Assembly (NCBI RefSeq): GCF_040214835.1
Contig: NZ_CP157874.1
Location: 2,050,001 to 2,114,000 of the forward strand
Direction: 5' to 3'
Length of the DNA stretch: 64,000 nucleotides
Source: Pseudomonas asiatica
GTDB lineage: Bacteria; Pseudomonadota; Gammaproteobacteria; Pseudomonadales; Pseudomonadaceae
Positions 1-64,000 of this stretch are shown here, one piece after another. The translations under genes were made by a program, and so were the position numbers. The notes below the pieces were generated by a model. It ran no database searches. It saw nothing but the letters and a program-made list of their open reading frames with translations, and was not told the origin of the DNA. Each line of letters opens with the position of its first letter. Position 1 is the first letter of the stretch.

Positions 1-145
1 CGTGGCGGGCCAGGTCCGGCTCGCCGAACTGGCGGCCATCGCGGCGCCGCGCCTGGTCGCCGGCGGGCGTCCAGTCGTGGTCCAGCGGTGCTTCCAGGCC
101 GATGCTGAAGCCGCCAGCGGTCAGGCGTTCGAGAGGCGTGGTCAT
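1..145 (-). CDS. LLM-class flavin-dependent oxidoreductase, N-terminal fragment
   Basis: Only the first 48 codons are inside the window; the gene runs off the left edge. The start ATG lies 4 bases after the dkgB stop, so the two genes are probably co-transcribed. The visible N-terminus (MTTPLERLTAGGFSIGLEAP, later FGEPDLARH) resembles the first strand of luciferase-like monooxygenases of the BA3436-type subgroup, which use reduced flavin. No catalytic residue is visible, so the family call rests on a short stretch and on recall of the family. Confidence 0.5.
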   Translation of the reverse strand, partial: MTTPLERLTAGGFSIGLEAPLDHDWTPAGDQARRRDGRQFGEPDLARH

Positions 146-149
146 GGTA

Positions 150-953
150 TCAATCCCAGATTGGCGCCAGGCCGTCAGGGCTGACTTCGCGGCCATTGCG
201 CTCGAGCTTGGCGATGCGTGCCATGTCGTCGGCGTCCAGCTTCAGGTCACGGGCGAGCAGGTTGCTGGCCAGGTTTTCGCGTTTGGTCGACGACGGGATC
301 ACCGCGTAGCCCAGCTGCAGGGCCCAGGCCAGGGCAACCTGGGCGACGGTGGCCTTGTGCTTGGCGGCGATGTCGGCCAGAACCGAGTCCTTCAGGACTT
401 TGCCGTAGGCCAGGGTCATGTACGAGGTGACGGTGATGCCTTGCTCCTTGAGGAACGCGGTCAGCTTGCTGTTCTGCAGGTACGGGCTGAGTTCGATCTG
501 GTTGGTGGCGATTTCGCCTTTGCCGACCACTTCGATGGCCTGGCGGGTCAGTTCGATGTTGAAGTTGGACACACCGATCTGGCGGGTCAGGCCCAGCTTC
601 TTGGCTTCGGCCAGGGCGCTCATGTACTCGCGCAGCTCAACGCCGTTGCCTGGGGCAGGCCAGTGGATCAGCAGCAGGTCGACGTAGTCGGTGCGCAGTT
701 TCTGCAGGCTGTCGCGCAGGCTCGGGATCAGCTTGTCGGCGGCGTAGTTTTCGACCCAGATCTTGGTGGTGATGAACAGCTCGTCGCGCTTGACGCCGCT
801 TTCGGCGATGGCCTGGCCGACGTCGGCTTCGTTCTGGTAGATCTGCGCGGTGTCGATGACCCGGTAGCCCAGTTCCAGGGCCGACTTGACCGAATCGATG
901 ACGGCCTGGCCGGTGAGGCGGAAGGTGCCGAGGCCGAAGGATGGAATGCTCAT
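150..953 (-). CDS. dkgB: 2,5-didehydrogluconate reductase B-type aldo/keto reductase
   Basis: This 267-residue protein has the same length as Escherichia coli DkgB and reads very similarly from end to end. It is a cytosolic NADPH-dependent reductase of small carbonyls such as methylglyoxal and keto-gluconates. The aldo/keto reductase tetrad is visible: Asp and Tyr in [10 protein letters not shown], Lys in TTKIW, and His in LLLIHWP. The C-terminal NADPH-binding [13 protein letters not shown] motif is intact. The start at 953 ([11 protein letters not shown]) was chosen because it aligns with the family N-terminus; upstream codons look like untranslated leader. The next gene follows after 4 bases. 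Confidence 0.9.
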
Positions 954-1152
954 GGATCTGCTCCTGGTGAGTGAGGGGTGAGCCGAATCGAGCCTGGTCG
1001 CTCGGGTTCGATCGCTCTTCGTGTGGGGAGCAGTGTGCGGCTTTGAGGGGGATTGATTAAGGTGGGGCGGGGCCAAGGTCATTTGACCGGGAGGCAAGAA
1101 TAGGTCGCTGTGCCTTGACTGTTGCTGAGGGAATGCAGGGTAAACCTGTACC

Positions 1153-1246
1153 GGCCTCTTCGCGGGTGAACCCGCTCCCACAGGGGCCGCGCCGCACTCA
1201 AGAAGGGTGCAGTACCTGTGGGAGCGGGTTCACCCGCGAAGAGGCC
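1153..1246. repeat. REP-like inverted repeat, 'TTCGCGGGTGAACCCGC' type
   Basis: Two arms face each other: GGCCTCTTCGCGGGTGAACC then CGCTCCCACAGG, and the reverse complement ending at 1246. This is one of two palindrome families scattered through the window, and it lies between dkgB and the terminator of the cysI operon. Together with that terminator and the dkgB leader it fills the 354-base gap 954-1307. Confidence 0.9.
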
Positions 1247-1251
1247 AGTAC

Positions 1252-1287
1252 AGAAAAACGAAACGGCCCGCCATAGAGGCGGGCCGT
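1252..1287 (-). terminator. Rho-independent terminator of the cysI-DUF934 operon
   Basis: A perfect 10-bp stem (ACGGCCCGCC / GGCGGGCCGT) with a 5-base loop is followed on the minus strand by a T-rich run (TTTCGTTTTT). It starts about 20 bases after the DUF934 stop codon. Confidence 0.85.
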
Positions 1288-1307
1288 CTGGCATTGCAAG
1301 GTGACGA

Positions 1308-1802
1308 TCAGCGGCGGCGGAACAGCGGCAGCGGCTCGTCGGTGGCGGCCTGGTAGGTCACCGAGAAGTCCTTCAGGCTTTGCAACGCGTCTTCCGGGTC
1401 CTTGTCGGCACGGATGGCGAACGCGTCAAAACCGCAACGGGCCATGAAGAACAGCTGGTCGCGCAGCACGTCGCCAATGGCGCGCAGTTCGCCCTTGAAC
1501 TTGTAGCGGTCACGCAGCAGGCGCGCATTGGAGTAGTTGCGCCCGTCGGTGAACGCCGGGAAGTTCAGTGCGATGACCTGGAAGTGCTGCACGTCCTCGC
1601 CGATTTCTTCCGCTTGCTCGTCGCTGTCCAGCCACACGCCCAGGCCGCCGTCGCGGGCCTTGAGTACGTGGGCATGGTCGCGCCACATCTGCAGCGGGAC
1701 GATGTAGTCGTCGCAGTTGGTCAGCTCGTCAAAGGACGTTTCCTTGGGCAGCAGATGCCAGGTTTCGTCGACGATCTGGTTGTTCTTAATGATTCGCTGC
1801 AT
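1308..1802 (-). CDS. DUF934 family protein, sulfite-reductase partner
   Basis: The product is a soluble protein of 164 residues that I recognise as DUF934. This family is found almost always directly downstream of cysI in pseudomonads and related bacteria. The tail has the family's typical pattern around YSNARLLRDR and ARCGFDAFAIR. Its molecular role is not firmly established; linkage implies a part in assimilatory sulfite reduction or in CysI function. The start ATG at 1802 overlaps the last 17 bases of cysI, so translation is probably coupled. A strong terminator follows the stop codon, making it the last gene of the operon. Confidence 0.85.
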   Translation of the reverse strand: MQRIIKNNQIVDETWHLLPKETSFDELTNCDDYIVPLQMWRDHAHVLKARDGGLGVWLDSDEQAEEIGEDVQHFQVIALNFPAFTDGRNYSNARLLRDRYKFKGELRAIGDVLRDQLFFMARCGFDAFAIRADKDPEDALQSLKDFSVTYQAATDEPLPLFRRR

Positions 1803-3438
1803 AGACGCGTTCCTTGAAGGGGTCGATGCCAATACGCTGGTAGGTGTCGATGAAACGCTCTTCCTCGATACGTTGCTCGACGTACACGGCGATCAGCTTC
1901 TCGATCACATCGGCCATGTCATCCTGTGCGAAGGACGGGCCGAGGATCTTGCCCAGGCTCGCGCCACGCGCGGCATTGCCGCCCAGCGACACCTGGTAGA
2001 ACTCCTCGCCCTTCTTGTCCACGCCGAGGATGCCGATGTGGCCCACGTGGTGGTGGCCGCAGGCGTTCATGCAGCCGGAGATGTTCAGGTCGATCTCGCC
2101 GATGTCGAACAGGTAGTCCAGGTCGTCGAAGCGGCGCTGGATGGATTCGGCGATCGGGATCGACTTGGCGTTGGCCAGCGAGCAGTAGTCACCACCCGGG
2201 CAGCAGATGATGTCGGTCAGCAGGCCGATGTTCGGGGTGGCGAAGCCGCTTTCGCGCAGTTCCAGCCACAGGGCGTGCAGTTGGCGCTGCTCGACGTCGG
2301 CGAGGATGATGTTCTGCTCGTGCGAGGTGCGCAGGAAGCCGAAGCTGTAGCGCTCGGCCAGGTCGGCCACGGCGTCCAGCTGCTTGTCGGTCAGGTCGCC
2401 CGGGGCAACGCCGGTGGGCTTCAGCGACAGGGTCACGGCCACGTAGCCAGGGCGCTTGTGGGCGCGGGTGTTGCGCGAGCGCCAGCGGGCGAAGCCTGGG
2501 TACTCGGCGTCCTGGGCGGCGTAGTCGAAGTTGTCCAGGGCCAGGTAGGCCGGGTCGACGAAGTGGCGCGATACACGCTGCACTTCGGCTTCGGTCAGCG
2601 TGGTGCTGCCGCCGCGCAGGTGGACCATTTCGGCCTCGACCTTCTCGGCGAACACTTCCGGGGTAAGGGCCTTGACCAGGATCTTGATCCGCGCCTTGTA
2701 CTTGTTGTCACGACGACCGTAACGGTTGTACACGCGCAGGATGGCGTCGAGGTAGCTGATCAGGTCCTGCCACGGCAGGAACTCGTTGATGAACGAGCCC
2801 ACCACCGGGGTACGGCCCAGGCCGCCACCGACCAGCACACGGAAGCCCAGCTCGCCAGCGGCATTGCGCACCGGCTCCAGGCCGATGTCGTGCACTTCGA
2901 TGGCGGCGCGGTCTTCCTGCGAGCCGTTGATGGCAATCTTGAACTTGCGCGGCAGGTAGGCGAATTCCGGGTGGAAGGTGGTCCACTGGCGGACGATTTC
3001 GCACCACGGGCGCGGGTCGACGATTTCGTCTGCGGCCACACCGGCGAACTGGTCGGTGGTGGTGTTGCGCAGGCAGTTGCCGCTGGTCTGGATCGCGTGC
3101 ATCTGCACGGTGGCCAGTTCGGCGAGGATGTCCGGGATGTCTTCCAGTGCCGGCCAGTTGTACTGCACGTTCTGGCGGGTGGAGATGTGGGCGTAGCCCT
3201 TGTCGTAGTCGCGGGCGATCCTGGCCAGGGTGCGGACCTGGGTGGCGTTCAGCTGGCCGTACGGCACGGCGACGCGCAGCATCGGTGCGAAACGTTGGAT
3301 GTAAAGGCCGTTCTGCAGGCGCAGAGGGCGGAATTCTTCTTCGCTCAGCTCACCGGCCAGATAGCGGCGGGTCTGATCACGGAACTGCTTGACGCGGTCC
3401 TCGATGATCCGCTGATCGTACTCGTCGTATACGTACAT
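1786..3438 (-). CDS. cysI: Nitrite/sulfite reductase hemoprotein, CysI
   Basis: The 550-residue protein is the siroheme- and [4Fe-4S]-containing subunit that reduces sulfite to sulfide in cysteine synthesis. The ferredoxin-like half domain and siroheme-binding regions are present (TSGNCLRNTT, GGGLGRTP). The cluster cysteines appear as CCPGGDYCSLA and, about 40 residues later, SGCMNACGHHH, a Cys-x3-Cys pattern. Length and sequence match the ferredoxin-type CysI of Pseudomonas rather than the NADPH-type CysIJ pair, and no cysJ is adjacent. The DUF934 gene overlaps its 3' end. The 212-base upstream gap to the divergent binding-protein gene must hold its promoter. Confidence 0.92.
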   Translation of the reverse strand: MYVYDEYDQRIIEDRVKQFRDQTRRYLAGELSEEEFRPLRLQNGLYIQRFAPMLRVAVPYGQLNATQVRTLARIARDYDKGYAHISTRQNVQYNWPALEDIPDILAELATVQMHAIQTSGNCLRNTTTDQFAGVAADEIVDPRPWCEIVRQWTTFHPEFAYLPRKFKIAINGSQEDRAAIEVHDIGLEPVRNAAGELGFRVLVGGGLGRTPVVGSFINEFLPWQDLISYLDAILRVYNRYGRRDNKYKARIKILVKALTPEVFAEKVEAEMVHLRGGSTTLTEAEVQRVSRHFVDPAYLALDNFDYAAQDAEYPGFARWRSRNTRAHKRPGYVAVTLSLKPTGVAPGDLTDKQLDAVADLAERYSFGFLRTSHEQNIILADVEQRQLHALWLELRESGFATPNIGLLTDIICCPGGDYCSLANAKSIPIAESIQRRFDDLDYLFDIGEIDLNISGCMNACGHHHVGHIGILGVDKKGEEFYQVSLGGNAARGASLGKILGPSFAQDDMADVIEKLIAVYVEQRIEEERFIDTYQRIGIDPFKERVYAANH

Positions 3439-3650
3439 AAAAGTCCTGTCTCAGGCATGCAGCTATTCGCGCGCACGGCCGCGCACTCCGCTTCGGAGCC
3501 GGGGAACGATAGCAGGTTGCGTTTATGCGCTAAAGTGATGTTTTTGCATATGAAAAGAACCAAATGGACTATGTGAGACTGACTGCCATTTGTGCGCTGG
3601 ATGTGGCCTGGCGTTTATAATCCGATGTTTGCATCGCAGGGATATCACCC

Positions 3651-4727
3651 ATGCTCAAGGCGTTGTGCCAAAGCTTGTGTCTTGCCTTGCCGCTGGCGGC
3701 AAGCGCGCAGCCGGCTTCGGTGGTTTTCCTCAACCCGGGGCTGTCCACCGAGACGTTCTGGAGCAGTTATACGCGCTTCATGCAGGCCGCCGCGGACGAG
3801 CTGGGCATGACCCTGCGCGTGGAGTACAGCGAACGCCGCGCCGACCTGGCGCTGACCCAGGCCAGGGCGATCCTGGGCGGGGCGCAGCGCCCGGATTACC
3901 TGGTACTGGTCAACGAGCAGTACGTGGCGCCGGAGATCATCCGCCTGTCGCGCGGCAGCGGGGTCAAGCTGTTCCTGGTCAACAACGGCCTGACTGCCAG
4001 CCAGGCCCGCAGCATCGAGGCCCAGCCCGACAAGTATGCCGAGCTGCTGGGCACCTTGACGGCCAACGACGAGCAGGCGGGCTTCCAGATGTTGCACCAG
4101 ATGGTCGCGCAATTGCCCCGTGACAGCGGGCCGGTGGACCTGCTGGCGTTTGCCGGGGTCAAGACCACCCCGGCCTCGCAACTGCGCGAGGAAGGCATGC
4201 GCCGGGCCCTGGCCGACTTCCCCCAGGTGCGCCTGCGCCAGGTGGTATATGGCGGCTGGAGCCGCCAGCGCGCTTACGAGCAGGCGCAGCAACTGCTGGA
4301 GCGCTACCCGGCCACCCGCCTGGTGTGGTCGGCCAACGACGAAATGGCCTTTGGTGCCATGCAGGCGTTCGAGGAGGCGGGGCGCAAGCCAGGGCGCGAT
4401 GTGCTGTTCAGCGCCATCAACAGCTCGCCAGAGGCCCTGCACGCACGTATCGACGGGCGCCTGAGCGTGCTGATGGGCGGGCATTTCACCCTCGGTGGCT
4501 GGGCGATGGTGATGCTGCACGATGATGCCCAGGGGCTGGCAGTGAACCGTGACGGCCTGCGCGAGCATCGCGTGCCGGTGTTGCAGCCGATCGACCAGGC
4601 CAAGGCAACCCGTTGGCTGAAACTGCTGGAGCGGCCCGACTACGGCATCGATTTCCAGCATTACAGTGCCGAAGGGCGGCCGCCCGACTACCAGTACCCG
4701 TTTCTGACATCACCGATCAATTATTGA
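3651..4727 (+). CDS. Periplasmic ABC-type sugar-binding-like protein (orphan)
   Basis: This 358-residue protein begins with a cleavable signal peptide (MLKALCQSLCLALPLAASAQ) and has a two-lobed periplasmic binding protein fold of the Peripla_BP_4 type. Typical elements are visible: VVFLNPGLSTETFW in the first strand, LVWSANDEMAFGAMQAF near residues 225-240, and FSAINSSPEAL. It is transcribed divergently from cysI. No permease or ATPase gene lies beside it, so it may supply a distant transporter or act as the ligand sensor of a membrane signalling protein. The ligand cannot be inferred. Confidence 0.8.
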   Translation: MLKALCQSLCLALPLAASAQPASVVFLNPGLSTETFWSSYTRFMQAAADELGMTLRVEYSERRADLALTQARAILGGAQRPDYLVLVNEQYVAPEIIRLSRGSGVKLFLVNNGLTASQARSIEAQPDKYAELLGTLTANDEQAGFQMLHQMVAQLPRDSGPVDLLAFAGVKTTPASQLREEGMRRALADFPQVRLRQVVYGGWSRQRAYEQAQQLLERYPATRLVWSANDEMAFGAMQAFEEAGRKPGRDVLFSAINSSPEALHARIDGRLSVLMGGHFTLGGWAMVMLHDDAQGLAVNRDGLREHRVPVLQPIDQAKATRWLKLLERPDYGIDFQHYSAEGRPPDYQYPFLTSPINY

Positions 4728-4812
4728 AAGACCCTGCTTGAGGGAAGGGCATTGCTCGTCTTAACTGCTGGTGGTGAAGTGCATTCCCATAACCACTACA
4801 AGAGGCAATGCA

Positions 4813-4926
4813 ATGGGAAACTCAACCAAGGTCCGCAAAGCTGACAGCAGCGTCGATGCCTGGGCGATCCTCTGCCTGATCGTTCTGGTGGTGGTCACTG
4901 CCGTGTATTGGGTCAGCCACCAGTAG
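4813..4926 (+). CDS. 37-residue single-pass membrane miniprotein
   Basis: A short open frame starts at ATG 4813 behind a good ribosome-binding site (AAGAGG) and ends with TAG just before a clear rho-independent terminator. The protein has a charged N-terminus (MGNSTKVRKADSSVDAW) and one strongly hydrophobic segment of about 18 residues (ILCLIVLVVVTAVYWV). Own ribosome-binding site, own terminator and membrane-protein composition support a real gene. Function is unknown. Confidence 0.7.
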   Translation: MGNSTKVRKADSSVDAWAILCLIVLVVVTAVYWVSHQ

Positions 4927-4957
4927 ACTTGTATTCAAGACCGTGATGCAGCCAGAG

Positions 4958-4989
4958 CGCCTGCGGGAGGGAGTCCCGCAGGCGTTTTT
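4958..4989 (+). terminator. Rho-independent terminator after the 37-residue membrane protein gene
   Basis: An 11-bp perfect stem (CGCCTGCGGGA / TCCCGCAGGCG) with a five-base loop is followed by TTTTT. It ends the rightward transcript and lies just beyond the 3' end of the leftward DUF2970 gene, which it may also serve. Confidence 0.9.
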
Positions 4990-4990
4990 G

Positions 4991-5206
4991 CTAGCGCGCA
5001 AGGTGCAGGGCCAACTGCACCAGGCCGATCAGCACGGCAATGAACACCAGGGTGAACAGCGTCCCCAGCGCAATGAAATGGCTGGCCTTGCCGTGTGTGA
5101 AGTCGCGGGCGCGGTTCTTGCCGCTTTGCACGCCGAAGGCGGCAGCGAGGATGCTGTGCAGCATCTGCCAGAAGGTAGGGGGCTTGCCCTGGCTGGAATC
5201 GTCCAT
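4991..5206 (-). CDS. DUF2970 family small membrane protein
   Basis: The 71-residue protein matches the DUF2970 family: an N-terminal soluble part (PTFWQMLHSILAAAFGVQS), a basic middle (GKNRARDFTHGK) and one C-terminal transmembrane helix (GTLFTLVFIAVLIGLVQLAL). The start at 5206 has an AGGAG ribosome-binding site at proper spacing. It is downstream of metH on the same strand but separated by a REP pair. The family has no assigned biochemical role. Confidence 0.8.
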   Translation of the reverse strand: MDDSSQGKPPTFWQMLHSILAAAFGVQSGKNRARDFTHGKASHFIALGTLFTLVFIAVLIGLVQLALHLAR

Positions 5207-5257
5207 GGTGGCTCCTGAGGAAATCAGAGGCAATCAGGGACAGTGTAGGTGGCTATT

Positions 5258-5362
5258 GGGGCTGCTGTGCAGCCCATCGCGACACAAGGCCGCTCCTACA
5301 AGGGATTGCATTCTCCTGTAGGAGCGGCCTTGTGTCGCGATGGGCCGCAAAGCGGCCCCAAG
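5258..5362. repeat. REP-like inverted repeat, 'GCGACACAAGGCCGC' type
   Basis: Arms GCCCATCGCGACACAAGGCC... and its reverse complement (5272-5300 and 5317-5345) are flanked by two GC-rich hairpins (GGGGCTGCTGTGCAGCCC and GGGCCGCAAAGCGGCCCC). It sits immediately after the metH stop and may double as its transcript end. Confidence 0.9.
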
Positions 5363-5366
5363 GGTC

Positions 5367-9074
<3,708 letters not shown>

Positions 9075-9257
9075 AGGAACTACCTGGTCGGGCAAATTTC
9101 AGAAGGTGCAGAATCATAACAAAGCTGCGCGGTTTTTAGGCGCATCGCCCATTTGCATGAAAATGGCTCATGTTGGGCGGGCGTCGGCGAAGCAGGGCAC
9201 CCAAGGACGACCAGGCAACAAATCGTGATGGCTTTCAATACCCAGGACTTTCCGCAC

Positions 9258-11558
9258 ATGGTGCATCGTATTCTTGCCGGCGTTTTCGCCCTGCTCATCA
9301 GCAGTGTGGCGTTCGGGCAAGCCCCCCAGTCGAGCCCGGCTATTTCCTACACCCGGGACATTCAACCGATCTTCACCGAGAAATGCGTGGCCTGCCACGC
9401 CTGCAACGACGCCGCCTGCCAGCTGAAGCTGGAAAGCCCCGAAGGTGCGGTGCGCGGCGCCACCAAGGTTCCGGTGTACCAGGGCGAGCGCAGCAAGGCA
9501 GTGCCCACCACGCGGCTGTTCTACGACGCCCACAGCGAGGGCGAGTGGCGCAAGAAGGGCTTCTACTCGGTGCTCGACAACCAGGGCAGCCAGGCTGCGC
9601 TGATGGCGCGCATGCTCGAGCTGGGGCACAAGACCCCGCTCACGCCCAACGCCAAGCTGCCCGAGGAAATCGTCCTGGGCCTGAACCGCAACAACATGTG
9701 CCCGTTGCCGCATGAGTTCGATGCCTATGCCGGCGCCCACCCCAAGGAAGGCATGCCACTGGCGGTGACCGGCCTGACCGACAAGGAATACGACACCATG
9801 CGCCGCTGGCTGGCCGCCGGTGCGCCGGTCGAGTACCAGCCGATCAAGCCAAGTGCGGCCGAAGCCAAGCAGATTGCCGACTGGGAAGAGCTGCTCAACC
9901 GCCCGGGCTCCACCGAGGCGCTGGTCGGCCGCTGGCTGTACGAGCACCTGTTCCTGGCGCACATCTATTTCGTTGGTGGCGAGCAGGGCCACTTCTTCCA
10001 GTGGGTACGTTCGCGTACACCGAGCGGCCAGCCGGTCGACCTGATCGCCACGCGCCGCCCCAACGACCCGCCGGGCACCGACTTCTACTACCGGTTGATC
10101 CCGGTGCAGGGCGTGATCGTGCACAAGACGCACATCACCTACCCGATGGGGCCGCAGAAGCTCAAGCGGGTCAAGCAACTGTTCTACGCCGGCGACTGGC
10201 ATGCCACCGCGCTGCCAGGCTACGGCCCGCGCCACCGGGCCAACCCGTTCGAAACCTTCGAAGCGATCCCGGCCGTGGCGCGCTACCAGTTCATGCTGGA
10301 TAACGCCGAGTACTTCGTGCGCACCTTCATCCGTGGCCCGGTATGCCGTGGGCAGATCGCCACCGACGTGATCCGCGACAACTTCTGGGCGTTGTTCCAG
10401 GAGCCGGCCCACGACCGCTACATCACCGATGCCAAGTACCGTGGCGAGGCCACGCCGCTGCTGGCCATGCCTGGGCAGATCGATGACGTGGGCAGCGTGC
10501 TGAGCCTGTGGCACGCCTACCGTGACAAGCGCAACGAGTACGAAAAACTGCGCCGCGAAGCCTATGCCGACATGCCGGCACCAGGCTGGGCGACGCTGTG
10601 GGCCGGTAACGACAACGCGTTGCTGAGCATTTTCCGCCACTTCGACAGCGCCTCGGTGACCAAAGGCCTGATCGGTGATGTGCCGCTGACCGTGTGGCTG
10701 TTCGACTACCCGTTGTTCGAGCGCACCTATTACCAGCTGGCGGTCAACTTCGATGTGTTCGGCAACGTCTCGCACCAGTTGCAGACGCGCCTGTACTTCG
10801 ACCTGATCCGCAACGGCGCCGAGGTCAACTTCCTGCGCCTGATGCCGGCCGACCAGCGCAAGGCGATCCTCGGCGACTGGTACCAGAACAGCGGCAAGGT
10901 GAAGATGTGGATGGATTATGAAGACATCGACACCGACACCCCGAGCGGCATCCAGCTCGACCCGCGCAACCCCAAGCGCGACTTCGGCCTGAAGCTGTTG
11001 CAGCGTACCGGCAGCCTGAATGCCGCGCCTGACCCGATCAACCGCTGCCAGGGCGCATTCTGCTCGCGGCCGCAGGTGAGCGAAGAGTTCCGCAATGCCG
11101 AGCAGTCGCTCAGCCGCCTGGTGTCGCGCCCGGCTGCCGGGTTGAAGGTGATCAACCAGCTGCCCGAAGCGACCATGCTGCGCATCGAAGGGCAGGGCGG
11201 CCAGCGCCAGGTGTACAGCCTGCTGCGCAATCGCGCGCACAGCAACGTGGCGTTCCTGCTGGGCGAGGCTTACCGCTACCAGCCGGGGCTGGATACCCTG
11301 ACGCTGTACCCGGGCGTGCTCAGCAGCTACCCCAACTTCATCTTCAACATCCCGACCAAGGATGTGCCGGAGTTCGTCGAGGACATGGAGTATGCGAAAG
11401 ATGACCCGGCCAGGTTCGAGCGCATCGTCATGCGTTGGGGTGTGCGTCGCAGTCACCCAGAGTTCTGGCGCTATTTCCATGACCTGAACAGCTTTATCAA
11501 GGAGACCGAACCAGTCGAGGCGGGCGTGCTGGACATGAACCGCTACGAGAACCTCTGA
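9258..11558 (+). CDS. cti: Periplasmic cis/trans fatty acid isomerase
   Basis: The 766-residue protein isomerises cis-unsaturated phospholipid acyl chains to trans, a fast response to solvents and membrane stress known from P. putida. A signal peptide (about residues 1-20) is followed by one c-type heme site CVACH (Cys43, Cys46, His47), as in characterised Cti. The start at 9258 (MVHRILAG) gives the length known for P. putida Cti; in-frame alternatives at 9228 and 9153 would put extra residues before the signal peptide. It is divergent from metH and appears monocistronic, consistent with constitutive expression. Confidence 0.94.
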   Translation: MVHRILAGVFALLISSVAFGQAPQSSPAISYTRDIQPIFTEKCVACHACNDAACQLKLESPEGAVRGATKVPVYQGERSKAVPTTRLFYDAHSEGEWRKKGFYSVLDNQGSQAALMARMLELGHKTPLTPNAKLPEEIVLGLNRNNMCPLPHEFDAYAGAHPKEGMPLAVTGLTDKEYDTMRRWLAAGAPVEYQPIKPSAAEAKQIADWEELLNRPGSTEALVGRWLYEHLFLAHIYFVGGEQGHFFQWVRSRTPSGQPVDLIATRRPNDPPGTDFYYRLIPVQGVIVHKTHITYPMGPQKLKRVKQLFYAGDWHATALPGYGPRHRANPFETFEAIPAVARYQFMLDNAEYFVRTFIRGPVCRGQIATDVIRDNFWALFQEPAHDRYITDAKYRGEATPLLAMPGQIDDVGSVLSLWHAYRDKRNEYEKLRREAYADMPAPGWATLWAGNDNALLSIFRHFDSASVTKGLIGDVPLTVWLFDYPLFERTYYQLAVNFDVFGNVSHQLQTRLYFDLIRNGAEVNFLRLMPADQRKAILGDWYQNSGKVKMWMDYEDIDTDTPSGIQLDPRNPKRDFGLKLLQRTGSLNAAPDPINRCQGAFCSRPQVSEEFRNAEQSLSRLVSRPAAGLKVINQLPEATMLRIEGQGGQRQVYSLLRNRAHSNVAFLLGEAYRYQPGLDTLTLYPGVLSSYPNFIFNIPTKDVPEFVEDMEYAKDDPARFERIVMRWGVRRSHPEFWRYFHDLNSFIKETEPVEAGVLDMNRYENL

Positions 11559-11642
11559 TCGGTTGGGCTGACCTTTCCGATTACCCTGCGGTCGGACTTG
11601 CTGGGTGGTCCGGATCGATTGCAAGGGGCTGCTTTGCAGCCC

Positions 11643-11724
11643 TTCGCGGGTAAACCCGCTCCCACAGGTATGGCACCGCTCTCGAGGTCAGCGCTAACCC
11701 TGTGGGAGCGGGTTTACCCGCGAA
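11643..11724. repeat. REP-like inverted repeat, 'TTCGCGGGTAAACCCGC' type
   Basis: Arms TTCGCGGGTAAACCCGCTCC..CACAGG (11643-11668) and the exact reverse complement (11699-11724) lie between cti and the acyltransferase gene. Confidence 0.9.
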
Positions 11725-11792
11725 CGAGCGCGTAGCGCTCGCCCCTGCATTCGAGCCTAGGCCTCAATGCACCGGCAATTGCAGGGTTCTCC

Positions 11793-12827
11793 ATGCTGTA
11801 TTCGCTTCAAGCACTGCGGGCGTTCGCCGCCTGGGTGGTGGTCTGCCACCATTTCATGCAGATCTTCTTCGACTTCCAAGCCTCCGGCCCCATCGGCCAA
11901 CTGCTCACCGACCGCGGCGCCGCAGGCGTCGACATCTTCTTCGTCATCAGCGGGCTGGTCATCTACCTGTCGACTTGCGACAAGGCCATCGAGCCTCGCC
12001 AGTTCCTGCTCAACCGGGCGCTGCGTATCGTCCCGGCCTACTGGTTCTACACGGCGCTGATGGCAACCCTGCTGCTGGCCTTCAGCCAATGGATGCCGCA
12101 CCAGGCATTCAGCTGGCACCATCTGCTGCTGTCGCTGCTGTTCATTCCGGCGGAAAACCCCGGTGGCTACGGCTTGTACCCGACCCTGAACGTGGGCTGG
12201 ACGCTGAACTTCGAGATGTTCTTCTACCTGCTGTTCGGCCTGGCCTTCCTGGTGCGCCAGCGTCATCACCAGTTGCTGGTCACCGCCGCGCTGCTGCTGG
12301 CCAGCGAGATACTGGGCCGACTGGGCGTGCTCAGCCGCTTCTACAGCAACGACATCATCTACGAATTCCTGCTCGGCATCGGCTTGGGCGTGCTGCACCG
12401 TCGCGGGCTGATCCACCAGGGCCGCTGGCTGCCGTTGGCATTGCTGGCGGTTGCAAGCCTTGCCATCTACCACCTGGACGCTTCCCGGCGCTTGCTGCAC
12501 TGGGGCGTGCCGAGCGCAATGATCGTGCTGGCCTTCGTCGCCCTGGAGCCGGTGTTCCGCGGCAACCGGCTGCTCAAGGCGCTGGGTGACTGTTCGTATT
12601 CGGTGTACCTGGTCCATGTGCTGGTGCTGTACGCAGGCTGGTTCGCCAGCCAGCGCCTGCAGTTGAACCCGTACCTGGTGTTCGCCCTGTGCGTGCCGTC
12701 CATTGGACTAATGTCGTGGTTCAGCTACCAGTGGCTGGAGCGCGGCCTGTACCGGCGCATGCAGGCCTGGCTGGCGGCGCCACGGGGGCAGGCCCCTGAA
12801 TATGCGCTTTCCCGAGTCAAATACTAG
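11793..12827 (+). CDS. Acyltransferase 3 (OafA-like) membrane protein
   Basis: The 344-residue integral membrane protein belongs to the acyltransferase-3 family, which moves acyl groups (commonly acetyl or succinyl) onto envelope polysaccharides. The family start SLQALRAFAAWVVVCHHF contains the conserved Arg and the catalytic-type His near residues 9 and 20; GVDIFFVISGLVI follows at about 45-57. The rest is about ten hydrophobic helices ending in FSYQWLERGLYRRM, a usual family C-terminus. It lies alone between REP elements, with nfuA 58 bases downstream on the same strand. The acceptor cannot be told from sequence. Confidence 0.85.
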   Translation: MLYSLQALRAFAAWVVVCHHFMQIFFDFQASGPIGQLLTDRGAAGVDIFFVISGLVIYLSTCDKAIEPRQFLLNRALRIVPAYWFYTALMATLLLAFSQWMPHQAFSWHHLLLSLLFIPAENPGGYGLYPTLNVGWTLNFEMFFYLLFGLAFLVRQRHHQLLVTAALLLASEILGRLGVLSRFYSNDIIYEFLLGIGLGVLHRRGLIHQGRWLPLALLAVASLAIYHLDASRRLLHWGVPSAMIVLAFVALEPVFRGNRLLKALGDCSYSVYLVHVLVLYAGWFASQRLQLNPYLVFALCVPSIGLMSWFSYQWLERGLYRRMQAWLAAPRGQAPEYALSRVKY

Positions 12828-12876
12828 GACTTTGTTCGAAGGCCGGGTTGGCGTACACTTGGCCGCAAGTCTGTGA

Positions 12877-13470
<594 letters not shown>

Positions 13471-13490
13471 GGCTGACGCGCTCTGTCGTG

Positions 13491-13607
13491 TGTAGGAGCG
13501 GCCTTGCGTCGCGAAAGGGCTGCGGAGCAGCCCCGGGATATTGGCGGCGAAGCTGGTATTGCCGGGGCCGCCTCGCGGCCCTTTCGCGACACAAGGCCGC
13601 TCCTGCA
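13491..13607. repeat. REP-like inverted repeat, 'TGTAGGAGCGGCC' type, outward form
   Basis: The left arm TGTAGGAGCGGCCTTGCGTC..GCGAAAGGGC and the right arm GCCCTTTCGCGACACAAGGC..CGCTCCTGCA enclose GC-rich hairpins (GGGCTGCGGAGCAGCCC; GGGGCCGCCTCGCGGCCC). The arm order is reversed relative to the copy at 5258. It follows nfuA. Confidence 0.9.
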
Positions 13608-13810
13608 GGGATCGCGTTGAACCCACTTCCTTAGCAACAAAGTGTTACCGTTTCAACCCCTGCGACAACAGGCCGCAGCCCGTATTCAAAGGGCTGCAGC
13701 CGATCCTTGCCTTCGTCGGGTAGAACCCCTCGGGGTGTCGTGCCAGAATGCCCCGGTTTTTCGACCGGCCCGTCCCGAGGGCCGGCACCTTCCCTGTAAA
13801 GGATGGTTTC

Positions 13811-14419
13811 ATGAATGATCTATATACCCGGCGCGCAGTTGTCGCCGGGATGGGCGTTCTCGGGCTTGGCCTGCTCGCAGGCTGCAGCCCGGCCCGGGGG
13901 CTCGAGTTCAAGTACGGCAAGAACATGAGCAACGAAATCCTTGGGCGCAAGTTCAGCCTCAAGGACACCCAAGGCAATGTGCGCACCCTGTCGAGCTTCT
14001 ACGGCAGCATGCCGATGATCTTCTTCGGCTTCACCCAGTGCCCGGCCGTGTGCCCGACCACCCTGGCGCGCGCTGCGCAAATCCGCAAGCTGCTGCGCGG
14101 TCGCGATCGCGACCTGTTCCAGGTTGTGTTGATTACCCTGGACCCGGAGCGCGACACCCCCGAAGTGCTCGACGCCTACGTGAAGGCGTTCGACCCGTCG
14201 TTCACCGCGCTGACCGGCACCCCCGAGGAAATCGCCGCGGTGGCCAAAGAGTTCAAGGTGTTCTACGAGAAAGTCCCGGCGGGTGATACCTATACCGTCT
14301 CTCACTCGTCCACCAGCTACGTCTACGATACGCGTGGCACCCTGCGCCTGAGCCTGGGCCATTCCCTGACCGCCCAGGAATGCGCCGAAGACCTGGTCAC
14401 CCTGATGGAGATCTGCTGA
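13811..14419 (+). CDS. SCO1/SenC-family copper-delivery lipoprotein
   Basis: The 202-residue protein carries a membrane-anchor signal with lipobox LLAGC (Cys25) preceded by Arg7-Arg8. The thioredoxin-like domain has the SCO copper site: CPAVC (Cys77, Cys81) plus a histidine in YTVSHSSTSY (His165). SCO proteins insert or reduce copper for assembly of the CuA centre of cytochrome oxidase. The next gene starts on the base after this stop and encodes a PCu(A)C chaperone, the usual partner, which supports the assembly role. The start at 13811 follows the leader; the 200-base gap before it holds no other gene. Confidence 0.9.
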   Translation: MNDLYTRRAVVAGMGVLGLGLLAGCSPARGLEFKYGKNMSNEILGRKFSLKDTQGNVRTLSSFYGSMPMIFFGFTQCPAVCPTTLARAAQIRKLLRGRDRDLFQVVLITLDPERDTPEVLDAYVKAFDPSFTALTGTPEEIAAVAKEFKVFYEKVPAGDTYTVSHSSTSYVYDTRGTLRLSLGHSLTAQECAEDLVTLMEIC

Positions 14420-14902
14420 ATGTCGATGCAACCGATCAAGCACGGCCTGGCTGCCCTGGTCCTGATGGGCCTGGCGCTGCCGGCCCTGGCCCAGACCACC
14501 GTGAGCGACGCCTGGGTGCGGGCGACCGTGCCGCACCAGCAGTCCACCGGTGCCTTCATGACCCTGACCGCCAGCAGCGACAGCAAGCTGGTGGGCGTGG
14601 CTTCGCCTGTGGCCAAGACCGTGCAGGTGCACGAGATGACCATGAACGGCGATGTGATGGGCATGCGTGAGGTCCAGGCGGTCGAGCTGCCGGCCGGCAA
14701 GGCCGTAACCCTCGACCCGAACAGCCTGCATGTGATGCTGATGGGCCTGAACAACCAGGTGAAGGAAGGCGAGAAAGTGCCGCTGACCCTGACCATCGAA
14801 GATGCCAAGGGGGCCAAGGAAACCCTGGACGTACAGGCCGAAGTGCGTGCGCTCAACGCCGAGGCGGGCGGTGGGCATGATCACATGCACATGAAGCACT
14901 GA
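14420..14902 (+). CDS. PCu(A)C-type periplasmic copper chaperone
   Basis: The 160-residue exported protein (signal peptide ending LALPALA, about residue 24) contains the copper(I) signature H-x10-M-x21-H-x-M, with His71, Met82, His104 and Met106. Such proteins hand copper to SCO or directly to the CuA subunit of cytochrome oxidase. A His/Met-rich tail (GGGHDHMHMKH) adds a second likely copper-binding segment. It abuts the SCO gene with no spacer (TGA ATG), so the two are certainly co-transcribed and probably translationally coupled. Confidence 0.93.
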   Translation: MSMQPIKHGLAALVLMGLALPALAQTTVSDAWVRATVPHQQSTGAFMTLTASSDSKLVGVASPVAKTVQVHEMTMNGDVMGMREVQAVELPAGKAVTLDPNSLHVMLMGLNNQVKEGEKVPLTLTIEDAKGAKETLDVQAEVRALNAEAGGGHDHMHMKH

Positions 14903-14934
14903 TCAGGCTGAACCCTTTGGGGGGCGCTTTGCGC

Positions 14935-15007
14935 CCCATCGCGACACAAGGCCGCTCCCACAGGAGAACGCGCATCCCCTGTGGGAGCGGCCTTGTGTCG
15001 CGATGGG
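14935..15007. repeat. REP-like inverted repeat, 'GCGACACAAGGCCGC' type
   Basis: Arms CCCATCGCGACACAAGGCCG..CTCCCACAGG and the reverse complement (14978-15007) lie at the convergent junction between the copper-chaperone pair and the leftward gene at 15030. Confidence 0.9.
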
Positions 15008-15029
15008 CTGCCAGGCAGCCCCGGTTCAA

Positions 15030-15257
15030 TCAGCTGCGAAACTTGGGCAGCGGCCTGTCGAGGGTCAGCGAGGTCAAGGTCTTGCGGACCTGGGCCTCAT
15101 CGGCCTCCAGGGCCTTGAGACTTGCGCGGATCTTGCCGGCGGCGGGCACGTCGCCCTGCCGGTCGATCCAGTCGGCTATCTCCTTGCAGGCACTGCTCAG
15201 GCAGGCCTGGCGCTGGTTCATCAGCGACAGGAGGGTAGTGAGCTCTCTTTCGGACAT
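15030..15257 (-). CDS. Small hypothetical cytosolic protein
   Basis: This 75-residue, mostly helical and charged protein (MSERELTTLLSLMNQRQACL...) has no family I recognise. I chose the start at 15257 because GGAGG sits 8 bases upstream; an in-frame ATG five codons earlier contains that ribosome-binding site and is unlikely. It has no signal peptide or membrane segment and two cysteines near the N-terminus. It stands alone between a REP element and the AraC operon. Confidence 0.6.
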   Translation of the reverse strand: MSERELTTLLSLMNQRQACLSSACKEIADWIDRQGDVPAAGKIRASLKALEADEAQVRKTLTSLTLDRPLPKFRS

Positions 15258-15299
15258 GGCAGGATCCTCCATTCAGCCTTGTCAGTGTAGCAGTGGCTG

Positions 15300-15320
15300 G
15301 CCGGCCTGCCTGAGGCCGGC
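15300..15320 (-). terminator. Possible hairpin terminator of the azlCD-araC operon
   Basis: A perfect 8-bp stem GCCGGCCT/AGGCCGGC with a 5-base loop lies 9 bases after the AraC-family stop. No poly-T run follows on the minus strand, so termination is unproven. Confidence 0.4.
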
Positions 15321-15329
15321 TGTCGCAGC

Positions 15330-16163
15330 TCAGCCTTGCAGGCAGGCGCTGCGATAAGCCCCTGGCGTTACCCCATAGGCCTGCTTGAACTGCCGGCTCA
15401 AATGGCTCTGGTCGGCAAAGCCCAGGTCGAACGCCACCTCCGAGGCAGCCCAGCCACGCTTTAGCATTTCCCGCGCACGGGCCAGGCGCCGCTGCTTCAA
15501 CCAGGCATGTGGCGGCAGGCCGGTGGCCTGGCGGAACACCCGGGCGAAATGGAATGGTGACAAGTTGACCGCCGCCGCCAGGGCCTCGAGCGAGGGCGGG
15601 TCGGCCAGTTGGCTTTCCAGCAGCTCACGGGCGCGGGCCACTGCCAGCGGTTCGTGGCCAGGGGCGGCAGGTTCGGCGCATTGCCCGTGCCGTTGCACCA
15701 GGGCCAGCACCGCCTGGCGCCAGGCGGTCTGCTGCTGCAGGGCGCTGGCGCCGGCTTCGGACAGCTGGTGCAACTGGCTGAAGGCAAGCGCCAGGGCCGG
15801 GTCGTGGATCACGCTGTCCTTGAAGCTGGGCATGCCGTGGCGGCCCAGTTCCAGTTCGTCGAGCACCCCGGTTACCCGTTCATGTTCCGGGTAGAACCCT
15901 CGGTAGCGCCAGCCCGCTTCGTGGGCGGTGGCCCCGGTGTGCAGCTCGTCGGGATTGATCAGCACCATGCTGCCGACCGGCGCCAGGTGCTCGCTGCCGC
16001 GATGCCAGAAGCGCTGGGCGCCTGACTCGATCACGGTGAACACATAGCCTTCATGCACATGCGGTGCGAAGCGCTGCTGGAAATAGCGCGCGTGCAGCAT
16101 CTCGACGTCGCCCAGTGCCGGCGCCTGCCAGAGGTGTGTCTGCTCGCGCAGGGGCGTGCTCAT
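15330..16163 (-). CDS. AraC-family transcriptional regulator linked to azlCD
   Basis: The 277-residue protein has an N-terminal cupin-type ligand-sensing domain (HVHEGYVFTVIESGAQRFW, about residues 35-54) and a C-terminal double helix-turn-helix (about 175-275) ending in the family pattern FADQSHLSRQFKQAYGVTPG. Its ATG overlaps the azlD stop by 4 bases, so it is the last gene of the azlC-azlD-regulator operon and probably controls that exporter. The effector is not known; a branched-chain or related amino acid is a reasonable guess from the neighbours. Confidence 0.88.
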   Translation of the reverse strand: MSTPLREQTHLWQAPALGDVEMLHARYFQQRFAPHVHEGYVFTVIESGAQRFWHRGSEHLAPVGSMVLINPDELHTGATAHEAGWRYRGFYPEHERVTGVLDELELGRHGMPSFKDSVIHDPALALAFSQLHQLSEAGASALQQQTAWRQAVLALVQRHGQCAEPAAPGHEPLAVARARELLESQLADPPSLEALAAAVNLSPFHFARVFRQATGLPPHAWLKQRRLARAREMLKRGWAASEVAFDLGFADQSHLSRQFKQAYGVTPGAYRSACLQG

Positions 16164-16474
16164 GCCAGCCAGCTGCGCAGGAGGAAGAAGATCAACATGC
16201 TCACCAGCATGCTCAGCAACACGCTGCGGGTCAACAGCACCAGGGCGATGGCCACCAGCGAACCCAGCAGGTAGGGGTTGAGCAGGCTCAGGTTCAACAG
16301 GTGCTCGGGCATGAAGATGATCGGGCCGCAGATTGCGGTGAGCATGCCCGGCACGGCAAAACCGAGGAACTGCCGGGCGTTGGAGCTCAGGCGCAAGGGC
16401 AGGCGCGGCTCCAGGAACGCATAGCGGTTGAGGAACACGATGGCGCCCATGGCAAGAATCAGGACCCAGGTCAT
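16160..16474 (-). CDS. azlD: AzlD-type branched-chain amino acid exporter small subunit
   Basis: The 104-residue membrane protein with about four hydrophobic helices is typical of AzlD (N-terminus MTWVLILAMGAIVFLNRYAF with the family's aromatic motif). With AzlC it forms a two-component exporter for branched-chain or analogous amino acids. It overlaps azlC upstream and the AraC-type regulator downstream by 4 bases each (ATGA), indicating tight translational coupling. Confidence 0.88.
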   Translation of the reverse strand: MTWVLILAMGAIVFLNRYAFLEPRLPLRLSSNARQFLGFAVPGMLTAICGPIIFMPEHLLNLSLLNPYLLGSLVAIALVLLTRSVLLSMLVSMLIFFLLRSWLA

Positions 16475-17163
16475 GCGCGGGCTCCGGCGAATTTCTGGCA
16501 GACGAAACCGGCGCTCATGCCCAGCAGGCCTGCGGCCACCAGGGCGGTTTCCCAGTGCCAGTAGCTGAACAGCACCGAACAGAACAGCGACACCGCCACG
16601 CACACCAGCGTGGCCAGGTTGCGCACCAGCGGCGCGATCAGGGCGACGAAGGTGGCGACAATGGAAAAGTCCAGGCCGAGCTGGTCCAGGTGCGGAATGT
16701 TCTGCCCCAGCAGGATGCCGGCCAGGGTGAACAGGTTCCAGGCGACGTAGAAGGTCAGGCCCACGCCCAGGGCGTACCAGCGGTTGAACTGCTGCTGGTC
16801 GTACTGGCTGGTCAGGGCGAAGAACTCGTCGGTGAGCAGGAAGCCCAGGCCCAGGCGCCAGCGCAGCGGCTGGCTGGACAGCACCGGGCGCATCGTCAGG
16901 CCATACAGCAGGTGCTGCGAGGTCAGCAGCAGGGTGGTCAGCAGGATCGACGCCAGGTTGGCGCCGCCCTTGAGCATGCCGATCGCCACCAGTTGCGCGG
17001 CACCGGCGAAGACAATGGCCGACAGCCCTTGCCCCTCCCAGGCGCTGAGGTTGGCCTCGATGGCCATGGAGCCGGCCAGCAGGCCCCAGGGGGCGACGGC
17101 CAGGGACAACGGGAGAATGGCGATGGCGCCGTGGAGAAAGGCTTGGCGGGCGATGTGGGGCAT
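16471..17163 (-). CDS. azlC: AzlC-type branched-chain amino acid exporter large subunit
   Basis: The 230-residue inner-membrane protein shows the AzlC pattern: LPLSLAVAPWGLLAGSMA near the N-terminus, FAGAAQLVAIGML, and LLTSQHLLYGLTMRP. It works with AzlD as an amino acid exporter. I chose the start at 17163 (MPHIARQAF); the longer in-frame extension upstream runs through a REP repeat and is not coding. It is the first gene of the three-gene operon with azlD and an AraC-type regulator. Confidence 0.88.
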   Translation of the reverse strand: MPHIARQAFLHGAIAILPLSLAVAPWGLLAGSMAIEANLSAWEGQGLSAIVFAGAAQLVAIGMLKGGANLASILLTTLLLTSQHLLYGLTMRPVLSSQPLRWRLGLGFLLTDEFFALTSQYDQQQFNRWYALGVGLTFYVAWNLFTLAGILLGQNIPHLDQLGLDFSIVATFVALIAPLVRNLATLVCVAVSLFCSVLFSYWHWETALVAAGLLGMSAGFVCQKFAGARA

Positions 17164-17254
17164 GGTGGCTGCAGTGCGTGTACGTTGGCAGGCCAGCATG
17201 CCAGACGGGGCGGGGGATGGCTTGAACGATCTTGCTATGCCTGGCACGGTCCCT

Positions 17255-17369
17255 TGTAGGAGCGGCCTTGTGTCGCGATGGGGCGCGCAGCGGCCCCAGG
17301 ATTTCAGCTTCGCCGCAGATATTGCCGGGGCCGCTGCGCGCCCCATCGCGACACAAGGCCGCTCCTACA
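17255..17369. repeat. REP-like inverted repeat, 'TGTAGGAGCGGCC' type, outward form
   Basis: Arms TGTAGGAGCGGCCTTGTGTC..GCGATGGGGCGCG and the reverse complement ending CGCTCCTACA enclose two GC-rich hairpins. It lies between azlC and the leftward gene at 17387. Confidence 0.9.
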
Positions 17370-17386
17370 CGGGAGCCGTGTCCGTG

Positions 17387-18073
17387 TTAAGGACGGCTGG
17401 TCAGGTGCTGCTGCGCTGTCACGCAGCCGTTGGTATCCACGGCCTTCTGCAGCAGGCTCTGGCGGTGCTGCGGGTCGAGGTCGCCGAGCAGGCGGTATAC
17501 CTCGGCCTGGTAGTCACGCTGGCGCCCCCACTGCATTTCCAGGCCTTGTGGCCGGTTGCGGTTGCAGGCCAGGCGCGTGGCCGGTTGCGGGTAGTAGGGG
17601 GCATATACGGTGGCCATGTTGGGGATGGCCTCCAGCGCAGTGCGGTACTCGCTGCTGACGTTATAGGGCGGGCACCAGGTGGCGATGGCCGGCGCCGGCG
17701 CGGCAAAGCCCTGTCTGAGGCTGGCTTCGAGCAGCGGGCAGGCGGCATCCGGGATTTGCGCGGCGGGCAGGTAGGTCATGTAGTACAGCGCCAGGCGGTA
17801 CTGTGCGACCGGGTGGCCCAGCTCCACGGACTTTTTCAGCAAGGCGACGGCTGTCGGCAGGGTGTGGGCCATGGCCTGGCCCTGGCGGCTGAGCTCCGGG
17901 TCGCCGCCGATGGCCGTGCGCAGCGTGCTGGCGCCGTCGTCCTGGCTGTCGGCCTGCTCCAGCAGGGGCAAGGCCTGGCGGTAGAGCAGGTCGGCATGAG
18001 GGTCGATGCGCACTTCCAGCGCGTGCGCGGCCAGCGGCATCAGGGCGATCAACAGTGGGGGCAAGCGAAGCAT
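17387..18073 (-). CDS. Exported Sel1/TPR-like repeat protein of unknown function
   Basis: The 228-residue protein begins with a signal peptide (MLRLPPLLIALMPLAAHA) and consists of helices of Sel1/TPR character, for example AVALLKKSVELGHPVAQYRL around residues 80-100, a typical repeat in which a helix pair ends in G-x-x-x-A-Q-Y. Cysteines are paired widely and could form periplasmic disulfides. The start at 18073 was preferred over an in-frame TTG five codons earlier because it gives a normal signal sequence. No specific partner is evident. Confidence 0.65.
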   Translation of the reverse strand: MLRLPPLLIALMPLAAHALEVRIDPHADLLYRQALPLLEQADSQDDGASTLRTAIGGDPELSRQGQAMAHTLPTAVALLKKSVELGHPVAQYRLALYYMTYLPAAQIPDAACPLLEASLRQGFAAPAPAIATWCPPYNVSSEYRTALEAIPNMATVYAPYYPQPATRLACNRNRPQGLEMQWGRQRDYQAEVYRLLGDLDPQHRQSLLQKAVDTNGCVTAQQHLTSRP

Positions 18074-18078
18074 GCGGC

Positions 18079-18132
18079 TCACAGGCAAGCCCCATGGGGT
18101 GCCAGGTACTGATGGATGGCTTCGATGTTCAT
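18079..18132 (-). other. 17-codon upstream open frame, possible leader peptide
   Basis: ATG 18132 opens a frame MNIEAIHQYLAPHGACL that stops 5 bases before the ATG of the exported repeat protein. The close spacing could couple the two or be coincidental. No strong ribosome-binding site is visible, so this is a weak call. Confidence 0.25.
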
Positions 18133-18220
18133 GGCGGTCAAGCGTGCGCCTCGGGCAGATCGGAACGACGGCCTATTCTAGCCACCCAAGTGGCCTGGCC
18201 GGAAGACCACCTGGCAACTG

Positions 18221-19303
18221 TCAGACGAGCTTGATCGGCGTGACCTTGCGCTGGGCATGTTTTTCCTGGGCCAGGCCAAGCTTGGCGGTAATGACCTTGG
18301 CCAGGGCATTGTTGCCCAGGTCGTTCAGGTGCAGGCGGTCGATGAACAGGTCGGCGCCGAACACCGGCGAGCTGCTGAGCATGCAGTTCATGTCATAGCA
18401 GGGCACCGGGTCGGCCTGGCTCTTGATGCGACGGAAGAAGGCCGAGTGCAACTGGCTGTCGAACGCGCCGTCCAGCAGCCGGTCGAAATTCGCCGGTCGC
18501 CGCTGTAGCGCGTCCAGCATGGCCTGCTCGCCAGCGGGCAGGCTATCCCGGCACCAGGGCAGCAACGGCTGCAGGATGAAGGTGAGGGTGGAATGGCTGT
18601 CTGCCAGCAGCCGGTCCCATTGGCGCAAGGTCCGGCCAATGCTGTCGGCGGCACGGGCCAGGCGCTTTTCCGGGGGTGACAGCGGCCAGGTGGCAGGTGT
18701 TGCGACCGAGGGCGTGGCCAACGCCTGGCCGATGCGTCGCCACAGCGATTGCCGGCGGGGCGCCGCCGCGGGCTGCATGCCTTCGCTGAAACTGTTGAGA
18801 AAATCCTGGTAGGCCTTGGCGTGCCGCGGGTCGCTCAGGCTGGCGAGGACTTCGCAGAGGGCTTCGTGGGCCAGGGTGTTGAGGCCGCTGAGCACCACCA
18901 CATGGCCGAGCTGGCCAAGGCGGTGCTGGTGGGTCAGGAACATCAGCAGCTCCTGGCTGGCATTGAGCCCGCAGCCAGCCAGGCTCAGCCAGACTTCGCC
19001 AGTCAGCATCGACAGGTGCGAGGCCACCGTGTGTTCGTCGGAGCTGGCACCGATGCCCAGGGCGGTGGAGCCGCCGACCAGCAGGTTGATGCGTGACGCA
19101 CCACCGCGCTCGGCTGCCGAAAAGCGCTTGCCGGCAAAATGGCTGTAGCGCAGGCCCAGGGCATCGGTGTTGATGGTGCCGGAGCGGTAGCCGGTTTCGT
19201 GCACATGCACGGTGTGCGGGGCGCGCCGGCTGCCCAGCAGCAGAAAGCGCTGGTAGTCCTGTTGCAACGGCGAAGGCGACGAGGTCGTGTCAGTCGCGGT
19301 CAT
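18221..19303 (-). CDS. SGNH/GDSL-like hydrolase-fold protein ('inducer of phenazine A'-like)
   Basis: The 360-residue protein has an SGNH-hydrolase signature: GGSTALGIG with candidate nucleophile Ser79, and DRLHLND with the Asp322/His325 pair near the C-terminus. A Gly and an Asn between them (SLAGCGLNAS, about 115; SGLNTLAH, about 150) match the other SGNH blocks. It has no signal peptide. From memory, pseudomonad homologues carry the name 'inducer of phenazine A', but their reaction is unknown. The start has AAGGAG 7 bases upstream. It lies 39 bases after the LysE-type exporter and is the last gene of the operon that begins at 20760, suggesting it acts on the same metabolite. Confidence 0.7.
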   Translation of the reverse strand: MTATDTTSSPSPLQQDYQRFLLLGSRRAPHTVHVHETGYRSGTINTDALGLRYSHFAGKRFSAAERGGASRINLLVGGSTALGIGASSDEHTVASHLSMLTGEVWLSLAGCGLNASQELLMFLTHQHRLGQLGHVVVLSGLNTLAHEALCEVLASLSDPRHAKAYQDFLNSFSEGMQPAAAPRRQSLWRRIGQALATPSVATPATWPLSPPEKRLARAADSIGRTLRQWDRLLADSHSTLTFILQPLLPWCRDSLPAGEQAMLDALQRRPANFDRLLDGAFDSQLHSAFFRRIKSQADPVPCYDMNCMLSSSPVFGADLFIDRLHLNDLGNNALAKVITAKLGLAQEKHAQRKVTPIKLV

Positions 19304-19342
19304 GGGTTCTCCTTCTGTTGCAGCGGGCACCTTGCATCACGT

Positions 19343-19969
19343 TCAGGCCGCCAGCTCCTTGACGTTGTACAGCAGGCCGCCGGCGGCGATCAGCAGCAGG
19401 GCGACCCCCGAGGCCAGGCTGATCATGCGGTTGCTGCGCTGCGAGGCGATCTTGCCGATGGCGAAGATGTACAGGCTGAGCACGGCAAAATCGATGGCCA
19501 CCCACAGCATCGACAGCACCACCATGCTCTTGCCGAACGACTCGGTGATCTGGATGAACTGCGGGAAGAAGGCGATGAAGAAGATGATGTCCTTCGGGTT
19601 GGAAATGCCCACCATGAAACCTTGCAGCAGCCCGCCGCGGCCAGGCTTGGCGAGCTCGCCCGGTGCCTCGGCTGCCGGCGCCTGCAGGGCGTCCCGCAGC
19701 GTGCCGACGGCAATGTAGCCGATGAACAGGCAACCCAGCAGGCTCATGGCGCTGAGCCAGGCCTTGTCGATGGCGGCGCTGGTGAGGATGATCCAGGCCG
19801 CCGCGCCGATCAGCACCAGTGATGCCCAGTTGGTACCCACAGCCGTGAACATGGCCTTGCGTGAGCCGGAGGCGGCCGCGGTGTTGACGATCAGTGCCAC
19901 CACCGGGCCGGGGGTGGCGATCAGTAGCAGGACAGTAAGGGCGTAGGTAGCGGTGAGTGCGGTATTCAC
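19343..19969 (-). CDS. LysE/RhtB-family amino acid exporter
   Basis: The 208-residue inner-membrane protein of the LysE superfamily shows the family hallmarks LLLIATPGPVVALI near residues 15-28 and GFMVGISNPKDIIFFIAFFP in the middle. Six hydrophobic helices are visible. A GTG start at 19969, two bases after the stop of the YqcI/YcgG gene, was chosen because it begins the first helix at the family position. Such proteins export amino acids or derivatives by proton antiport. Its tight coupling to the upstream gene suggests it exports that enzyme's product. Confidence 0.85.
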   Translation of the reverse strand: MNTALTATYALTVLLLIATPGPVVALIVNTAAASGSRKAMFTAVGTNWASLVLIGAAAWIILTSAAIDKAWLSAMSLLGCLFIGYIAVGTLRDALQAPAAEAPGELAKPGRGGLLQGFMVGISNPKDIIFFIAFFPQFIQITESFGKSMVVLSMLWVAIDFAVLSLYIFAIGKIASQRSNRMISLASGVALLLIAAGGLLYNVKELAA

Positions 19970-19971
19970 GG

Positions 19972-20760
19972 TCAGGTCTCGATCAGTATGTCGGGTGTTG
20001 CCGGCTGTACGGCATGGGCGTGGAACGGGCAGCGGGACGGGTTGAGCGACCCTGCCTCCTGCAGTTGGTACTGCTTCCACTCGTAGTTGTCGGCATCGCC
20101 GAAGAAACCAAGGGTGTCGGGCATGACGCCGTCGTTGTAGTGGTGCACGCGCTCGCGGATGCGTTCGCGGATACGATGGCCGCTTTCGGTGTTGACGTTG
20201 GCCACTTCGTCGAAGTTCGCCCGCGGGTTGATGACGAAGGTGATGTGTGGCCCCAGGTTGCGGCTTTTCATCTGCTGGTGGCCGGGGAAGTTCATGTTGA
20301 TGAACAGCGGCATGCCGGCAAAGCAGAACGACCAGGCGTTGTCGTCGGGGTCGGTCGGGATGCCCTGCGGCCAGGGATGCGGGTCGCGCGCGTGCACGCC
20401 ACGCAACACCTTCCAGGCCAGCGCCTGTTGCTCGGCCAGGGTGTAGTCGGCGGCAGTTTCGAGAAACACCACCAGTGGGCTGCCGATACGCTGCTTGGGT
20501 GGGATAGGTGTGACGGTGCGCACGTAGTCGGCCAGGCCCATGGCGATGTCATCGGCCAGCTGCCCGGCGCGGGCGAAGAGGATGTGGCAGGTTGCGCCGT
20601 TTACCGCCTTGCGGCCGAACAGGCAGGGAAACTCGGGGTTGGCGAGGACACTGCGAAAATGTTCTACGGCTTTGTAGGTCCAATGTCGCGCGTTGCGCAC
20701 ATGGTCAGCGGCCAGCTCTAGCGCATCCAGGCGATAGCAAGTTCCATAACCCGTCGACAT
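19972..20760 (-). CDS. YqcI/YcgG family protein, candidate heme-dependent oxygenase
   Basis: The 262-residue soluble protein is recognisable as YqcI/YcgG by FPCLFGRKAVNG (Cys46), by WSFCFAGMPLFINMNFPGHQ (about residues 140-160) and by SRNLGPHITFVINPR. From recall, recently characterised members are heme enzymes that hydroxylate the guanidine or nitrogen of arginine-like substrates; I cannot verify that here. It is the first gene of an operon with a LysE-type exporter (2-base gap) and an SGNH-like protein, and is divergent from a LysR regulator. Together these suggest a small modified-amino-acid pathway. Confidence 0.75.
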   Translation of the reverse strand: MSTGYGTCYRLDALELAADHVRNARHWTYKAVEHFRSVLANPEFPCLFGRKAVNGATCHILFARAGQLADDIAMGLADYVRTVTPIPPKQRIGSPLVVFLETAADYTLAEQQALAWKVLRGVHARDPHPWPQGIPTDPDDNAWSFCFAGMPLFINMNFPGHQQMKSRNLGPHITFVINPRANFDEVANVNTESGHRIRERIRERVHHYNDGVMPDTLGFFGDADNYEWKQYQLQEAGSLNPSRCPFHAHAVQPATPDILIET

Positions 20761-20783
20761 GATTTCCCCAGGCGTAAATTTGA

Positions 20784-20793
20784 TGAACGTTCA
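20784..20793. promoter_or_regulatory. Palindrome between the YqcI/YcgG operon and lysR
   Basis: TGAACGTTCA is a perfect 10-bp palindrome within TTGATGAACGTTCAA, 24 bases upstream of the leftward operon. It could be part of a LysR-type operator; the evidence is symmetry and position only. Confidence 0.35.
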
Positions 20794-20919
20794 AGTCACA
20801 TGCAGGCAGGATCTTGGTTATGTTTATTATTTACCCGCATTTTCCGAGACGTCCTTGGCGTTGTAAAACGCGTGGAACTATGACCTACTATTAGTCTTAC
20901 TCATGCTCAGGGCGTCGCC

Positions 20920-21840
20920 ATGTCGGAACGGATTCAGGCTTTGCACGCGCTGCGTGCCTTCGAGGTGGCCTCTCGCTATGGCTCATTTACCCGTGCCGCG
21001 GAAGAGCTGGCCCTGACCCAGGGCGCCGTCAGCCACCACATCAAGACCCTCGAAGCCATGTTCGGCTGCGACCTGTTCGAACGCCGCGGGCCGAAGCTGG
21101 CCCTGACCGAGCACGGCCGCCTGCTGGCGCAGGAACTCAAGGTTGGCTTCAAGATCATCGAAAATGCCTGCGCCCTGCTGCGTCAGGACCGCTACGGCCT
21201 GCGTCTGAAGGCGCCGTCCACGCTGACCGTGCGCTGGCTGCTGCGGGCGCTGGATGCGTTCAAGAAGGTCGAGGACAACTGCAGCGTGCAGCTGTCCAGC
21301 GTGTGGATGGACATCGACAGCGTGGACTTCTACTCCGAGCCCTACGACTGTGCGATCCTCCTGGCCAACGGGCGTTTTCCCGCCGATATCGAGAGTTTCA
21401 AGCTGTTCGATGAATGGCTGATCCCGGTGTGCCACCCGGATTACATGGCCCAGGCTCAACCGGTCCTTGCCGACCTGGCCCAGTGCGAATTCCTGCACCC
21501 GTCCCCTGACCGACGAGACTGGCGGCGCTGGCTGGCTCGCATGGATGCGCTGGACATCAGCATCGATCACGGGCAAGTGTTCGATACTCTCGACCAGGGC
21601 ATCTCGGCCGCACAGCAAGGCCTGGGTATTTCGGTGGTCGACCTGGTGCTGGCCAGCGCCGACCTGTTGGCCGGGCGCCTGGTCACACCGTTCAAGCACG
21701 CGGTGGCCACCGGCGACGGCTATTACATGACCTGGCTCAAGGCCAGCCCCAAGGCGCGGCAGATGCACAAGCTGCGCGAGTTCCTGCTAGGCCAGGTGCC
21801 ACCGCTGGCCTGCAAGGACATCAATTACCTGTACGGTTGA
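20920..21840 (+). CDS. LysR-type regulator, GcvA-like
   Basis: The 306-residue regulator has an N-terminal winged helix (residues 6-65) with the GcvA-type pattern LHALRAFEVASRYGSFTRAA and LTQGAVSHHIKTLE, followed by the type-2 periplasmic-like effector domain. It is transcribed divergently from the YqcI/YcgG operon across a 159-base spacer, the classical arrangement for a LysR protein that controls its neighbour. In GcvA-like regulators effectors are often amino acids or beta-lactam-type compounds; none can be named here. Confidence 0.88.
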   Translation: MSERIQALHALRAFEVASRYGSFTRAAEELALTQGAVSHHIKTLEAMFGCDLFERRGPKLALTEHGRLLAQELKVGFKIIENACALLRQDRYGLRLKAPSTLTVRWLLRALDAFKKVEDNCSVQLSSVWMDIDSVDFYSEPYDCAILLANGRFPADIESFKLFDEWLIPVCHPDYMAQAQPVLADLAQCEFLHPSPDRRDWRRWLARMDALDISIDHGQVFDTLDQGISAAQQGLGISVVDLVLASADLLAGRLVTPFKHAVATGDGYYMTWLKASPKARQMHKLREFLLGQVPPLACKDINYLYG

Positions 21841-21993
21841 ACACGCGTTCGAGCAAACGCCCGGCCGCCGGCAAGCGCCCGGCGCTGAAAATATTTCGGC
21901 AAACACCTGCGGGGCCCAACAAAATGCGCTGCGACGGTGCGTCAGCGGTAGAATCCCGCAATCAGCACAACAAACGATTCAGAGGTCGACGCG

Positions 21994-24354
21994 GTGGAGT
22001 TGCAGCAGGGCTTTGTCCTGACCCGACATTGGCATGACACGCCCGAAGGCACCTGCGTGGAATTCTGGCTGGCCACCGACCAGGGGCCACGGCAGCTGCG
22101 CCTGGCGCCACAGGTATCGGTGGCATTCATCCCCCAGGAGCAGGAAGCGCACGCGCGGGTGCTGCTGGCCAACGAAGCCGGTGTCGAGTTGCGGCCGCTG
22201 CAGCTGAAGGACTTTGACCAGCGCCCGGTGCTGGGCCTGTACTGCCGCCAGCACCGGCAACTGATGCAGTTGGAGCAACGCCTGCGCACGGCCGGTATCG
22301 AGGTGTTCGAAGCCGATATTCGCCCGCCCGAGCGCTACCTGATGGAGCGCTTCATCACCGCCCCGGTGCAGTTCACCGGCCAACCGGATGCCCAGGGTGT
22401 GCTCTGCGATGCCCAGCTCAAGCCCCTGCCGGGTTATCGCCCGCCGCTGCGCCTGGTGTCGCTGGACATCGAGACCAGCGAGCGGGGCGAGCTGTACAGC
22501 ATTGCCCTGGAAGGCTGTGGCCAGCGCCAGGTGTACATGCTCGGGCCGGCCAACGGCACGGCTGATGACCTCGACTTCGACCTGCACTACTGCGCCGACC
22601 GCGCCGACATACTGGCCTGCCTCAACCAGTGGATGGCCGAGCACGACCCGGATGCAATCATCGGCTGGAACCTGATCCAGTTCGACCTGCGCCTGCTGCA
22701 TGAGTACGCCAAGCTGCTGCAGGTACCGCTGGCACTGGGACGCAATGGCGCGCCGATGACCTTGCGCAGCCATGCCGGTGGTGGCCACGTGTTCGCCGAT
22801 GCCCCGGGGCGGCTGCTGATCGACGGCATCGAGGCGCTGCGCTCGGCGACCTGGAGCTTCCCGTCGTTCAGCCTCGAAAGTGTCGCCCAGACCTTGCTCG
22901 GTGAAGGCAAGGCCATCGACACGCCGTACCAGCGCATGGATGAAATCAACCGCCGCTTCGCCGAGGACAAGCCGGCGTTGGCGCGCTACAACCTCAAGGA
23001 TTGCGAGCTGGTGACGCGCATCTTCGCCCACACCCGCCTGCTCGAATTCCTGCTGGAGCGGTCTTCGGTCACCGGCCTTGCGGTGGACCGCAGCGGTGGT
23101 TCGGTGGCCGCGCTCTGCCACTTGTACATCCCGCAGATGCACCGCCTGGGCTTCGTCGCCCCCAACCTCGGCAGCCGCCCCGACGAAGCCAGCCCCGGTG
23201 GCTTCGTCATGGATTCGCGCCCGGGCCTATACGACTCGGTGTTGGTGCTGGACTACAAGAGCCTGTACCCGTCGATCATACGTACCTTCCTGATCGACCC
23301 GGTGGGGCTGGTCGAAGGCTTGCGCCTGCCCGATGATGAACACTCGGTGGAAGGGTTCCGCGGTGGGCGTTTTTCCCGTAGCGAGCATTGCCTGCCGGCC
23401 ATCGTCGAGCGGGTATGGCAGGGCCGGGAAGCGGCCAAGCGCGAGGGCAACGCGCCGCTGTCGCAAGCGCTGAAGATCATCATGAATGCCTTTTACGGGG
23501 TGTTGGGCTCGAGCGGCTGCCGCTTCTTCGACCCGCGCCTGGCTTCGTCGATCACCATGCGCGGCCACCAGATCATGCGCCAGACCCGTGCGCTGATCGA
23601 AGCCAGGGGCTACGAGGTGATCTACGGCGATACCGACTCCACCTTCGTCTGGCTCAAGGGCGCCCACGGCGAGGAGGCTGCAGCACGCATCGGCCGTGAG
23701 CTGGTGGCCCAGGTCAACCAGTGGTGGCGCGAACACCTGCGCGAGCAGATGAACCTGGAAAGCGCGCTGGAGCTGCAGTTCGAGGTGCATTACCGGCGCT
23801 TCCTGATGCCCACCATCCGCGGTACGGACGAAGGCAGCAAGAAGCGCTACGCCGGGCTGGTGCAGCGGGCCGATGGCAGCGAGCAGATGGTCTACAAGGG
23901 CCTGGAGTCGGTGCGTACCGACTGGTCGCCGCTGGCCCGGGAGTTCCAGCAGGAGCTTTATGGCCGGATCTTCCGCGGGGAGCCTTACCAGGCGTATGTG
24001 CGCGATTATGTACGGCGCACCTTGGCCGGGGAGCTGAATGAGCTGATGGTGTACCGCAAGCGTTTGCGCCGGCCGCTAGCCGATTACCAGCGCAATGTGC
24101 CGCCGCACGTGCGTGCGGCCCGGCTGGCCGATGACTACAACCGCCGCCTTGGTCGCCCGTTGCAATACCAGCGCGGCGGCTGGATCAGCTATCTGATCAC
24201 CCTGGCGGGCCCCGAACCCCTGGAAAACCTGCAAGCGCCGGTGGACTACGAGCATTACCTGACGCGGCAGCTGCAGCCGGTGGCCGATGCCATCCTGCCT
24301 TTTGTTGGCGACAGTTTCGAAGGGTTGACCGGCCAGCAGCTGGCGCTGTTCTGA
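21994..24354 (+). CDS. polB: DNA polymerase II (family B)
   Basis: The 786-residue enzyme matches E. coli Pol II (783 residues), a replicative-fold polymerase used in translesion bypass and replication restart. The 3'-5' exonuclease motif SLDIETS is at about residue 158. Polymerase motif [11 protein letters not shown] is near residue 420, the [14 protein letters not shown] motif B near 500, and the catalytic YGDTDS motif C near 545. Both activities therefore look intact. The start is GTG at 21994. I saw no LexA-type CTGT-N8-ACAG box just upstream, so SOS control is not supported from this sequence. Confidence 0.95.
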
Positions 24355-24435
24355 AGAGGTGGTACCTATCTAGCTTATCGCTTGGCAAGCCTGCGTCTAG
24401 TGTCGGGCCTTTTGATAAGCCCGAGGCGTAACAAC

Positions 24436-27400
24436 GTGACTACACCCACCAAGCAGCAACCGCCAACCGCCGATACGCTGGCCATGGAGCAGGCCTATCA
24501 GGACAACCTCATCGTCAAGCGACTGCCCAGATGGATTCGCCGGCTGCGTATCGTCTCGCCGACCGAGCAGAACATCCCGGCCAACGGTTTGTATGAATCG
24601 CAGCATGCTGCATTGCGCGACGCATTGAAAGACAGCCTGGCCTGTCGACAGTGGCTGGAAAAGGAGCTTGCGCGAATCGAGGGCATCGACCGTTTCGTCA
24701 AGCCGCTGCTTCAAAACGCCATGCAGGAACAGTTCGGCACCAAGGAAAATGTCGATGGCCTGTATTTCAGGCGCTGGTACACCTACACCGCTCCCAGCCA
24801 GGGCACCGTGTGGGGGCGCTACCCGGTTTTGGAAAAGGACTATTTCGAGGTACCGCTGATCGAGGCGGCACTGGACAACTTCACGCCGGGCGAGGGGCGG
24901 AACGAGCAGCACAAGGACAACTGCATCGTCGACAGCCTGTCGCAACGGCTCGCCTCACCAACCGCGCCAGCTTTCGCACGCTTGTGCCGCCAGCTGGATC
25001 TGGGCAAGCGCTATCAACAGCACCTGGACAGCGTGCTCAAAGCGCCGAGCAGCCAGGCAAGCGGCTGGCGCAGCATGGCTTCGACGCTTGCCCAGCTTTA
25101 CAGCTCGGTCATGCTGATCGATGCGTGCAAGGCCAAGAGCGATGGCGTGCTGACTGCTGCCGAACTGGGGCTGGTACTGGAACTATGCAAGCACGGGAGA
25201 CCTGGCACGTTGTACGAGTCGAAAGTGGTGGCCCGGCAACTGAAGGCGTTCGGCTGCGATCTGCAACAGATCGTGATACTCGATGTATTTCATGACAAAG
25301 TCAGCCGCAAGATCATTGTCTATATTCCCGATGACCCCCACGGTCCCTGGAGCGCAAGCCCCGACCTGGAAAGCTTCACCCGCAAGGTCTTGGGCAAGCG
25401 TCTGCGAGACAAGCGCTATCAGGATTTCTTCAAACGCTTCGTACGCCGGCGCGACTGCCAGCAGTTCTTCTCCAGGGTTGCCAAGGACCTGGTGGGCGTC
25501 GCCGATTGGGCAACCCGGGAAATGGACCAGCACATGCGGGACTACCCGCTGCCGTTGTTCGCCCACCTTGCTGCCGCGCGCATTGCCCACATCAAGGACG
25601 ATGCCGCGCTGATTGCCACGCCGGTGTCGGACCTTGACCGCAAGGCCCAGGAAGCCCATCAACAAAGGTTGGTTGCCGAGGGTTGGACCCTGGCCACGGT
25701 GGCGGGCGTGTTCATCCCCGCACTCAATGCGCTGCTGCTGGCGGTAATGGTCTGGGACCTGCTGGGCGAGCTGTTCCAGGCCGTGGAAGACTGGCGCGAG
25801 GGCGATACCAGCGCAGCAATGGAGCATGTGCTCAGCGTGACCAAAGACCTGGCCGTGATCGGTGTAACCGCTGTGGTATGGCGGGAAGCGAGCCGGGCCT
25901 GGGCCGCATTGGACCAATGGGTGCCAGCGCGCCTGGAAGACGGCAGCGAGAAACTCTGGAATGGAGACCTGGTGCCGTTTCGCAGCGCTGCACCTCCCGC
26001 TGGGGAAGTGGCCGATGCAATGGGCATCTACCGTGCCCAAAACAGAAGCTGGATGACCATGGACGGCCACAACTACGAAATCGTCCAGCGCGCAGATGAA
26101 GAGTGGCAACTGGCACCACGAGATGGTCATGGACCTTTGTTGCGTCACAATGACGCCGGTGCCTGGCGGCTATGGACCGAGCAACCGGCCAGCTGGACAG
26201 ACAAGCACAGGATGTTCCGCCGTCTTGGTGAGCGTTTCGCTCGCCTGGATGATGAACAGATTGACCAGGCCATGGCCGTCCATGCCCTGGATGCAGACCA
26301 TCTACGGGCGCTGCATGTGTACGGCCGGCCACCTGAGGCCGAGCTGGTCGATACCGTAGAGCGCCTGCTGATCGATCGCCGGCTGCAAACCCTGCTGGAC
26401 GATTTGAAGCTCGGGCGGGTGCCGGAGGACGCGCCGTTGCTGGCGAAGGCTCGCGCCCTACCTGGTGTCACCGAGCAGGGCGGGCCAGCATTGGCGGCGC
26501 AGGTCTCGGCAAGGCGGCGCCAGCTGTTTCAACAGGTGTATGACGGGCAGCAGGAGCCAGACGATGCGGCGGTGGCAACCTTGCGCAAGGCATTCCCGAG
26601 CCTGCATCGCCGAGCGGCGCGCGAGCTTGTGGGTGAGCTGTCGGCAGAAGGTGCGGAATTTCAGGCACTGGTCAGCGGTACGGTGCCGTTTCGGCTGGTC
26701 GAAAGGGCCAGGCTGAGCGTACTGCGCATACGTGTTGCGCGTGCCTGCGAGGCGCTGTTCATTGATACGCCCCAGACCCTGGACCAGGCCAAGGTCGCGC
26801 TGACGCTGCTGGAGACTCTGGATGTCAGGGAGGCCAGGCCGCGCTGGCGGCTGTACGATGGCGATAGCCCGCAGCCGATAATGACTACTGCTGGCGACGG
26901 GCAGAACTACAGGCTTGTGCATGACAACGGGCGGTTCGAGCTTGAAGATGCGCTAGGCCTCGAAATGAGTGGCCCCGGCGAGCTGTTCGAGACCTTGGCG
27001 GATGCGTTTGCCCCGGCCGATCGTGCTGCACTCGGTATCACTGAACCCTACGCCCCGGGTTTGAGAGCAGTGTTGGCCCGGCAAATGCCCGGGCACAGCA
27101 GGGTACTCGCCCAGGTGTTGGGCAAAAACCCTCGACAGCCATGGATGCTGGCGCCAGTGCGCCTGGAGGATGGCAGGGTCGGATACCCGCTGGGCGGCTG
27201 CCAGGGATGCTTTGCCCGGTCTGCATCTCGACCCCGGGCGTTCGAGGCGCGTCTGCGCGACCTTTACCCAGCGTACAGTGACGAGCAGATCGAAGCCTGG
27301 CTGACCACCTTGCATGCTTCGGGGCGTGATACCGACACCGAACTCGGTGTGCTCGAAGAGCAGGCCCGCAGGTTGAACGACCACTTGAAAAGCTGGGAGT

Positions 27401-28923
27401 GGCGAGGGTTGCTGAATCGTGATCGACCCGAGCGCAAGCGGTTTCGCAAAGCAATCATGCAATGCTGGCGGGAACGGGTGCCCGCTCAAGTTACACCTGA
27501 GCATCAACGTCTGGCTTTAACTTGGCAGTACAGCGCGTATGACCTGTGCTCATTGCCTGAATTGGGCCCACTCTTCAGCTTCCCGCACGTTACCGAACTT
27601 TCCCTGCGCAGCCTGTTGCTGAAAGAGGTACCAGAGCAGTTCCTGCTCTCATTCCCCAATCTGACGTCCCTGGAACTGAGCTACAACCAGTTGCAACGTC
27701 TGCCAGCGAGCCTGTCGTTGCTCAATGACTTGCGCATACTCGACTTGTCCGGCAATCGCATCTCTCTGGACGAGCCCCAGGCTCAAGTGCTGGCGCAATG
27801 CAGCCGGTTACGTTACCTGAACCTTTCGGACAATCGCTTGAACATGACCTTTTCTGTGGCACAGATGAACCAGTTGGCCGAACTGCGTTTGCGCAATGCC
27901 GGGTTGGTATTGCTACCCGAGGGCATCACGGACTGTCAGACGTTGTACATGCTCGATGCTTCCAACAACTTCATCACGCTGTTGCCTCCCAACTTCATCC
28001 AGTCCCCGTTGTGGCGGGACGGCTACGTGGCGCTGTCAGGCAATCCTGTGCTGCTGCACCAGGCTGTAGATGTGCAGGAGGCCTGGAACATTCCGGAGGA
28101 CAGTTCGGTCCCTCACAAATTTCGCTGGGTGGACCGCCTGGACGGTGATAGACGCGAAGATCTGGGTAACCTGTGGGCCACTGTTGAGCAAATGGATGGG
28201 GTGACGAACTTCATGCAACTGCTGAAACAGCTTACGCGCTCGCAAGACTTCACCCATCCTCGATATGGGGAAATGCTGGCTGCACGCGTTTTGACCATGA
28301 TGGAAAAGGTGGACAGCTCAGCAGCACTGGCCAATGAAATTTTCGCCAATGCACTGGTCGAGAACTGCGCCGACAATGCCACAGTGGTCTTCCAGCAGCT
28401 TGAAATCCGATGCCTTGTGTGGGAAGCCGAGCAGGCCGCCCCTTCTGGCAGCCAGGAACGAGCCCTGGTGAAACTGGCGCGGCAGTTGTGGAGGCAGCAG
28501 GAGGTTGACTTCATCGCCTTGCGCGAGGCTGAGGCTGCAGGTGCGGGCAATGAGTCGATCGAATGGGTACTAGCTTACTCGATCCGCTTGCGTGAGGAGC
28601 TGGGCCTGCCTGGCAACGCGCGCAGCATGCTATACGAGGGCATCCCGCACCTGGATGACGCTTCGGTGATGCGCGCGGCTGATCAGGTCAGGCGTAACGA
28701 GACAGCCGAATCGGTGGCAGTGTGGATGGTCCAGCAACCTTTCTGGAGAAATCATCTCGAGAAACGCTACGTGCGTGAACTGGAAGTGCCGCCAAGGTTT
28801 CAGAACCAGTTGGCAGAGGATGCCAATGCCGAGGACGCCGCCAGGTTGATGGCGGAAATCAGGCTGTGGACCGAGAGGACCGAGCTTCAACTGACCATCG
28901 AGGCTCTGCAACGGCCGGCATGA
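24436..28923 (+). CDS. Large LRR protein with NEL-type E3 ubiquitin ligase domain (DUF6543-like N-terminus)
   Basis: From a GTG at 24436 (GAGG 9 bases upstream) the protein has 1,495 residues. The N-terminal two thirds resembles the dermonecrotic-toxin-like DUF6543 region, with a long hydrophobic stretch around residues 418-450 (TLATVAGVFIPALNALLLAV). Five to six leucine-rich repeats follow at about 1040-1210 (LTSLELSYNQLQRLPASL, LRILDLSGNRI, LRYLNLSDNRL). The C-terminal domain fits the NEL fold of IpaH/SspH ligases, with a C-x-D motif at Cys1311/Asp1313 (VENCADNATVVFQQLE). NEL proteins ubiquitinate host proteins after delivery into eukaryotic cells. No secretion genes or chaperone lie nearby. 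Its weaker codon bias and lower GC than its neighbours suggest horizontal acquisition. Confidence 0.85.
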   Translation: MTTPTKQQPPTADTLAMEQAYQDNLIVKRLPRWIRRLRIVSPTEQNIPANGLYESQHAALRDALKDSLACRQWLEKELARIEGIDRFVKPLLQNAMQEQFGTKENVDGLYFRRWYTYTAPSQGTVWGRYPVLEKDYFEVPLIEAALDNFTPGEGRNEQHKDNCIVDSLSQRLASPTAPAFARLCRQLDLGKRYQQHLDSVLKAPSSQASGWRSMASTLAQLYSSVMLIDACKAKSDGVLTAAELGLVLELCKHGRPGTLYESKVVARQLKAFGCDLQQIVILDVFHDKVSRKIIVYIPDDPHGPWSASPDLESFTRKVLGKRLRDKRYQDFFKRFVRRRDCQQFFSRVAKDLVGVADWATREMDQHMRDYPLPLFAHLAAARIAHIKDDAALIATPVSDLDRKAQEAHQQRLVAEGWTLATVAGVFIPALNALLLAVMVWDLLGELFQAVEDWREGDTSAAMEHVLSVTKDLAVIGVTAVVWREASRAWAALDQWVPARLEDGSEKLWNGDLVPFRSAAPPAGEVADAMGIYRAQNRSWMTMDGHNYEIVQRADEEWQLAPRDGHGPLLRHNDAGAWRLWTEQPASWTDKHRMFRRLGERFARLDDEQIDQAMAVHALDADHLRALHVYGRPPEAELVDTVERLLIDRRLQTLLDDLKLGRVPEDAPLLAKARALPGVTEQGGPALAAQVSARRRQLFQQVYDGQQEPDDAAVATLRKAFPSLHRRAARELVGELSAEGAEFQALVSGTVPFRLVERARLSVLRIRVARACEALFIDTPQTLDQAKVALTLLETLDVREARPRWRLYDGDSPQPIMTTAGDGQNYRLVHDNGRFELEDALGLEMSGPGELFETLADAFAPADRAALGITEPYAPGLRAVLARQMPGHSRVLAQVLGKNPRQPWMLAPVRLEDGRVGYPLGGCQGCFARSASRPRAFEARLRDLYPAYSDEQIEAWLTTLHASGRDTDTELGVLEEQARRLNDHLKSWEWRGLLNRDRPERKRFRKAIMQCWRERVPAQVTPEHQRLALTWQYSAYDLCSLPELGPLFSFPHVTELSLRSLLLKEVPEQFLLSFPNLTSLELSYNQLQRLPASLSLLNDLRILDLSGNRISLDEPQAQVLAQCSRLRYLNLSDNRLNMTFSVAQMNQLAELRLRNAGLVLLPEGITDCQTLYMLDASNNFITLLPPNFIQSPLWRDGYVALSGNPVLLHQAVDVQEAWNIPEDSSVPHKFRWVDRLDGDRREDLGNLWATVEQMDGVTNFMQLLKQLTRSQDFTHPRYGEMLAARVLTMMEKVDSSAALANEIFANALVENCADNATVVFQQLEIRCLVWEAEQAAPSGSQERALVKLARQLWRQQEVDFIALREAEAAGAGNESIEWVLAYSIRLREELGLPGNARSMLYEGIPHLDDASVMRAADQVRRNETAESVAVWMVQQPFWRNHLEKRYVRELEVPPRFQNQLAEDANAEDAARLMAEIRLWTERTELQLTIEALQRPA

Positions 28924-29121
28924 CCAGGGCGCATTGGACTATGCTCAAGCTACAAGTGATAGAGGTACTTTTCGGGCTCGGGACGTGGAGTGACCGCACT
29001 TGGTAACCGCCGGTTACTGTTCATTCAAACATGGAGGCCTTTTGCTGGTTTACGCTCGCTCGTCGGATCTTTCGCCCTGATCTGTAGTCTTCTGGTTTAT
29101 CGAGAGAATAAGGAGATACGC

Positions 29122-29676
29122 ATGCTCGTCCGGTCACTGACCCTCGCCACCTTGCTCGCGCTTGTCGGCCCTGTGTTTGCTGCCGACAGTGACGCGCCGC
29201 TGGCCAAGGAACTGGGCAAGGCCAGGCCCTTGGTCGTCATTGCGCCCAGCAGCGCCGACCCGACCTTGCGTGGGTTGAACGAGGCCCTCAAGGACCCGGC
29301 CACCCAGGCCGCCTTCAAAGAGCGCAACCTGGTGGTGTACAGCGTTGCCAACATGATGGGCAAGCGTGAGGACAAGAACCTCGAGCAGCAGACCACCATG
29401 GCCCTGATCCGCGAGTTGAAGCTGGGTGCCAGCAAAGGCACCAAGGTGATCCTGGTGGGCAAGGACGGTGAGCGGCACATGCTCAAGGACGACGAGGAGG
29501 GCGAGGCCATCGACCCGCAGGTGATCCTCAAGGCGGTCGATGATCTGCCTGCCAGCGAAAAAGCCGTGACGGCGCCGGAGCCTGTGGCAGCGGCGGCCCC
29601 GGAGCCCAAGGCCAAGGACAGCAAGCCTGCCAAACCCGCCAAGCCGGCCGCGCCACCCAAGCCGCTGGAAGACTGA
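29122..29676 (+). CDS. DUF4174-like exported protein
   Basis: The 184-residue protein has a signal peptide (MLVRSLTLATLLALVGPVFA) and a thioredoxin-fold-like domain of the DUF4174 type (KARPLVVIAPSSADPTL and TKVILVGKDGERHML). It lacks a CxxC pair, so redox activity is unlikely. The last 35 residues are a low-complexity Ala/Pro/Lys tail (repeats of KPAKPA), possibly a flexible or cell-wall-contacting extension. AAGGAG precedes ATG 29122. A strong hairpin follows the stop, separating it from the next operon. Function unknown. Confidence 0.75.
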   Translation: MLVRSLTLATLLALVGPVFAADSDAPLAKELGKARPLVVIAPSSADPTLRGLNEALKDPATQAAFKERNLVVYSVANMMGKREDKNLEQQTTMALIRELKLGASKGTKVILVGKDGERHMLKDDEEGEAIDPQVILKAVDDLPASEKAVTAPEPVAAAAPEPKAKDSKPAKPAKPAAPPKPLED

Positions 29677-29685
29677 CCCTGCACG

Positions 29686-29711
29686 ACGGCCCCGAGGCAC
29701 CTTGGGGCCGT
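29686..29711 (+). terminator. Terminator hairpin after the DUF4174-like gene
   Basis: A perfect 8-bp stem ACGGCCCC/GGGGCCGT encloses a GAGG...CCTT inner pairing. Only TTGTGT follows, so poly-T is short. It ends 3 bases before the first TGTAT half-site of the precursor operon. Confidence 0.6.
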
Positions 29712-29713
29712 TG

Positions 29714-29728
29714 TGTATCCCACTGTAT
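29714..29728 (+). promoter_or_regulatory. Direct-repeat operator A (TGTAT-N5-TGTAT) before the precursor operon
   Basis: TGTATCCCACTGTAT carries two half-sites spaced 10 bases apart, one helical turn, as OmpR-family regulators bind. The same arrangement recurs at 34711 and 36968. It is 112 bases upstream of the EGKCG precursor gene. The layout TGTA-N6-TGTA equals the reverse of the RstA box known from enterobacteria. Confidence 0.6.
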
Positions 29729-29839
29729 CTGCCCACGCCGCAGACCCATTCCCATACAAAACCGCACCCCGCGCGATACATCCACGACATACCGCAACGG
29801 CCTAATGGCTCCACATTCCAACCACAGTGGAGCGACACC

Positions 29840-30331
29840 ATGACTCAAGTACGAAACACCCTCGGCCTGCTCGGCGCTGCCCTGATCGGCAGCATGGCAT
29901 TGAGCAGCAGCGCCTTTGCCGTCGAGCCGTTGGCCCAGGGTTACCAGCTGGCTTCGGCCAAGGTGGCCGGCGAGGGCAAGTGTGGTGAAGGCAAATGTGG
30001 TGGCAGCGCCAAGGCCACCCAGGGCGAAGGCAAATGCGGTGAGGGCAAGTGCGGCGCCAGCGCCAAGGCCGGTGCCGAAGGCAAATGTGGCGAGGGCAAG
30101 TGTGGTGACGCCTCGTTCGCCAAGACCGACAGCAACCACGACGGCAAGGTCTCGCGCGACGAGTTCCTGGCGGTGGCCAAGGACCGTGCCGGCGACTTCG
30201 ACAAGATCGACAGCAACCATGATGGCTTCATCTCCGAACAGGAGGCTGCGGATCACCTCAAGGCGATCTACCAGGCTAATGGCAAGGCCATGCCCGAAGG
30301 CTTGTTCAGCCACCTGACCGGCAAGTCCTGA
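29840..30331 (+). CDS. EGKCG-repeat copper-peptide precursor (HvfA/bufferin-like) with two EF-hands
   Basis: The 163-residue exported protein starts with a signal peptide (cleavage after about Ala27). Six EGKCG units follow in three tandem pairs, with Cys48, 53, 66, 71, 83 and 88; in HvfA-type peptides such cysteines are converted by a DUF692 (MNIO) enzyme to copper-binding heterocycles. The C-terminal half has two canonical EF-hand loops, 97-108 ([12 protein letters not shown]) and 124-135 ([12 protein letters not shown]), both with all calcium ligands. The maturase and partner genes follow directly, supporting substrate status. Operator A lies upstream and a strong hairpin after the stop may set precursor excess. 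Confidence 0.85.
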
Positions 30332-30352
30332 CCTTCTGCCCCATGAACCGCG

Positions 30353-30385
30353 CAACGCCCCTCCTGCTGGTCAGGCGGGGCGTTG
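30353..30385 (+). terminator. Intercistronic hairpin between precursor and maturase genes
   Basis: A perfect 9-bp stem CAACGCCCC/GGGGCGTTG with a 15-base loop lies in the 76-base gap, without a proper poly-T run. It is likely a partial terminator or mRNA-stabilising hairpin that keeps precursor output above maturase output. Confidence 0.6.
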
Positions 30386-30407
30386 TGCCTGTTGCGGAGA
30401 CCTGTTC

Positions 30408-31256
30408 ATGCACCCCACATCTTTGTCCCCTGTACCTTTACAGACCGGGCTAGGCCTGCGCCGCGGCCTGCTGGCGGAACTGCTGGCCATGGAGGCTGGC
30501 GCCGTGGACTTTCTCGAATGCGCACCGGAAAACTGGGTTGCCGTGGGCGGTGCCTACGGCAAGGGCCTGGCGCAGTTGGCCGAGCGTTTTGCCATTACCT
30601 GCCACGGGCTGTCGTTGTCGCTGGGTGGCAGCGAGCCGCTGGACCGCCATTTCCTTGGCCAGACCCGCCAGTTTCTCGATCGCCACCAGGTGCGCCTGTA
30701 CAGCGAGCACCTGAGCTACTGCAGTGATGACGGGCACCTGTACGACCTGATGCCCATTCCATTCACCGACGAAGCGGTGCGCCATGTGGCCACGCGGATT
30801 CGCCAGGCCCAGGAATACCTGGAGCGGCGCATTGCCGTGGAAAACATCAGCTACTACGCCGCACCGTACCAGGCGATGAGTGAACTCGACTTCATCCGCG
30901 CGGTACTCGATGAGGCCGACTGCGACCTGCTGCTGGACGTCAACAACGTCTTCGTCAATGCCTGCAATCACGGTTATGACGCCCGCGAATTCCTGGCGGG
31001 CTTGCCCCAGGCGCGGGTCACCGGCATGCACGTGGCTGGCCATTACGATGAAGCGCCGGACCTCAAGGTAGACACCCACGGGGCTGCGGTGAAGGAAGAT
31101 GTGTGGGCGCTGTACGCGGTAGCCTGTGCGCGCTTCGGTGTGCAACCGACCGTGCTCGAGCGTGATTTCAACTATCCGCCGCTGGCCGAACTGCTCGCCG
31201 AGGCGGCGCGCATCCGCACTGTGCAGTGTGCTGCGGGAGGGCATGCAAATGAATGA
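30408..31256 (+). CDS. DUF692/MNIO multinuclear iron oxygenase (HvfB/BufB-like peptide maturase)
   Basis: The 282-residue TIM-barrel protein is a DUF692 family member. Known MNIO enzymes use a cluster of two or three iron ions and oxygen to rebuild cysteines in precursor peptides. The metal-ligand positions are visible: His in [12 protein letters not shown], His in YSEHLSY, Glu in AVENISYY, Asp/Asn in [15 protein letters not shown], His in GMHVAGHYD and Glu in VLERDFN. Its substrate is most likely the EGKCG protein encoded upstream. The downstream partner gene overlaps its end by 8 bases. Confidence 0.92.
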
Positions 31257-31947
31257 GACCTTGCGTGAGCAGCAGTACACCTTGGCCCGGCACCTGCGTG
31301 ACCCGCAGCGCCATGCGCCGCCGCCGGGCGTGGAGGCCCGGCGCCTGAAGGTTTACCGCGAGCTGTTCTATGGCGCTATCGAAGGTTTGCTGGCCGGCAG
31401 TTTTCCGGTGATGCGCCAGGCGTTGGGCGAACCGCGCTGGCATGCCCGAGTGCGAGATTTCTATGCCAACTATCGCAGCCAGACACCGTTGTTCACCGAG
31501 ATTGCCCAAGCGTTCGTCGATTACCTGCAAGGCATCGAGCTGGATGCGCCCTGGCAGCTGGAGCTGGCGCACTATGAGTGGGTCGAGGCGCAGTTGTATC
31601 TGAGCGATGCCGAGGACCCGGCCCATGACCCGGCAGGCGACCTGCTGGAAGGGGAGCCACTGTTGTCGTGTGTGGCGCGGGTGTTGGCCTATCGCTGGCC
31701 GGTGGAGCGGATCGGGGCGGATTACCAGCCAGCGGTCGCGCCAGAGGCGCCGACCTTGTTGCTGGTTTATCGCGATGCGGGGCTGAAGGTGCGCTTCGCG
31801 CGCCTGGCGCCGCTGGCGTACCGGTTGCTGGCACTGGAACAGGGCAGTGGGCGGGCTCGGTTGGAGGCGTTGGGCGGTGCTGTGGAGGAAGGGTTGGCGT
31901 TGCTGGAGGGATTGCGCGAGCAGGGGGTCATCATCGGTACAGGTTGA
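31249..31947 (+). CDS. DUF2063 partner protein of the MNIO maturase (HvfC/BufC-like)
   Basis: The 232-residue protein belongs to DUF2063, the putative DNA-binding-labelled family that in fact acts as the peptide-recognition partner of DUF692 enzymes. The family N-terminus is clear ([44 protein letters not shown]). I chose ATG 31249, with GGGAGG 8 bases upstream; an ATG six bases earlier would sit too close to that site. The start overlaps the maturase stop by 8 bases. Downstream the operon ends at a half REP and an IS110 insertion. Confidence 0.88.
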
Positions 31948-31970
31948 GTGCGGGTACGGGGGGCGCCTTG

Positions 31971-32000
31971 CGCCCCTATCGCGACACTAGGCCGCTCCTA
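31971..32000. repeat. Half REP, left member
   Basis: CGCCCCTATCGCGACACTAG then GCCGCTCCTAT is the left arm of the ACAAGGCCGC-type palindrome with two base differences. Its expected right arm is found only at 33455, on the other side of the IS element. The rest of the 306-base gap 31948-32253 holds a degenerate TGTAGGAGCGG copy (32154) and the left IS end. Confidence 0.8.
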
Positions 32001-32164
32001 TGTATGGACTCGCCCACACTGTCTAGCTGCTTTTGAACATAGGAACCCGGTTGCATCTATGTATCAGGCCTGTTCGAGGAAGCTTTTTGCTTCTGGCCAA
32101 CATCGTGGTGAGCTCGCAGCGTGCCGTTTACATTGAGGCCACTGCATCGGGCCTGTAGGAGCGG

Positions 32165-33447
32165 AGGCATCAGTCTGCGACGGTCTTACCAGGGGTCAAT
32201 GTTCACTAGCAGGGGTTGGAGCGCTTAGCGCCCCGGTGGCATTACTCGGTTGGTCAGAGGCTCATGGCAGCCTCCGGGTTGCTGTTCGGTTTGTGTTGAT
32301 AGACCTGGTCGTTCTGTAACAGGGCCCAGATAATGCGCAGATTTCGATTAGCCAGTCTGATCGCCGCTTCCTTGCGCCCAAGGCGGGATAGCCAGCGCAA
32401 GAGGCGGCGATCGTCTGGCTGATCGGAATCAGGCCTTAGCTGACTCAAGACAGCATGTGCGCCCTGGATCATCAGGCTACGTATGTAGCCGTCACCTCGC
32501 TTGCTCATCCTGCCCAATCTGACTTTGTTTCCACTGCTGTGCTGATCGGGCACGATACCGAAGAAGGCGGAATACATTCGGCCACTGGCGAAGCGGCTGG
32601 GCTCGGTCTGTTTCGCCACGATCGCCGTGGCGATGATAGGGCCTACGCCACGAATGGTGACCAGTCGCTGTGCGACTTTATCCTCCCGGGCTGTCGCTTC
32701 GAGCCGTCTACTGAGCCCCGCAATGCGTTCACCCAGAGACAGCCAGTCCGTCAACAGCTCATCGAGCAACTCACGCAATAGGTCGGGCAAAGGTAAAGAG
32801 GCATCCTCAAGAGACCGCGGCACATGCTTACCAATCGCAGCGTCGCCCTGTGGCATGGATACGCCATGCTCAAGCAGCAAACCACGTATCTGGTTACCCA
32901 GCGCGGTATGCCGCTTGATGTTGCCGCGGCGGATACGGTGCAGTGCTTGAATAGCCAGTGCTGTGGTGCTCTTGATCGATATCGAGGCAATACTGGTATC
33001 GCGACCGGCGCGCAAAATGGCATGGGTGTCGTTACGGTCGTTCTTCGCGCCGCTGCGGTGTTCGGCGACTCGTTGCGCAGGCAGGATGCGAACCGCATTA
33101 CCTTTGGCCTGCAGCAGCCTTGCCCAGGCTTGTGCACCTGGGCCGCACTCCATCAAGACGGTCACTGTCGCTGGCAACCTGAGCAGGAAATCATGAAAGG
33201 CCTGACGGGATTTGATGCGATCTTCGTAGATCACCCGACCGGTAGCATCCTCGCCTGCTAACTGAAAGACCTGCTTGGCCAGGTCTACACAGATGGTTGT
33301 GCAAAGCTCCACATCAGTGGACGACAGGGAACCTTGCTTGGAACTATGCTTTTTCATGGTCTCGCCCTCGCTGCCGTTGGCTTCTTAGAACGCCACCGTG
33401 GCACTGTGATGCCTCGGCGGGGGCGAGTCCATCGATTACAGAGGTAC
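32165..33447 (-). mobile_element. IS110 family (IS1111-type) insertion sequence, REP-associated
   Basis: One transposase gene is flanked by subterminal inverted repeats CGGTGGCATT (32234-32243) and, inverted, CGGTGGCGTT (33389-33398), as expected for the IS1111 branch. The element separates the two arms of a REP pair (31971-32000 and 33455-33505). Exact ends are uncertain: the base pattern preceding the right REP arm (GCGATCCCCTGTAGG) occurs at other REPs here, so the right end lies before about 33448. From memory, IS110-type elements of P. putida such as ISPpu10 occupy REP sequences. Confidence 0.8.
32254..33357 (-). CDS. IS110 family transposase (DEDD type)
   Basis: The 367-residue protein has the N-terminal RuvC-like DEDD domain (Asp in TICVDLAKQVFQ, Glu in VLMECGPGAQ, Asp in KNDRNDTHAI) and the C-terminal transposase-20 domain (LVTIRGVGPIIATAIV, FASGRMYSAFFGIVP, LGRMSKRGDGYIRSLM with the catalytic-type serine region). 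The frame is intact and full length, so the element could be active. Transposases of this family recombine site-specifically without target duplication and, in some members, use a bridge RNA encoded in the element's non-coding end. Confidence 0.95.
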   Translation of the reverse strand: MKKHSSKQGSLSSTDVELCTTICVDLAKQVFQLAGEDATGRVIYEDRIKSRQAFHDFLLRLPATVTVLMECGPGAQAWARLLQAKGNAVRILPAQRVAEHRSGAKNDRNDTHAILRAGRDTSIASISIKSTTALAIQALHRIRRGNIKRHTALGNQIRGLLLEHGVSMPQGDAAIGKHVPRSLEDASLPLPDLLRELLDELLTDWLSLGERIAGLSRRLEATAREDKVAQRLVTIRGVGPIIATAIVAKQTEPSRFASGRMYSAFFGIVPDQHSSGNKVRLGRMSKRGDGYIRSLMIQGAHAVLSQLRPDSDQPDDRRLLRWLSRLGRKEAAIRLANRNLRIIWALLQNDQVYQHKPNSNPEAAMSL

Positions 33448-33454
33448 GCGATCC

Positions 33455-33505
33455 CCTGTAGGAGCGGCCTTGTGTCGCGATGGGCTGCAACGCAGCCCCG
33501 GCGAT
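33455..33505. repeat. Half REP, right member, next to the IS element
   Basis: CCTGTAGGAGCGGCCTTGTG..TCGCGATGGGCTGC and a following GGGCTGCAACGCAGCCCC hairpin form the right arm matching the left arm at 31971. The pair is now about 1.45 kb apart because of the IS. Confidence 0.85.
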
Positions 33506-33506
33506 A

Positions 33507-33995
33507 TCACCTGCAGAACCGCCCTCTGAGCCAATGATCCAGGCTCAATCGCCCAGCCCCTTTCAGCAGCAGTGGCAGCAACGCCACCAGGTAGATCAAC
33601 GGCAACTTGAAGTTGCCAAAGCCCTGGTCGGTAATCGCATACCCTTGGGCCAGCTCGGCCAGGTTCGACCAGTGCGCCGGCCAATGCACCGCAGCAATCG
33701 CCACCACGGTCACCACCATCAGCCCCAACGAGGCCAGCCGGGTACCTAGCCCCAGCAACAGCAGTAACGGCAGGATCAGCTCCGCCCACATCGACAGCTG
33801 CCAGTTCAGCTCTGCAGGCAGCAGGTTGAAGGGGAACGGGAAGTTCGCTTGCAGGTCGGCGAACCAGTTGCTGCCATTGAATTTCTCCCAGCCGGATTCG
33901 AAAAATTCCCAGGCCAGGAACAGCCGCAACGGCAGGTCGGCGCTCCAGGTACCGAAACGGTCGAAGGTGGTCAGGGTGCGGGTCAAGGTGGTCAT
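33507..33995 (-). CDS. DoxX family membrane protein (HvfX-like)
   Basis: The 162-residue protein has four hydrophobic helices and the DoxX pattern ([40 protein letters not shown]). DoxX proteins accompany DUF692/DUF2063 copper-peptide operons often enough to be named HvfX in databases, from memory; they are thought to assist redox or membrane steps. Here the gene is convergent to the precursor operon across the IS and follows a ferric-reductase-like gene by 14 bases. That pair is preceded by direct-repeat operator C, supporting membership of the same regulon. Confidence 0.82.
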
Positions 33996-34009
33996 GCTGG
34001 TTTCTCTCT

Positions 34010-34627
34010 TCAGGAAAGGGCACGGGCGTTACGGCGTTGCTGGCGGGCCAGCTTGGCGGTGAGCTTGACGGCGATGGCGCTGAACATCAGGGCGAACGCC
34101 AGCGGGTACCAGCCGCCCATGGGGATGCGTTTGTAGAACGACAGGCAGAACACCGCGGCCAGTACCCACATGCCGGTGCTGTGCAGGGCCTGCCAGGCAC
34201 GGCCACCCAACAGGCGCATCGGGGCCTTGAACGAGGTGATGGTGAGCAGCAGCAGAAACAGGTAGCCGAGGGTGCCGGGCAGGCTGGAAGTTAGCGTGCG
34301 GCCGGCCCAGAACAGCTCGGGGAATTGCTGGGCATAGCGGTAGATCAGTACGCCGTGCACGGTGTGGGAAAAGGCGAATGCCAACCCCAGATAGCGCCGT
34401 TCCTGGAGGATGCGACGGCTGTTGGTGCCAGGCAGCAAGGTCACCAGCGACGAGGCCAGGAAGGCCAGCAGGAATAGCGCGAAGGAGCTGCGCGCAGTGG
34501 CACGGATCGCGCTGCGCAGGCCGTCCGGATCAGGTTGGCTGGCCAGGACCACGGCGGTCATCACCAAGGTCAGGCCGGCGAGCGTGGCGAACAGCTTCCA
34601 GCCGGAGGGAAGGGTGAGGGGTTTCAT
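34010..34627 (-). CDS. Ferric-reductase-like transmembrane protein (cytochrome b-type)
   Basis: The 205-residue membrane protein with about six helices resembles the heme-binding ferric reductase/MsrQ domain. Paired histidines sit in facing helices ([11 protein letters not shown] about residue 90; [10 protein letters not shown] about 150), which fit heme b axial ligands. No flavin or NADPH domain is present, so it would pass electrons from the quinone pool or a partner. It is co-directional and 14 bases from the DoxX gene. ATG 34627 was preferred over a GTG one codon upstream. Operator C lies 84 bases upstream. Confidence 0.75.
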
Positions 34628-34710
34628 CACGGAGGCTCCCGGAGTGTGGTTGTGTGACCGGGAGTGTGTCGGGGTGGGGTATCTGCAGTGTGTCGGCGGT
34701 GGTGGGGTTG

Positions 34711-34725
34711 TGTATCGGAGTGTAC
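34711..34725 (-). promoter_or_regulatory. Direct-repeat operator C (TGTAT-N5-TGTAC) before the reductase/DoxX genes
   Basis: TGTATCGGAGTGTAC has the same 10-base half-site spacing as the copies at 29714 and 36968, with one mismatch in the second half. It lies upstream of the leftward ferric-reductase-like gene; read on the strand shown to the left it is in reverse orientation. Confidence 0.5.
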
Positions 34726-34751
34726 TGATACTTCAAGCACCACCTGCTTTT

Positions 34752-34868
34752 TGTGGGAGCGGCCTTGCGTCGCGAAAGGGCCGCAACGCGGCCCCGGCAA
34801 TTCATGCGACGAAGCTGAAAACCTGGGGCTGCTGCGCAGCCCTATCGCGACGCAAGGCCGCTCCCACA
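34752..34868. repeat. REP-like inverted repeat, 'TGTGGGAGCGGCC' type, outward form
   Basis: Arms TGTGGGAGCGGCCTTGCGTC..GCGAAAGGGCC and the near reverse complement ending CCGCTCCCACA enclose two hairpins (GGGCCGCAACGCGGCCC and GGGCTGCTGCGCAGCCC). It follows the histidine kinase gene, which ends at 34874. Confidence 0.9.
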
Positions 34869-34873
34869 AACTG

Positions 34874-36160
34874 TCATTTGAGCTCGATCTGCGCGCACAG
34901 CCCGCCGCCTGCGCGGTTGCTCAGGGTCAGTCGGCCGCCCATGGCCTGGATCAGCTGATGGGCAATCGCCAACCCCAGCCCTGTGCCGCCGGTGCTGCGG
35001 TTGCGTGAGCCTTCCACGCGATAGAACGGCTTGAGCACTTCATCCAGTTCGCCGCCAGGTATGCCTGGCCCGTTGTCGAGCACGCGGATCAACGTCCAGT
35101 CGCCCTCGCGGCACACCTCCAGTTCGGCAGCGCCGGCAAACTTGAGGGCGTTGTCCACCAGGTTCACCAGCACCCGGCGCAGGGCATGCGGGCGGGTTTC
35201 CAGCAGGCTGCCGCTGCTGCCATGGCGCTCGACCTGGGCGCCACTGTCCTGGTAGTCGAACACCAGGCTGTCGAGAAAGGCATCGAGGTTGACCCGGCAC
35301 GGGGCCTCGGTGCTGGTGTCCATGCTGCGGGCATAGGCCACGCCTTCGCGCACCAGGTGTTCCATCTCACCCAGGTCGCTCCACAGCTTGTCCTTTTCCA
35401 CCCCTTCGTCCATCACTTCGACACGCAGCTTCATGCGCGTAATCGGTGTTTGCAGGTCGTGGGAAATGGCCGCCAGCAACTGCATGCGTTCCTTGAGGTA
35501 GGCAGCGATGCGCGCCTGCAGGGCGTTGAAGGCCACGGCGGCGTAGCGCACCTCGCGCGGGCCGCTTTCATCCAGCTGCACGCCAGGCTTGTCCGGGTCG
35601 AGGTTGTCCACCGCACGGGCCAGGCGGGTCAGCGGGCCGATCGCCAGGCGTACCGCCAGCCAGGTGCACAGCAACAGCACGGCCAGCTGGATCAGCAACA
35701 CCACGGGCAGCCAACGTGCCACCGGGACCGGCGATGGGGTGACGTCGATGGTCAGCGGTGCGCCATCGGCCAGGGTCAGGTGTGCCTGGAAGTGCGCATT
35801 CGGGCCGGGGATTTCCTGGAAGGAAAGGCGATAGTCGGCGCCAATGGCCTTGACGATAGAGTCGGCGGCCATGGGTGGGTCACTGGTCGGCATGGCTTCG
35901 CCCGCCAGGCCCTGGTCCAGCCGGTAGCGGTAGGTACGCCGCTCCAGGCGCGGCAGCCAGGCGGCGCGCTCGGCCGCGGGCAGGCGGTCGAGGATGGCCA
36001 CCGAGGTGGCCACGTCCTGCTCCAGGGTGCTGAGCATCATCGAGCGGCTGCTGATGTAGCGCTCGTAGGCCTGCAGGCCGAACGACAGGCCGTAGGCCAG
36101 CACCAGGCCGGTGAAGAAGATCAGTGCCAGGCGTGAGGCCAGGGTACGTGGCCACTTCAT
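34874..36160 (-). CDS. Two-component sensor histidine kinase (EnvZ-like)
   Basis: The 428-residue kinase has two transmembrane segments (about 12-32 and 152-175) bounding a periplasmic sensor of about 120 residues, then HAMP (about 175-228), the H-box AISHDLQTPITRM with the phospho-accepting His near 238, and the ATPase domain with N-box NLVDNALKFA, G1 DNGPGIP and G2 GGTGLGLAIAHQLI. All catalytic boxes are intact. It overlaps the response regulator gene by 4 bases. The direct-repeat boxes in the region suggest it controls the copper-peptide genes; a metal or envelope signal is likely but not shown. Confidence 0.92.
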   Translation of the reverse strand: MKWPRTLASRLALIFFTGLVLAYGLSFGLQAYERYISSRSMMLSTLEQDVATSVAILDRLPAAERAAWLPRLERRTYRYRLDQGLAGEAMPTSDPPMAADSIVKAIGADYRLSFQEIPGPNAHFQAHLTLADGAPLTIDVTPSPVPVARWLPVVLLIQLAVLLLCTWLAVRLAIGPLTRLARAVDNLDPDKPGVQLDESGPREVRYAAVAFNALQARIAAYLKERMQLLAAISHDLQTPITRMKLRVEVMDEGVEKDKLWSDLGEMEHLVREGVAYARSMDTSTEAPCRVNLDAFLDSLVFDYQDSGAQVERHGSSGSLLETRPHALRRVLVNLVDNALKFAGAAELEVCREGDWTLIRVLDNGPGIPGGELDEVLKPFYRVEGSRNRSTGGTGLGLAIAHQLIQAMGGRLTLSNRAGGGLCAQIELK

Positions 36161-36897
36161 GATGGCGACTCGAGCAGTTGCACCGGCAGCGAGAACACGT
36201 AGCCCTCGCTGCGCACGGTCTTGATGCAGCTGGGTTCGCGGGCGTCGTCACCCAGGCGCTGGCGCAGGCGGCTGACCAGCAGGTCGATGGAGCGGTCGAA
36301 GATGTCGGCTTCGCGGCCCTGGGTCAGGTTGAGCAACTGCTCACGGCTGAGCACCCGCTGCGGGTGGTCGAGAAACACCCGCAGCAGGCGGTATTCGGCA
36401 CCGCTCAGGGCTACCAGGGTGCCTTCGCTGTCGAGCAGGTGGCGCGCGGTGGTGTCCAGCCGCCACTGGCCGAAGCCGAGCAGGCGGCTGCTTTCGCTGA
36501 TGGTCAGGTTGGGCGGCAGCATGCGCGTGCGGCGCAGCACGGCATTGATACGGGCCAGCAGTTCGCGGGCCGAGAACGGCTTGGTCAGGTAATCGTCGGC
36601 GCCCATTTCCAGGCCGATGATGCGGTCGGTTTCGTCGTTGCGGGCGGTCAGCATCAGCACCGGGGTGTTGCGGTGCTTGCCGGCGCGCAACTCGCGGCAC
36701 AACAGCAGGCCGTCGTCGCCGGGCATCATGATGTCCAGGACGATCAGGTCGACGCTGTTGGCTTCTAGAAAGGCGCGCATCTGCCGGCCGTCAGCGACGA
36801 TGCTGGTGCGCAGGCCGTTCTTTTTCAGGTAGTTGCCGACCAGTTCGCGGATTTCGCGGTCGTCGTCGACGATCAGGATGTGATCGACGTGTTCCAT
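36157..36897 (-). CDS. OmpR-family response regulator
   Basis: The 246-residue regulator has a receiver domain (acid pocket IVDDDREI, phospho-acceptor Asp near residue 57 in DLIVLDIMMPG, Thr in MLTARND, Lys in DYLTKPF) and a winged-helix DNA-binding domain (LSGAEYRLLRVFLDHP, VLSREQLLNL, RSIDLLVSRLRQRLG, IKTVRSEGYVF). It is most like OmpR/RstA-type regulators, which bind direct repeats spaced 10-11 bases. Such a repeat is found 71 bases upstream of its own start and at two neighbouring promoters. The sensor kinase gene follows with a 4-base overlap. Confidence 0.92.
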   Translation of the reverse strand: MEHVDHILIVDDDREIRELVGNYLKKNGLRTSIVADGRQMRAFLEANSVDLIVLDIMMPGDDGLLLCRELRAGKHRNTPVLMLTARNDETDRIIGLEMGADDYLTKPFSARELLARINAVLRRTRMLPPNLTISESSRLLGFGQWRLDTTARHLLDSEGTLVALSGAEYRLLRVFLDHPQRVLSREQLLNLTQGREADIFDRSIDLLVSRLRQRLGDDAREPSCIKTVRSEGYVFSLPVQLLESPS

Positions 36898-36967
36898 GCG
36901 CTGCGTTCCTGTGCAAGAGGGGATGGGCGCAGTGTACCGAGCGCGTTCGCGCTTGCCTGCGGGGGTT

Positions 36968-36982
36968 TGTATTGCAGTGTAT
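36968..36982. promoter_or_regulatory. Direct-repeat operator B (TGTAT-N5-TGTAT) between the regulator gene and DUF2790 gene
   Basis: TGTATTGCAGTGTAT shares half-sites and spacing with the copy at 29714; the downstream six bases CTGCC(A/C) are also shared. It lies 71 bases upstream of the response regulator and 136 bases upstream of the rightward DUF2790-thioredoxin genes, so it could serve autoregulation, the divergent pair, or both. Confidence 0.6.
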
Positions 36983-37117
36983 CTGCCATGCGTACAGACA
37001 CAGGAGGAAGCACATCACAGCTTCGGGCGACACATACGGGATACCTGGCCGGCGTGAAATGGCTCTCGACCGGGGAGCACAACTCCCCACCCTCAAGCGT
37101 TACACAGGAGAGATGCC

Positions 37118-37393
37118 ATGAACTTCAATACCTTCGCCCGTGCCAGCCTGTTCGCCGTGCTCAGCTTCGGCGCCATTGCCGCCCAGGCCTCCACCATGCC
37201 GATGGACGACAGCGGGGTCATGCAGTACCGCTACGGTGACCACCTGGATGTGAAGAAAGTGCTGTCGATACAGGATGACCAGAGCGACGCCTGCGGTTTG
37301 GTGAACACCCGCATGGACTACCTCGACTCCAAGGGCCAGCAGCAGAGCGTGCAGTACCGCACTTACGCCACCGGCGGTTGCCATGAGAATTGA
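37118..37393 (+). CDS. DUF2790 family periplasmic small protein
   Basis: The 91-residue protein has a signal peptide (ending AAQA, about residue 24) and a DUF2790 domain: YRYGDHLDVKKVLSI, then CGLVNTRMDYLDSKGQ, and a final Cys. The two cysteines (CGLVN and TGGCHEN) may form a disulfide. This family is common and multi-copy in pseudomonads and is frequently induced by metal stress, from recall. Its end overlaps the thioredoxin-like gene by 11 bases, and operator B lies upstream. Confidence 0.85.
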   Translation: MNFNTFARASLFAVLSFGAIAAQASTMPMDDSGVMQYRYGDHLDVKKVLSIQDDQSDACGLVNTRMDYLDSKGQQQSVQYRTYATGGCHEN

Positions 37394-37919
37394 TCGCCGC
37401 TTGTTGTTGAAGGTTGGCGGCATTGCCCTGGCGCTGGCCGGCCTGGGCCTGGCCGGGCACCTGATGGCCCGCGACAGCTACGGTGCCATGCCGTCGCTGT
37501 CCGGCGCCAGCCAGTGGCTTAATTCGGCGCCGCTGGATGGCCCCGGGCTCAAGGGCAAGGTGGTGCTGGTGGACTTCTGGACCTGGGACTGCATCAACTG
37601 CCGGCGCAGCCTGCCGCATGTGAACGAATGGGCGCGGCGCTATGCCGACCAGGGCCTGGTGGTGGTTGGCGTGCACACCCCGGAGTACGACTACGAGCAC
37701 GATGTAGGCACCTTGCGTGACAAGGTAGCCAGCCTGGGGATCGGTTACCCGGTGGCGGTGGATAACGACTACAAGGTGTGGAACGCCTGGGGCAACCAGT
37801 TCTGGCCGGCGCATTACTTTGTCGACCGCAAGGGGCAGGTGCGCCATGTGCACTTTGGCGAGGGGGATTATGGTGGGCAGGAGCAGGTGATACAGGCGTT
37901 GCTGGATGAGAAAGGGTGA
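37383..37919 (+). CDS. Periplasmic thioredoxin-like (TlpA/DipZ C-terminal type) protein
   Basis: The 178-residue protein has an N-terminal membrane anchor or signal (LLLKVGGIALALAGLGLAGH) and a thioredoxin fold with redox pair Cys70-Ile-Asn-Cys73 in FWTWDCINCRRS. That motif is typical of the family that reads WTxxCINCxR. It probably reduces or shuffles disulfides or protects cysteine ligands in the periplasm. Translational overlap with the DUF2790 gene and nearby operator B place it in the metal-peptide regulon, where a thiol-disulfide protein would fit a cysteine-rich exported peptide. Confidence 0.85.
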   Translation: MRIDRRLLLKVGGIALALAGLGLAGHLMARDSYGAMPSLSGASQWLNSAPLDGPGLKGKVVLVDFWTWDCINCRRSLPHVNEWARRYADQGLVVVGVHTPEYDYEHDVGTLRDKVASLGIGYPVAVDNDYKVWNAWGNQFWPAHYFVDRKGQVRHVHFGEGDYGGQEQVIQALLDEKG

Positions 37920-37931
37920 GTTGTCTGTGCC

Positions 37932-38038
37932 GGCCTCTTCGCGGCGGTTCGACGACTCGATGAACCCGCTCCCACAGGTACTGCACCGCTTGCAGACTGT
38001 GCGATCCCTGTGGGAGCGGGTTTACCCGCGAAGAAGCC
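37932..38038. repeat. REP-like inverted repeat with a disrupted left arm
   Basis: The right arm CCTGTGGGAGCGGGTTTACC..CGCGAAGAAGCC (38007-38038) is normal. The left arm GGCCTCTTCGCGG is interrupted by about 16 extra bases (37945-37961) before GAACCCGCTCCCACAGG. The insert forms its own short inverted repeat GGTTC...GAACC. Confidence 0.85.
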
Positions 38039-38050
38039 AACACCGATCCG

Positions 38051-38899
38051 TCAGGTGAAACTGGCAAAGTGCGCCTGCATCCGAGCCGCATCCGCCTGGC
38101 GCCCGCTGAACAGCTCGAACGCCTTCACCGCCTGGAACACGGCCATGTTGCTGCCATCCAGGGTGCGGCAGCCCAATGCCCGGGCGGCGCGCAGCAGTTC
38201 GGTCTCCAGCGGGAAGTAGATGATCTCCGCCACCCACAGGCGCGCATGCAGCAACTCCACCGGCAGCGGTGTGCCCGGCAGCTTGGCCATGCCCACCGGG
38301 GTGGTGTTGACCAGCCCGTCCGCCTCGGCCAGGGCCGTGGCCAGGTCGTTGCCGACCACGGCGCGCCCGGCACCGAAGTGGGCATTCAGGTTGTCCACCA
38401 GGGCCTGCGCACGGGCCGCGTCCACTTCGAACAGCACCAGCCGCTCCACCCCTTCACCCAGCAGGGCATGGGCCACGGCCGAACCGGCACCACCGGCACC
38501 CATCTGCACCACCTGGCGCCGTGCCACATCAGGCAGGCCACGGCGCAAGCCTTCGGCAAAGCCCAGGCAGTCGGTGTTGTGGCCGACCCGCTTGCCGTCC
38601 TTGAGCACCACGGTGTTCACCGCGCCGATGCCGCGGGCTTCGTCCGACAGTTCGTCGAGCAGCGGCAGGATCGCCTGCTTGAACGGGTAGGTGATGTTGA
38701 GCCCGGTGAAACCGGTGTGTTGGGCGGCGTCGAGCAGACCGGGCAGGGCGCTGTCGTCCAGTTGCAGCTGGTCGGCATCGATCAGCCGGTACAGGTAGCG
38801 CAGCGCCTGGGCATCACCTTCGTGTTCGTGCAGGGCAGGGGTGCGCGACAGCTGGATGCCACGGCCGATCAGGCCGGCGAGGATGGCTTGCTGGCTCAT
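38051..38899 (-). CDS. aroE: Shikimate dehydrogenase paralogue
   Basis: The 282-residue NADPH-dependent enzyme interconverts 3-dehydroshikimate and shikimate. The substrate site is intact ([21 protein letters not shown] with the catalytic Lys; GHNTDCLGF with the catalytic Asp). The nucleotide motif is [13 protein letters not shown]. Its pairing with a second aroQ suggests a quinate/shikimate-use or specialised role rather than the main biosynthetic copy, which in pseudomonads usually lies elsewhere. ATG 38899 overlaps the aroQ stop by 4 bases; an open frame extends far upstream but overlaps aroQ and is not the start. Confidence 0.88.
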
Positions 38900-39345
38900 G
38901 CGCTGTGCTCCTGCAACATTTCGGCGAAGTGGCTGATGGCCATGCGGTAGCCATGGCTGCCCAGGCCGCAGATGACCCCGACGGCGATGGACGATACGAA
39001 CGACAGGTGACGGAACGGTTCGCGCTTGTGCACGTTGGACAGGTGCACTTCGATTACCGGCACTTCGCTGGCCACCAGGGCATCGCGGATGGCCACCGAG
39101 GTATGGGTCCAGGCGCCGGGGTTGATCACGATGCCGGCGCAGCGGCCACGGGCGGCATGGATCCAGTCGATCAGTTCGCCTTCGTGGTTGGTTTGGCGGA
39201 ATTCGATTTCCAGGCCATGGGCATGGGCGGTATCGGCACAGCCCTGGGCCAGGTCGGCGAGGGTTTCGTGGCCATATTGGGCAGGCTCGCGGGTGCCCAG
39301 CATGTTCAGGTTGGGGCCGTTGAGCACGAGAATGAGGGGCTTCAT
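38896..39345 (-). CDS. aroQ: Type II 3-dehydroquinate dehydratase
   Basis: The 149-residue enzyme dehydrates 3-dehydroquinate to 3-dehydroshikimate. Family motifs are intact: [18 protein letters not shown] with the active-site Tyr and Arg, [23 protein letters not shown], and [15 protein letters not shown] with the catalytic His. It is transcribed as the first gene of a two-gene operon with aroE (4-base overlap). A perfect 21-bp palindrome lies 53 bases upstream of the start, a probable repressor site. Confidence 0.92.
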
Positions 39346-39398
39346 GACGGGCATCGCTTTGTTGTTGTTGGATGCGTCTAGTTTTGTACCGACTGGTT

Positions 39399-39419
39399 AG
39401 TTTAGTCAATTGGACTAAA
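39399..39419. promoter_or_regulatory. 21-bp perfect palindrome upstream of aroQ-aroE, probable TetR-type operator
   Basis: GTTTAGTC-AATTG-GACTAAAC has two 8-base arms around a 5-base centre. Size and symmetry suit a TetR-family repressor. It lies between aroQ and czcC, nearer aroQ; no TetR gene is in the window. Confidence 0.6.
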
Positions 39420-39503
39420 CCGCTGTACCGGGAAAGTGGGCGATTATCGAACTTGATATCGCCTGTACCGGCGATAGGGCCAGAGCAGACAGCCTGCAGC
39501 TTG

Positions 39504-39519
39504 ATTACAAAATTGTAAT
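39504..39519. promoter_or_regulatory. CusR/CopR/CzcR-like box upstream of czcCBA
   Basis: ATTACAA-AA-TTGTAAT is a perfect inverted repeat with a 2-base centre, followed by TTTT. It differs from the E. coli CusR box core ATGACAA-NN-TTGTCAT by one position in each arm. It lies 73 bases upstream of czcC, a suitable place for activation by a metal-sensing two-component regulator. Confidence 0.6.
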
Positions 39520-39592
39520 TTTCCCGCCACCGCCCCGATAAGCGCGGCTTTCTACAGTCCCTCGCCAAAGCTCGCCGACGAGGACCTGTTTC

Positions 39593-40838
39593 GTGCCCAT
39601 CCCCCGCAAGACCGCCTTGCTCTGCCTGTTGCTGGCTGTTGCCGCCAGCGCCCAGGCCAGCCAGAGCCTGAGCCTGCCCCAGGCGCTTGACGCCGCCTTT
39701 GCCCAGAACCCGGAGCTGGCTGCGGCCGGCCGGGAAATCGGCATTGCCGATGGCGAGCGGCGCCAGGCCGGGCTGATCCCCAACCCGGAGCTGTCCTGGG
39801 AGGTCGAGGACACCCGCCGTGACACCAGCACCACCACTGTCACCCTCAGCCAACCGCTGGAGCTGGGCGGCAAGCGCGGTGCACGCATCGCCGTGGCCGG
39901 TGCCGGTCAGGCCATTGCCCAGCTGGACCTGGAGCGCCAGCGCAACGGCTTGCGCGCCGATGTGGTGCAGGCGTTCCACGCGGCCCTGCGCGCCCAGACC
40001 GCGCTGGAGCTGGCGCAGCAATCGCAGGCGTTGACCGAGCGTGGGCTGCGAGTGGTGCAGGGGCGGGTGACCGCTGGCCAGTCATCGCCCGTGGAGGCCA
40101 CCCGGGCCCAGGTGCAGTTGGCCCAGGCCCAGGCCGAAGTGCGCCGTGCGCAAACCCAGCGCAGTGTGGCTTACCAGGCCCTGGCACGGTTGACCGGCAG
40201 CCCGCTGGCAAGCTTCGATCAGTTGCAGGCCGCCAACCTGTCCCCCGGTGATGCACCCAGCGCCGACGCCCTGCTCGACCAGGTCGAGCAAACGGCTGAA
40301 TGGCGCCTGGCCGCCGCCCAGGTCGAGCGCGGCGAAGCGTCCCTGGGTTCGGAAAAGGCCCTGCGCATACCCAACCTCACCGTCAGCCTTGGCAGCCAGT
40401 ACAGCCGCGAAGACCGCGAGCGGGTCAATGTGGTGGGCCTGTCGATGCCCTTGCCGCTGTTCGACCGCAACCAGGGCAACGTGCTGGCTGCGGCCCGCCG
40501 TGCCGACCAGGCGCGTGACCTGCGCAACGCCGTGGAACTGCGCCTGCGCAGTGAAACCCGCAGCGCCGTCAGCCAGTGGACCACGGCCATGCAGGAAGTG
40601 CAGGCCTATGACCGCACCATCCTGCCTTCTGCCCAGCAGGCCGTGGACACCGCCACACGCGGTTTCGAAATGGGCAAGTTCGCCTTTCTCGATGTGCTCG
40701 ACGCCCAGCGCACGCTGATCGAGGCGCGCGGGCTGTACCTCGAGGCGCTGGCCTCGGCGACCGACGCGCGGGCGCAGGTCGAGCGGATCTATGGCGACCT
40801 CGATGGCCTGCGCAACAAATTGAACAGCAGGAGCAACA

Positions 40839-40846
<8 letters not shown>
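39593..40846 (+). CDS. czcC: CzcC-type outer-membrane factor of heavy-metal efflux
   Basis: The 417-residue exported protein is a TolC-like outer-membrane channel for the CzcCBA tripartite pump. A signal peptide (AVAASAQA end, about residue 23) and the repeated helical halves with LSLPQALDAAFAQNPEL and GLIPNPELSWEVED are typical of CzcC, as is the C-terminal GKFAFLDVLDAQRTL. A GTG start at 39593 was used, with GAGG about 10 bases upstream. czcB overlaps its end by 8 bases. A CusR-like box precedes the operon. Confidence 0.9.
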
Positions 40847-45201
<4,355 letters not shown>

Positions 45202-45222
45202 GCGTTTTGGGGCTGCTTTGCA

Positions 45223-45315
45223 GCCCATCGCGACACAAGGCCGCTCCTACAGGGGACCGCATCAGCCGCAAATTGACGCGATCCCTTGTAGGAGCGGCCT
45301 TGTGTCGCGATGGGC
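45223..45315. repeat. REP-like inverted repeat, 'GCGACACAAGGCCGC' type
   Basis: Arms GCCCATCGCGACACAAGGCC..GCTCCTACA and the exact reverse complement ending GATGGGC lie at the convergent junction of czcA and the MHS transporter gene, flanked by GGGCTGC/GGGCCGC hairpins. Confidence 0.9.
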
Positions 45316-45335
45316 CGCAAAGCGGCCCCAAATTC

Positions 45336-46673
45336 TCAAACAGTACGACGAGCCCCAGTCCTTGCACCGTCGCCCCCAGCCTCATCATGCAACGAAATCC
45401 GCGAAGTCTCCGGCAACGCCAACCCACCCACCAACGCCACCAGTGCAATCACCACCAGGTAGAACGCCGGTGCCAGGCTGCTGCCGGTCTGCCCGATCAG
45501 CCAGGTCGCCACCAGCGGTGCGGTACCGCCAAACAGTGTATAGGCCACGTTGTAGGTAATTGCCGAAGCGGTATAGCGGGTGCGGGTAGGGAAGCTTTCC
45601 GACAGCAATGCCGCCGTGACCACACCACTGCACAACGCCCCCACCGCCAGCAGGATCACCCCCAGCAGCGCACCGGACATCGAGCCGGAACTGGCCAGCC
45701 AGTACGCCGGGAACACGCACAGCATCACCCACAGGCAGGTAAAGCCGATGGTCTTGCGCCGCCCGACGCGGTCCGAGAACGCCCCGGCCAGCGGGCAGCC
45801 GACCGCGGCGAACAGCAGGGCCACGGTGGTTACCAGCAGCGATTGCGCGCGGGTCAGGTTGCCGACCAGTTGCAGGTAGGTGGCGAAGTAGGTGGTGAAC
45901 ATGTAGAACGACAGCGCGGTCAGCGAGATGAAGGCCCCCAGGTTGCGGATCGCCCGGCCATGGTTGCGCAGGGTTTCCTTGAGCGGCGAATGTTCATGCT
46001 CCTTGCCCTGGGCGATGGCTTCGCGGAACGCCGGGGTTTCTTCCATGCGCCAGCGCAGGTACAGGCCGACCAGCCCCAGCGGCGCGGCGATCAAGAACGG
46101 GATGCGCCAGCCCCAGGCATTCATCGCCTCGGCCGACAGGCTGGCTTCCAGGCCATAGGCGATCACTGCCGCGCAGGCAAAGGCGGAAAAGGTCGACACC
46201 GGTACGAAGCTGCCATAGAAGGCGCGCTTGTCGTTGGGCGCATGCTCCATCAGGTAGGCGCAGGCCCCGGCATACTCGCCACCGGCGGAAAAGCCCTGCA
46301 GGCAGCGCGCCAGGGTCAGCAGCGCGGGGGCTGCCAGGCCGATGCTGGCGTAGGTCGGCAGCAGGCCGATGAGGGTCGTGGAGCCGGCCATCAGCAGGAT
46401 GGTCAGCGAAAGGATGCGCTTGCGCCCCAGGCGGTCACCCAGCGCGCCGAACACGATGCCGCCCAGCGGGCGCAGGGCGAACGCCACGGCGAATACCGCA
46501 AAGGTCTTGAGCAAGGCCACGCTGGCGTCTTCGCTGGCGAAGAACTGGCTGGCGATCAGGGTAGCGAGAAAGCCGTAGACGGCGAAGTCGAACCATTCGA
46601 CGAAATTGCCGATGGCCGAGGCGGCGATCACCCGGCGCAGGGTGGCGGGGGATACCTCGTGAGGTGCGGGCAT
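45336..46673 (-). CDS. MHS-family (ProP-like) MFS transporter
   Basis: The 445-residue transporter has twelve helices and the metabolite:H+ symporter family signatures: SAIGNFVEWFDFAVYGFLA at the first helix, RPLGGIVFGALGDRLGRK in loop 2-3 and RCLQGFSAGGEYAGA in helix 5. Members take up organic acids, osmolytes or aromatic acids with protons. The start at 46673 has GGAGAG 7-8 bases upstream; an ATG seven codons earlier has no such site. No catabolic neighbour points to a substrate. The 330-base gap upstream (46674-47003) holds only a REP pair and presumed promoter. Confidence 0.86.
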   Translation of the reverse strand: MPAPHEVSPATLRRVIAASAIGNFVEWFDFAVYGFLATLIASQFFASEDASVALLKTFAVFAVAFALRPLGGIVFGALGDRLGRKRILSLTILLMAGSTTLIGLLPTYASIGLAAPALLTLARCLQGFSAGGEYAGACAYLMEHAPNDKRAFYGSFVPVSTFSAFACAAVIAYGLEASLSAEAMNAWGWRIPFLIAAPLGLVGLYLRWRMEETPAFREAIAQGKEHEHSPLKETLRNHGRAIRNLGAFISLTALSFYMFTTYFATYLQLVGNLTRAQSLLVTTVALLFAAVGCPLAGAFSDRVGRRKTIGFTCLWVMLCVFPAYWLASSGSMSGALLGVILLAVGALCSGVVTAALLSESFPTRTRYTASAITYNVAYTLFGGTAPLVATWLIGQTGSSLAPAFYLVVIALVALVGGLALPETSRISLHDEAGGDGARTGARRTV

Positions 46674-46840
46674 GCGAGTGCTCTCCGGTTCCATTGGCAG
46701 GCATGATGAAAGTGGCGCGGTCGGGCCGCGCCATCATTGTTGTGCTTGCCAGTAGATAGCCGGGCGCTGGAACGCGCTTTGTCGAGGGCGACCTCGGGAT
46801 ACCTGAATCAACCGCGAGCTGTTCGCTTGACGCGGTCCAC

Positions 46841-46957
46841 TGTAGGAGCGGCCTTGTGTCGCGAAAGGGCTGCGCAGCAGCCCCTCGATTGCAGCTTCGC
46901 CACTGACATCGCCGGGGCCGCTCTGCGACCCTTTCGCGACGCAAGGCCGCTCCCACA
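46841..46957. repeat. REP-like inverted repeat, 'TGTAGGAGCGGCC' type, outward form
   Basis: Arms TGTAGGAGCGGCCTTGTGTC..GCGAAAGGGC and the near reverse complement ending CCGCTCCCACA enclose GGGCTGCGCAGCAGCCCC and related hairpins, within the 330-base gap between the MHS transporter and TonB receptor genes. Confidence 0.9.
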
Positions 46958-47003
46958 AGAGCCAATGCAGGCCCGGGATGTTCATGCAAGACAGGCCATG
47001 GGT

Positions 47004-49154
47004 TCAGAAGCGCATATCCAGCGCCAGCTCGAAGGTGCGCGGCGGCCCCATGTAGTACTGGCTGTTGTAGGCCTGCTTGGCATACACCTCGTCGGTCAGG
47101 TTGCGTACTCGCCCGGTGAGCGTGGTGTGTTCATCCAGCCGGTAGCGGGCGAACGCGCCGAACAGGGTGTACGCCGGGGCCTTGAGGCTGTTGGCGTTGT
47201 CGGCATACACCGAGCCCACGTAGCGCCCGTCTGCCCCCACCGACCACGCCGGGGTCAGGCTGTAGGTCAGCCACAGGTTGGCGACGTTGGCCGGTACGTT
47301 CACCGGTGCGTTGCCCTTGCGCGATACCGACACGCCGTTGACCGCCTCGTTGAACGCGTCGTACTGCGCATCGACATAGGCATAGTTGGCTTCGGCCAGC
47401 AGCTTCGGCGTCACCTGCAGGCGCCCGGACAACTCGACACCGCGTGAGGTCTGCTGCCCGGCCTGGACCGTGAGGTTGGCGTCGTTGGAGTCGCGCACGG
47501 CAAAGTCCTTGCGCACGATCTGGTACAGCGCCAGCGTGGCTGCGCCGCGCCCGTCGAGAAAGTCGAACTTGCTGCCCACCTCCCACTGCTCGCCCTTGGA
47601 CAGGTCGAACAGCCCGACGTTGGAATAGGTCGCTGCCGCCAGCGAGCCGGCCGGCAAGTCGGCAGAGGTACTGTACTGCGCATAGACGCTGGCGGAGGGG
47701 GTCAGCGCGTAGGTCAGGCCGATACGCCCGGAAAGCGGTTCCCAGCGCCGTTCGAAGAACGCCGGCGAGGTTGGCGTTACCGCGCCGTAGTTGGTCACCT
47801 GCATGTCAAGGTAGTCGTAGCGCAGGGCGGTCAGCAGGGCCAGGCGTTCGGTGAGTTGCAGGCGGTTTTCGGCAAACACCGCGCGGTTGGTCACCTCGTG
47901 GCGGCGTTGCTTGGTCAGGCCGGCATTCACCCCGGGGATGTCGTCGAAGCTGCCGGGGTCGAAGTGCTCGGCATCGACCACATCGCTCCAGCTGCTCGAC
48001 GTGGGGTAGAGGGTCTGGCGCATGCGCGAGTACTCCAGCCCCAGCGACCACTGGCTGGCCAGGCCGAACAGCTGGTTGTCGTGGCGCAGCTCGATGCGGT
48101 CGCCCAGCAGGTTCTGGTCGTGGCGCTGCAGGTAAGGGCTGCTGCGCCGTACCTTGCCATCGCTGGTGTAGCTGTAGCGTTCGAGGTTGCGGTAATCGCG
48201 CTGGGCGTTGTAGTGGTACAGCGTGTTCTGCACGCTGGTGCTGTCGCTGAGCTGGTAGTCGAGGATCGAGCGTAGCCAGCGTACCCGCTGTTCATAGCGC
48301 CCGTCGCCGACGTTGTAGTTTTCGAAGCGGCGGCTGTTGTCGATCTTCATCGTGCTGCGCCCGGGCAGGATCGGCGAGCCCCAGTAAGGGCTGTCTTCGC
48401 GGTCTTCCTGGTACTCCAGGGCCAGGGTGTGGGTGAGGTTGGGCGTGAGGTCGCTCAGCAACGAGAAGGCCAGGCTGTCGGTGTGCCGTTCGTTGCGGTC
48501 GATGTAGCCGTTGCCCTGCCCGCGGCTGAAGTCCAGGCGCACGAAATGGCGGGCATCGGCGGGGTTGCTGGCCAGTGCCTGGTTGATGCCGAACGCCACT
48601 TCGCTGTCGTCGAAGCTGCCATGGCGGATACGGCCGTCGATGGTCTGCTGATCGCGGCTGGCCAGCTTGGTGATGTAGTTGATCGAGCCGCCCACCGCGC
48701 CTGCACCATGCAGGAACGACGATGGCCCGCCGATCAGTTCGACGCGGTCGAGCACCCAGGCATCCACTGGCCGGGTGGCGCTGCTGTAGCCCAGGTTGAT
48801 GCCGTTGTACAACTGGGTAACCTGGTTCTGGGTGAAGCCGCGGTAGGCGACGAAGCCGCCAAAGCCGGGGTTGGCCGAGGCATTGACGCCGGTCATGGCG
48901 TTGATCACGTCCTGGCTGTCCTTGGCGCCGCGCTCCTCGATCAGGCGGCGGTCCGAGACACTGACCGAGGCCGGCGTTTCCCGCGCGGTGAGGCCCAGGC
49001 GCGAACCGGTGCGGATCGGCTCGTCCAGTTGCACGCCGCTGGCGGCGTCGCGTTCACCGTCGATGGTGGTGGCGCTCAGTTCCACCGGGGCAGCATCCGC
49101 CCAGGCAAGGTTGCAGGTGCCCATGAGGAGCACCAGGGAGGTTTTGCGAAGCAT
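47004..49154 (-). CDS. TonB-dependent outer-membrane receptor (siderophore-receptor type), DUF2946-linked
   Basis: The 716-residue protein starts with a signal peptide (ending AWADA, about residue 21), then a plug domain (ETPASVSVSDRRLIEERGAKD; LDRVELIGGPSSFLHGAGAVGGSINYI) and a 22-strand barrel ending in the aromatic ELALDMRF. It imports metal chelates using TonB energy. The upstream gene encodes a DUF2946 protein, a family often found beside copper-related receptors. A related receptor under a cobalamin riboswitch lies at 59020. No riboswitch is seen here, so a metal or metallophore other than B12 is more likely. The start at 49154 gives a normal signal peptide. Confidence 0.88.
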   Translation of the reverse strand: MLRKTSLVLLMGTCNLAWADAAPVELSATTIDGERDAASGVQLDEPIRTGSRLGLTARETPASVSVSDRRLIEERGAKDSQDVINAMTGVNASANPGFGGFVAYRGFTQNQVTQLYNGINLGYSSATRPVDAWVLDRVELIGGPSSFLHGAGAVGGSINYITKLASRDQQTIDGRIRHGSFDDSEVAFGINQALASNPADARHFVRLDFSRGQGNGYIDRNERHTDSLAFSLLSDLTPNLTHTLALEYQEDREDSPYWGSPILPGRSTMKIDNSRRFENYNVGDGRYEQRVRWLRSILDYQLSDSTSVQNTLYHYNAQRDYRNLERYSYTSDGKVRRSSPYLQRHDQNLLGDRIELRHDNQLFGLASQWSLGLEYSRMRQTLYPTSSSWSDVVDAEHFDPGSFDDIPGVNAGLTKQRRHEVTNRAVFAENRLQLTERLALLTALRYDYLDMQVTNYGAVTPTSPAFFERRWEPLSGRIGLTYALTPSASVYAQYSTSADLPAGSLAAATYSNVGLFDLSKGEQWEVGSKFDFLDGRGAATLALYQIVRKDFAVRDSNDANLTVQAGQQTSRGVELSGRLQVTPKLLAEANYAYVDAQYDAFNEAVNGVSVSRKGNAPVNVPANVANLWLTYSLTPAWSVGADGRYVGSVYADNANSLKAPAYTLFGAFARYRLDEHTTLTGRVRNLTDEVYAKQAYNSQYYMGPPRTFELALDMRF

Positions 49155-49224
49155 GTTGGTGTGTCTTCCACGCAAAGGTCATGGCTGACCGCGAGCGCGC
49201 GCAGTCAGGCGCGCCCGGTTGAGG

Positions 49225-49635
49225 TCAGGCGAAATGAAGTACGGCTGCGGGGAAAGCGACGGGGGAGGCGCGGGGGTTGAGGGCGGGGCGTTGATAGCGC
49301 GGCGGCGGTTGCGCCCAGCTGCGCACCACGATGGGCGAGGTGGCCACGGCTTGCGCCGGGGTGAACGACCAGCCGCTGCTGCTGAGCGGCACGGCCAGGC
49401 CGAACGAGGAGCACACCGGGCAGTCGAGCTGGGCCATGTGCTGGTCGCCGCCAGCGCCATCCAGGTCGATGGCAACGCCGTGTTCGCTGTTGATCGAGCA
49501 GAAACCGCCTTCCAGGCCGGCCAGGCGCAGGCCACCCATCTGGCCATGGTGCAGGCCGCACAGAACCAGGCTGAACAGGACACTGGCGTAGAGCGTCCAG
49601 GCGGTCAGCGTGCGGGTATGCCGGGTGGTTTTCAT
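49225..49635 (-). CDS. DUF2946 family protein
   Basis: The 136-residue protein begins with one hydrophobic segment (LTAWTLYASVLFSLVLCGL), then a His/Met-bearing stretch (HHGQMGG) and a CxxC pair (DCPVCSSFGLA, about residue 75). These features match DUF2946, a family linked to copper homeostasis genes. It is the first of two co-directional genes with the TonB-dependent receptor 70 bases downstream. The potential Cys/His/Met ligands suggest metal handling at the membrane, but no activity is known. Confidence 0.75.
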   Translation of the reverse strand: MKTTRHTRTLTAWTLYASVLFSLVLCGLHHGQMGGLRLAGLEGGFCSINSEHGVAIDLDGAGGDQHMAQLDCPVCSSFGLAVPLSSSGWSFTPAQAVATSPIVVRSWAQPPPRYQRPALNPRASPVAFPAAVLHFA

Positions 49636-49717
49636 GGCGGCGAATCTACCATCCGGATGAACGGTCGGGTAGTGCTTCGGGCTTGATATTTTGGGGCTGC
49701 AATTTGACGAGATCCCT

Positions 49718-49761
49718 TGTAGGAGCGGCCTTGCGTCGCGAAAGGGGCGCAAAGCGCCCCC
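49718..49761. repeat. Half REP, single arm
   Basis: TGTAGGAGCGGCCTTGCGTC..GCGAAAGG and a GGGGCGCAAAGCGCCCC hairpin occur without an opposing partner, at the 3' end of the ParA gene. Confidence 0.85.
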
Positions 49762-49770
49762 AGGGTTCTG

Positions 49771-50547
49771 TCAGGCCGCACGCTCCAGTACATCCAGCAA
49801 ATCAACAAACTCCAGCGCCAGTTTATGCCGCGGCGCCAGGTGCACCAGCGGCACCGAGGCCTGGTGCGATTCACGCATCTTGATCGAACTGCTCAGGTAC
49901 ACCGGCAGCACCGGCATGCCTTCACCGCGCAATTGCTCGATCAGGGTCTGGTGCAGCGCGGTGCGCCCGGCGAACTGGTTGACCACCACACCTTCCACCT
50001 GCAACGCCGGGTTGTGGTCCTGGCGCAGTTCTTCGACCTCGGCCATGACGCAGTGCAGGGCCTGGCGCGAAAAGCTGTCGCAGTCGAACGGGATCAACAG
50101 CCGCTCGGCCGCCACCAGCGCGCTGAAGGTATAGAAGTTGAGCGCCGGCGGGGTGTCGATGTAGATCCGCTCGTAGTCCTCGCCCAGTTCCACCAGCAGC
50201 TTGCGCAGCTTGTTGATCTTGAACTTGCTCTCCAGCTTGCCTTGCAGGTCGCTGAGGTCGGGGCTGGCGGTCACCAGGTGCAGGTTGCTGTAGCGGGTTT
50301 CGGTGATCGCCACCCGGTGCTTCTTGCCGGCAGCGGTGACTGGCGACAAGGTCTGGCGGAAGAAATCGGCGATGCCGGAAGGAATGGCGTCATTGACCAG
50401 GCCGGTCAGGTAGTAGGTGGCATTGGCCTGCGGGTCGAGGTCGACCAGCAAGGTCCGGTAGCCTTCGGCGGCACTGGCGGCGGCAAGGTTGCAGGCGATG
50501 CTGGACTTTCCGACGCCACCTTTCTGATTGAAAACCACACGACGCAT
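49771..50547 (-). CDS. Orphan ParA-family ATPase
   Basis: The 258-residue P-loop ATPase has a deviant Walker A KGGVGKSS at about residue 9 with the signature lysine, Walker A' DLDPQANAT and Walker B YIDTPPAL. It is of the Soj/ParA kind that positions DNA or protein cargo on the nucleoid. No ParB gene or parS-like repeats are seen, and its neighbours (TonB receptor, diguanylate cyclase) give no cargo. Chromosomal orphan ParAs of this kind often place chemoreceptors, flagella or other complexes. The start at 50547 (MRRVVFNQKGG) is the family N-terminus. Confidence 0.85.
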   Translation of the reverse strand: MRRVVFNQKGGVGKSSIACNLAAASAAEGYRTLLVDLDPQANATYYLTGLVNDAIPSGIADFFRQTLSPVTAAGKKHRVAITETRYSNLHLVTASPDLSDLQGKLESKFKINKLRKLLVELGEDYERIYIDTPPALNFYTFSALVAAERLLIPFDCDSFSRQALHCVMAEVEELRQDHNPALQVEGVVVNQFAGRTALHQTLIEQLRGEGMPVLPVYLSSSIKMRESHQASVPLVHLAPRHKLALEFVDLLDVLERAA

Positions 50548-50692
50548 TAGACGCTCATCCATGAAATGAAAATGTCAGGTTGGGGTCAATCCTATGACTG
50601 GAACAAGACAGTTTTATGACAAGGAATGTTACAACCTGCCAAGTTCATTTCTTCATGTGGCAATAGGTTTGCCTTGAGCTGTGTAGTGTCTG

Positions 50693-50794
50693 TTCCGGCC
50701 CTTTCGCGGGTGAACCCGCTCCCACAGGTTATGCACCGCCCTTGAGGGCAGCGGGGTACCTGTGGGAGCGGGTTTACCCGCGAAGAGGCCGGAA
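50693..50794. repeat. REP-like inverted repeat, 'TTCGCGGGTGAACCCGC' type
   Basis: Arms TTCCGGCCCTTTCGCGGGTG..AACCCGCTCCCACAGG (50693-50728) and the reverse-complement arm (50759-50794) lie just after the diguanylate cyclase gene. Confidence 0.9.
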
Positions 50795-50811
50795 CAGGCA
50801 AACAAGGGCGT

Positions 50812-52383
50812 TCAGGCAACAACCACCCGATTGCGCCCCTCCTGCTTGGCCCGGTAAAGCGCCCGGTCAGCCTCGCTCAACGCATCCCCCGGTTCGCTCT
50901 CGGCCTCGCCATCCCAACGCGCCACCCCAAGCGACACGGTCACCGCCCCCACCGGCTCCACCGGCGTATCCTGCACCGTCACCCGCAGCCGCTCGGCCAC
51001 CACTGCCGCAACGTCCACGCCGGCCCCCGGCAGCAGCATCAGGAACTCCTCGCCGCCGGTGCGGCACAGCAGGTCACCCTCGCGGCAACAGCGGCGCATC
51101 AGTTCCGCCAGCCGGCGCAGTACCTGGTCACCCACCTCGTGCCCGTGGCGGTCGTTTACCCGCTTGAAATGGTCGACATCCAGAACGATGGCCGCAAATG
51201 CCCGGCCCTCGGCTTCCAGCAACGACAGGTTGAACTCCAGGCTGCGGCGGTTGCCCAGGCCGGTCAGCGGGTCGGTCTGGGCGTCGCGGTTGAGCCGGCC
51301 GATGCGTTCATGCAGCAGGTTCAGCCCAAACAGCAGCGCGCGCTTCAGCTCGGCCGCCTCGAAGTACCAGGCCGGTACCCGATGCAGGCGCTCGGCAGTG
51401 CCGGCCCGGTCCATCGAGCGGGCGCCGGCGGCCAGCTGCCACAGCGGCCGGGCGATGGTCATGGCCAGCCACCACAGCAGCACGCTGCCCACCAGCGCCA
51501 ATGGTGCGGAGGTGCCGACCACGTTGAGGATCAGGTGGCTAAGCGGCGTCACTGTCTGGGTCAGCGGCTGCTGCGCCACCACGCCCCAACCAGCGCTGGG
51601 CACGGTGGCGTATCCGGCGAGCATTTCCACGCCGAGGCTGTTGGTCAGTTGCCGGGTACCATTGCCCAGGCTCGCCAGCTGATCGATCAATTCATTGCCT
51701 TCAACCACCGTCCCCACGCGCTGGCTGTCGGGGTGATACAGCAGACGGCGGTTGCGGTCGACCACGTACAGGTAGGAACCATCCTTGTAGAAATGCTCCC
51801 CCAGCAGGCTGTTGAGGATGTTGCGTTCACGCAGGTACAGGCTGCCGCCGACATACCCCAGGTAGCGGCCATTGCTGTCGAAAATGGGTTGCGACAGCGC
51901 CACCACCAGGTTGTTGGCCGCCGATATGTAGGGCGTCGACACCAATGGGCGGCGCGCCTGCAGCGCCTCCTGGACACCGGGCGAATGCATGTGGCTGCCG
52001 ACCAGGTGCCGCAAGGGGGCGGGGGAAATCGCCAGCAGCACCCCGTTGGCATCGATCACGAAGGTGGAATTGAAGGCCATGCTCTGGCTCAGGACACGCT
52101 CGGTCTCCGACTGCAGGGCGACGGCGTCACCCAGCTGGCGGCCTTGCACGCCAGCACTGAACGACAGCTGCTGCAAGGCGTTGTCGATAAAGGTCTCGGT
52201 GATGCTTGCCAGCTTCATCGCATACACCCGGTTGGCTTCCAGGGCATGGTCGATCAGCAGTTGGCGTTGCACCCGGTAGCTGGCGAAGTAGCTGGCGCAC
52301 AGCATGACCACGGCGGTAAGGGCGCAAAGCACCAGAATGAGTGTGCGTAGATCCGGGCGCAGTCCGTGCTTGGCGTGTGGCAA
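50812..52383 (-). CDS. Membrane diguanylate cyclase with dCache sensor
   Basis: The 523-residue protein makes cyclic di-GMP. An N-terminal helix (about 15-35), a large periplasmic dCache-type sensor (about 40-280; e.g. GVLLAISPAPLRHLVG and GYVGGSLYLRERNIL), a second helix (about 288-310), a HAMP-like linker and a C-terminal GGDEF domain are visible. The active site is GGEEF, and the RxxD inhibitory site (REGD) lies exactly five residues before it, so both catalysis and product feedback look intact. No EAL domain is present. The start MPHAKHGLRPDL at 52383 precedes helix one. Confidence 0.92.
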   Translation of the reverse strand: MPHAKHGLRPDLRTLILVLCALTAVVMLCASYFASYRVQRQLLIDHALEANRVYAMKLASITETFIDNALQQLSFSAGVQGRQLGDAVALQSETERVLSQSMAFNSTFVIDANGVLLAISPAPLRHLVGSHMHSPGVQEALQARRPLVSTPYISAANNLVVALSQPIFDSNGRYLGYVGGSLYLRERNILNSLLGEHFYKDGSYLYVVDRNRRLLYHPDSQRVGTVVEGNELIDQLASLGNGTRQLTNSLGVEMLAGYATVPSAGWGVVAQQPLTQTVTPLSHLILNVVGTSAPLALVGSVLLWWLAMTIARPLWQLAAGARSMDRAGTAERLHRVPAWYFEAAELKRALLFGLNLLHERIGRLNRDAQTDPLTGLGNRRSLEFNLSLLEAEGRAFAAIVLDVDHFKRVNDRHGHEVGDQVLRRLAELMRRCCREGDLLCRTGGEEFLMLLPGAGVDVAAVVAERLRVTVQDTPVEPVGAVTVSLGVARWDGEAESEPGDALSEADRALYRAKQEGRNRVVVA

Positions 52384-52461
52384 TCCTGACCTCGGGTGAT
52401 CGAAAAACAGCTACGAAATGGGAACAACCTTACGCCTTATGAGCGCAGTGGGGAACCGCGT

Positions 52462-52941
52462 TCAGGAGCCTGCCTTTTCCAGCGCGTCCAGTTCGTCTTC
52501 CACCTGTTGCATGCGCTGCTCGGCCAGGGCCTGCACTTTCGCGTCGCGGGCCGATTCGCGCATCAGGGCGGTGAGCTTCTCGCTCAGGCGCTTGCCGGCC
52601 TCGGTGTCTTCCAGGGCGCGGGCCTTGGCCGGGTCCTGAGTGGCCTCGACGATGGTGGCGAATTCGGCATCGCTGAAGTTCTTTTCGCTGTACAGGCGGA
52701 ACAGGTCCTGGCGCTGGTCCTCGACGGTCAGGTGCTTGCGCAGCACGCCCTGGATGGTCGCCTGCGGCAGCTGCGGGTGCGTGCGGCCGAGCAGCGCGGC
52801 CATGCGCTCGATGTTGTGCGTGTAGGCATCCTGCAGCGGCAACTGGGCCAGGATCTGTTCTTCACGGGAGGGTTTCTGGTCGCAGGCGGTGAGGGCTGCA
52901 GTCAGCAGCAGGGGCAGCAGCAACTTCTGGAGGCGAGGCAT
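52462..52941 (-). CDS. Hypothetical lipoprotein
   Basis: The 159-residue protein has a lipoprotein signal with lipobox LTAC (Cys20) in MPRLQKLLLPLLLTAALTAC. The mature part is charged and almost entirely alpha-helical, with heptad-like character in the last 60 residues (ALAEQRMQQVEDELDALEKAG). No family is recognised. Its Asp at +2 after Cys (CDQK) would favour inner-membrane retention under enterobacterial rules. It is monocistronic, about 80 bases upstream of the diguanylate cyclase gene on the same strand in reading order reversed. Confidence 0.65.
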   Translation of the reverse strand: MPRLQKLLLPLLLTAALTACDQKPSREEQILAQLPLQDAYTHNIERMAALLGRTHPQLPQATIQGVLRKHLTVEDQRQDLFRLYSEKNFSDAEFATIVEATQDPAKARALEDTEAGKRLSEKLTALMRESARDAKVQALAEQRMQQVEDELDALEKAGS

Positions 52942-53022
52942 GGCGTGGCCTGGTTGGGCAGTGAGTGTTGCCGATTATACGGCAGTTGTGGTTGCCTGAT
53001 GGATTTTGGGGGCCGCTGAGCG

Positions 53023-53116
53023 GCCCATCGCGACACAAGGCCGCTCCTACAGGGAGCGCGCCTGGCCGGATCTTTGCGCGAATCCCCTGTAGGAGCGGCC
53101 TTGTGTCGCGATGGGC
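53023..53116. repeat. REP-like inverted repeat, 'GCGACACAAGGCCGC' type
   Basis: Arms GCCCATCGCGACACAAGGCC..GCTCCTACAGG and the exact reverse complement lie between the OprD-like porin gene end and the lipoprotein gene; it probably marks the end of the cobalamin-uptake transcript. Confidence 0.9.
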
Positions 53117-53149
53117 TGCAAAGCAGCCCCATTCAGGCAACGCGGAGCA

Positions 53150-54490
53150 TCAGAACCCACCCCCCAACGGCCATTCCACCGCCAACCGTATCTGGTCCCC
53201 ATCCAGCTCCGCCTGCGCCGTATTGCCCCGATGCACGTTATGCCGCAGCGAAAACGCGGTGCCCTTGGCCTTGCCGCTCTGCACCACATACCGTGCCTCC
53301 AGGTCGCGCTCCCAATGCTTGCCCCCCTTGCCATACCCCAGGTACGCATACCCGCCCGCAGGGTCGACATGGCTGCCGTCGATATCGAACCCGCGCACGT
53401 ACAACGCCGTCAGGTTCAACCCCGGTACGCCGTAGGCGCCCATGTTCAGGTCATAGCGCGCCTGCCACGATTTCTCGTTCGGTGCGTTGAAGTCCGACAT
53501 CTGCGCCGCGTTGGCAATGAAGATCGCCCCTCGCGTCACGTAGTCGAATGGCGTGTTGCCGTCCACCTGCTGCCAGCCCAGGCTGAAACCGTGCGGCCCG
53601 TGGTCGTAACGCGAGACCAGGCTCCAGGTGGTGTTGTCGATGCGCCCGGACAGCGCCTTGCCGGTGTCGGTGGTGCGGTACAGGTTGAGGTCGAGGGTGA
53701 GGCTGCGTCGCTCATCCAGGGCATGGCTGAGGGTGCTGCCCAGGTAATGCTGGTTCCAGCTGTCCTGGTAGCGTGAGGTGTACAGGCTGCCGCTGAAGGC
53801 GGCGCCGGGGTTCCACACCACGCCGGCCAGGTCGAAGCTGTTGCCCTGGCGGCCATTGGAGTAGTTCACCACGAAGCCCTGGTCATGGCTGGAAGCATTG
53901 CGGTCGGCGTTTTCGTTGAAGTGCCCGGCCACCAGCCTGAGGTGCTCGAACTCGGTGCTGTCAAGGAAGAACCCGGTCGCGGTCTCGGGTAGCAGGCGGC
54001 TGTCGGAGGAGCTGAACACCGGGGTCTTGACCCGTTGCTCACCGTAGGACAGCACGGTATCGGACATGCGCAATTTCAGTGCCGCGCCGGCACGGCTGTA
54101 TTCGTTCTTCGGGTGCCCCTCGTTATCCACCCCGAGCAAGCGTGCCTTGCCCACGCGCCCGCCGCCGCTGTCGAGTTGCACGCCCAGGTAGGCGTGGGCG
54201 TCGACCCCGACACCAATCAGCCCCTGGGTGAAACCGGACCGGAAGGTGCCCATCAGGCCATAGGCCCATTCCTCGGCCTTGCCGCTACGTTCATCGCGCG
54301 GCTTGTAGGCGTTGCGCCCGGCACTGTTGCGCCCGCCATGCTTGTAGTCGCGCTGGTCGAATACGCTGCGGTTGAGCAGGTTCCAGCGGCCATCCTCGAC
54401 AAAACCGTTGCTTTGCGACTGGGCGGAGTCGGCCAGCGCAGGGGGCGCGAGCAGGGCGCTGGCGAGCAGCAAAACGGCAGGGCGCGGCAT
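53150..54490 (-). CDS. OprD-family outer-membrane porin in the cobalamin-uptake operon
   Basis: The 446-residue protein has a signal peptide (ending LAPPALA, about residue 20) and the OprD pattern: FVEDGRWNLLNRSVFDQRDYK, EEWAYGLMGTFRSGFTQG, VGVDAHAYLGVQLDSG and a terminal beta strand ending GGGF. OprD porins are substrate-selective channels for amino acids and carboxylates. Here the start lies 16 bases after the ABC ATPase stop with AGGAAG at good spacing, so it appears to be the fourth gene of a riboswitch-controlled transcript. A role in uptake of corrinoid precursors or related small molecules is an inference from position. Confidence 0.86.
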   Translation of the reverse strand: MPRPAVLLLASALLAPPALADSAQSQSNGFVEDGRWNLLNRSVFDQRDYKHGGRNSAGRNAYKPRDERSGKAEEWAYGLMGTFRSGFTQGLIGVGVDAHAYLGVQLDSGGGRVGKARLLGVDNEGHPKNEYSRAGAALKLRMSDTVLSYGEQRVKTPVFSSSDSRLLPETATGFFLDSTEFEHLRLVAGHFNENADRNASSHDQGFVVNYSNGRQGNSFDLAGVVWNPGAAFSGSLYTSRYQDSWNQHYLGSTLSHALDERRSLTLDLNLYRTTDTGKALSGRIDNTTWSLVSRYDHGPHGFSLGWQQVDGNTPFDYVTRGAIFIANAAQMSDFNAPNEKSWQARYDLNMGAYGVPGLNLTALYVRGFDIDGSHVDPAGGYAYLGYGKGGKHWERDLEARYVVQSGKAKGTAFSLRHNVHRGNTAQAELDGDQIRLAVEWPLGGGF

Positions 54491-54506
54491 GGGCAGAACT
54501 TCCTGT

Positions 54507-55295
54507 TCAGGGGGCGCGAAAACGCAGGATGTGCGCGCCGTCGAAGGGGTCGATGAGGTAATGGGCGTGCACGCCGAAGGTGTTCAGCAGGCGCTCGGGT
54601 GTAAGCACCTCGAGCGGTTTGCCGAGGGCGACCAGGCGGCCCTTGTCGAGCACCGCGACGCGGTCGCAGGTGAGCGCCTGGTTGAGGTCGTGCAAGGCCA
54701 CCAGGGTGGTCACCGGCAGGGCCTGCACCTGTTGCAACAGGCTCAGCTGGTGCTGGATATCCAGGTGGTTGGTCGGCTCGTCCAGCAGCAGCACCTGTGG
54801 CCGCTGTGCCAGGGCACGGGCGATGTGCACGCGCTGGCGCTCGCCACCGGACAACGACCCCCACAGGCGTGTGCGCAGGTGCAGGGCGTCGAGGTCGGCC
54901 AGGGCCTGCTCGACGATCGTACGGTCCTCCCTGGAGAACGGCGCCAGCGCCGACAGCCAGGGGGTGCGGCCCAGGGCAACGGCATCGAACACGCTGATCG
55001 CATCGAGGGTGTCGGCCTGCTGTTCGACCAGCGCCAAGGCCTGGGCGACACGGCGGCGGGGCAACCGTGCCAGCGGTTCGCCCAGCAGTTGCACGCTGCC
55101 GTTGCCTGGCTTGCGCAGCCCGGCCAGCACCTTCAGCAGCGAGGATTTGCCGGAGCCGTTGGGGCCGACGATGCCCAGGGTTTCACCGGCGACAACACGT
55201 AGTTCGATATCACTGAGCACGGTATTGCCGGCCAGTTGCAGCCCCAGGTTCTGGCAACTCAAGGGGGCCAGCTGTAGCGCCGTCATGACCGTCAT
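54507..55295 (-). CDS. Cobalamin/iron-type ABC transporter ATPase (BtuD/FecE-like)
   Basis: The 262-residue ATPase has Walker A GPNGSGKSS at about residues 43-51, signature LSGGERQRVHIARAL, Walker B VLLLDEPTNHLD and the H-loop VALHDLNQA, all intact. It energises the FecCD-type permease encoded upstream. ATG 55295 overlaps the permease stop by 4 bases; a second in-frame ATG lies three codons later. The operon leader contains a cobalamin riboswitch, so the transporter most likely carries cobalamin or another corrinoid rather than a siderophore. Confidence 0.88.
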   Translation of the reverse strand: MTVMTALQLAPLSCQNLGLQLAGNTVLSDIELRVVAGETLGIVGPNGSGKSSLLKVLAGLRKPGNGSVQLLGEPLARLPRRRVAQALALVEQQADTLDAISVFDAVALGRTPWLSALAPFSREDRTIVEQALADLDALHLRTRLWGSLSGGERQRVHIARALAQRPQVLLLDEPTNHLDIQHQLSLLQQVQALPVTTLVALHDLNQALTCDRVAVLDKGRLVALGKPLEVLTPERLLNTFGVHAHYLIDPFDGAHILRFRAP

Positions 55296-56308
55296 GGGCG
55301 CCCCCGGCGGCTGACCAGGATCAGCGCGAAGACCGGTGCGCCGAGCAGCGCGGTGACCACGCCAACGGGGATCACCTGGCCCGGGATCAAGGTGCGCGAC
55401 AGAATGTCGGCGGCAATCAGGAACAGTGCCCCGCCCAGTGCGCTGGCGGGCAGCAGGCGGCTGTGCCCGGGGCCGAGCAGCAGGCGCAGGGCATGGGGGA
55501 TCACCAGCCCGACAAAACCGATGGCGCCGACGATGGACACCATCACGGCGGTCACCAGCGCCGCGCAGCTGATCAGCAGCAACTGGGTACGCCGCACCGG
55601 GATGCCCAGCGATGCCGCCGAGTCGGCGCCGAAGGTGAAGGCATCCAAGGCACGGCGATGCCACAGGCACACCAACAGCCCGAACAGTACAACTGGCACG
55701 GCCAGCCACACCGAAGGCCAACGCACGCCACTGAGGTTGCCCAAAAGCCAGAACAGGATGCCGCGCGCCTGCTCGGCGGTGGCCGACATGGTGATGAGGA
55801 AGGCGGTAAGGGCGTTGAACAGTTGCGAGCCGGCGATCCCGGCAAGGATCACCTGGGCATTGTTGCTGCTGGGGCCGGCTGCCCTGGCCAGCACCAGTAC
55901 CAGGGCGAACGCTGCCAGGGCGCCGATGAAGGCGCCGCCGGACATGCTCAGCGCCAGGCTGCCGAAGCCCAGCAAGCCCACCAGCACCGCACCGGTCGAG
56001 GCGCCGGCAGACAGCCCCAGCAGGTAAGGCTCGGCCAACGGGTTGCGCAACAGTGCCTGAAGGATCACGCCGCAGGTGGCCAAGCCGGCGCCGCAGGCTG
56101 CAGCGACCAGGGTGCGGGGCAGGCGGTAGTTCCAGACGATGCCGGCGTCGATCGGGTCGACCGGGTAGCCGGCCTGCCACAGGTGGTTGGCCAGCACCTG
56201 GCCGACCACGCTGGGCGACAGGTTGGTTTCGCCGATGGCGGTGCCGGCCAGCAGGGCCGCCAACAGGGCGGCCAGGGCAACGGCGATGCAGGGTAACAGG
56301 CGCATCAT
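55292..56308 (-). CDS. Cobalamin/iron-type ABC transporter permease (BtuC/FecD-like)
   Basis: The 338-residue inner-membrane protein has about ten helices and the FecCD/BtuC signatures: RLPRTLVAAACGAGLATCGVILQALLRNPLAEP near residues 65-95, split here by its motif order, SAGASTGAVL, and the coupling region GAIGFVGLVIPHALRLLLGP. It forms the channel of a type II importer. Its ATG shares bases with the stop of the binding protein (TGATG), and its end overlaps the ATPase gene by 4 bases. The operon is under a cobalamin riboswitch. Confidence 0.88.
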   Translation of the reverse strand: MMRLLPCIAVALAALLAALLAGTAIGETNLSPSVVGQVLANHLWQAGYPVDPIDAGIVWNYRLPRTLVAAACGAGLATCGVILQALLRNPLAEPYLLGLSAGASTGAVLVGLLGFGSLALSMSGGAFIGALAAFALVLVLARAAGPSSNNAQVILAGIAGSQLFNALTAFLITMSATAEQARGILFWLLGNLSGVRWPSVWLAVPVVLFGLLVCLWHRRALDAFTFGADSAASLGIPVRRTQLLLISCAALVTAVMVSIVGAIGFVGLVIPHALRLLLGPGHSRLLPASALGGALFLIAADILSRTLIPGQVIPVGVVTALLGAPVFALILVSRRGRP

Positions 56309-57312
56309 CACTGGGCTGCTTTGCCGCTGGCGAAGGCGGCGGCCAGCGTCTGCAGGCCGGTGAACAAGCGAATGCCGGCCTGCATGGCATCGGCGTCGAG
56401 GATGATGATGCGATCGTGCTTCACCGCGTCCATGTTGCGCGTTACCGGGTCGCTACGCAGGAATGCCAGCTTCTTCTGGTAGTCGTCGGCGGGGTAGCGG
56501 CGGCGGTCCATGCGGGCAATGATCAGCCAGGTGGGGTTGGCCTTGGCCAGGGTTTCCCAGCCTACGGTCGGCCATTCTTCGCTGGACTCGACCACGTTGC
56601 GCACGCCAAGGGTGCGCAGCATGAAGTCGGCGACCCCCTGGCGGCCTGCCACGTAGGGGTCGATGTGCAGGTCGGCGCTGGAGAACCAGAACAGCGCCGA
56701 GGTAGCGGCTAGGTCCTTGTCGGCCAGTTGCGCCTTGGCACTGTCCAATCGGCCTTTGAGTTCGGCATTCAGGGCCGTGCCACGGTCCTGCACGTCGAAG
56801 ATTGCCGCCAGCTGGCTGACGCTCTTGTAGATGGAGTCGACCTGGAACGCCTGCAGGCGGGTGCCATCGGCGCCCACCAGGTTGTCCTTGCCTTCGCAGT
56901 CCGACGGCAGCAGGTAGGTGGGGATGCCCAGTTCATCGAACTGCTCGCGGGTGCCGACCACGCCCTGGGCACCGACCATCCATTCGAACTGCACCGTCAC
57001 CAGTTGCGGGCGCTTGCCCACTACCGCCTCGAAGCTGGGCTCGTTGTCGGCCAGGCGCGGCACCTTGGCGTTCTGCACCTGGTACTCGGGCAGCACGTTG
57101 TTGAACCACAGCGAGGTGGCCGCCAGTTTGTCGCCCAGCCCCAGCGCGTAGAGCATCTCGGTACTGGCCTGGCCAATGGTGACCGTGCGTTGCGGCGCCT
57201 GGGCGAAGGTTTGCGGCTTGCCGCAGTTGTCGACCGTCAGCGGGTAATGGGTGGCAGCAGCCTGGGCCAGGCCGGTGAGGCTGGCGAGCAGGGTGGCAAA
57301 ACGGGGCAGCAT
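56308..57312 (-). CDS. Cobalamin/iron-type ABC transporter periplasmic binding protein (BtuF-like)
   Basis: The 334-residue protein has a signal peptide (about residues 1-19, ending GLAQA) and the two-lobed helical-backbone fold of BtuF/FepB proteins: VTIGQASTEMLYALGLGDKL near residues 43-62 and PDDYQKKLAF-like elements toward the end. It would bind the corrinoid and deliver it to the permease. It is the first gene after the 57441-57612 cobalamin riboswitch, which sets the likely ligand. ATG 57312 was chosen as the start of the signal peptide; the frame extends upstream into the leader RNA. Confidence 0.86.
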   Translation of the reverse strand: MLPRFATLLASLTGLAQAAATHYPLTVDNCGKPQTFAQAPQRTVTIGQASTEMLYALGLGDKLAATSLWFNNVLPEYQVQNAKVPRLADNEPSFEAVVGKRPQLVTVQFEWMVGAQGVVGTREQFDELGIPTYLLPSDCEGKDNLVGADGTRLQAFQVDSIYKSVSQLAAIFDVQDRGTALNAELKGRLDSAKAQLADKDLAATSALFWFSSADLHIDPYVAGRQGVADFMLRTLGVRNVVESSEEWPTVGWETLAKANPTWLIIARMDRRRYPADDYQKKLAFLRSDPVTRNMDAVKHDRIIILDADAMQAGIRLFTGLQTLAAAFASGKAAQ

Positions 57313-57440
57313 GCTGGGCGATCTCCTATCGGACAGTTCGGGTGAGGAACGCACGGACAGGCATCGCCGAGCCCCCGCTGGCGGCAGGGGTAACACTGAT
57401 GGCCAATCCCGGACACCCCGCCGGTTGGTGAATGTAGGCC

Positions 57441-57612
57441 GGCAGGTCTCCTGACTGGTGCGTCATGGCCTGGCTCCGGCCTTCCCGGGTTCGTGGCCCA
57501 GTGGCATCGATGGAGCAGGCTCGGCACCTACAGTTGCGGGGGCAGTTCCGTTTGGCCCGAATTGGCGGGCCTGGGATTCCCTATTGATTCCGTGGTGGAA
57601 ACCGGCGGCCGG
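57441..57612 (-). promoter_or_regulatory. Cobalamin riboswitch controlling the BtuFCD-like/OprD operon
   Basis: Read on the minus strand the conserved elements occur in order: GGTTTCCACCACGGAATCAA and AGGGAAtCC, the B12-box region CGGAACTGCCCCCGCAACTG (57531-57550), the GCCACTGGG element, CGGGAAGGCC, and the closing AGTCAGGAGACCTGCC (57441-57456). This is the AdoCbl-type aptamer, which represses when B12 is plentiful. Between it and the binding-protein ATG lies a GC-rich hairpin (CCCCTGCCGCCAGCGGGG) without a T-run, so translational control is likely. It fills most of the 337-base gap 57313-57649. Confidence 0.92.
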
Positions 57613-57649
57613 CATGGTAGACCATCGTGCCGCCGGGTGAAAACGCTTT

Positions 57650-58816
57650 TCAGAAGTACTTCAGCCAGGTGATGTCGCGCCGCCGCGCCTTCAGGCGAGC
57701 GAACCAGCGCACCGGCAGGTACAGCGAAACCGCCAGCAGCACTGCCCCCAGCCACACCGCGGCGATGCCGTCGAAGCCGAAGTAGTCGCCGTGGTTGCGG
57801 CCGAACAGCGCCACGCTGGCCAGGTACAGCAGCTTCAGCACATACAGGTGCAGCAGGTAGAAGAACATCGGTGCTGCGCCGAACACCGCCAGGGCACTGA
57901 TCCAGCGGGCCTGGCCGGCGCGTTCGAAGGCGCGCAGCAACAGCAGGCCACAGCCCAGGGTCAGGGCCAGGAACAGCAGCGACGGCGGGTACTTGGTGAT
58001 GTTGAAGAAGCTCATCAGGGTTTGCGTGACGGTTGGGTAAGCGCTCCACGGCGCCTCGCCGTAGCCGTTGACCAGGCGCAACACGACAAAGCCCAGCAGC
58101 GCGATCAGCCCGGCCAGCAGCAGGCGATGCTGGCGTTGACCGGCCTCGCTGCCACGGGCGAACCACGGGCCCAGGCCGTAGCCCAGGGCGATGACACCGA
58201 TCCACGGCAGCACCGGGTAGGAGGTGCGCAGGCGCAGGTTTTCGGAGAACTCCAGCCAACCCCGGTCATGCAGGATCGCCCATGGCACATGCAGGGCGGA
58301 TTCGGCGCCAAAGTGCAGGCCATCGAGCAGGTTGTGGCCGGCGATGATGATTGCGCCCAGGGTGATCAGGGCGGCACGTGGCAGCCAGACCAGCAGCGAC
58401 AGGGCGATCATGCTCACGCCGATGGCCCAGATCACCTGCAGGTAGATGACGCTGGGCGGCAGCTGGAAGGTCCAGGCGAAGTTGACCAGGGTGAGTTCCA
58501 GCACCACCAGGAACAGCCCGCGCTTGAACAGGAACGCCGAGACATCGCCGCGGCCCTGGTGTTTCTCGCCGTACAGCCAGGCCGACAGGCCGGTCAGCAT
58601 GACGAACACCGGCGCGCACAGGTGGGCCAGGGTACGGCTGAAGAACAGCGAAGGCTCGGTGGTATCGATAGCCATCGGGTCGCTGACCTGGCGGTGCAGG
58701 AAGAAGGTTTCGCGGACATGGTCCAGGAGCATGAACAGGATCACCAGGCCGCGCAGGGCATCGATGCTCTGCAGGCGCTGGGTGACCAGGGTGGGAGTGG
58801 CGCTGGCGCTTGTCAT
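57650..58816 (-). CDS. DUF1624/HGSNAT-like multipass membrane acyltransferase
   Basis: The 388-residue integral membrane protein has about ten helices and the family pattern RLQSIDALRGLVILFMLLDHVRE at the N-terminus, where an Arg and a His in the first helices are typical of the heparan-alpha-glucosaminide N-acetyltransferase-like family. A further signature AHLCAPVFVMLTGLSAWLYG follows at about residue 65. It probably transfers acetyl groups across the membrane to an unknown acceptor. It lies between the two riboswitch-controlled units on the same strand but separated from each by about 200-340 bases, so co-regulation is not shown. Confidence 0.8.
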   Translation of the reverse strand: MTSASATPTLVTQRLQSIDALRGLVILFMLLDHVRETFFLHRQVSDPMAIDTTEPSLFFSRTLAHLCAPVFVMLTGLSAWLYGEKHQGRGDVSAFLFKRGLFLVVLELTLVNFAWTFQLPPSVIYLQVIWAIGVSMIALSLLVWLPRAALITLGAIIIAGHNLLDGLHFGAESALHVPWAILHDRGWLEFSENLRLRTSYPVLPWIGVIALGYGLGPWFARGSEAGQRQHRLLLAGLIALLGFVVLRLVNGYGEAPWSAYPTVTQTLMSFFNITKYPPSLLFLALTLGCGLLLLRAFERAGQARWISALAVFGAAPMFFYLLHLYVLKLLYLASVALFGRNHGDYFGFDGIAAVWLGAVLLAVSLYLPVRWFARLKARRRDITWLKYF

Positions 58817-58906
58817 GGGAGGTCGCTGATAGGAATGGATGTCAACTGAAACGTTATCTTATAACTAAAGCGTGACGGGGCGGTAGATGTTTTTGTGCTA
58901 CCTGTG

Positions 58907-59004
58907 CCGGCCTCTTCGCGGGTAAACCCGCTCCCACAGGTACCTCACCGTATTCGAATTCTGTGTTATCCCTGTGGGAGCGGGTTTACCCGCGAAGAGG
59001 CCGG
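58907..59004. repeat. REP-like inverted repeat, 'TTCGCGGGTAAACCCGC' type
   Basis: Arms CCGGCCTCTTCGCGGGTAAA..CCCGCTCCCACAGG (58907-58940) and the exact reverse complement ending CCGG (59004) lie 15 bases after the TonB receptor stop codon. Confidence 0.9.
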
Positions 59005-59019
59005 TGCAGGCAGTTCAGA

Positions 59020-61146
59020 TCAGAAGCTGTAATCCACCGTCGCAAAGTACGACCGTGGCATCCCCATCAGCCACTGCTGGCCACTGAACGCCGACTGCAC
59101 ATACTCACGGTCGAACAGGTTGTTCAACTGCAACCCCAGCCGCACATCCGGCAACACCTGCCAGCCGATGTCGGCATCGACCACGGTGTAGCCGGGGGCG
59201 CTCTGGGTGTTGGCGGTATTGGCATATCGTTCGTCCACATAGCGCGCGCCAATGCCGGCCTCCAGCCGCTGGCCGAAGCCTTTGCTCAGCCACAGGTTGG
59301 CGGTACGCCGCGGGACATTGGCCGGGCGATTGCCCGCACGGTCCTGCGCCACGCCGCCGACCATTTCGTCGAAGTCGTCATACCTGGCGCGCACGATCGC
59401 CGCGTTGGCCGACACCTGCCACTGATGCGCAAGCGCCAGTTCCAGGGTTGCCTCCAGGCCGTCGGACGTCTGCTGGCCAGCCTGCTGCTTCTCGTGGGTG
59501 AACGGGTCATCCACCAGCAGCTTCTTCTTGACGATGTGGTACGCCGCCAATGTCCATTCGCCACGCCCCTCCCAGAAGCGCTGCTTCAGGCCCACCTCGG
59601 TCTGCCTGGCCTCGGTCAGGTCGTAGTGCATCTGGTTGGCGCTGAGGCTGATGAGGTTGTCGACCCCGTCCTCGCTGGTGGAGTACTGGCCATACAGCGA
59701 CAGGTCGTCGCTGACCGCAAACACCAGCCCGGCACGCCAGTTGCCCCCTTGCAGGCTGCGGTCGCTGCGGCTGTCGGTGGTCAGTTTCTCCTGGACGATG
59801 TGGTTCTGGTCGCGGCGCACGCCGGTGACCAGGGACAGGCGATCGCTCAACTGCAGGCGGTTTTCGGCGAACAGGGCAAAGGTGTGGGTGGTGGACAGGG
59901 TTTGCGGGCGCAGCGGCGAGGCGCTGTGGAACCAACCCGGTTGTGGCTGCCAAGGGTCGACGTAGTCACCGCCCACATCGTTGTAGGGCGCGTTGCTGTC
60001 GACGTTGAAGCGGACTTTGTTGTACTCGGCGCCGACCACGGTCTTGCTGGCCAGGCCGAACAGCGTGTGGTCGAGGGTGAAGGCCTGGCGATCGCCGAAC
60101 TGTTCCTGGTTGTGCTTGATCTGCAGGTAGCTGCCGCGCAGCAGCTGCTGGCGCCCGGCATCCCAGCTGTACTCCTCGGCATTGCGCCAGTGACGGCGGC
60201 TCTTGATGTAGTACAGCTGGTTGCTGGCGCTGAGGTGGTCGTTCAACGTCCAGTCGGTGTTCAGGCGGGTCCATTCATCGACGTAGTGCTGCACATCGTC
60301 CTGCACGTTGTAGTTCTTCTTGCGCAGGCTGCTGCGGTAGTGGCCGTCGATCAGCGGGGTGCCGTAGTAGTTGGCAGGCTGCGCATCGCCGCGGTCGTGG
60401 GCGAGGGTGAAGCTGAGGTCGTCGCTGGCATCGAAGCGCAGCGCGGCGCTCAGCGCCAGGCTGCGTGACGGGGTGCGGTCGACCCAGCCGTTACCGGTTT
60501 GCTGGTTCAGGGCCAGGCGGTAGCTCAGGCGCTCGCCGAGGCTGCCGCCGCTGTCCAGGCCGAGCTGCTGGCGGTCCCACGAACCGTAGCCCAGGCGCAG
60601 GTGGTTGCGTATCTCGCCGGCAAACGGCTTTTTCGGGATCACGTTGACCACCGCACCGGTGGCCCCTTCGCCATACAGCACCGAGGCCGGGCCGCGAATC
60701 ACATCGATGCACTCGACCATCCATGGGTCGACCGGGAACGTCTGGGTGCCGGCACCGGTGTACAGGCGTGCGCCGTCGAACAAGGTCATCACCGAGTTGT
60801 GCCCGGTAAAGCCGCGGGCGGACAGGCCCGTGCCGCCGTCGCCCGGGGAGCCGATGTAGCTGATGCCCGGTGAGCGGGTCACCGCGTCCTGTACGGTGAG
60901 GTTGCTGCGCTGCTGGATCTGCTCGGCGCTGATGCTGCTGGTGCTGGCCGGTGTCTCCAGGGCGCTGAGGCCCAGGCGCGAGCCCGCCTGGGTCGGGGTG
61001 GCCAGGTCGATGGCGTGGCTGCCTTGGGTGTCGGTGATGGCCGTGGAGGGCAGGGCCAGTGGCTGTCGGTCGAGGTCATCGGCCAGGGCCGGCAGGGATA
61101 CGGCCAGGCAGGCCGCCAGGGGGTGAAGCTTGAAGATACGGGACAT
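59020..61146 (-). CDS. TonB-dependent receptor under a cobalamin riboswitch (corrinoid transporter, siderophore-receptor-like)
   Basis: The 708-residue protein has a signal peptide (ending LPALA, about residue 22), a plug domain (SRLGLSALETPASTSSISA; DVIRGPASVLYGEGATGAVVNVI) and a barrel ending SYFATVDYSF with C-terminal Phe. By sequence it resembles ferri-siderophore receptors and the receptor at 47004, not classical 600-residue BtuB. The leader, however, contains a full cobalamin riboswitch (61273-61457), so corrinoid import across the outer membrane is the best reading. It would feed the BtuFCD-like system encoded nearby. Confidence 0.86.
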   Translation of the reverse strand: MSRIFKLHPLAACLAVSLPALADDLDRQPLALPSTAITDTQGSHAIDLATPTQAGSRLGLSALETPASTSSISAEQIQQRSNLTVQDAVTRSPGISYIGSPGDGGTGLSARGFTGHNSVMTLFDGARLYTGAGTQTFPVDPWMVECIDVIRGPASVLYGEGATGAVVNVIPKKPFAGEIRNHLRLGYGSWDRQQLGLDSGGSLGERLSYRLALNQQTGNGWVDRTPSRSLALSAALRFDASDDLSFTLAHDRGDAQPANYYGTPLIDGHYRSSLRKKNYNVQDDVQHYVDEWTRLNTDWTLNDHLSASNQLYYIKSRRHWRNAEEYSWDAGRQQLLRGSYLQIKHNQEQFGDRQAFTLDHTLFGLASKTVVGAEYNKVRFNVDSNAPYNDVGGDYVDPWQPQPGWFHSASPLRPQTLSTTHTFALFAENRLQLSDRLSLVTGVRRDQNHIVQEKLTTDSRSDRSLQGGNWRAGLVFAVSDDLSLYGQYSTSEDGVDNLISLSANQMHYDLTEARQTEVGLKQRFWEGRGEWTLAAYHIVKKKLLVDDPFTHEKQQAGQQTSDGLEATLELALAHQWQVSANAAIVRARYDDFDEMVGGVAQDRAGNRPANVPRRTANLWLSKGFGQRLEAGIGARYVDERYANTANTQSAPGYTVVDADIGWQVLPDVRLGLQLNNLFDREYVQSAFSGQQWLMGMPRSYFATVDYSF

Positions 61147-61272
61147 GTCGTTCCACTACTGCAGGAATGAATGGATCCCGGTGGAAAACACGCAAAGGCG
61201 CACCGTGCACGCAGGCGCGCGCGCGGATACCGGCCTGCGCCCGCCCACCGCGGGTTGCCAAGTGAAGCTCCA

Positions 61273-61457
61273 GGCCGGTCTCCGGGCTTGCGAGGGGCAT
61301 GAAACCTTCACCTTCCCATGCATGTGCACAGTGGTATCTCGAAGGGTTCGCTCGCTTACCGTTGCGGGGGCAGCGCCGGACTTGTCGTGGGCAACACGAC
61401 GCACCGGCTTCCCGTTTCACCCTGCGCGCGGCGGCGCAGGGCACCTGAAACTGGCGG
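61273..61457 (-). promoter_or_regulatory. Cobalamin riboswitch controlling the TonB-dependent receptor
   Basis: On the minus strand the aptamer starts with TTTCAGGTGCC (61440-61450) and GGTGAAACGGGAAGCCGGTG, then AAGTCCGGCGCTGCCCCCGC followed by AACGGTAAGCGAG, CCACTGTGC, ATGGGAAGGTGAAGG, and closes with GCAAGCCCGGAGACCGGCC (61273-61291). All conserved blocks of the class I cobalamin aptamer are present. A 126-base spacer to the receptor ATG contains further GC-rich pairing that could sequester the translation start. It explains most of the 352-base gap 61147-61498. Confidence 0.94.
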
Positions 61458-61498
61458 GCATATGACCATTGAAACGCGGGAGGCGTCAAATCTGCCTG

Positions 61499-62392
61499 CT
61501 ACCAATGAAACAACTCTCGTCGCGCCCCCTCGGTAATCGCCACGATCCCCGGGTGCTTGACCTTGCGCTCTACCGAAATGGCATAGAACGACTCGTGCAC
61601 CGCCTCGGTCTGCCCGATCAGCTCCACGCCGTACTGGCGGCACACTTCCTCGGCGATCACGCTGGGCGCAACGAAGATGCCGCTGCCCGACTGCCCGAAC
61701 GCCTGCATCAAGGCACTGTCATCGAACTCGCCCACGATCCGTGGCTGCACCTGCTGCTCACCCAGCCAGCGCAGCAGGCGGCTGCGTACCACGGTTTCCT
61801 GCCCGGGGATAAGCAATGGCGCATCCTGCAGGCAGGCGGGGAAGGGGCCTTCCAGGCGTTGTGCCAGCGCCGGGGTGGCGAAGAAGCTCAACCCACACTC
61901 GCCCAGTTTCTGGCTATAACCCTTGATGTCCAGGTGGCTGGGCATGGGGCTGTCGGAAATCACCAGGTCCAGGCGCTGGATCGCCAGGTCGGCCAGCAGC
62001 CGTTCGAGCTTGTCTTCGCGGCAGTTGATACGCAGCATGTCGTCCAGCTCCATGGTCGGTGCCAGCAGGCGGTAGACGATGGACTTGGGCACCACATCAG
62101 CCACACCCACGCGGAACAGGATCTGCTCCTGCGGGCCGGCCCGCAGCATGGCCTCCAGCTCGTTACCCAGCTGGAACATCTGCTCGGCATAGATCAGCGT
62201 CTGGCGCCCTGTTTCGGTCAGTTCCAGCTGGCGCCCCACGCGCTGGAACAGCTCCAGGCCATAGGTCTGCTCAAACAGGCTGATCTGACCGCTGATGGTT
62301 TGCGGGGTCAGGTTCAACTGTTCGCTGGCGCGGGCGATGCTGCCGGTCTTGGCAACGGCCCAGAAGTAGTGCAACTGCCGATAGTTGAGCAT
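61499..62392 (-). CDS. nhaR: LysR-type regulator NhaR
   Basis: The 297-residue protein is a LysR regulator with the NhaR pattern from the first residues (LNYRQLHYFWAVAKTGSIARASEQLNLTPQTISGQI is the family winged helix, residues 2-40). The effector domain follows. In E. coli NhaR senses sodium and activates nhaA; pseudomonad orthologues are usually stand-alone. No antiporter gene is near. It is divergent from the small lipoprotein and TerC genes across 134 bases. Confidence 0.87.
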   Translation of the reverse strand: MLNYRQLHYFWAVAKTGSIARASEQLNLTPQTISGQISLFEQTYGLELFQRVGRQLELTETGRQTLIYAEQMFQLGNELEAMLRAGPQEQILFRVGVADVVPKSIVYRLLAPTMELDDMLRINCREDKLERLLADLAIQRLDLVISDSPMPSHLDIKGYSQKLGECGLSFFATPALAQRLEGPFPACLQDAPLLIPGQETVVRSRLLRWLGEQQVQPRIVGEFDDSALMQAFGQSGSGIFVAPSVIAEEVCRQYGVELIGQTEAVHESFYAISVERKVKHPGIVAITEGARRELFHW

Positions 62393-62526
62393 CGGTATCG
62401 TTCCGGATTCGTAAAAACCGAAGTATAACCGCTGAAAATACGAATTTTCCGGATGTGTTGCGCTCTTTAGAATGCGACTCCATCAGGCGCCGTGTGCGCC
62501 GCCGGAACATGAAAAGCGAGGAACCC

Positions 62527-62766
62527 ATGCTGCAACTAAAATCCATCGGCACGCCGCTGGTGCTGGCCTTGGCCCTGTTCACCCTGGCCGGTTGCGAGCA
62601 GGCCGAGAAATCCGCCCAGCAGATGCTCGACCAGGCCGCACAGTCGGCCAAGCAGGCCATCGACGACACCAACAAGGCCGCCCAGCAGGCGTTGAGCGAG
62701 GCCATCGGCAGCGAAGGGCAAAAGCCCAAGGACGCCGACAAGAAAGAAGACACCCAGGAAATCTGA
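62527..62766 (+). CDS. Small helical lipoprotein upstream of terC
   Basis: The 79-residue protein has a lipobox LAGC (Cys22) and a mature region that is Ala/Lys/Gln-rich and helical (QAEKSAQQMLDQAAQSAKQA), resembling Lpp-like or stress-induced coiled-coil lipoproteins. I chose ATG 62527 with GAGG 7 bases upstream over an ATG six codons earlier that would contain that site. It is 29 bases before the TerC gene and probably co-transcribed. Function unknown. Confidence 0.7.
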   Translation: MLQLKSIGTPLVLALALFTLAGCEQAEKSAQQMLDQAAQSAKQAIDDTNKAAQQALSEAIGSEGQKPKDADKKEDTQEI

Positions 62767-62795
62767 CCCCCAACCGCTGCTGCAGGATTTGAACA

Positions 62796-63548
62796 ATGGA
62801 ATACTTGCTGGAACTCGTCGCTAGCCCTACCGCCTGGGTTGCCCTGGCTACGCTGGTAGCCATGGAAGTCGTGTTGGGCATCGACAACCTGATCTTCATC
62901 TCCATCCTGACCAACAAGCTGCCGGTGGAGTACCGCTCCAAGGCGCGCCGTATTGGTATCAGCATGGCCTTGGTCATGCGCCTGGCCTTGCTCAGCACGG
63001 TGGCCTGGATCGTCCAGCTGACCGACCCGGTGTTCGAAGTGTTCGGCAATGCCTTCTCCTGGAAGGACGTGATCCTGATTGCCGGTGGCCTGTTCCTGCT
63101 GTGGAAGGCGACCAAGGAAATCCATGAGAACGTCGACCCGCACGGGGCCAAGGAAGAAGCCAAGGTGTCGTCGACGGTTACCCTGGGCTTTGCCGCGGCG
63201 ATCTTCCAGATCCTGTTGCTGGACATCGTCTTCTCGGTCGACAGCATCATCACCGCCGTGGGCATGACCGAGCACCTGCCGATCATGATCATTGCCGTTA
63301 TCACTGCCGTGATCGTCATGATGGTGGCCGCCGACCCGTTGGCCAACTTCATCAACGACAACCCGACCGTGGTGATGCTGGCCCTGGGCTTCCTGATCAT
63401 GATCGGCATGACGCTGATCGCCGAAGGTTTCGGCGCCCATGTACCGAAGGGTTATGTGTACGCGGCCATGGCCTTCTCGACGGCGATCGAGATCCTCAAC
63501 ATCCTGGCCCGTCGGGCGCGGTTGAAGCGCGAAGCGGCTGAAGGTTGA
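62796..63548 (+). CDS. TerC/Alx-family membrane protein
   Basis: The 250-residue integral membrane protein of the TerC family has about seven helices and two acidic family motifs, [17 protein letters not shown] near residues 22-38 and [18 protein letters not shown] near 140-157. Acidic residues in these helices fit divalent metal binding. Relatives in E. coli and Bacillus export manganese or supply it to exoenzymes. I saw no yybP-ykoY manganese riboswitch in the short leader. It ends in a basic tail. Confidence 0.9.
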
Positions 63549-63573
63549 TGCAAGAAAAGCGGGGCGCTTGCGC

Positions 63574-63663
63574 CCCATTCGCGGGTGAACCCGCTCCCAC
63601 AGGTCCCCGCCACTTCTGAAGGCAGTGGAGGGCCTTGTGGGAGCGGGTTCACCCGCGAATGGG
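63574..63663. repeat. REP-like inverted repeat, 'TTCGCGGGTGAACCCGC' type
   Basis: Arms CCCATTCGCGGGTGAACCCG..CTCCCACAGG (63574-63603) and the reverse complement (63634-63663, one mismatch) lie at the convergent end of the TerC gene and the small membrane-protein gene. Confidence 0.9.
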
Positions 63664-63680
63664 CCTCCGAAAGCTCTGAA

Positions 63681-63857
63681 TCAGTGCACCCCGGCATGCC
63701 GCCGCGTCCGGCGCACAGGCTGTGGCTTGGCGGGGGCCTGCGGTGGCAGGTGGTGGTGGGAGTGACGCCGCACGATACGCAGTACACCCCATAGCATGGC
63801 GGCTGCAACGCTCAGCCACATGCCCACCAGCATGAGGATTGCCATGGTCAGGCTCAT
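63681..63857 (-). CDS. 58-residue single-pass membrane protein with His/Arg-rich tail
   Basis: ATG 63857 follows GGAGG by 6-7 bases, better placed than an ATG four codons earlier. One hydrophobic helix (MAILMLVGMWLSVAAAMLWG) is followed by a basic and histidine-rich cytosolic tail (RRHSHHHLPP, later RRTRRHAGVH). No family is recognised. The remaining 143 bases to the window end hold no gene I can support. Confidence 0.55.
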   Translation of the reverse strand: MSLTMAILMLVGMWLSVAAAMLWGVLRIVRRHSHHHLPPQAPAKPQPVRRTRRHAGVH

Positions 63858-64000
63858 CTGTGCCTCCATCTCTACGGGCCGCGCTCGGTCGCCGACGCTG
63901 GCCTTCCAGACACTGCTTTAGTCTAGTCTCTCGCCTGTGACGTTCCATTGACCAAAGGTCTATTGCTTGGTCCGATTTGCTCCTAACCGGTGTCGGACTA

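Follow-up and report, generated by a model that had tools for sequence, protein, structure and literature searches.

The locus analyzed here raises the question of whether one regulator joins the genes that surround three copies of a direct repeat in Pseudomonas asiatica and, if so, which stress the resulting regulon answers. The block lies in a stretch of 64,000 nucleotides, referred to as the window. Comparison of genomes supported the reading of an earlier note on this DNA, a candidate two-component regulon, through sites found in close relatives, at regulator loci, and upstream of hvfB (see below). Very probably, the response regulator encoded at 36157-36897 acts at the direct repeats and controls four units, including its own operon. 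The note had counted ten genes in this system; the count is nine (hvfA, hvfB, hvfC, hvfX/DoxX, and the genes for the ferric-reductase-like protein, the kinase, the regulator, the DUF2790 protein, and the thioredoxin).

Direct repeats and gene content of the block

Scanning of both strands of the window bore out the proposed TGTAT-N5-TGTAY repeats, since exactly three copies were recovered, each with a half-site period of 10 bases. These copies (Table 1) were the sole exact matches to TGTATNNNNNTGTAY in the window, dinucleotide shuffles of which (n = 100) gave a mean of 0.01 match. The 5.85-Mb genome contained four exact matches, three of them in the window and the fourth within a ccmB-like reading frame (labeled by eye). 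Since ~3.5 exact matches per genome (0.04 per window) are expected from base composition, the genome total is not enriched. Three of the four copies were clustered in 7.3 kb, with a probability of ~2e-5 by rough estimate. The unusual features are the clustering of the exact repeats and their conservation, not their genome-wide number. Allowing up to two mismatches led to 31 matches in the genome versus 19 with a reversed control; two sites with one mismatch were located within a 946-amino-acid reading frame and just 5' of a 251-amino-acid lipoprotein-like frame, respectively. We claim no additional regulon members in the window genome from this mismatch scan.

Table 1. Sites and genes of the block, with positions in the window
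Feature	Position	Strand	Observations
Site 1, TGTATCCCACTGTAT	29714..29728	+	111 bases 5' of hvfA start; same orientation as hvfA
hvfA-type precursor	29840..30331	+	Three 10-residue blocks; EF-hand region at C terminus (EF-hand Pfam hits)
hvfB, MNIO (DUF692) maturase	30408..31256	+	NF003818 HvfB, 418.4 bits (cut-off 360); PF05114
hvfC, DUF2063 partner protein	31249..31947	+	NF050145 HvfC, 253.6 bits (cut-off 142)
IS110-family transposase, 367 aa	32254..33357	-	PF02371/PF01548
hvfX, DoxX membrane protein	33507..33995	-	NF050144 HvfX, 156.4 bits (cut-off 80)
Ferric-reductase-like membrane protein	34010..34630	-	PF01794
Site 2, TGTATCGGAGTGTAC	34711..34725	+	80 bases 5' of ferric-reductase-like gene; opposite orientation to gene
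Sensor histidine kinase, 428 aa	34874..36160	-	
OmpR-type response regulator, 246 aa	36157..36897	-	PF00072 and PF00486
Possible -10 hexamer TACACT, regulator promoter	36931..36936	-	31 bases from site 3
Site 3, TGTATTGCAGTGTAT	36968..36982	+	Between divergent regulator and DUF2790 genes; reversed relative to regulator gene
DUF2790 small protein	37118..37393	+	PF10976, 75.2 bits
Thioredoxin-like protein	37383..37919	+	WDCINC motif; resembles DipZ C-terminal domain

The three sites stand before predicted target genes, as had been proposed. Site 2 is weaker than the other two and runs opposite to the ferric-reductase-like gene. Blocks resembling the possible -10 hexamer of the regulator promoter were seen by eye at the same place in several relatives. 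The precursor, whose secretion signal was read by eye, passed the cut-off of NCBIfam NF050137 (65.7 bits; cut-off, 19.5) and scored 55.9 bits against the HvfA equivalog NF050188, below the cut-off of 95. The two halves of the block are separated by the IS110 transposase gene, which had no match in five syntenic relatives and is a later insertion, outside the system. Assignment of the ferric-reductase-like protein to MsrQ of MsrPQ was rejected (35.8 bits; equivalog cut-off, 130). The DUF2790 gene is one of seven matches to this family in the window genome. Our own clustering placed the thioredoxin together with DipZ-type proteins of greater length from relatives, in which DipZ-type genes stand behind a site; compared to DipZ, a CcdA-thioredoxin fusion, the window protein has the thioredoxin half without the membrane half.

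The block shares with the HvfABCX or captophorin (oxazolin, Buf_EGKCG) operons an EGKCG-repeat precursor and HvfB, HvfC, and HvfX proteins scoring above the NCBIfam cut-offs. Unlike in those operons, the window genes are split into two converging units and are accompanied by a two-component regulator and a putative shared operator. The component parts are already known. Passages of PMC12452194 describe EGKC-EF-hand fusions, along with a small number of cases that have a ferric-reductase neighbor. A passage of PMC8719888 lists Pseudomonas clusters of the DUF2282-DoxX-hydrolase-DUF692 type under the name Pep4, and co-occurring "transcriptional regulators" are mentioned without a named type in a passage of PMC13097082. 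The term "two-component" is absent from both main papers on captophorin-type operons. Among the matches listed in our searches of open-access PMC text, there was no report of a two-component regulator of operons of this type, of a DipZ/Ohr two-component system, or of the repeat itself.

Conservation of the repeats with the regulator

The earlier note had made its proposal depend on the presence of the repeats at orthologous promoters, a check that they passed for the most part. All three sites persisted in five close relatives, and a site was found at most 200 bases from the regulator start at 15/15 named loci with at least 84% identity, but site 1 was missing from four syntenic relatives that are slightly more distant (G045, G077, G063, and G028). 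Site 1 was identical in the five close relatives. Of these relatives, four had a mismatched half in site 2 (TGTAT-N5-TGTAG) and the other had TGTAC; site 2 read TGTATCGCTCTGTAT at loci L217 and L218, was not found at L216 and L220, and was absent from genomes G077 and G039.

Comparison across the genus revealed co-occurrence of the repeat with the regulator. At a threshold of E ≤ 1e-90, the regulator was detected in 81 of 149 genomes and called absent from 68. The refined repeat TGTATYNNWSTGTAY, which was chosen after inspection of sites found earlier and is hence partly fitted, had 249 matches in the 81 regulator-bearing genomes (9 with the reversed-pattern control) versus 19 in the 68 others, slightly above the control value of 8; the genomes being related, these counts are not independent events. 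The looser pattern TGTAYN5TGTAY gave a smaller excess, yet one still present, both in genomes with the regulator (745 versus 537 for the control) and in those without it (454 versus 388). Forty site regions were hand-picked from roughly 150 of the 268 refined sites, and in 35 of them we read the first gene as a member of a named family, i.e., regulator, DUF2790/DipZ, hvfA, hvfB with or without an acetamidase-like gene, DUF2282, DoxX, hydrolase, Ohr, cupin, or repeat peptide. The first gene had no family label in the remaining five regions (L095, L113, L126, L127, and L133). These labels come from our own clustering of reading frames, some of which are mis-started or antisense.

A site was present upstream of hvfB at 37 of 58 loci in regulator-bearing genomes versus 0 of 13 elsewhere. 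Phylogeny confounds this contrast, because none of the 13 hvfB loci in genomes lacking the regulator exceeds 58% identity, which makes them the more divergent group. All 37 sites, including site 1 of the window, share one orientation, and ~0.4 site would be expected by chance among 58 loci with a generous background. Sites were found at 24 of 36 hvfB loci linked to the regulator and at 13 of 22 unlinked loci, including 6 of 10 located on the same contig more than 20 kb from the regulator. The hvf promoters also conserve C at positions +5, +7, and +15, which were not imposed by the search. The putative operator is conserved at its predicted targets together with the regulator, although only partially for site 2, and the strict site is missing at 21 of 58 hvfB loci, including regulator-linked loci in G077, G028, and G063 as well as one of the two G045 loci.

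Regulator orthologues of rhizobia, Burkholderiales, Lysobacter, and Lelliottia are marked by the repeat as well, in most cases with DipZ, Ohr, and alpha/beta hydrolase genes as neighbors. For orthologues with at least 70% identity outside Pseudomonas, a site occurred within 2 kb in 22 of 27 cases. In 12 whole non-Pseudomonas genomes, 15 of 17 matches were at the regulator locus and 2 of 17 elsewhere, the pattern having been chosen from those loci. Based on these neighborhoods, the system most likely originated as an older envelope thiol/oxidant-stress system that took on the EGKCG and DUF2282 metal-peptide operons in Pseudomonas.

Identity of the two-component pair and proposed mechanism

The window regulator combines receiver and winged-helix domains and is encoded next to a kinase gene, as expected for an OmpR-type two-component system. 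The likeness to OmpR/RstA regulators put forward earlier held for the half-site layout but not for the curated families, since scores were below the equivalog cut-offs for RstA (174.6 versus 330 bits), OmpR (244.4 versus 331 bits), and CopR/CusR-type heavy-metal regulators (TIGR01387, 141.3 versus 279.2 bits). The TACA direct-repeat layout of the RstA box corresponds to TGTA-N6-TGTA on the other strand and is common to both systems, whereas the window regulator falls below the RstA cut-off and has different predicted targets.

We infer the following mechanism from the sequences. The response regulator would recognize the direct repeat TGTATCNCWSTGTATC with its 10-base period and, once phosphorylated by the adjacent kinase, would switch on its own operon and activate hvfABC, the ferric-reductase-like/hvfX pair, and the DUF2790-thioredoxin genes. 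The EGKCG repeats of HvfA would be the substrate modified by HvfB and HvfC, a reaction that in characterized relatives yields copper-binding thiooxazoles. Reduction of periplasmic thiols would fall to the thioredoxin and electron transfer to the two membrane proteins, DoxX and the ferric-reductase-like protein, the products jointly protecting the periplasm. ECF sigma factors, namely SigF of Caulobacter, RpoE2 of Haemophilus, and RpoE7 of Sinorhizobium, also exert stress-linked control over MNIO operons with DUF692/DUF2063/DoxX genes (passages of PMC7907618 and PMC6180224; see also PMC3511200); in the window, a kinase and an OmpR-type regulator with a direct-repeat operator would replace sigma/anti-sigma control.

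The sensed signal and alternative explanations

We favor thiol or oxidant stress as the signal, with copper as a possible co-signal. Tentatively, the kinase may sense oxidants or electrophiles via Cys165, which is present in 37 of 39 clade kinases and likely located in the second membrane helix, and the MNIO-modified peptides (EGKCG or DUF2282, depending on the species) may serve in this regulon mainly for periplasmic thiol/oxidant defense, alongside a thioredoxin of the DipZ type. Copper binding would then be a second role or a by-product. The same regulon could instead be a copper-detoxification switch with the kinase as a dedicated copper sensor, a possibility that we regard as doubtful. 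According to excerpts of PMC13097082 and PMC12452194, copper is bound by the EGKCG and DUF2282 peptides of characterized relatives, and the kinase loop contains Met42 and His127, each in 36 of 39 clade members and uncommon among 34 more distant kinases. However, this loop (about residues 31 to 150) is devoid of cysteine in 33 of 39 clade members by our own count, the regulator scores under the CopR/CusR-type cut-off, and a homologous DoxX/COG3767/COG3220/DUF2063 cluster of H. influenzae responds to hypochlorite via RpoE2 (passages of PMC7907618). In addition, four annotated rhizobial and Microvirga stretches had DipZ, Ohr, and alpha/beta hydrolase genes as neighbors and none labeled as copper related. 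A search of solved structures with the sensor loop gave three meaningless matches (best E value, 0.94).

The DsbRS copper-sensing system of Pseudomonas likewise comprises a two-component pair beside periplasmic thiol genes (passages of PMC10141476 and PMC13101516). Identity with this system was rejected, since the pair used to represent DsbRS, chosen solely for its location ~4 kb from a DsbC/DsbG-type gene (G055 and G005) and not by a DsbR reference sequence, was only 36% (regulator) and 26-27% (kinase) identical. No TGTA-N6-TGTA was found near that pair, and in the window genome the 10 kb surrounding the dsb genes contained no comparable pair.

It is improbable that a different OmpR/RstA-type regulator binds the repeats, the adjacent pair being just another target. 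Related regulators could share the site, since RstA uses a TACA direct repeat (a passage of PMC9426598), and the genome encodes many candidate response regulators (96 at first look). Against this, the refined sites were near background in genomes without the adjacent regulator and absent from their hvfB loci, and in other bacterial classes they stay beside the regulator. That the three repeats are chance matches is very improbable, despite the unenriched genome total, given the five relatives, the 15 regulator promoters, and the 37 hvfB loci that keep them; chance can scarcely explain sites 1 and 3 in view of this conservation, while site 2 alone could be weak or inactive.

Control by the adjacent regulator, our preferred reading, would place one conserved operator at the genes for the regulator, the precursor, the maturase, and the periplasmic redox proteins, providing a direct way to ask what prompts bacteria to make the widespread MNIO metal peptides and whether these peptides answer to copper or to oxidants; the conserved sensor cysteine is a testable residue. 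The shared operator would also predict which unlinked precursor pairs with which maturase and, if the reading based on Cys165 and thiol defense is true, the regulon becomes a means of locating precursors whose genes are remote from the maturase gene. In G128 and G131, 369 and 320 kb, respectively, separate hvfB from the EGKCG precursor gene, and in G021 the two genes are on two short contigs; each of these genes has its own site. Sites at predicted target genes far from the sensor-regulator pair in some related species point to one envelope-stress response. G140 and G017 yielded no hvfB match at E ≤ 1e-60; in both, the genes behind a site encode a precursor of the DUF2282 type, DoxX, and a hydrolase.

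The repeat and the genes of the locus

The TGTAT-N5-TGTAY direct repeat was found at the three positions proposed in the earlier note, and these are the only exact matches within the window (mean of 0.01 in 100 shuffles). Genome-wide, four exact matches were detected, the fourth within a ccmB-like frame, and the number alone says little since composition predicts approximately 3.5. The unusual feature is that three of the four matches lie within 7.3 kb, every one of them intergenic.

The genes grouped as a ten-gene system in that note number nine, encoding the EGKCG-repeat precursor (hvfA), the MNIO maturase (hvfB), its DUF2063 partner (hvfC), a DoxX protein (hvfX), a ferric-reductase-like protein, the kinase, the OmpR-type regulator, a DUF2790 protein, and a thioredoxin-like protein. 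HvfB, HvfC, and HvfX scored above the curated equivalog cut-offs; the precursor scored above the cut-off of the EGKCG-repeat model but below that of the HvfA equivalog. In other pseudomonads, DipZ is present as a CcdA-thioredoxin fusion of ca. 400 residues, and the thioredoxin-like protein is similar to its C-terminal half. The IS110-family transposase gene has no match in five relatives of otherwise identical gene order, indicating a late insertion. In the syntenic relative G057, sites 1 and 3 are ca. 1.4 kb closer together. The DUF4174 gene adjoins hvfA in eight relatives examined (loci L210 to L216 and L015); in locus L079, it adjoins hvfX, and no hvfABC match was found there.

Features of the locus and its surroundings (window coordinates)
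Feature	Position	Strand	Remark
1,513-aa reading frame	24382-28923		Leucine-rich repeats apparent by eye
DUF4174 gene	29122-29676		71 bits; upstream of site 1
Site 1	29714-29728		Before hvfA
IS110-family transposase	32254-33357		Between convergent hvfC and hvfX, splitting the locus
REP-like inverted repeats	33455-33475, 34754-34873, 37930-38040		GTGGGAGCGG...CCGCTCCCAC type, by eye; border site 2 and come after thioredoxin gene
Site 2	34711-34725		Before ferric-reductase-like gene
Kinase	34874-36160	-	
Regulator	36157-36897	-	OmpR type
Site 3	36968-36982		Between divergent regulator and DUF2790 genes

The EGKCG precursor type, its EF-hand fusion, and the ferric-reductase neighbor have already been described (PMC12452194), and transcriptional regulators co-occurring with such operons are mentioned in PMC13097082. 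The regulators of such operons that we met in the literature are sigma factors. The terms "two-component," "response regulator," and "histidine kinase" are absent from the main text of PMC12452194, as are "two-component" from PMC13097082 and "two-component" and "response regulator" from PMC12538549. Among the open-access matches listed for MNIO-gene regulation, DipZ/Ohr two-component systems, and the repeat, there was no report of the present system, which may have been described elsewhere.

Co-occurrence of the repeat and the regulator

Of the 149 Pseudomonas genomes searched, 81 contain a match to the regulator (E ≤ 1e-90). The refined pattern TGTATYNNWSTGTAY, which is partly fitted, having been picked after inspection of sites from a looser scan, gave 249 matches in these 81 genomes versus 19 in the other 68, with 9 and 8 matches, respectively, for the reversed-pattern control. 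The looser TGTAYN5TGTAY pointed the same way, with a smaller excess (745 matches versus 537 for the control in the 81 genomes; 454 versus 388 in the 68).

In the named collection, made up of the 80 best-matching of 588 confirmed places, the strict site lay no more than 200 bases from the regulator start in all 15 Pseudomonas loci of at least 84% identity, including L079, which carries the title Pantoea sp. Ap-967 despite its 99% identity. It lay within 2 kb of the regulator in 22 of the 27 remaining loci with identities of 70% or above, in 11 of 22 loci at 59 to 69%, and in 1 of 16 below that, a group in which L080 (titled Pseudomonas, 57%) lacks the site. By eye, the recognition-helix region of the regulator (DRSIDLLVSRLRQRL) is almost constant across the clade with ≥70% identity.

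The repeat upstream of metal-peptide genes

Searching the 149 genomes for hvfB (E ≤ 1e-60) gave 71 places, and all were surveyed together with up to 2.5 kb of upstream sequence. The strict site preceded hvfB in 37 of 58 loci from regulator-bearing genomes versus 0 of 13 in the remainder (Fisher, 1.6e-5), the 13 loci also being more divergent (≤58% identity), which confounds the comparison. Chance would provide ca. 0.4 sites over the 58 loci, taking as background the highest genome total seen. All 37 sites share one orientation. The site was present at 24 of 36 hvfB loci linked to the regulator and at 13 of 22 unlinked loci (>20 kb or other contig, the latter being no proof of distance in draft genomes and including G067); where distance was measured on one contig, it was present at 6 of 10. 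Positions left free by the search pattern are also conserved in these 37 related sequences (C at +5, +7, and +15), many of which carry a GATACA-like block, an inverted half-site, ca. 30 bases downstream.

The site also accompanies precursors that are separated from hvfB. In genomes G128 and G131, hvfB and an EGKCG-EF-hand precursor are 369 and 320 kb apart, respectively, with a site at both genes, and in G021 the two genes are on two short contigs, with a site at each; the 2.5 kb upstream of hvfB contains no EGKC-type repeat in these three genomes. In G140 and G017, which gave no hvfB match (E ≤ 1e-60), the site lies 172 bases ahead of a DUF2282-type precursor (84.9 bits for the G017 copy; cut-off, 22.4), followed by DoxX and hydrolase genes.

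In four loci (L104, L106, L110, and L129), an acetamidase/formamidase-family gene is located between the repeat and hvfB; in three of these genomes (G131, G005, and G135) the 2.5-kb stretch preceding hvfB showed no EGKC-type repeat, and in G100 it showed two. In L119 and L122 to L125, genes downstream of the TGTA direct repeat encode small proteins that look exported and contain repeated VAEGGADRLQELRER-type units, adjoining a second regulator copy in some genomes; the one protein tested had no Pfam match.

Fate of the three sites in relatives

The expectation that all three sites would be conserved in orthologous intergenic regions held for the five closest relatives (G057, G072, G145, G103, and G081) among 15 regions fetched; farther out, fewer of the sites are kept. 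In the five, sites 1 and 3 are invariant, and site 2 reads TGTAT-N5-TGTAG in four and ends in TGTAC in one. G045 retains sites 2 and 3 and lacks site 1 at the linked hvfA, though a second, distant hvfA copy has the site. G063 and G028 have site 3 plus a well-formed site 2 (TGTATCGCTCTGTAT), with no site 1. Site 3 alone is kept in G077 and in G039, despite the presence of the ferric-reductase-like gene in the latter. In G074 and G036, hvfB and the regulator each have a site, with no ferric-reductase or hvfX match, and in G110, G104, and G025 the regulator site is alone in the region fetched, the hvf site being elsewhere. Site 2 is reversed relative to its gene wherever seen, and it still precedes hvfX in L015 and L079, in which no ferric-reductase match was found.

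The sensor kinase

Kinases were readable at 73 of the 81 places, comprising 39 of the clade (the window's own included), paired with regulators of at least about 70% identity (68% in one case), and 34 more distant ones. Met42 and His127 were each present in 36 of the 39 clade kinases. Cys165, in the likely second membrane helix, was present in 37 of 39 versus 2 of the 34 more distant kinases and was the sole cysteine of the first 190 residues in 25 of 39 (manual count). Metal sensing and redox sensing are both possible, and the published context leans toward stress in general: the homologous DoxX/COG3767/COG3220/DUF2063 genes of H. influenzae are reported to react to hypochlorite via RpoE2 (PMC7907618).

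The regulator and the repeat outside Pseudomonas

Four annotated plasmid stretches, three from rhizobia and one from Microvirga, carry the pair or the regulator together with genes for DipZ, alpha/beta hydrolases, and an organic hydroperoxide resistance protein. The pattern TGTATCNSANTGTAT, derived from the sites of the non-Pseudomonas regulator loci themselves, had 17 matches in 12 whole genomes from outside the genus. Of these, 15 fall inside the 20-kb regulator loci and two lie elsewhere, one upstream of a cupin-hydrolase gene pair in G152 and one upstream of genes for an exported protein and a hydrolase in G160, as labeled by eye. Based on this distribution of neighbors and sites, the older core of the regulon looks like thiol/peroxide defense, the metal peptides appearing to be later recruits in Pseudomonas. 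Recruitment of metal peptides may also have occurred elsewhere, since a weaker, reversed TGTAC-type match lies ahead of a DUF2282-like precursor in L050 (Massilia).

In Massilia/Janthinobacterium-type loci of ca. 60% identity (L065 to L067, L070, L071, and L074), the repeat lies ca. 57 bases before the regulator, and several of these loci have a neighboring efflux-type operon and a Spy/LTXXQ-like small protein (labels by eye).
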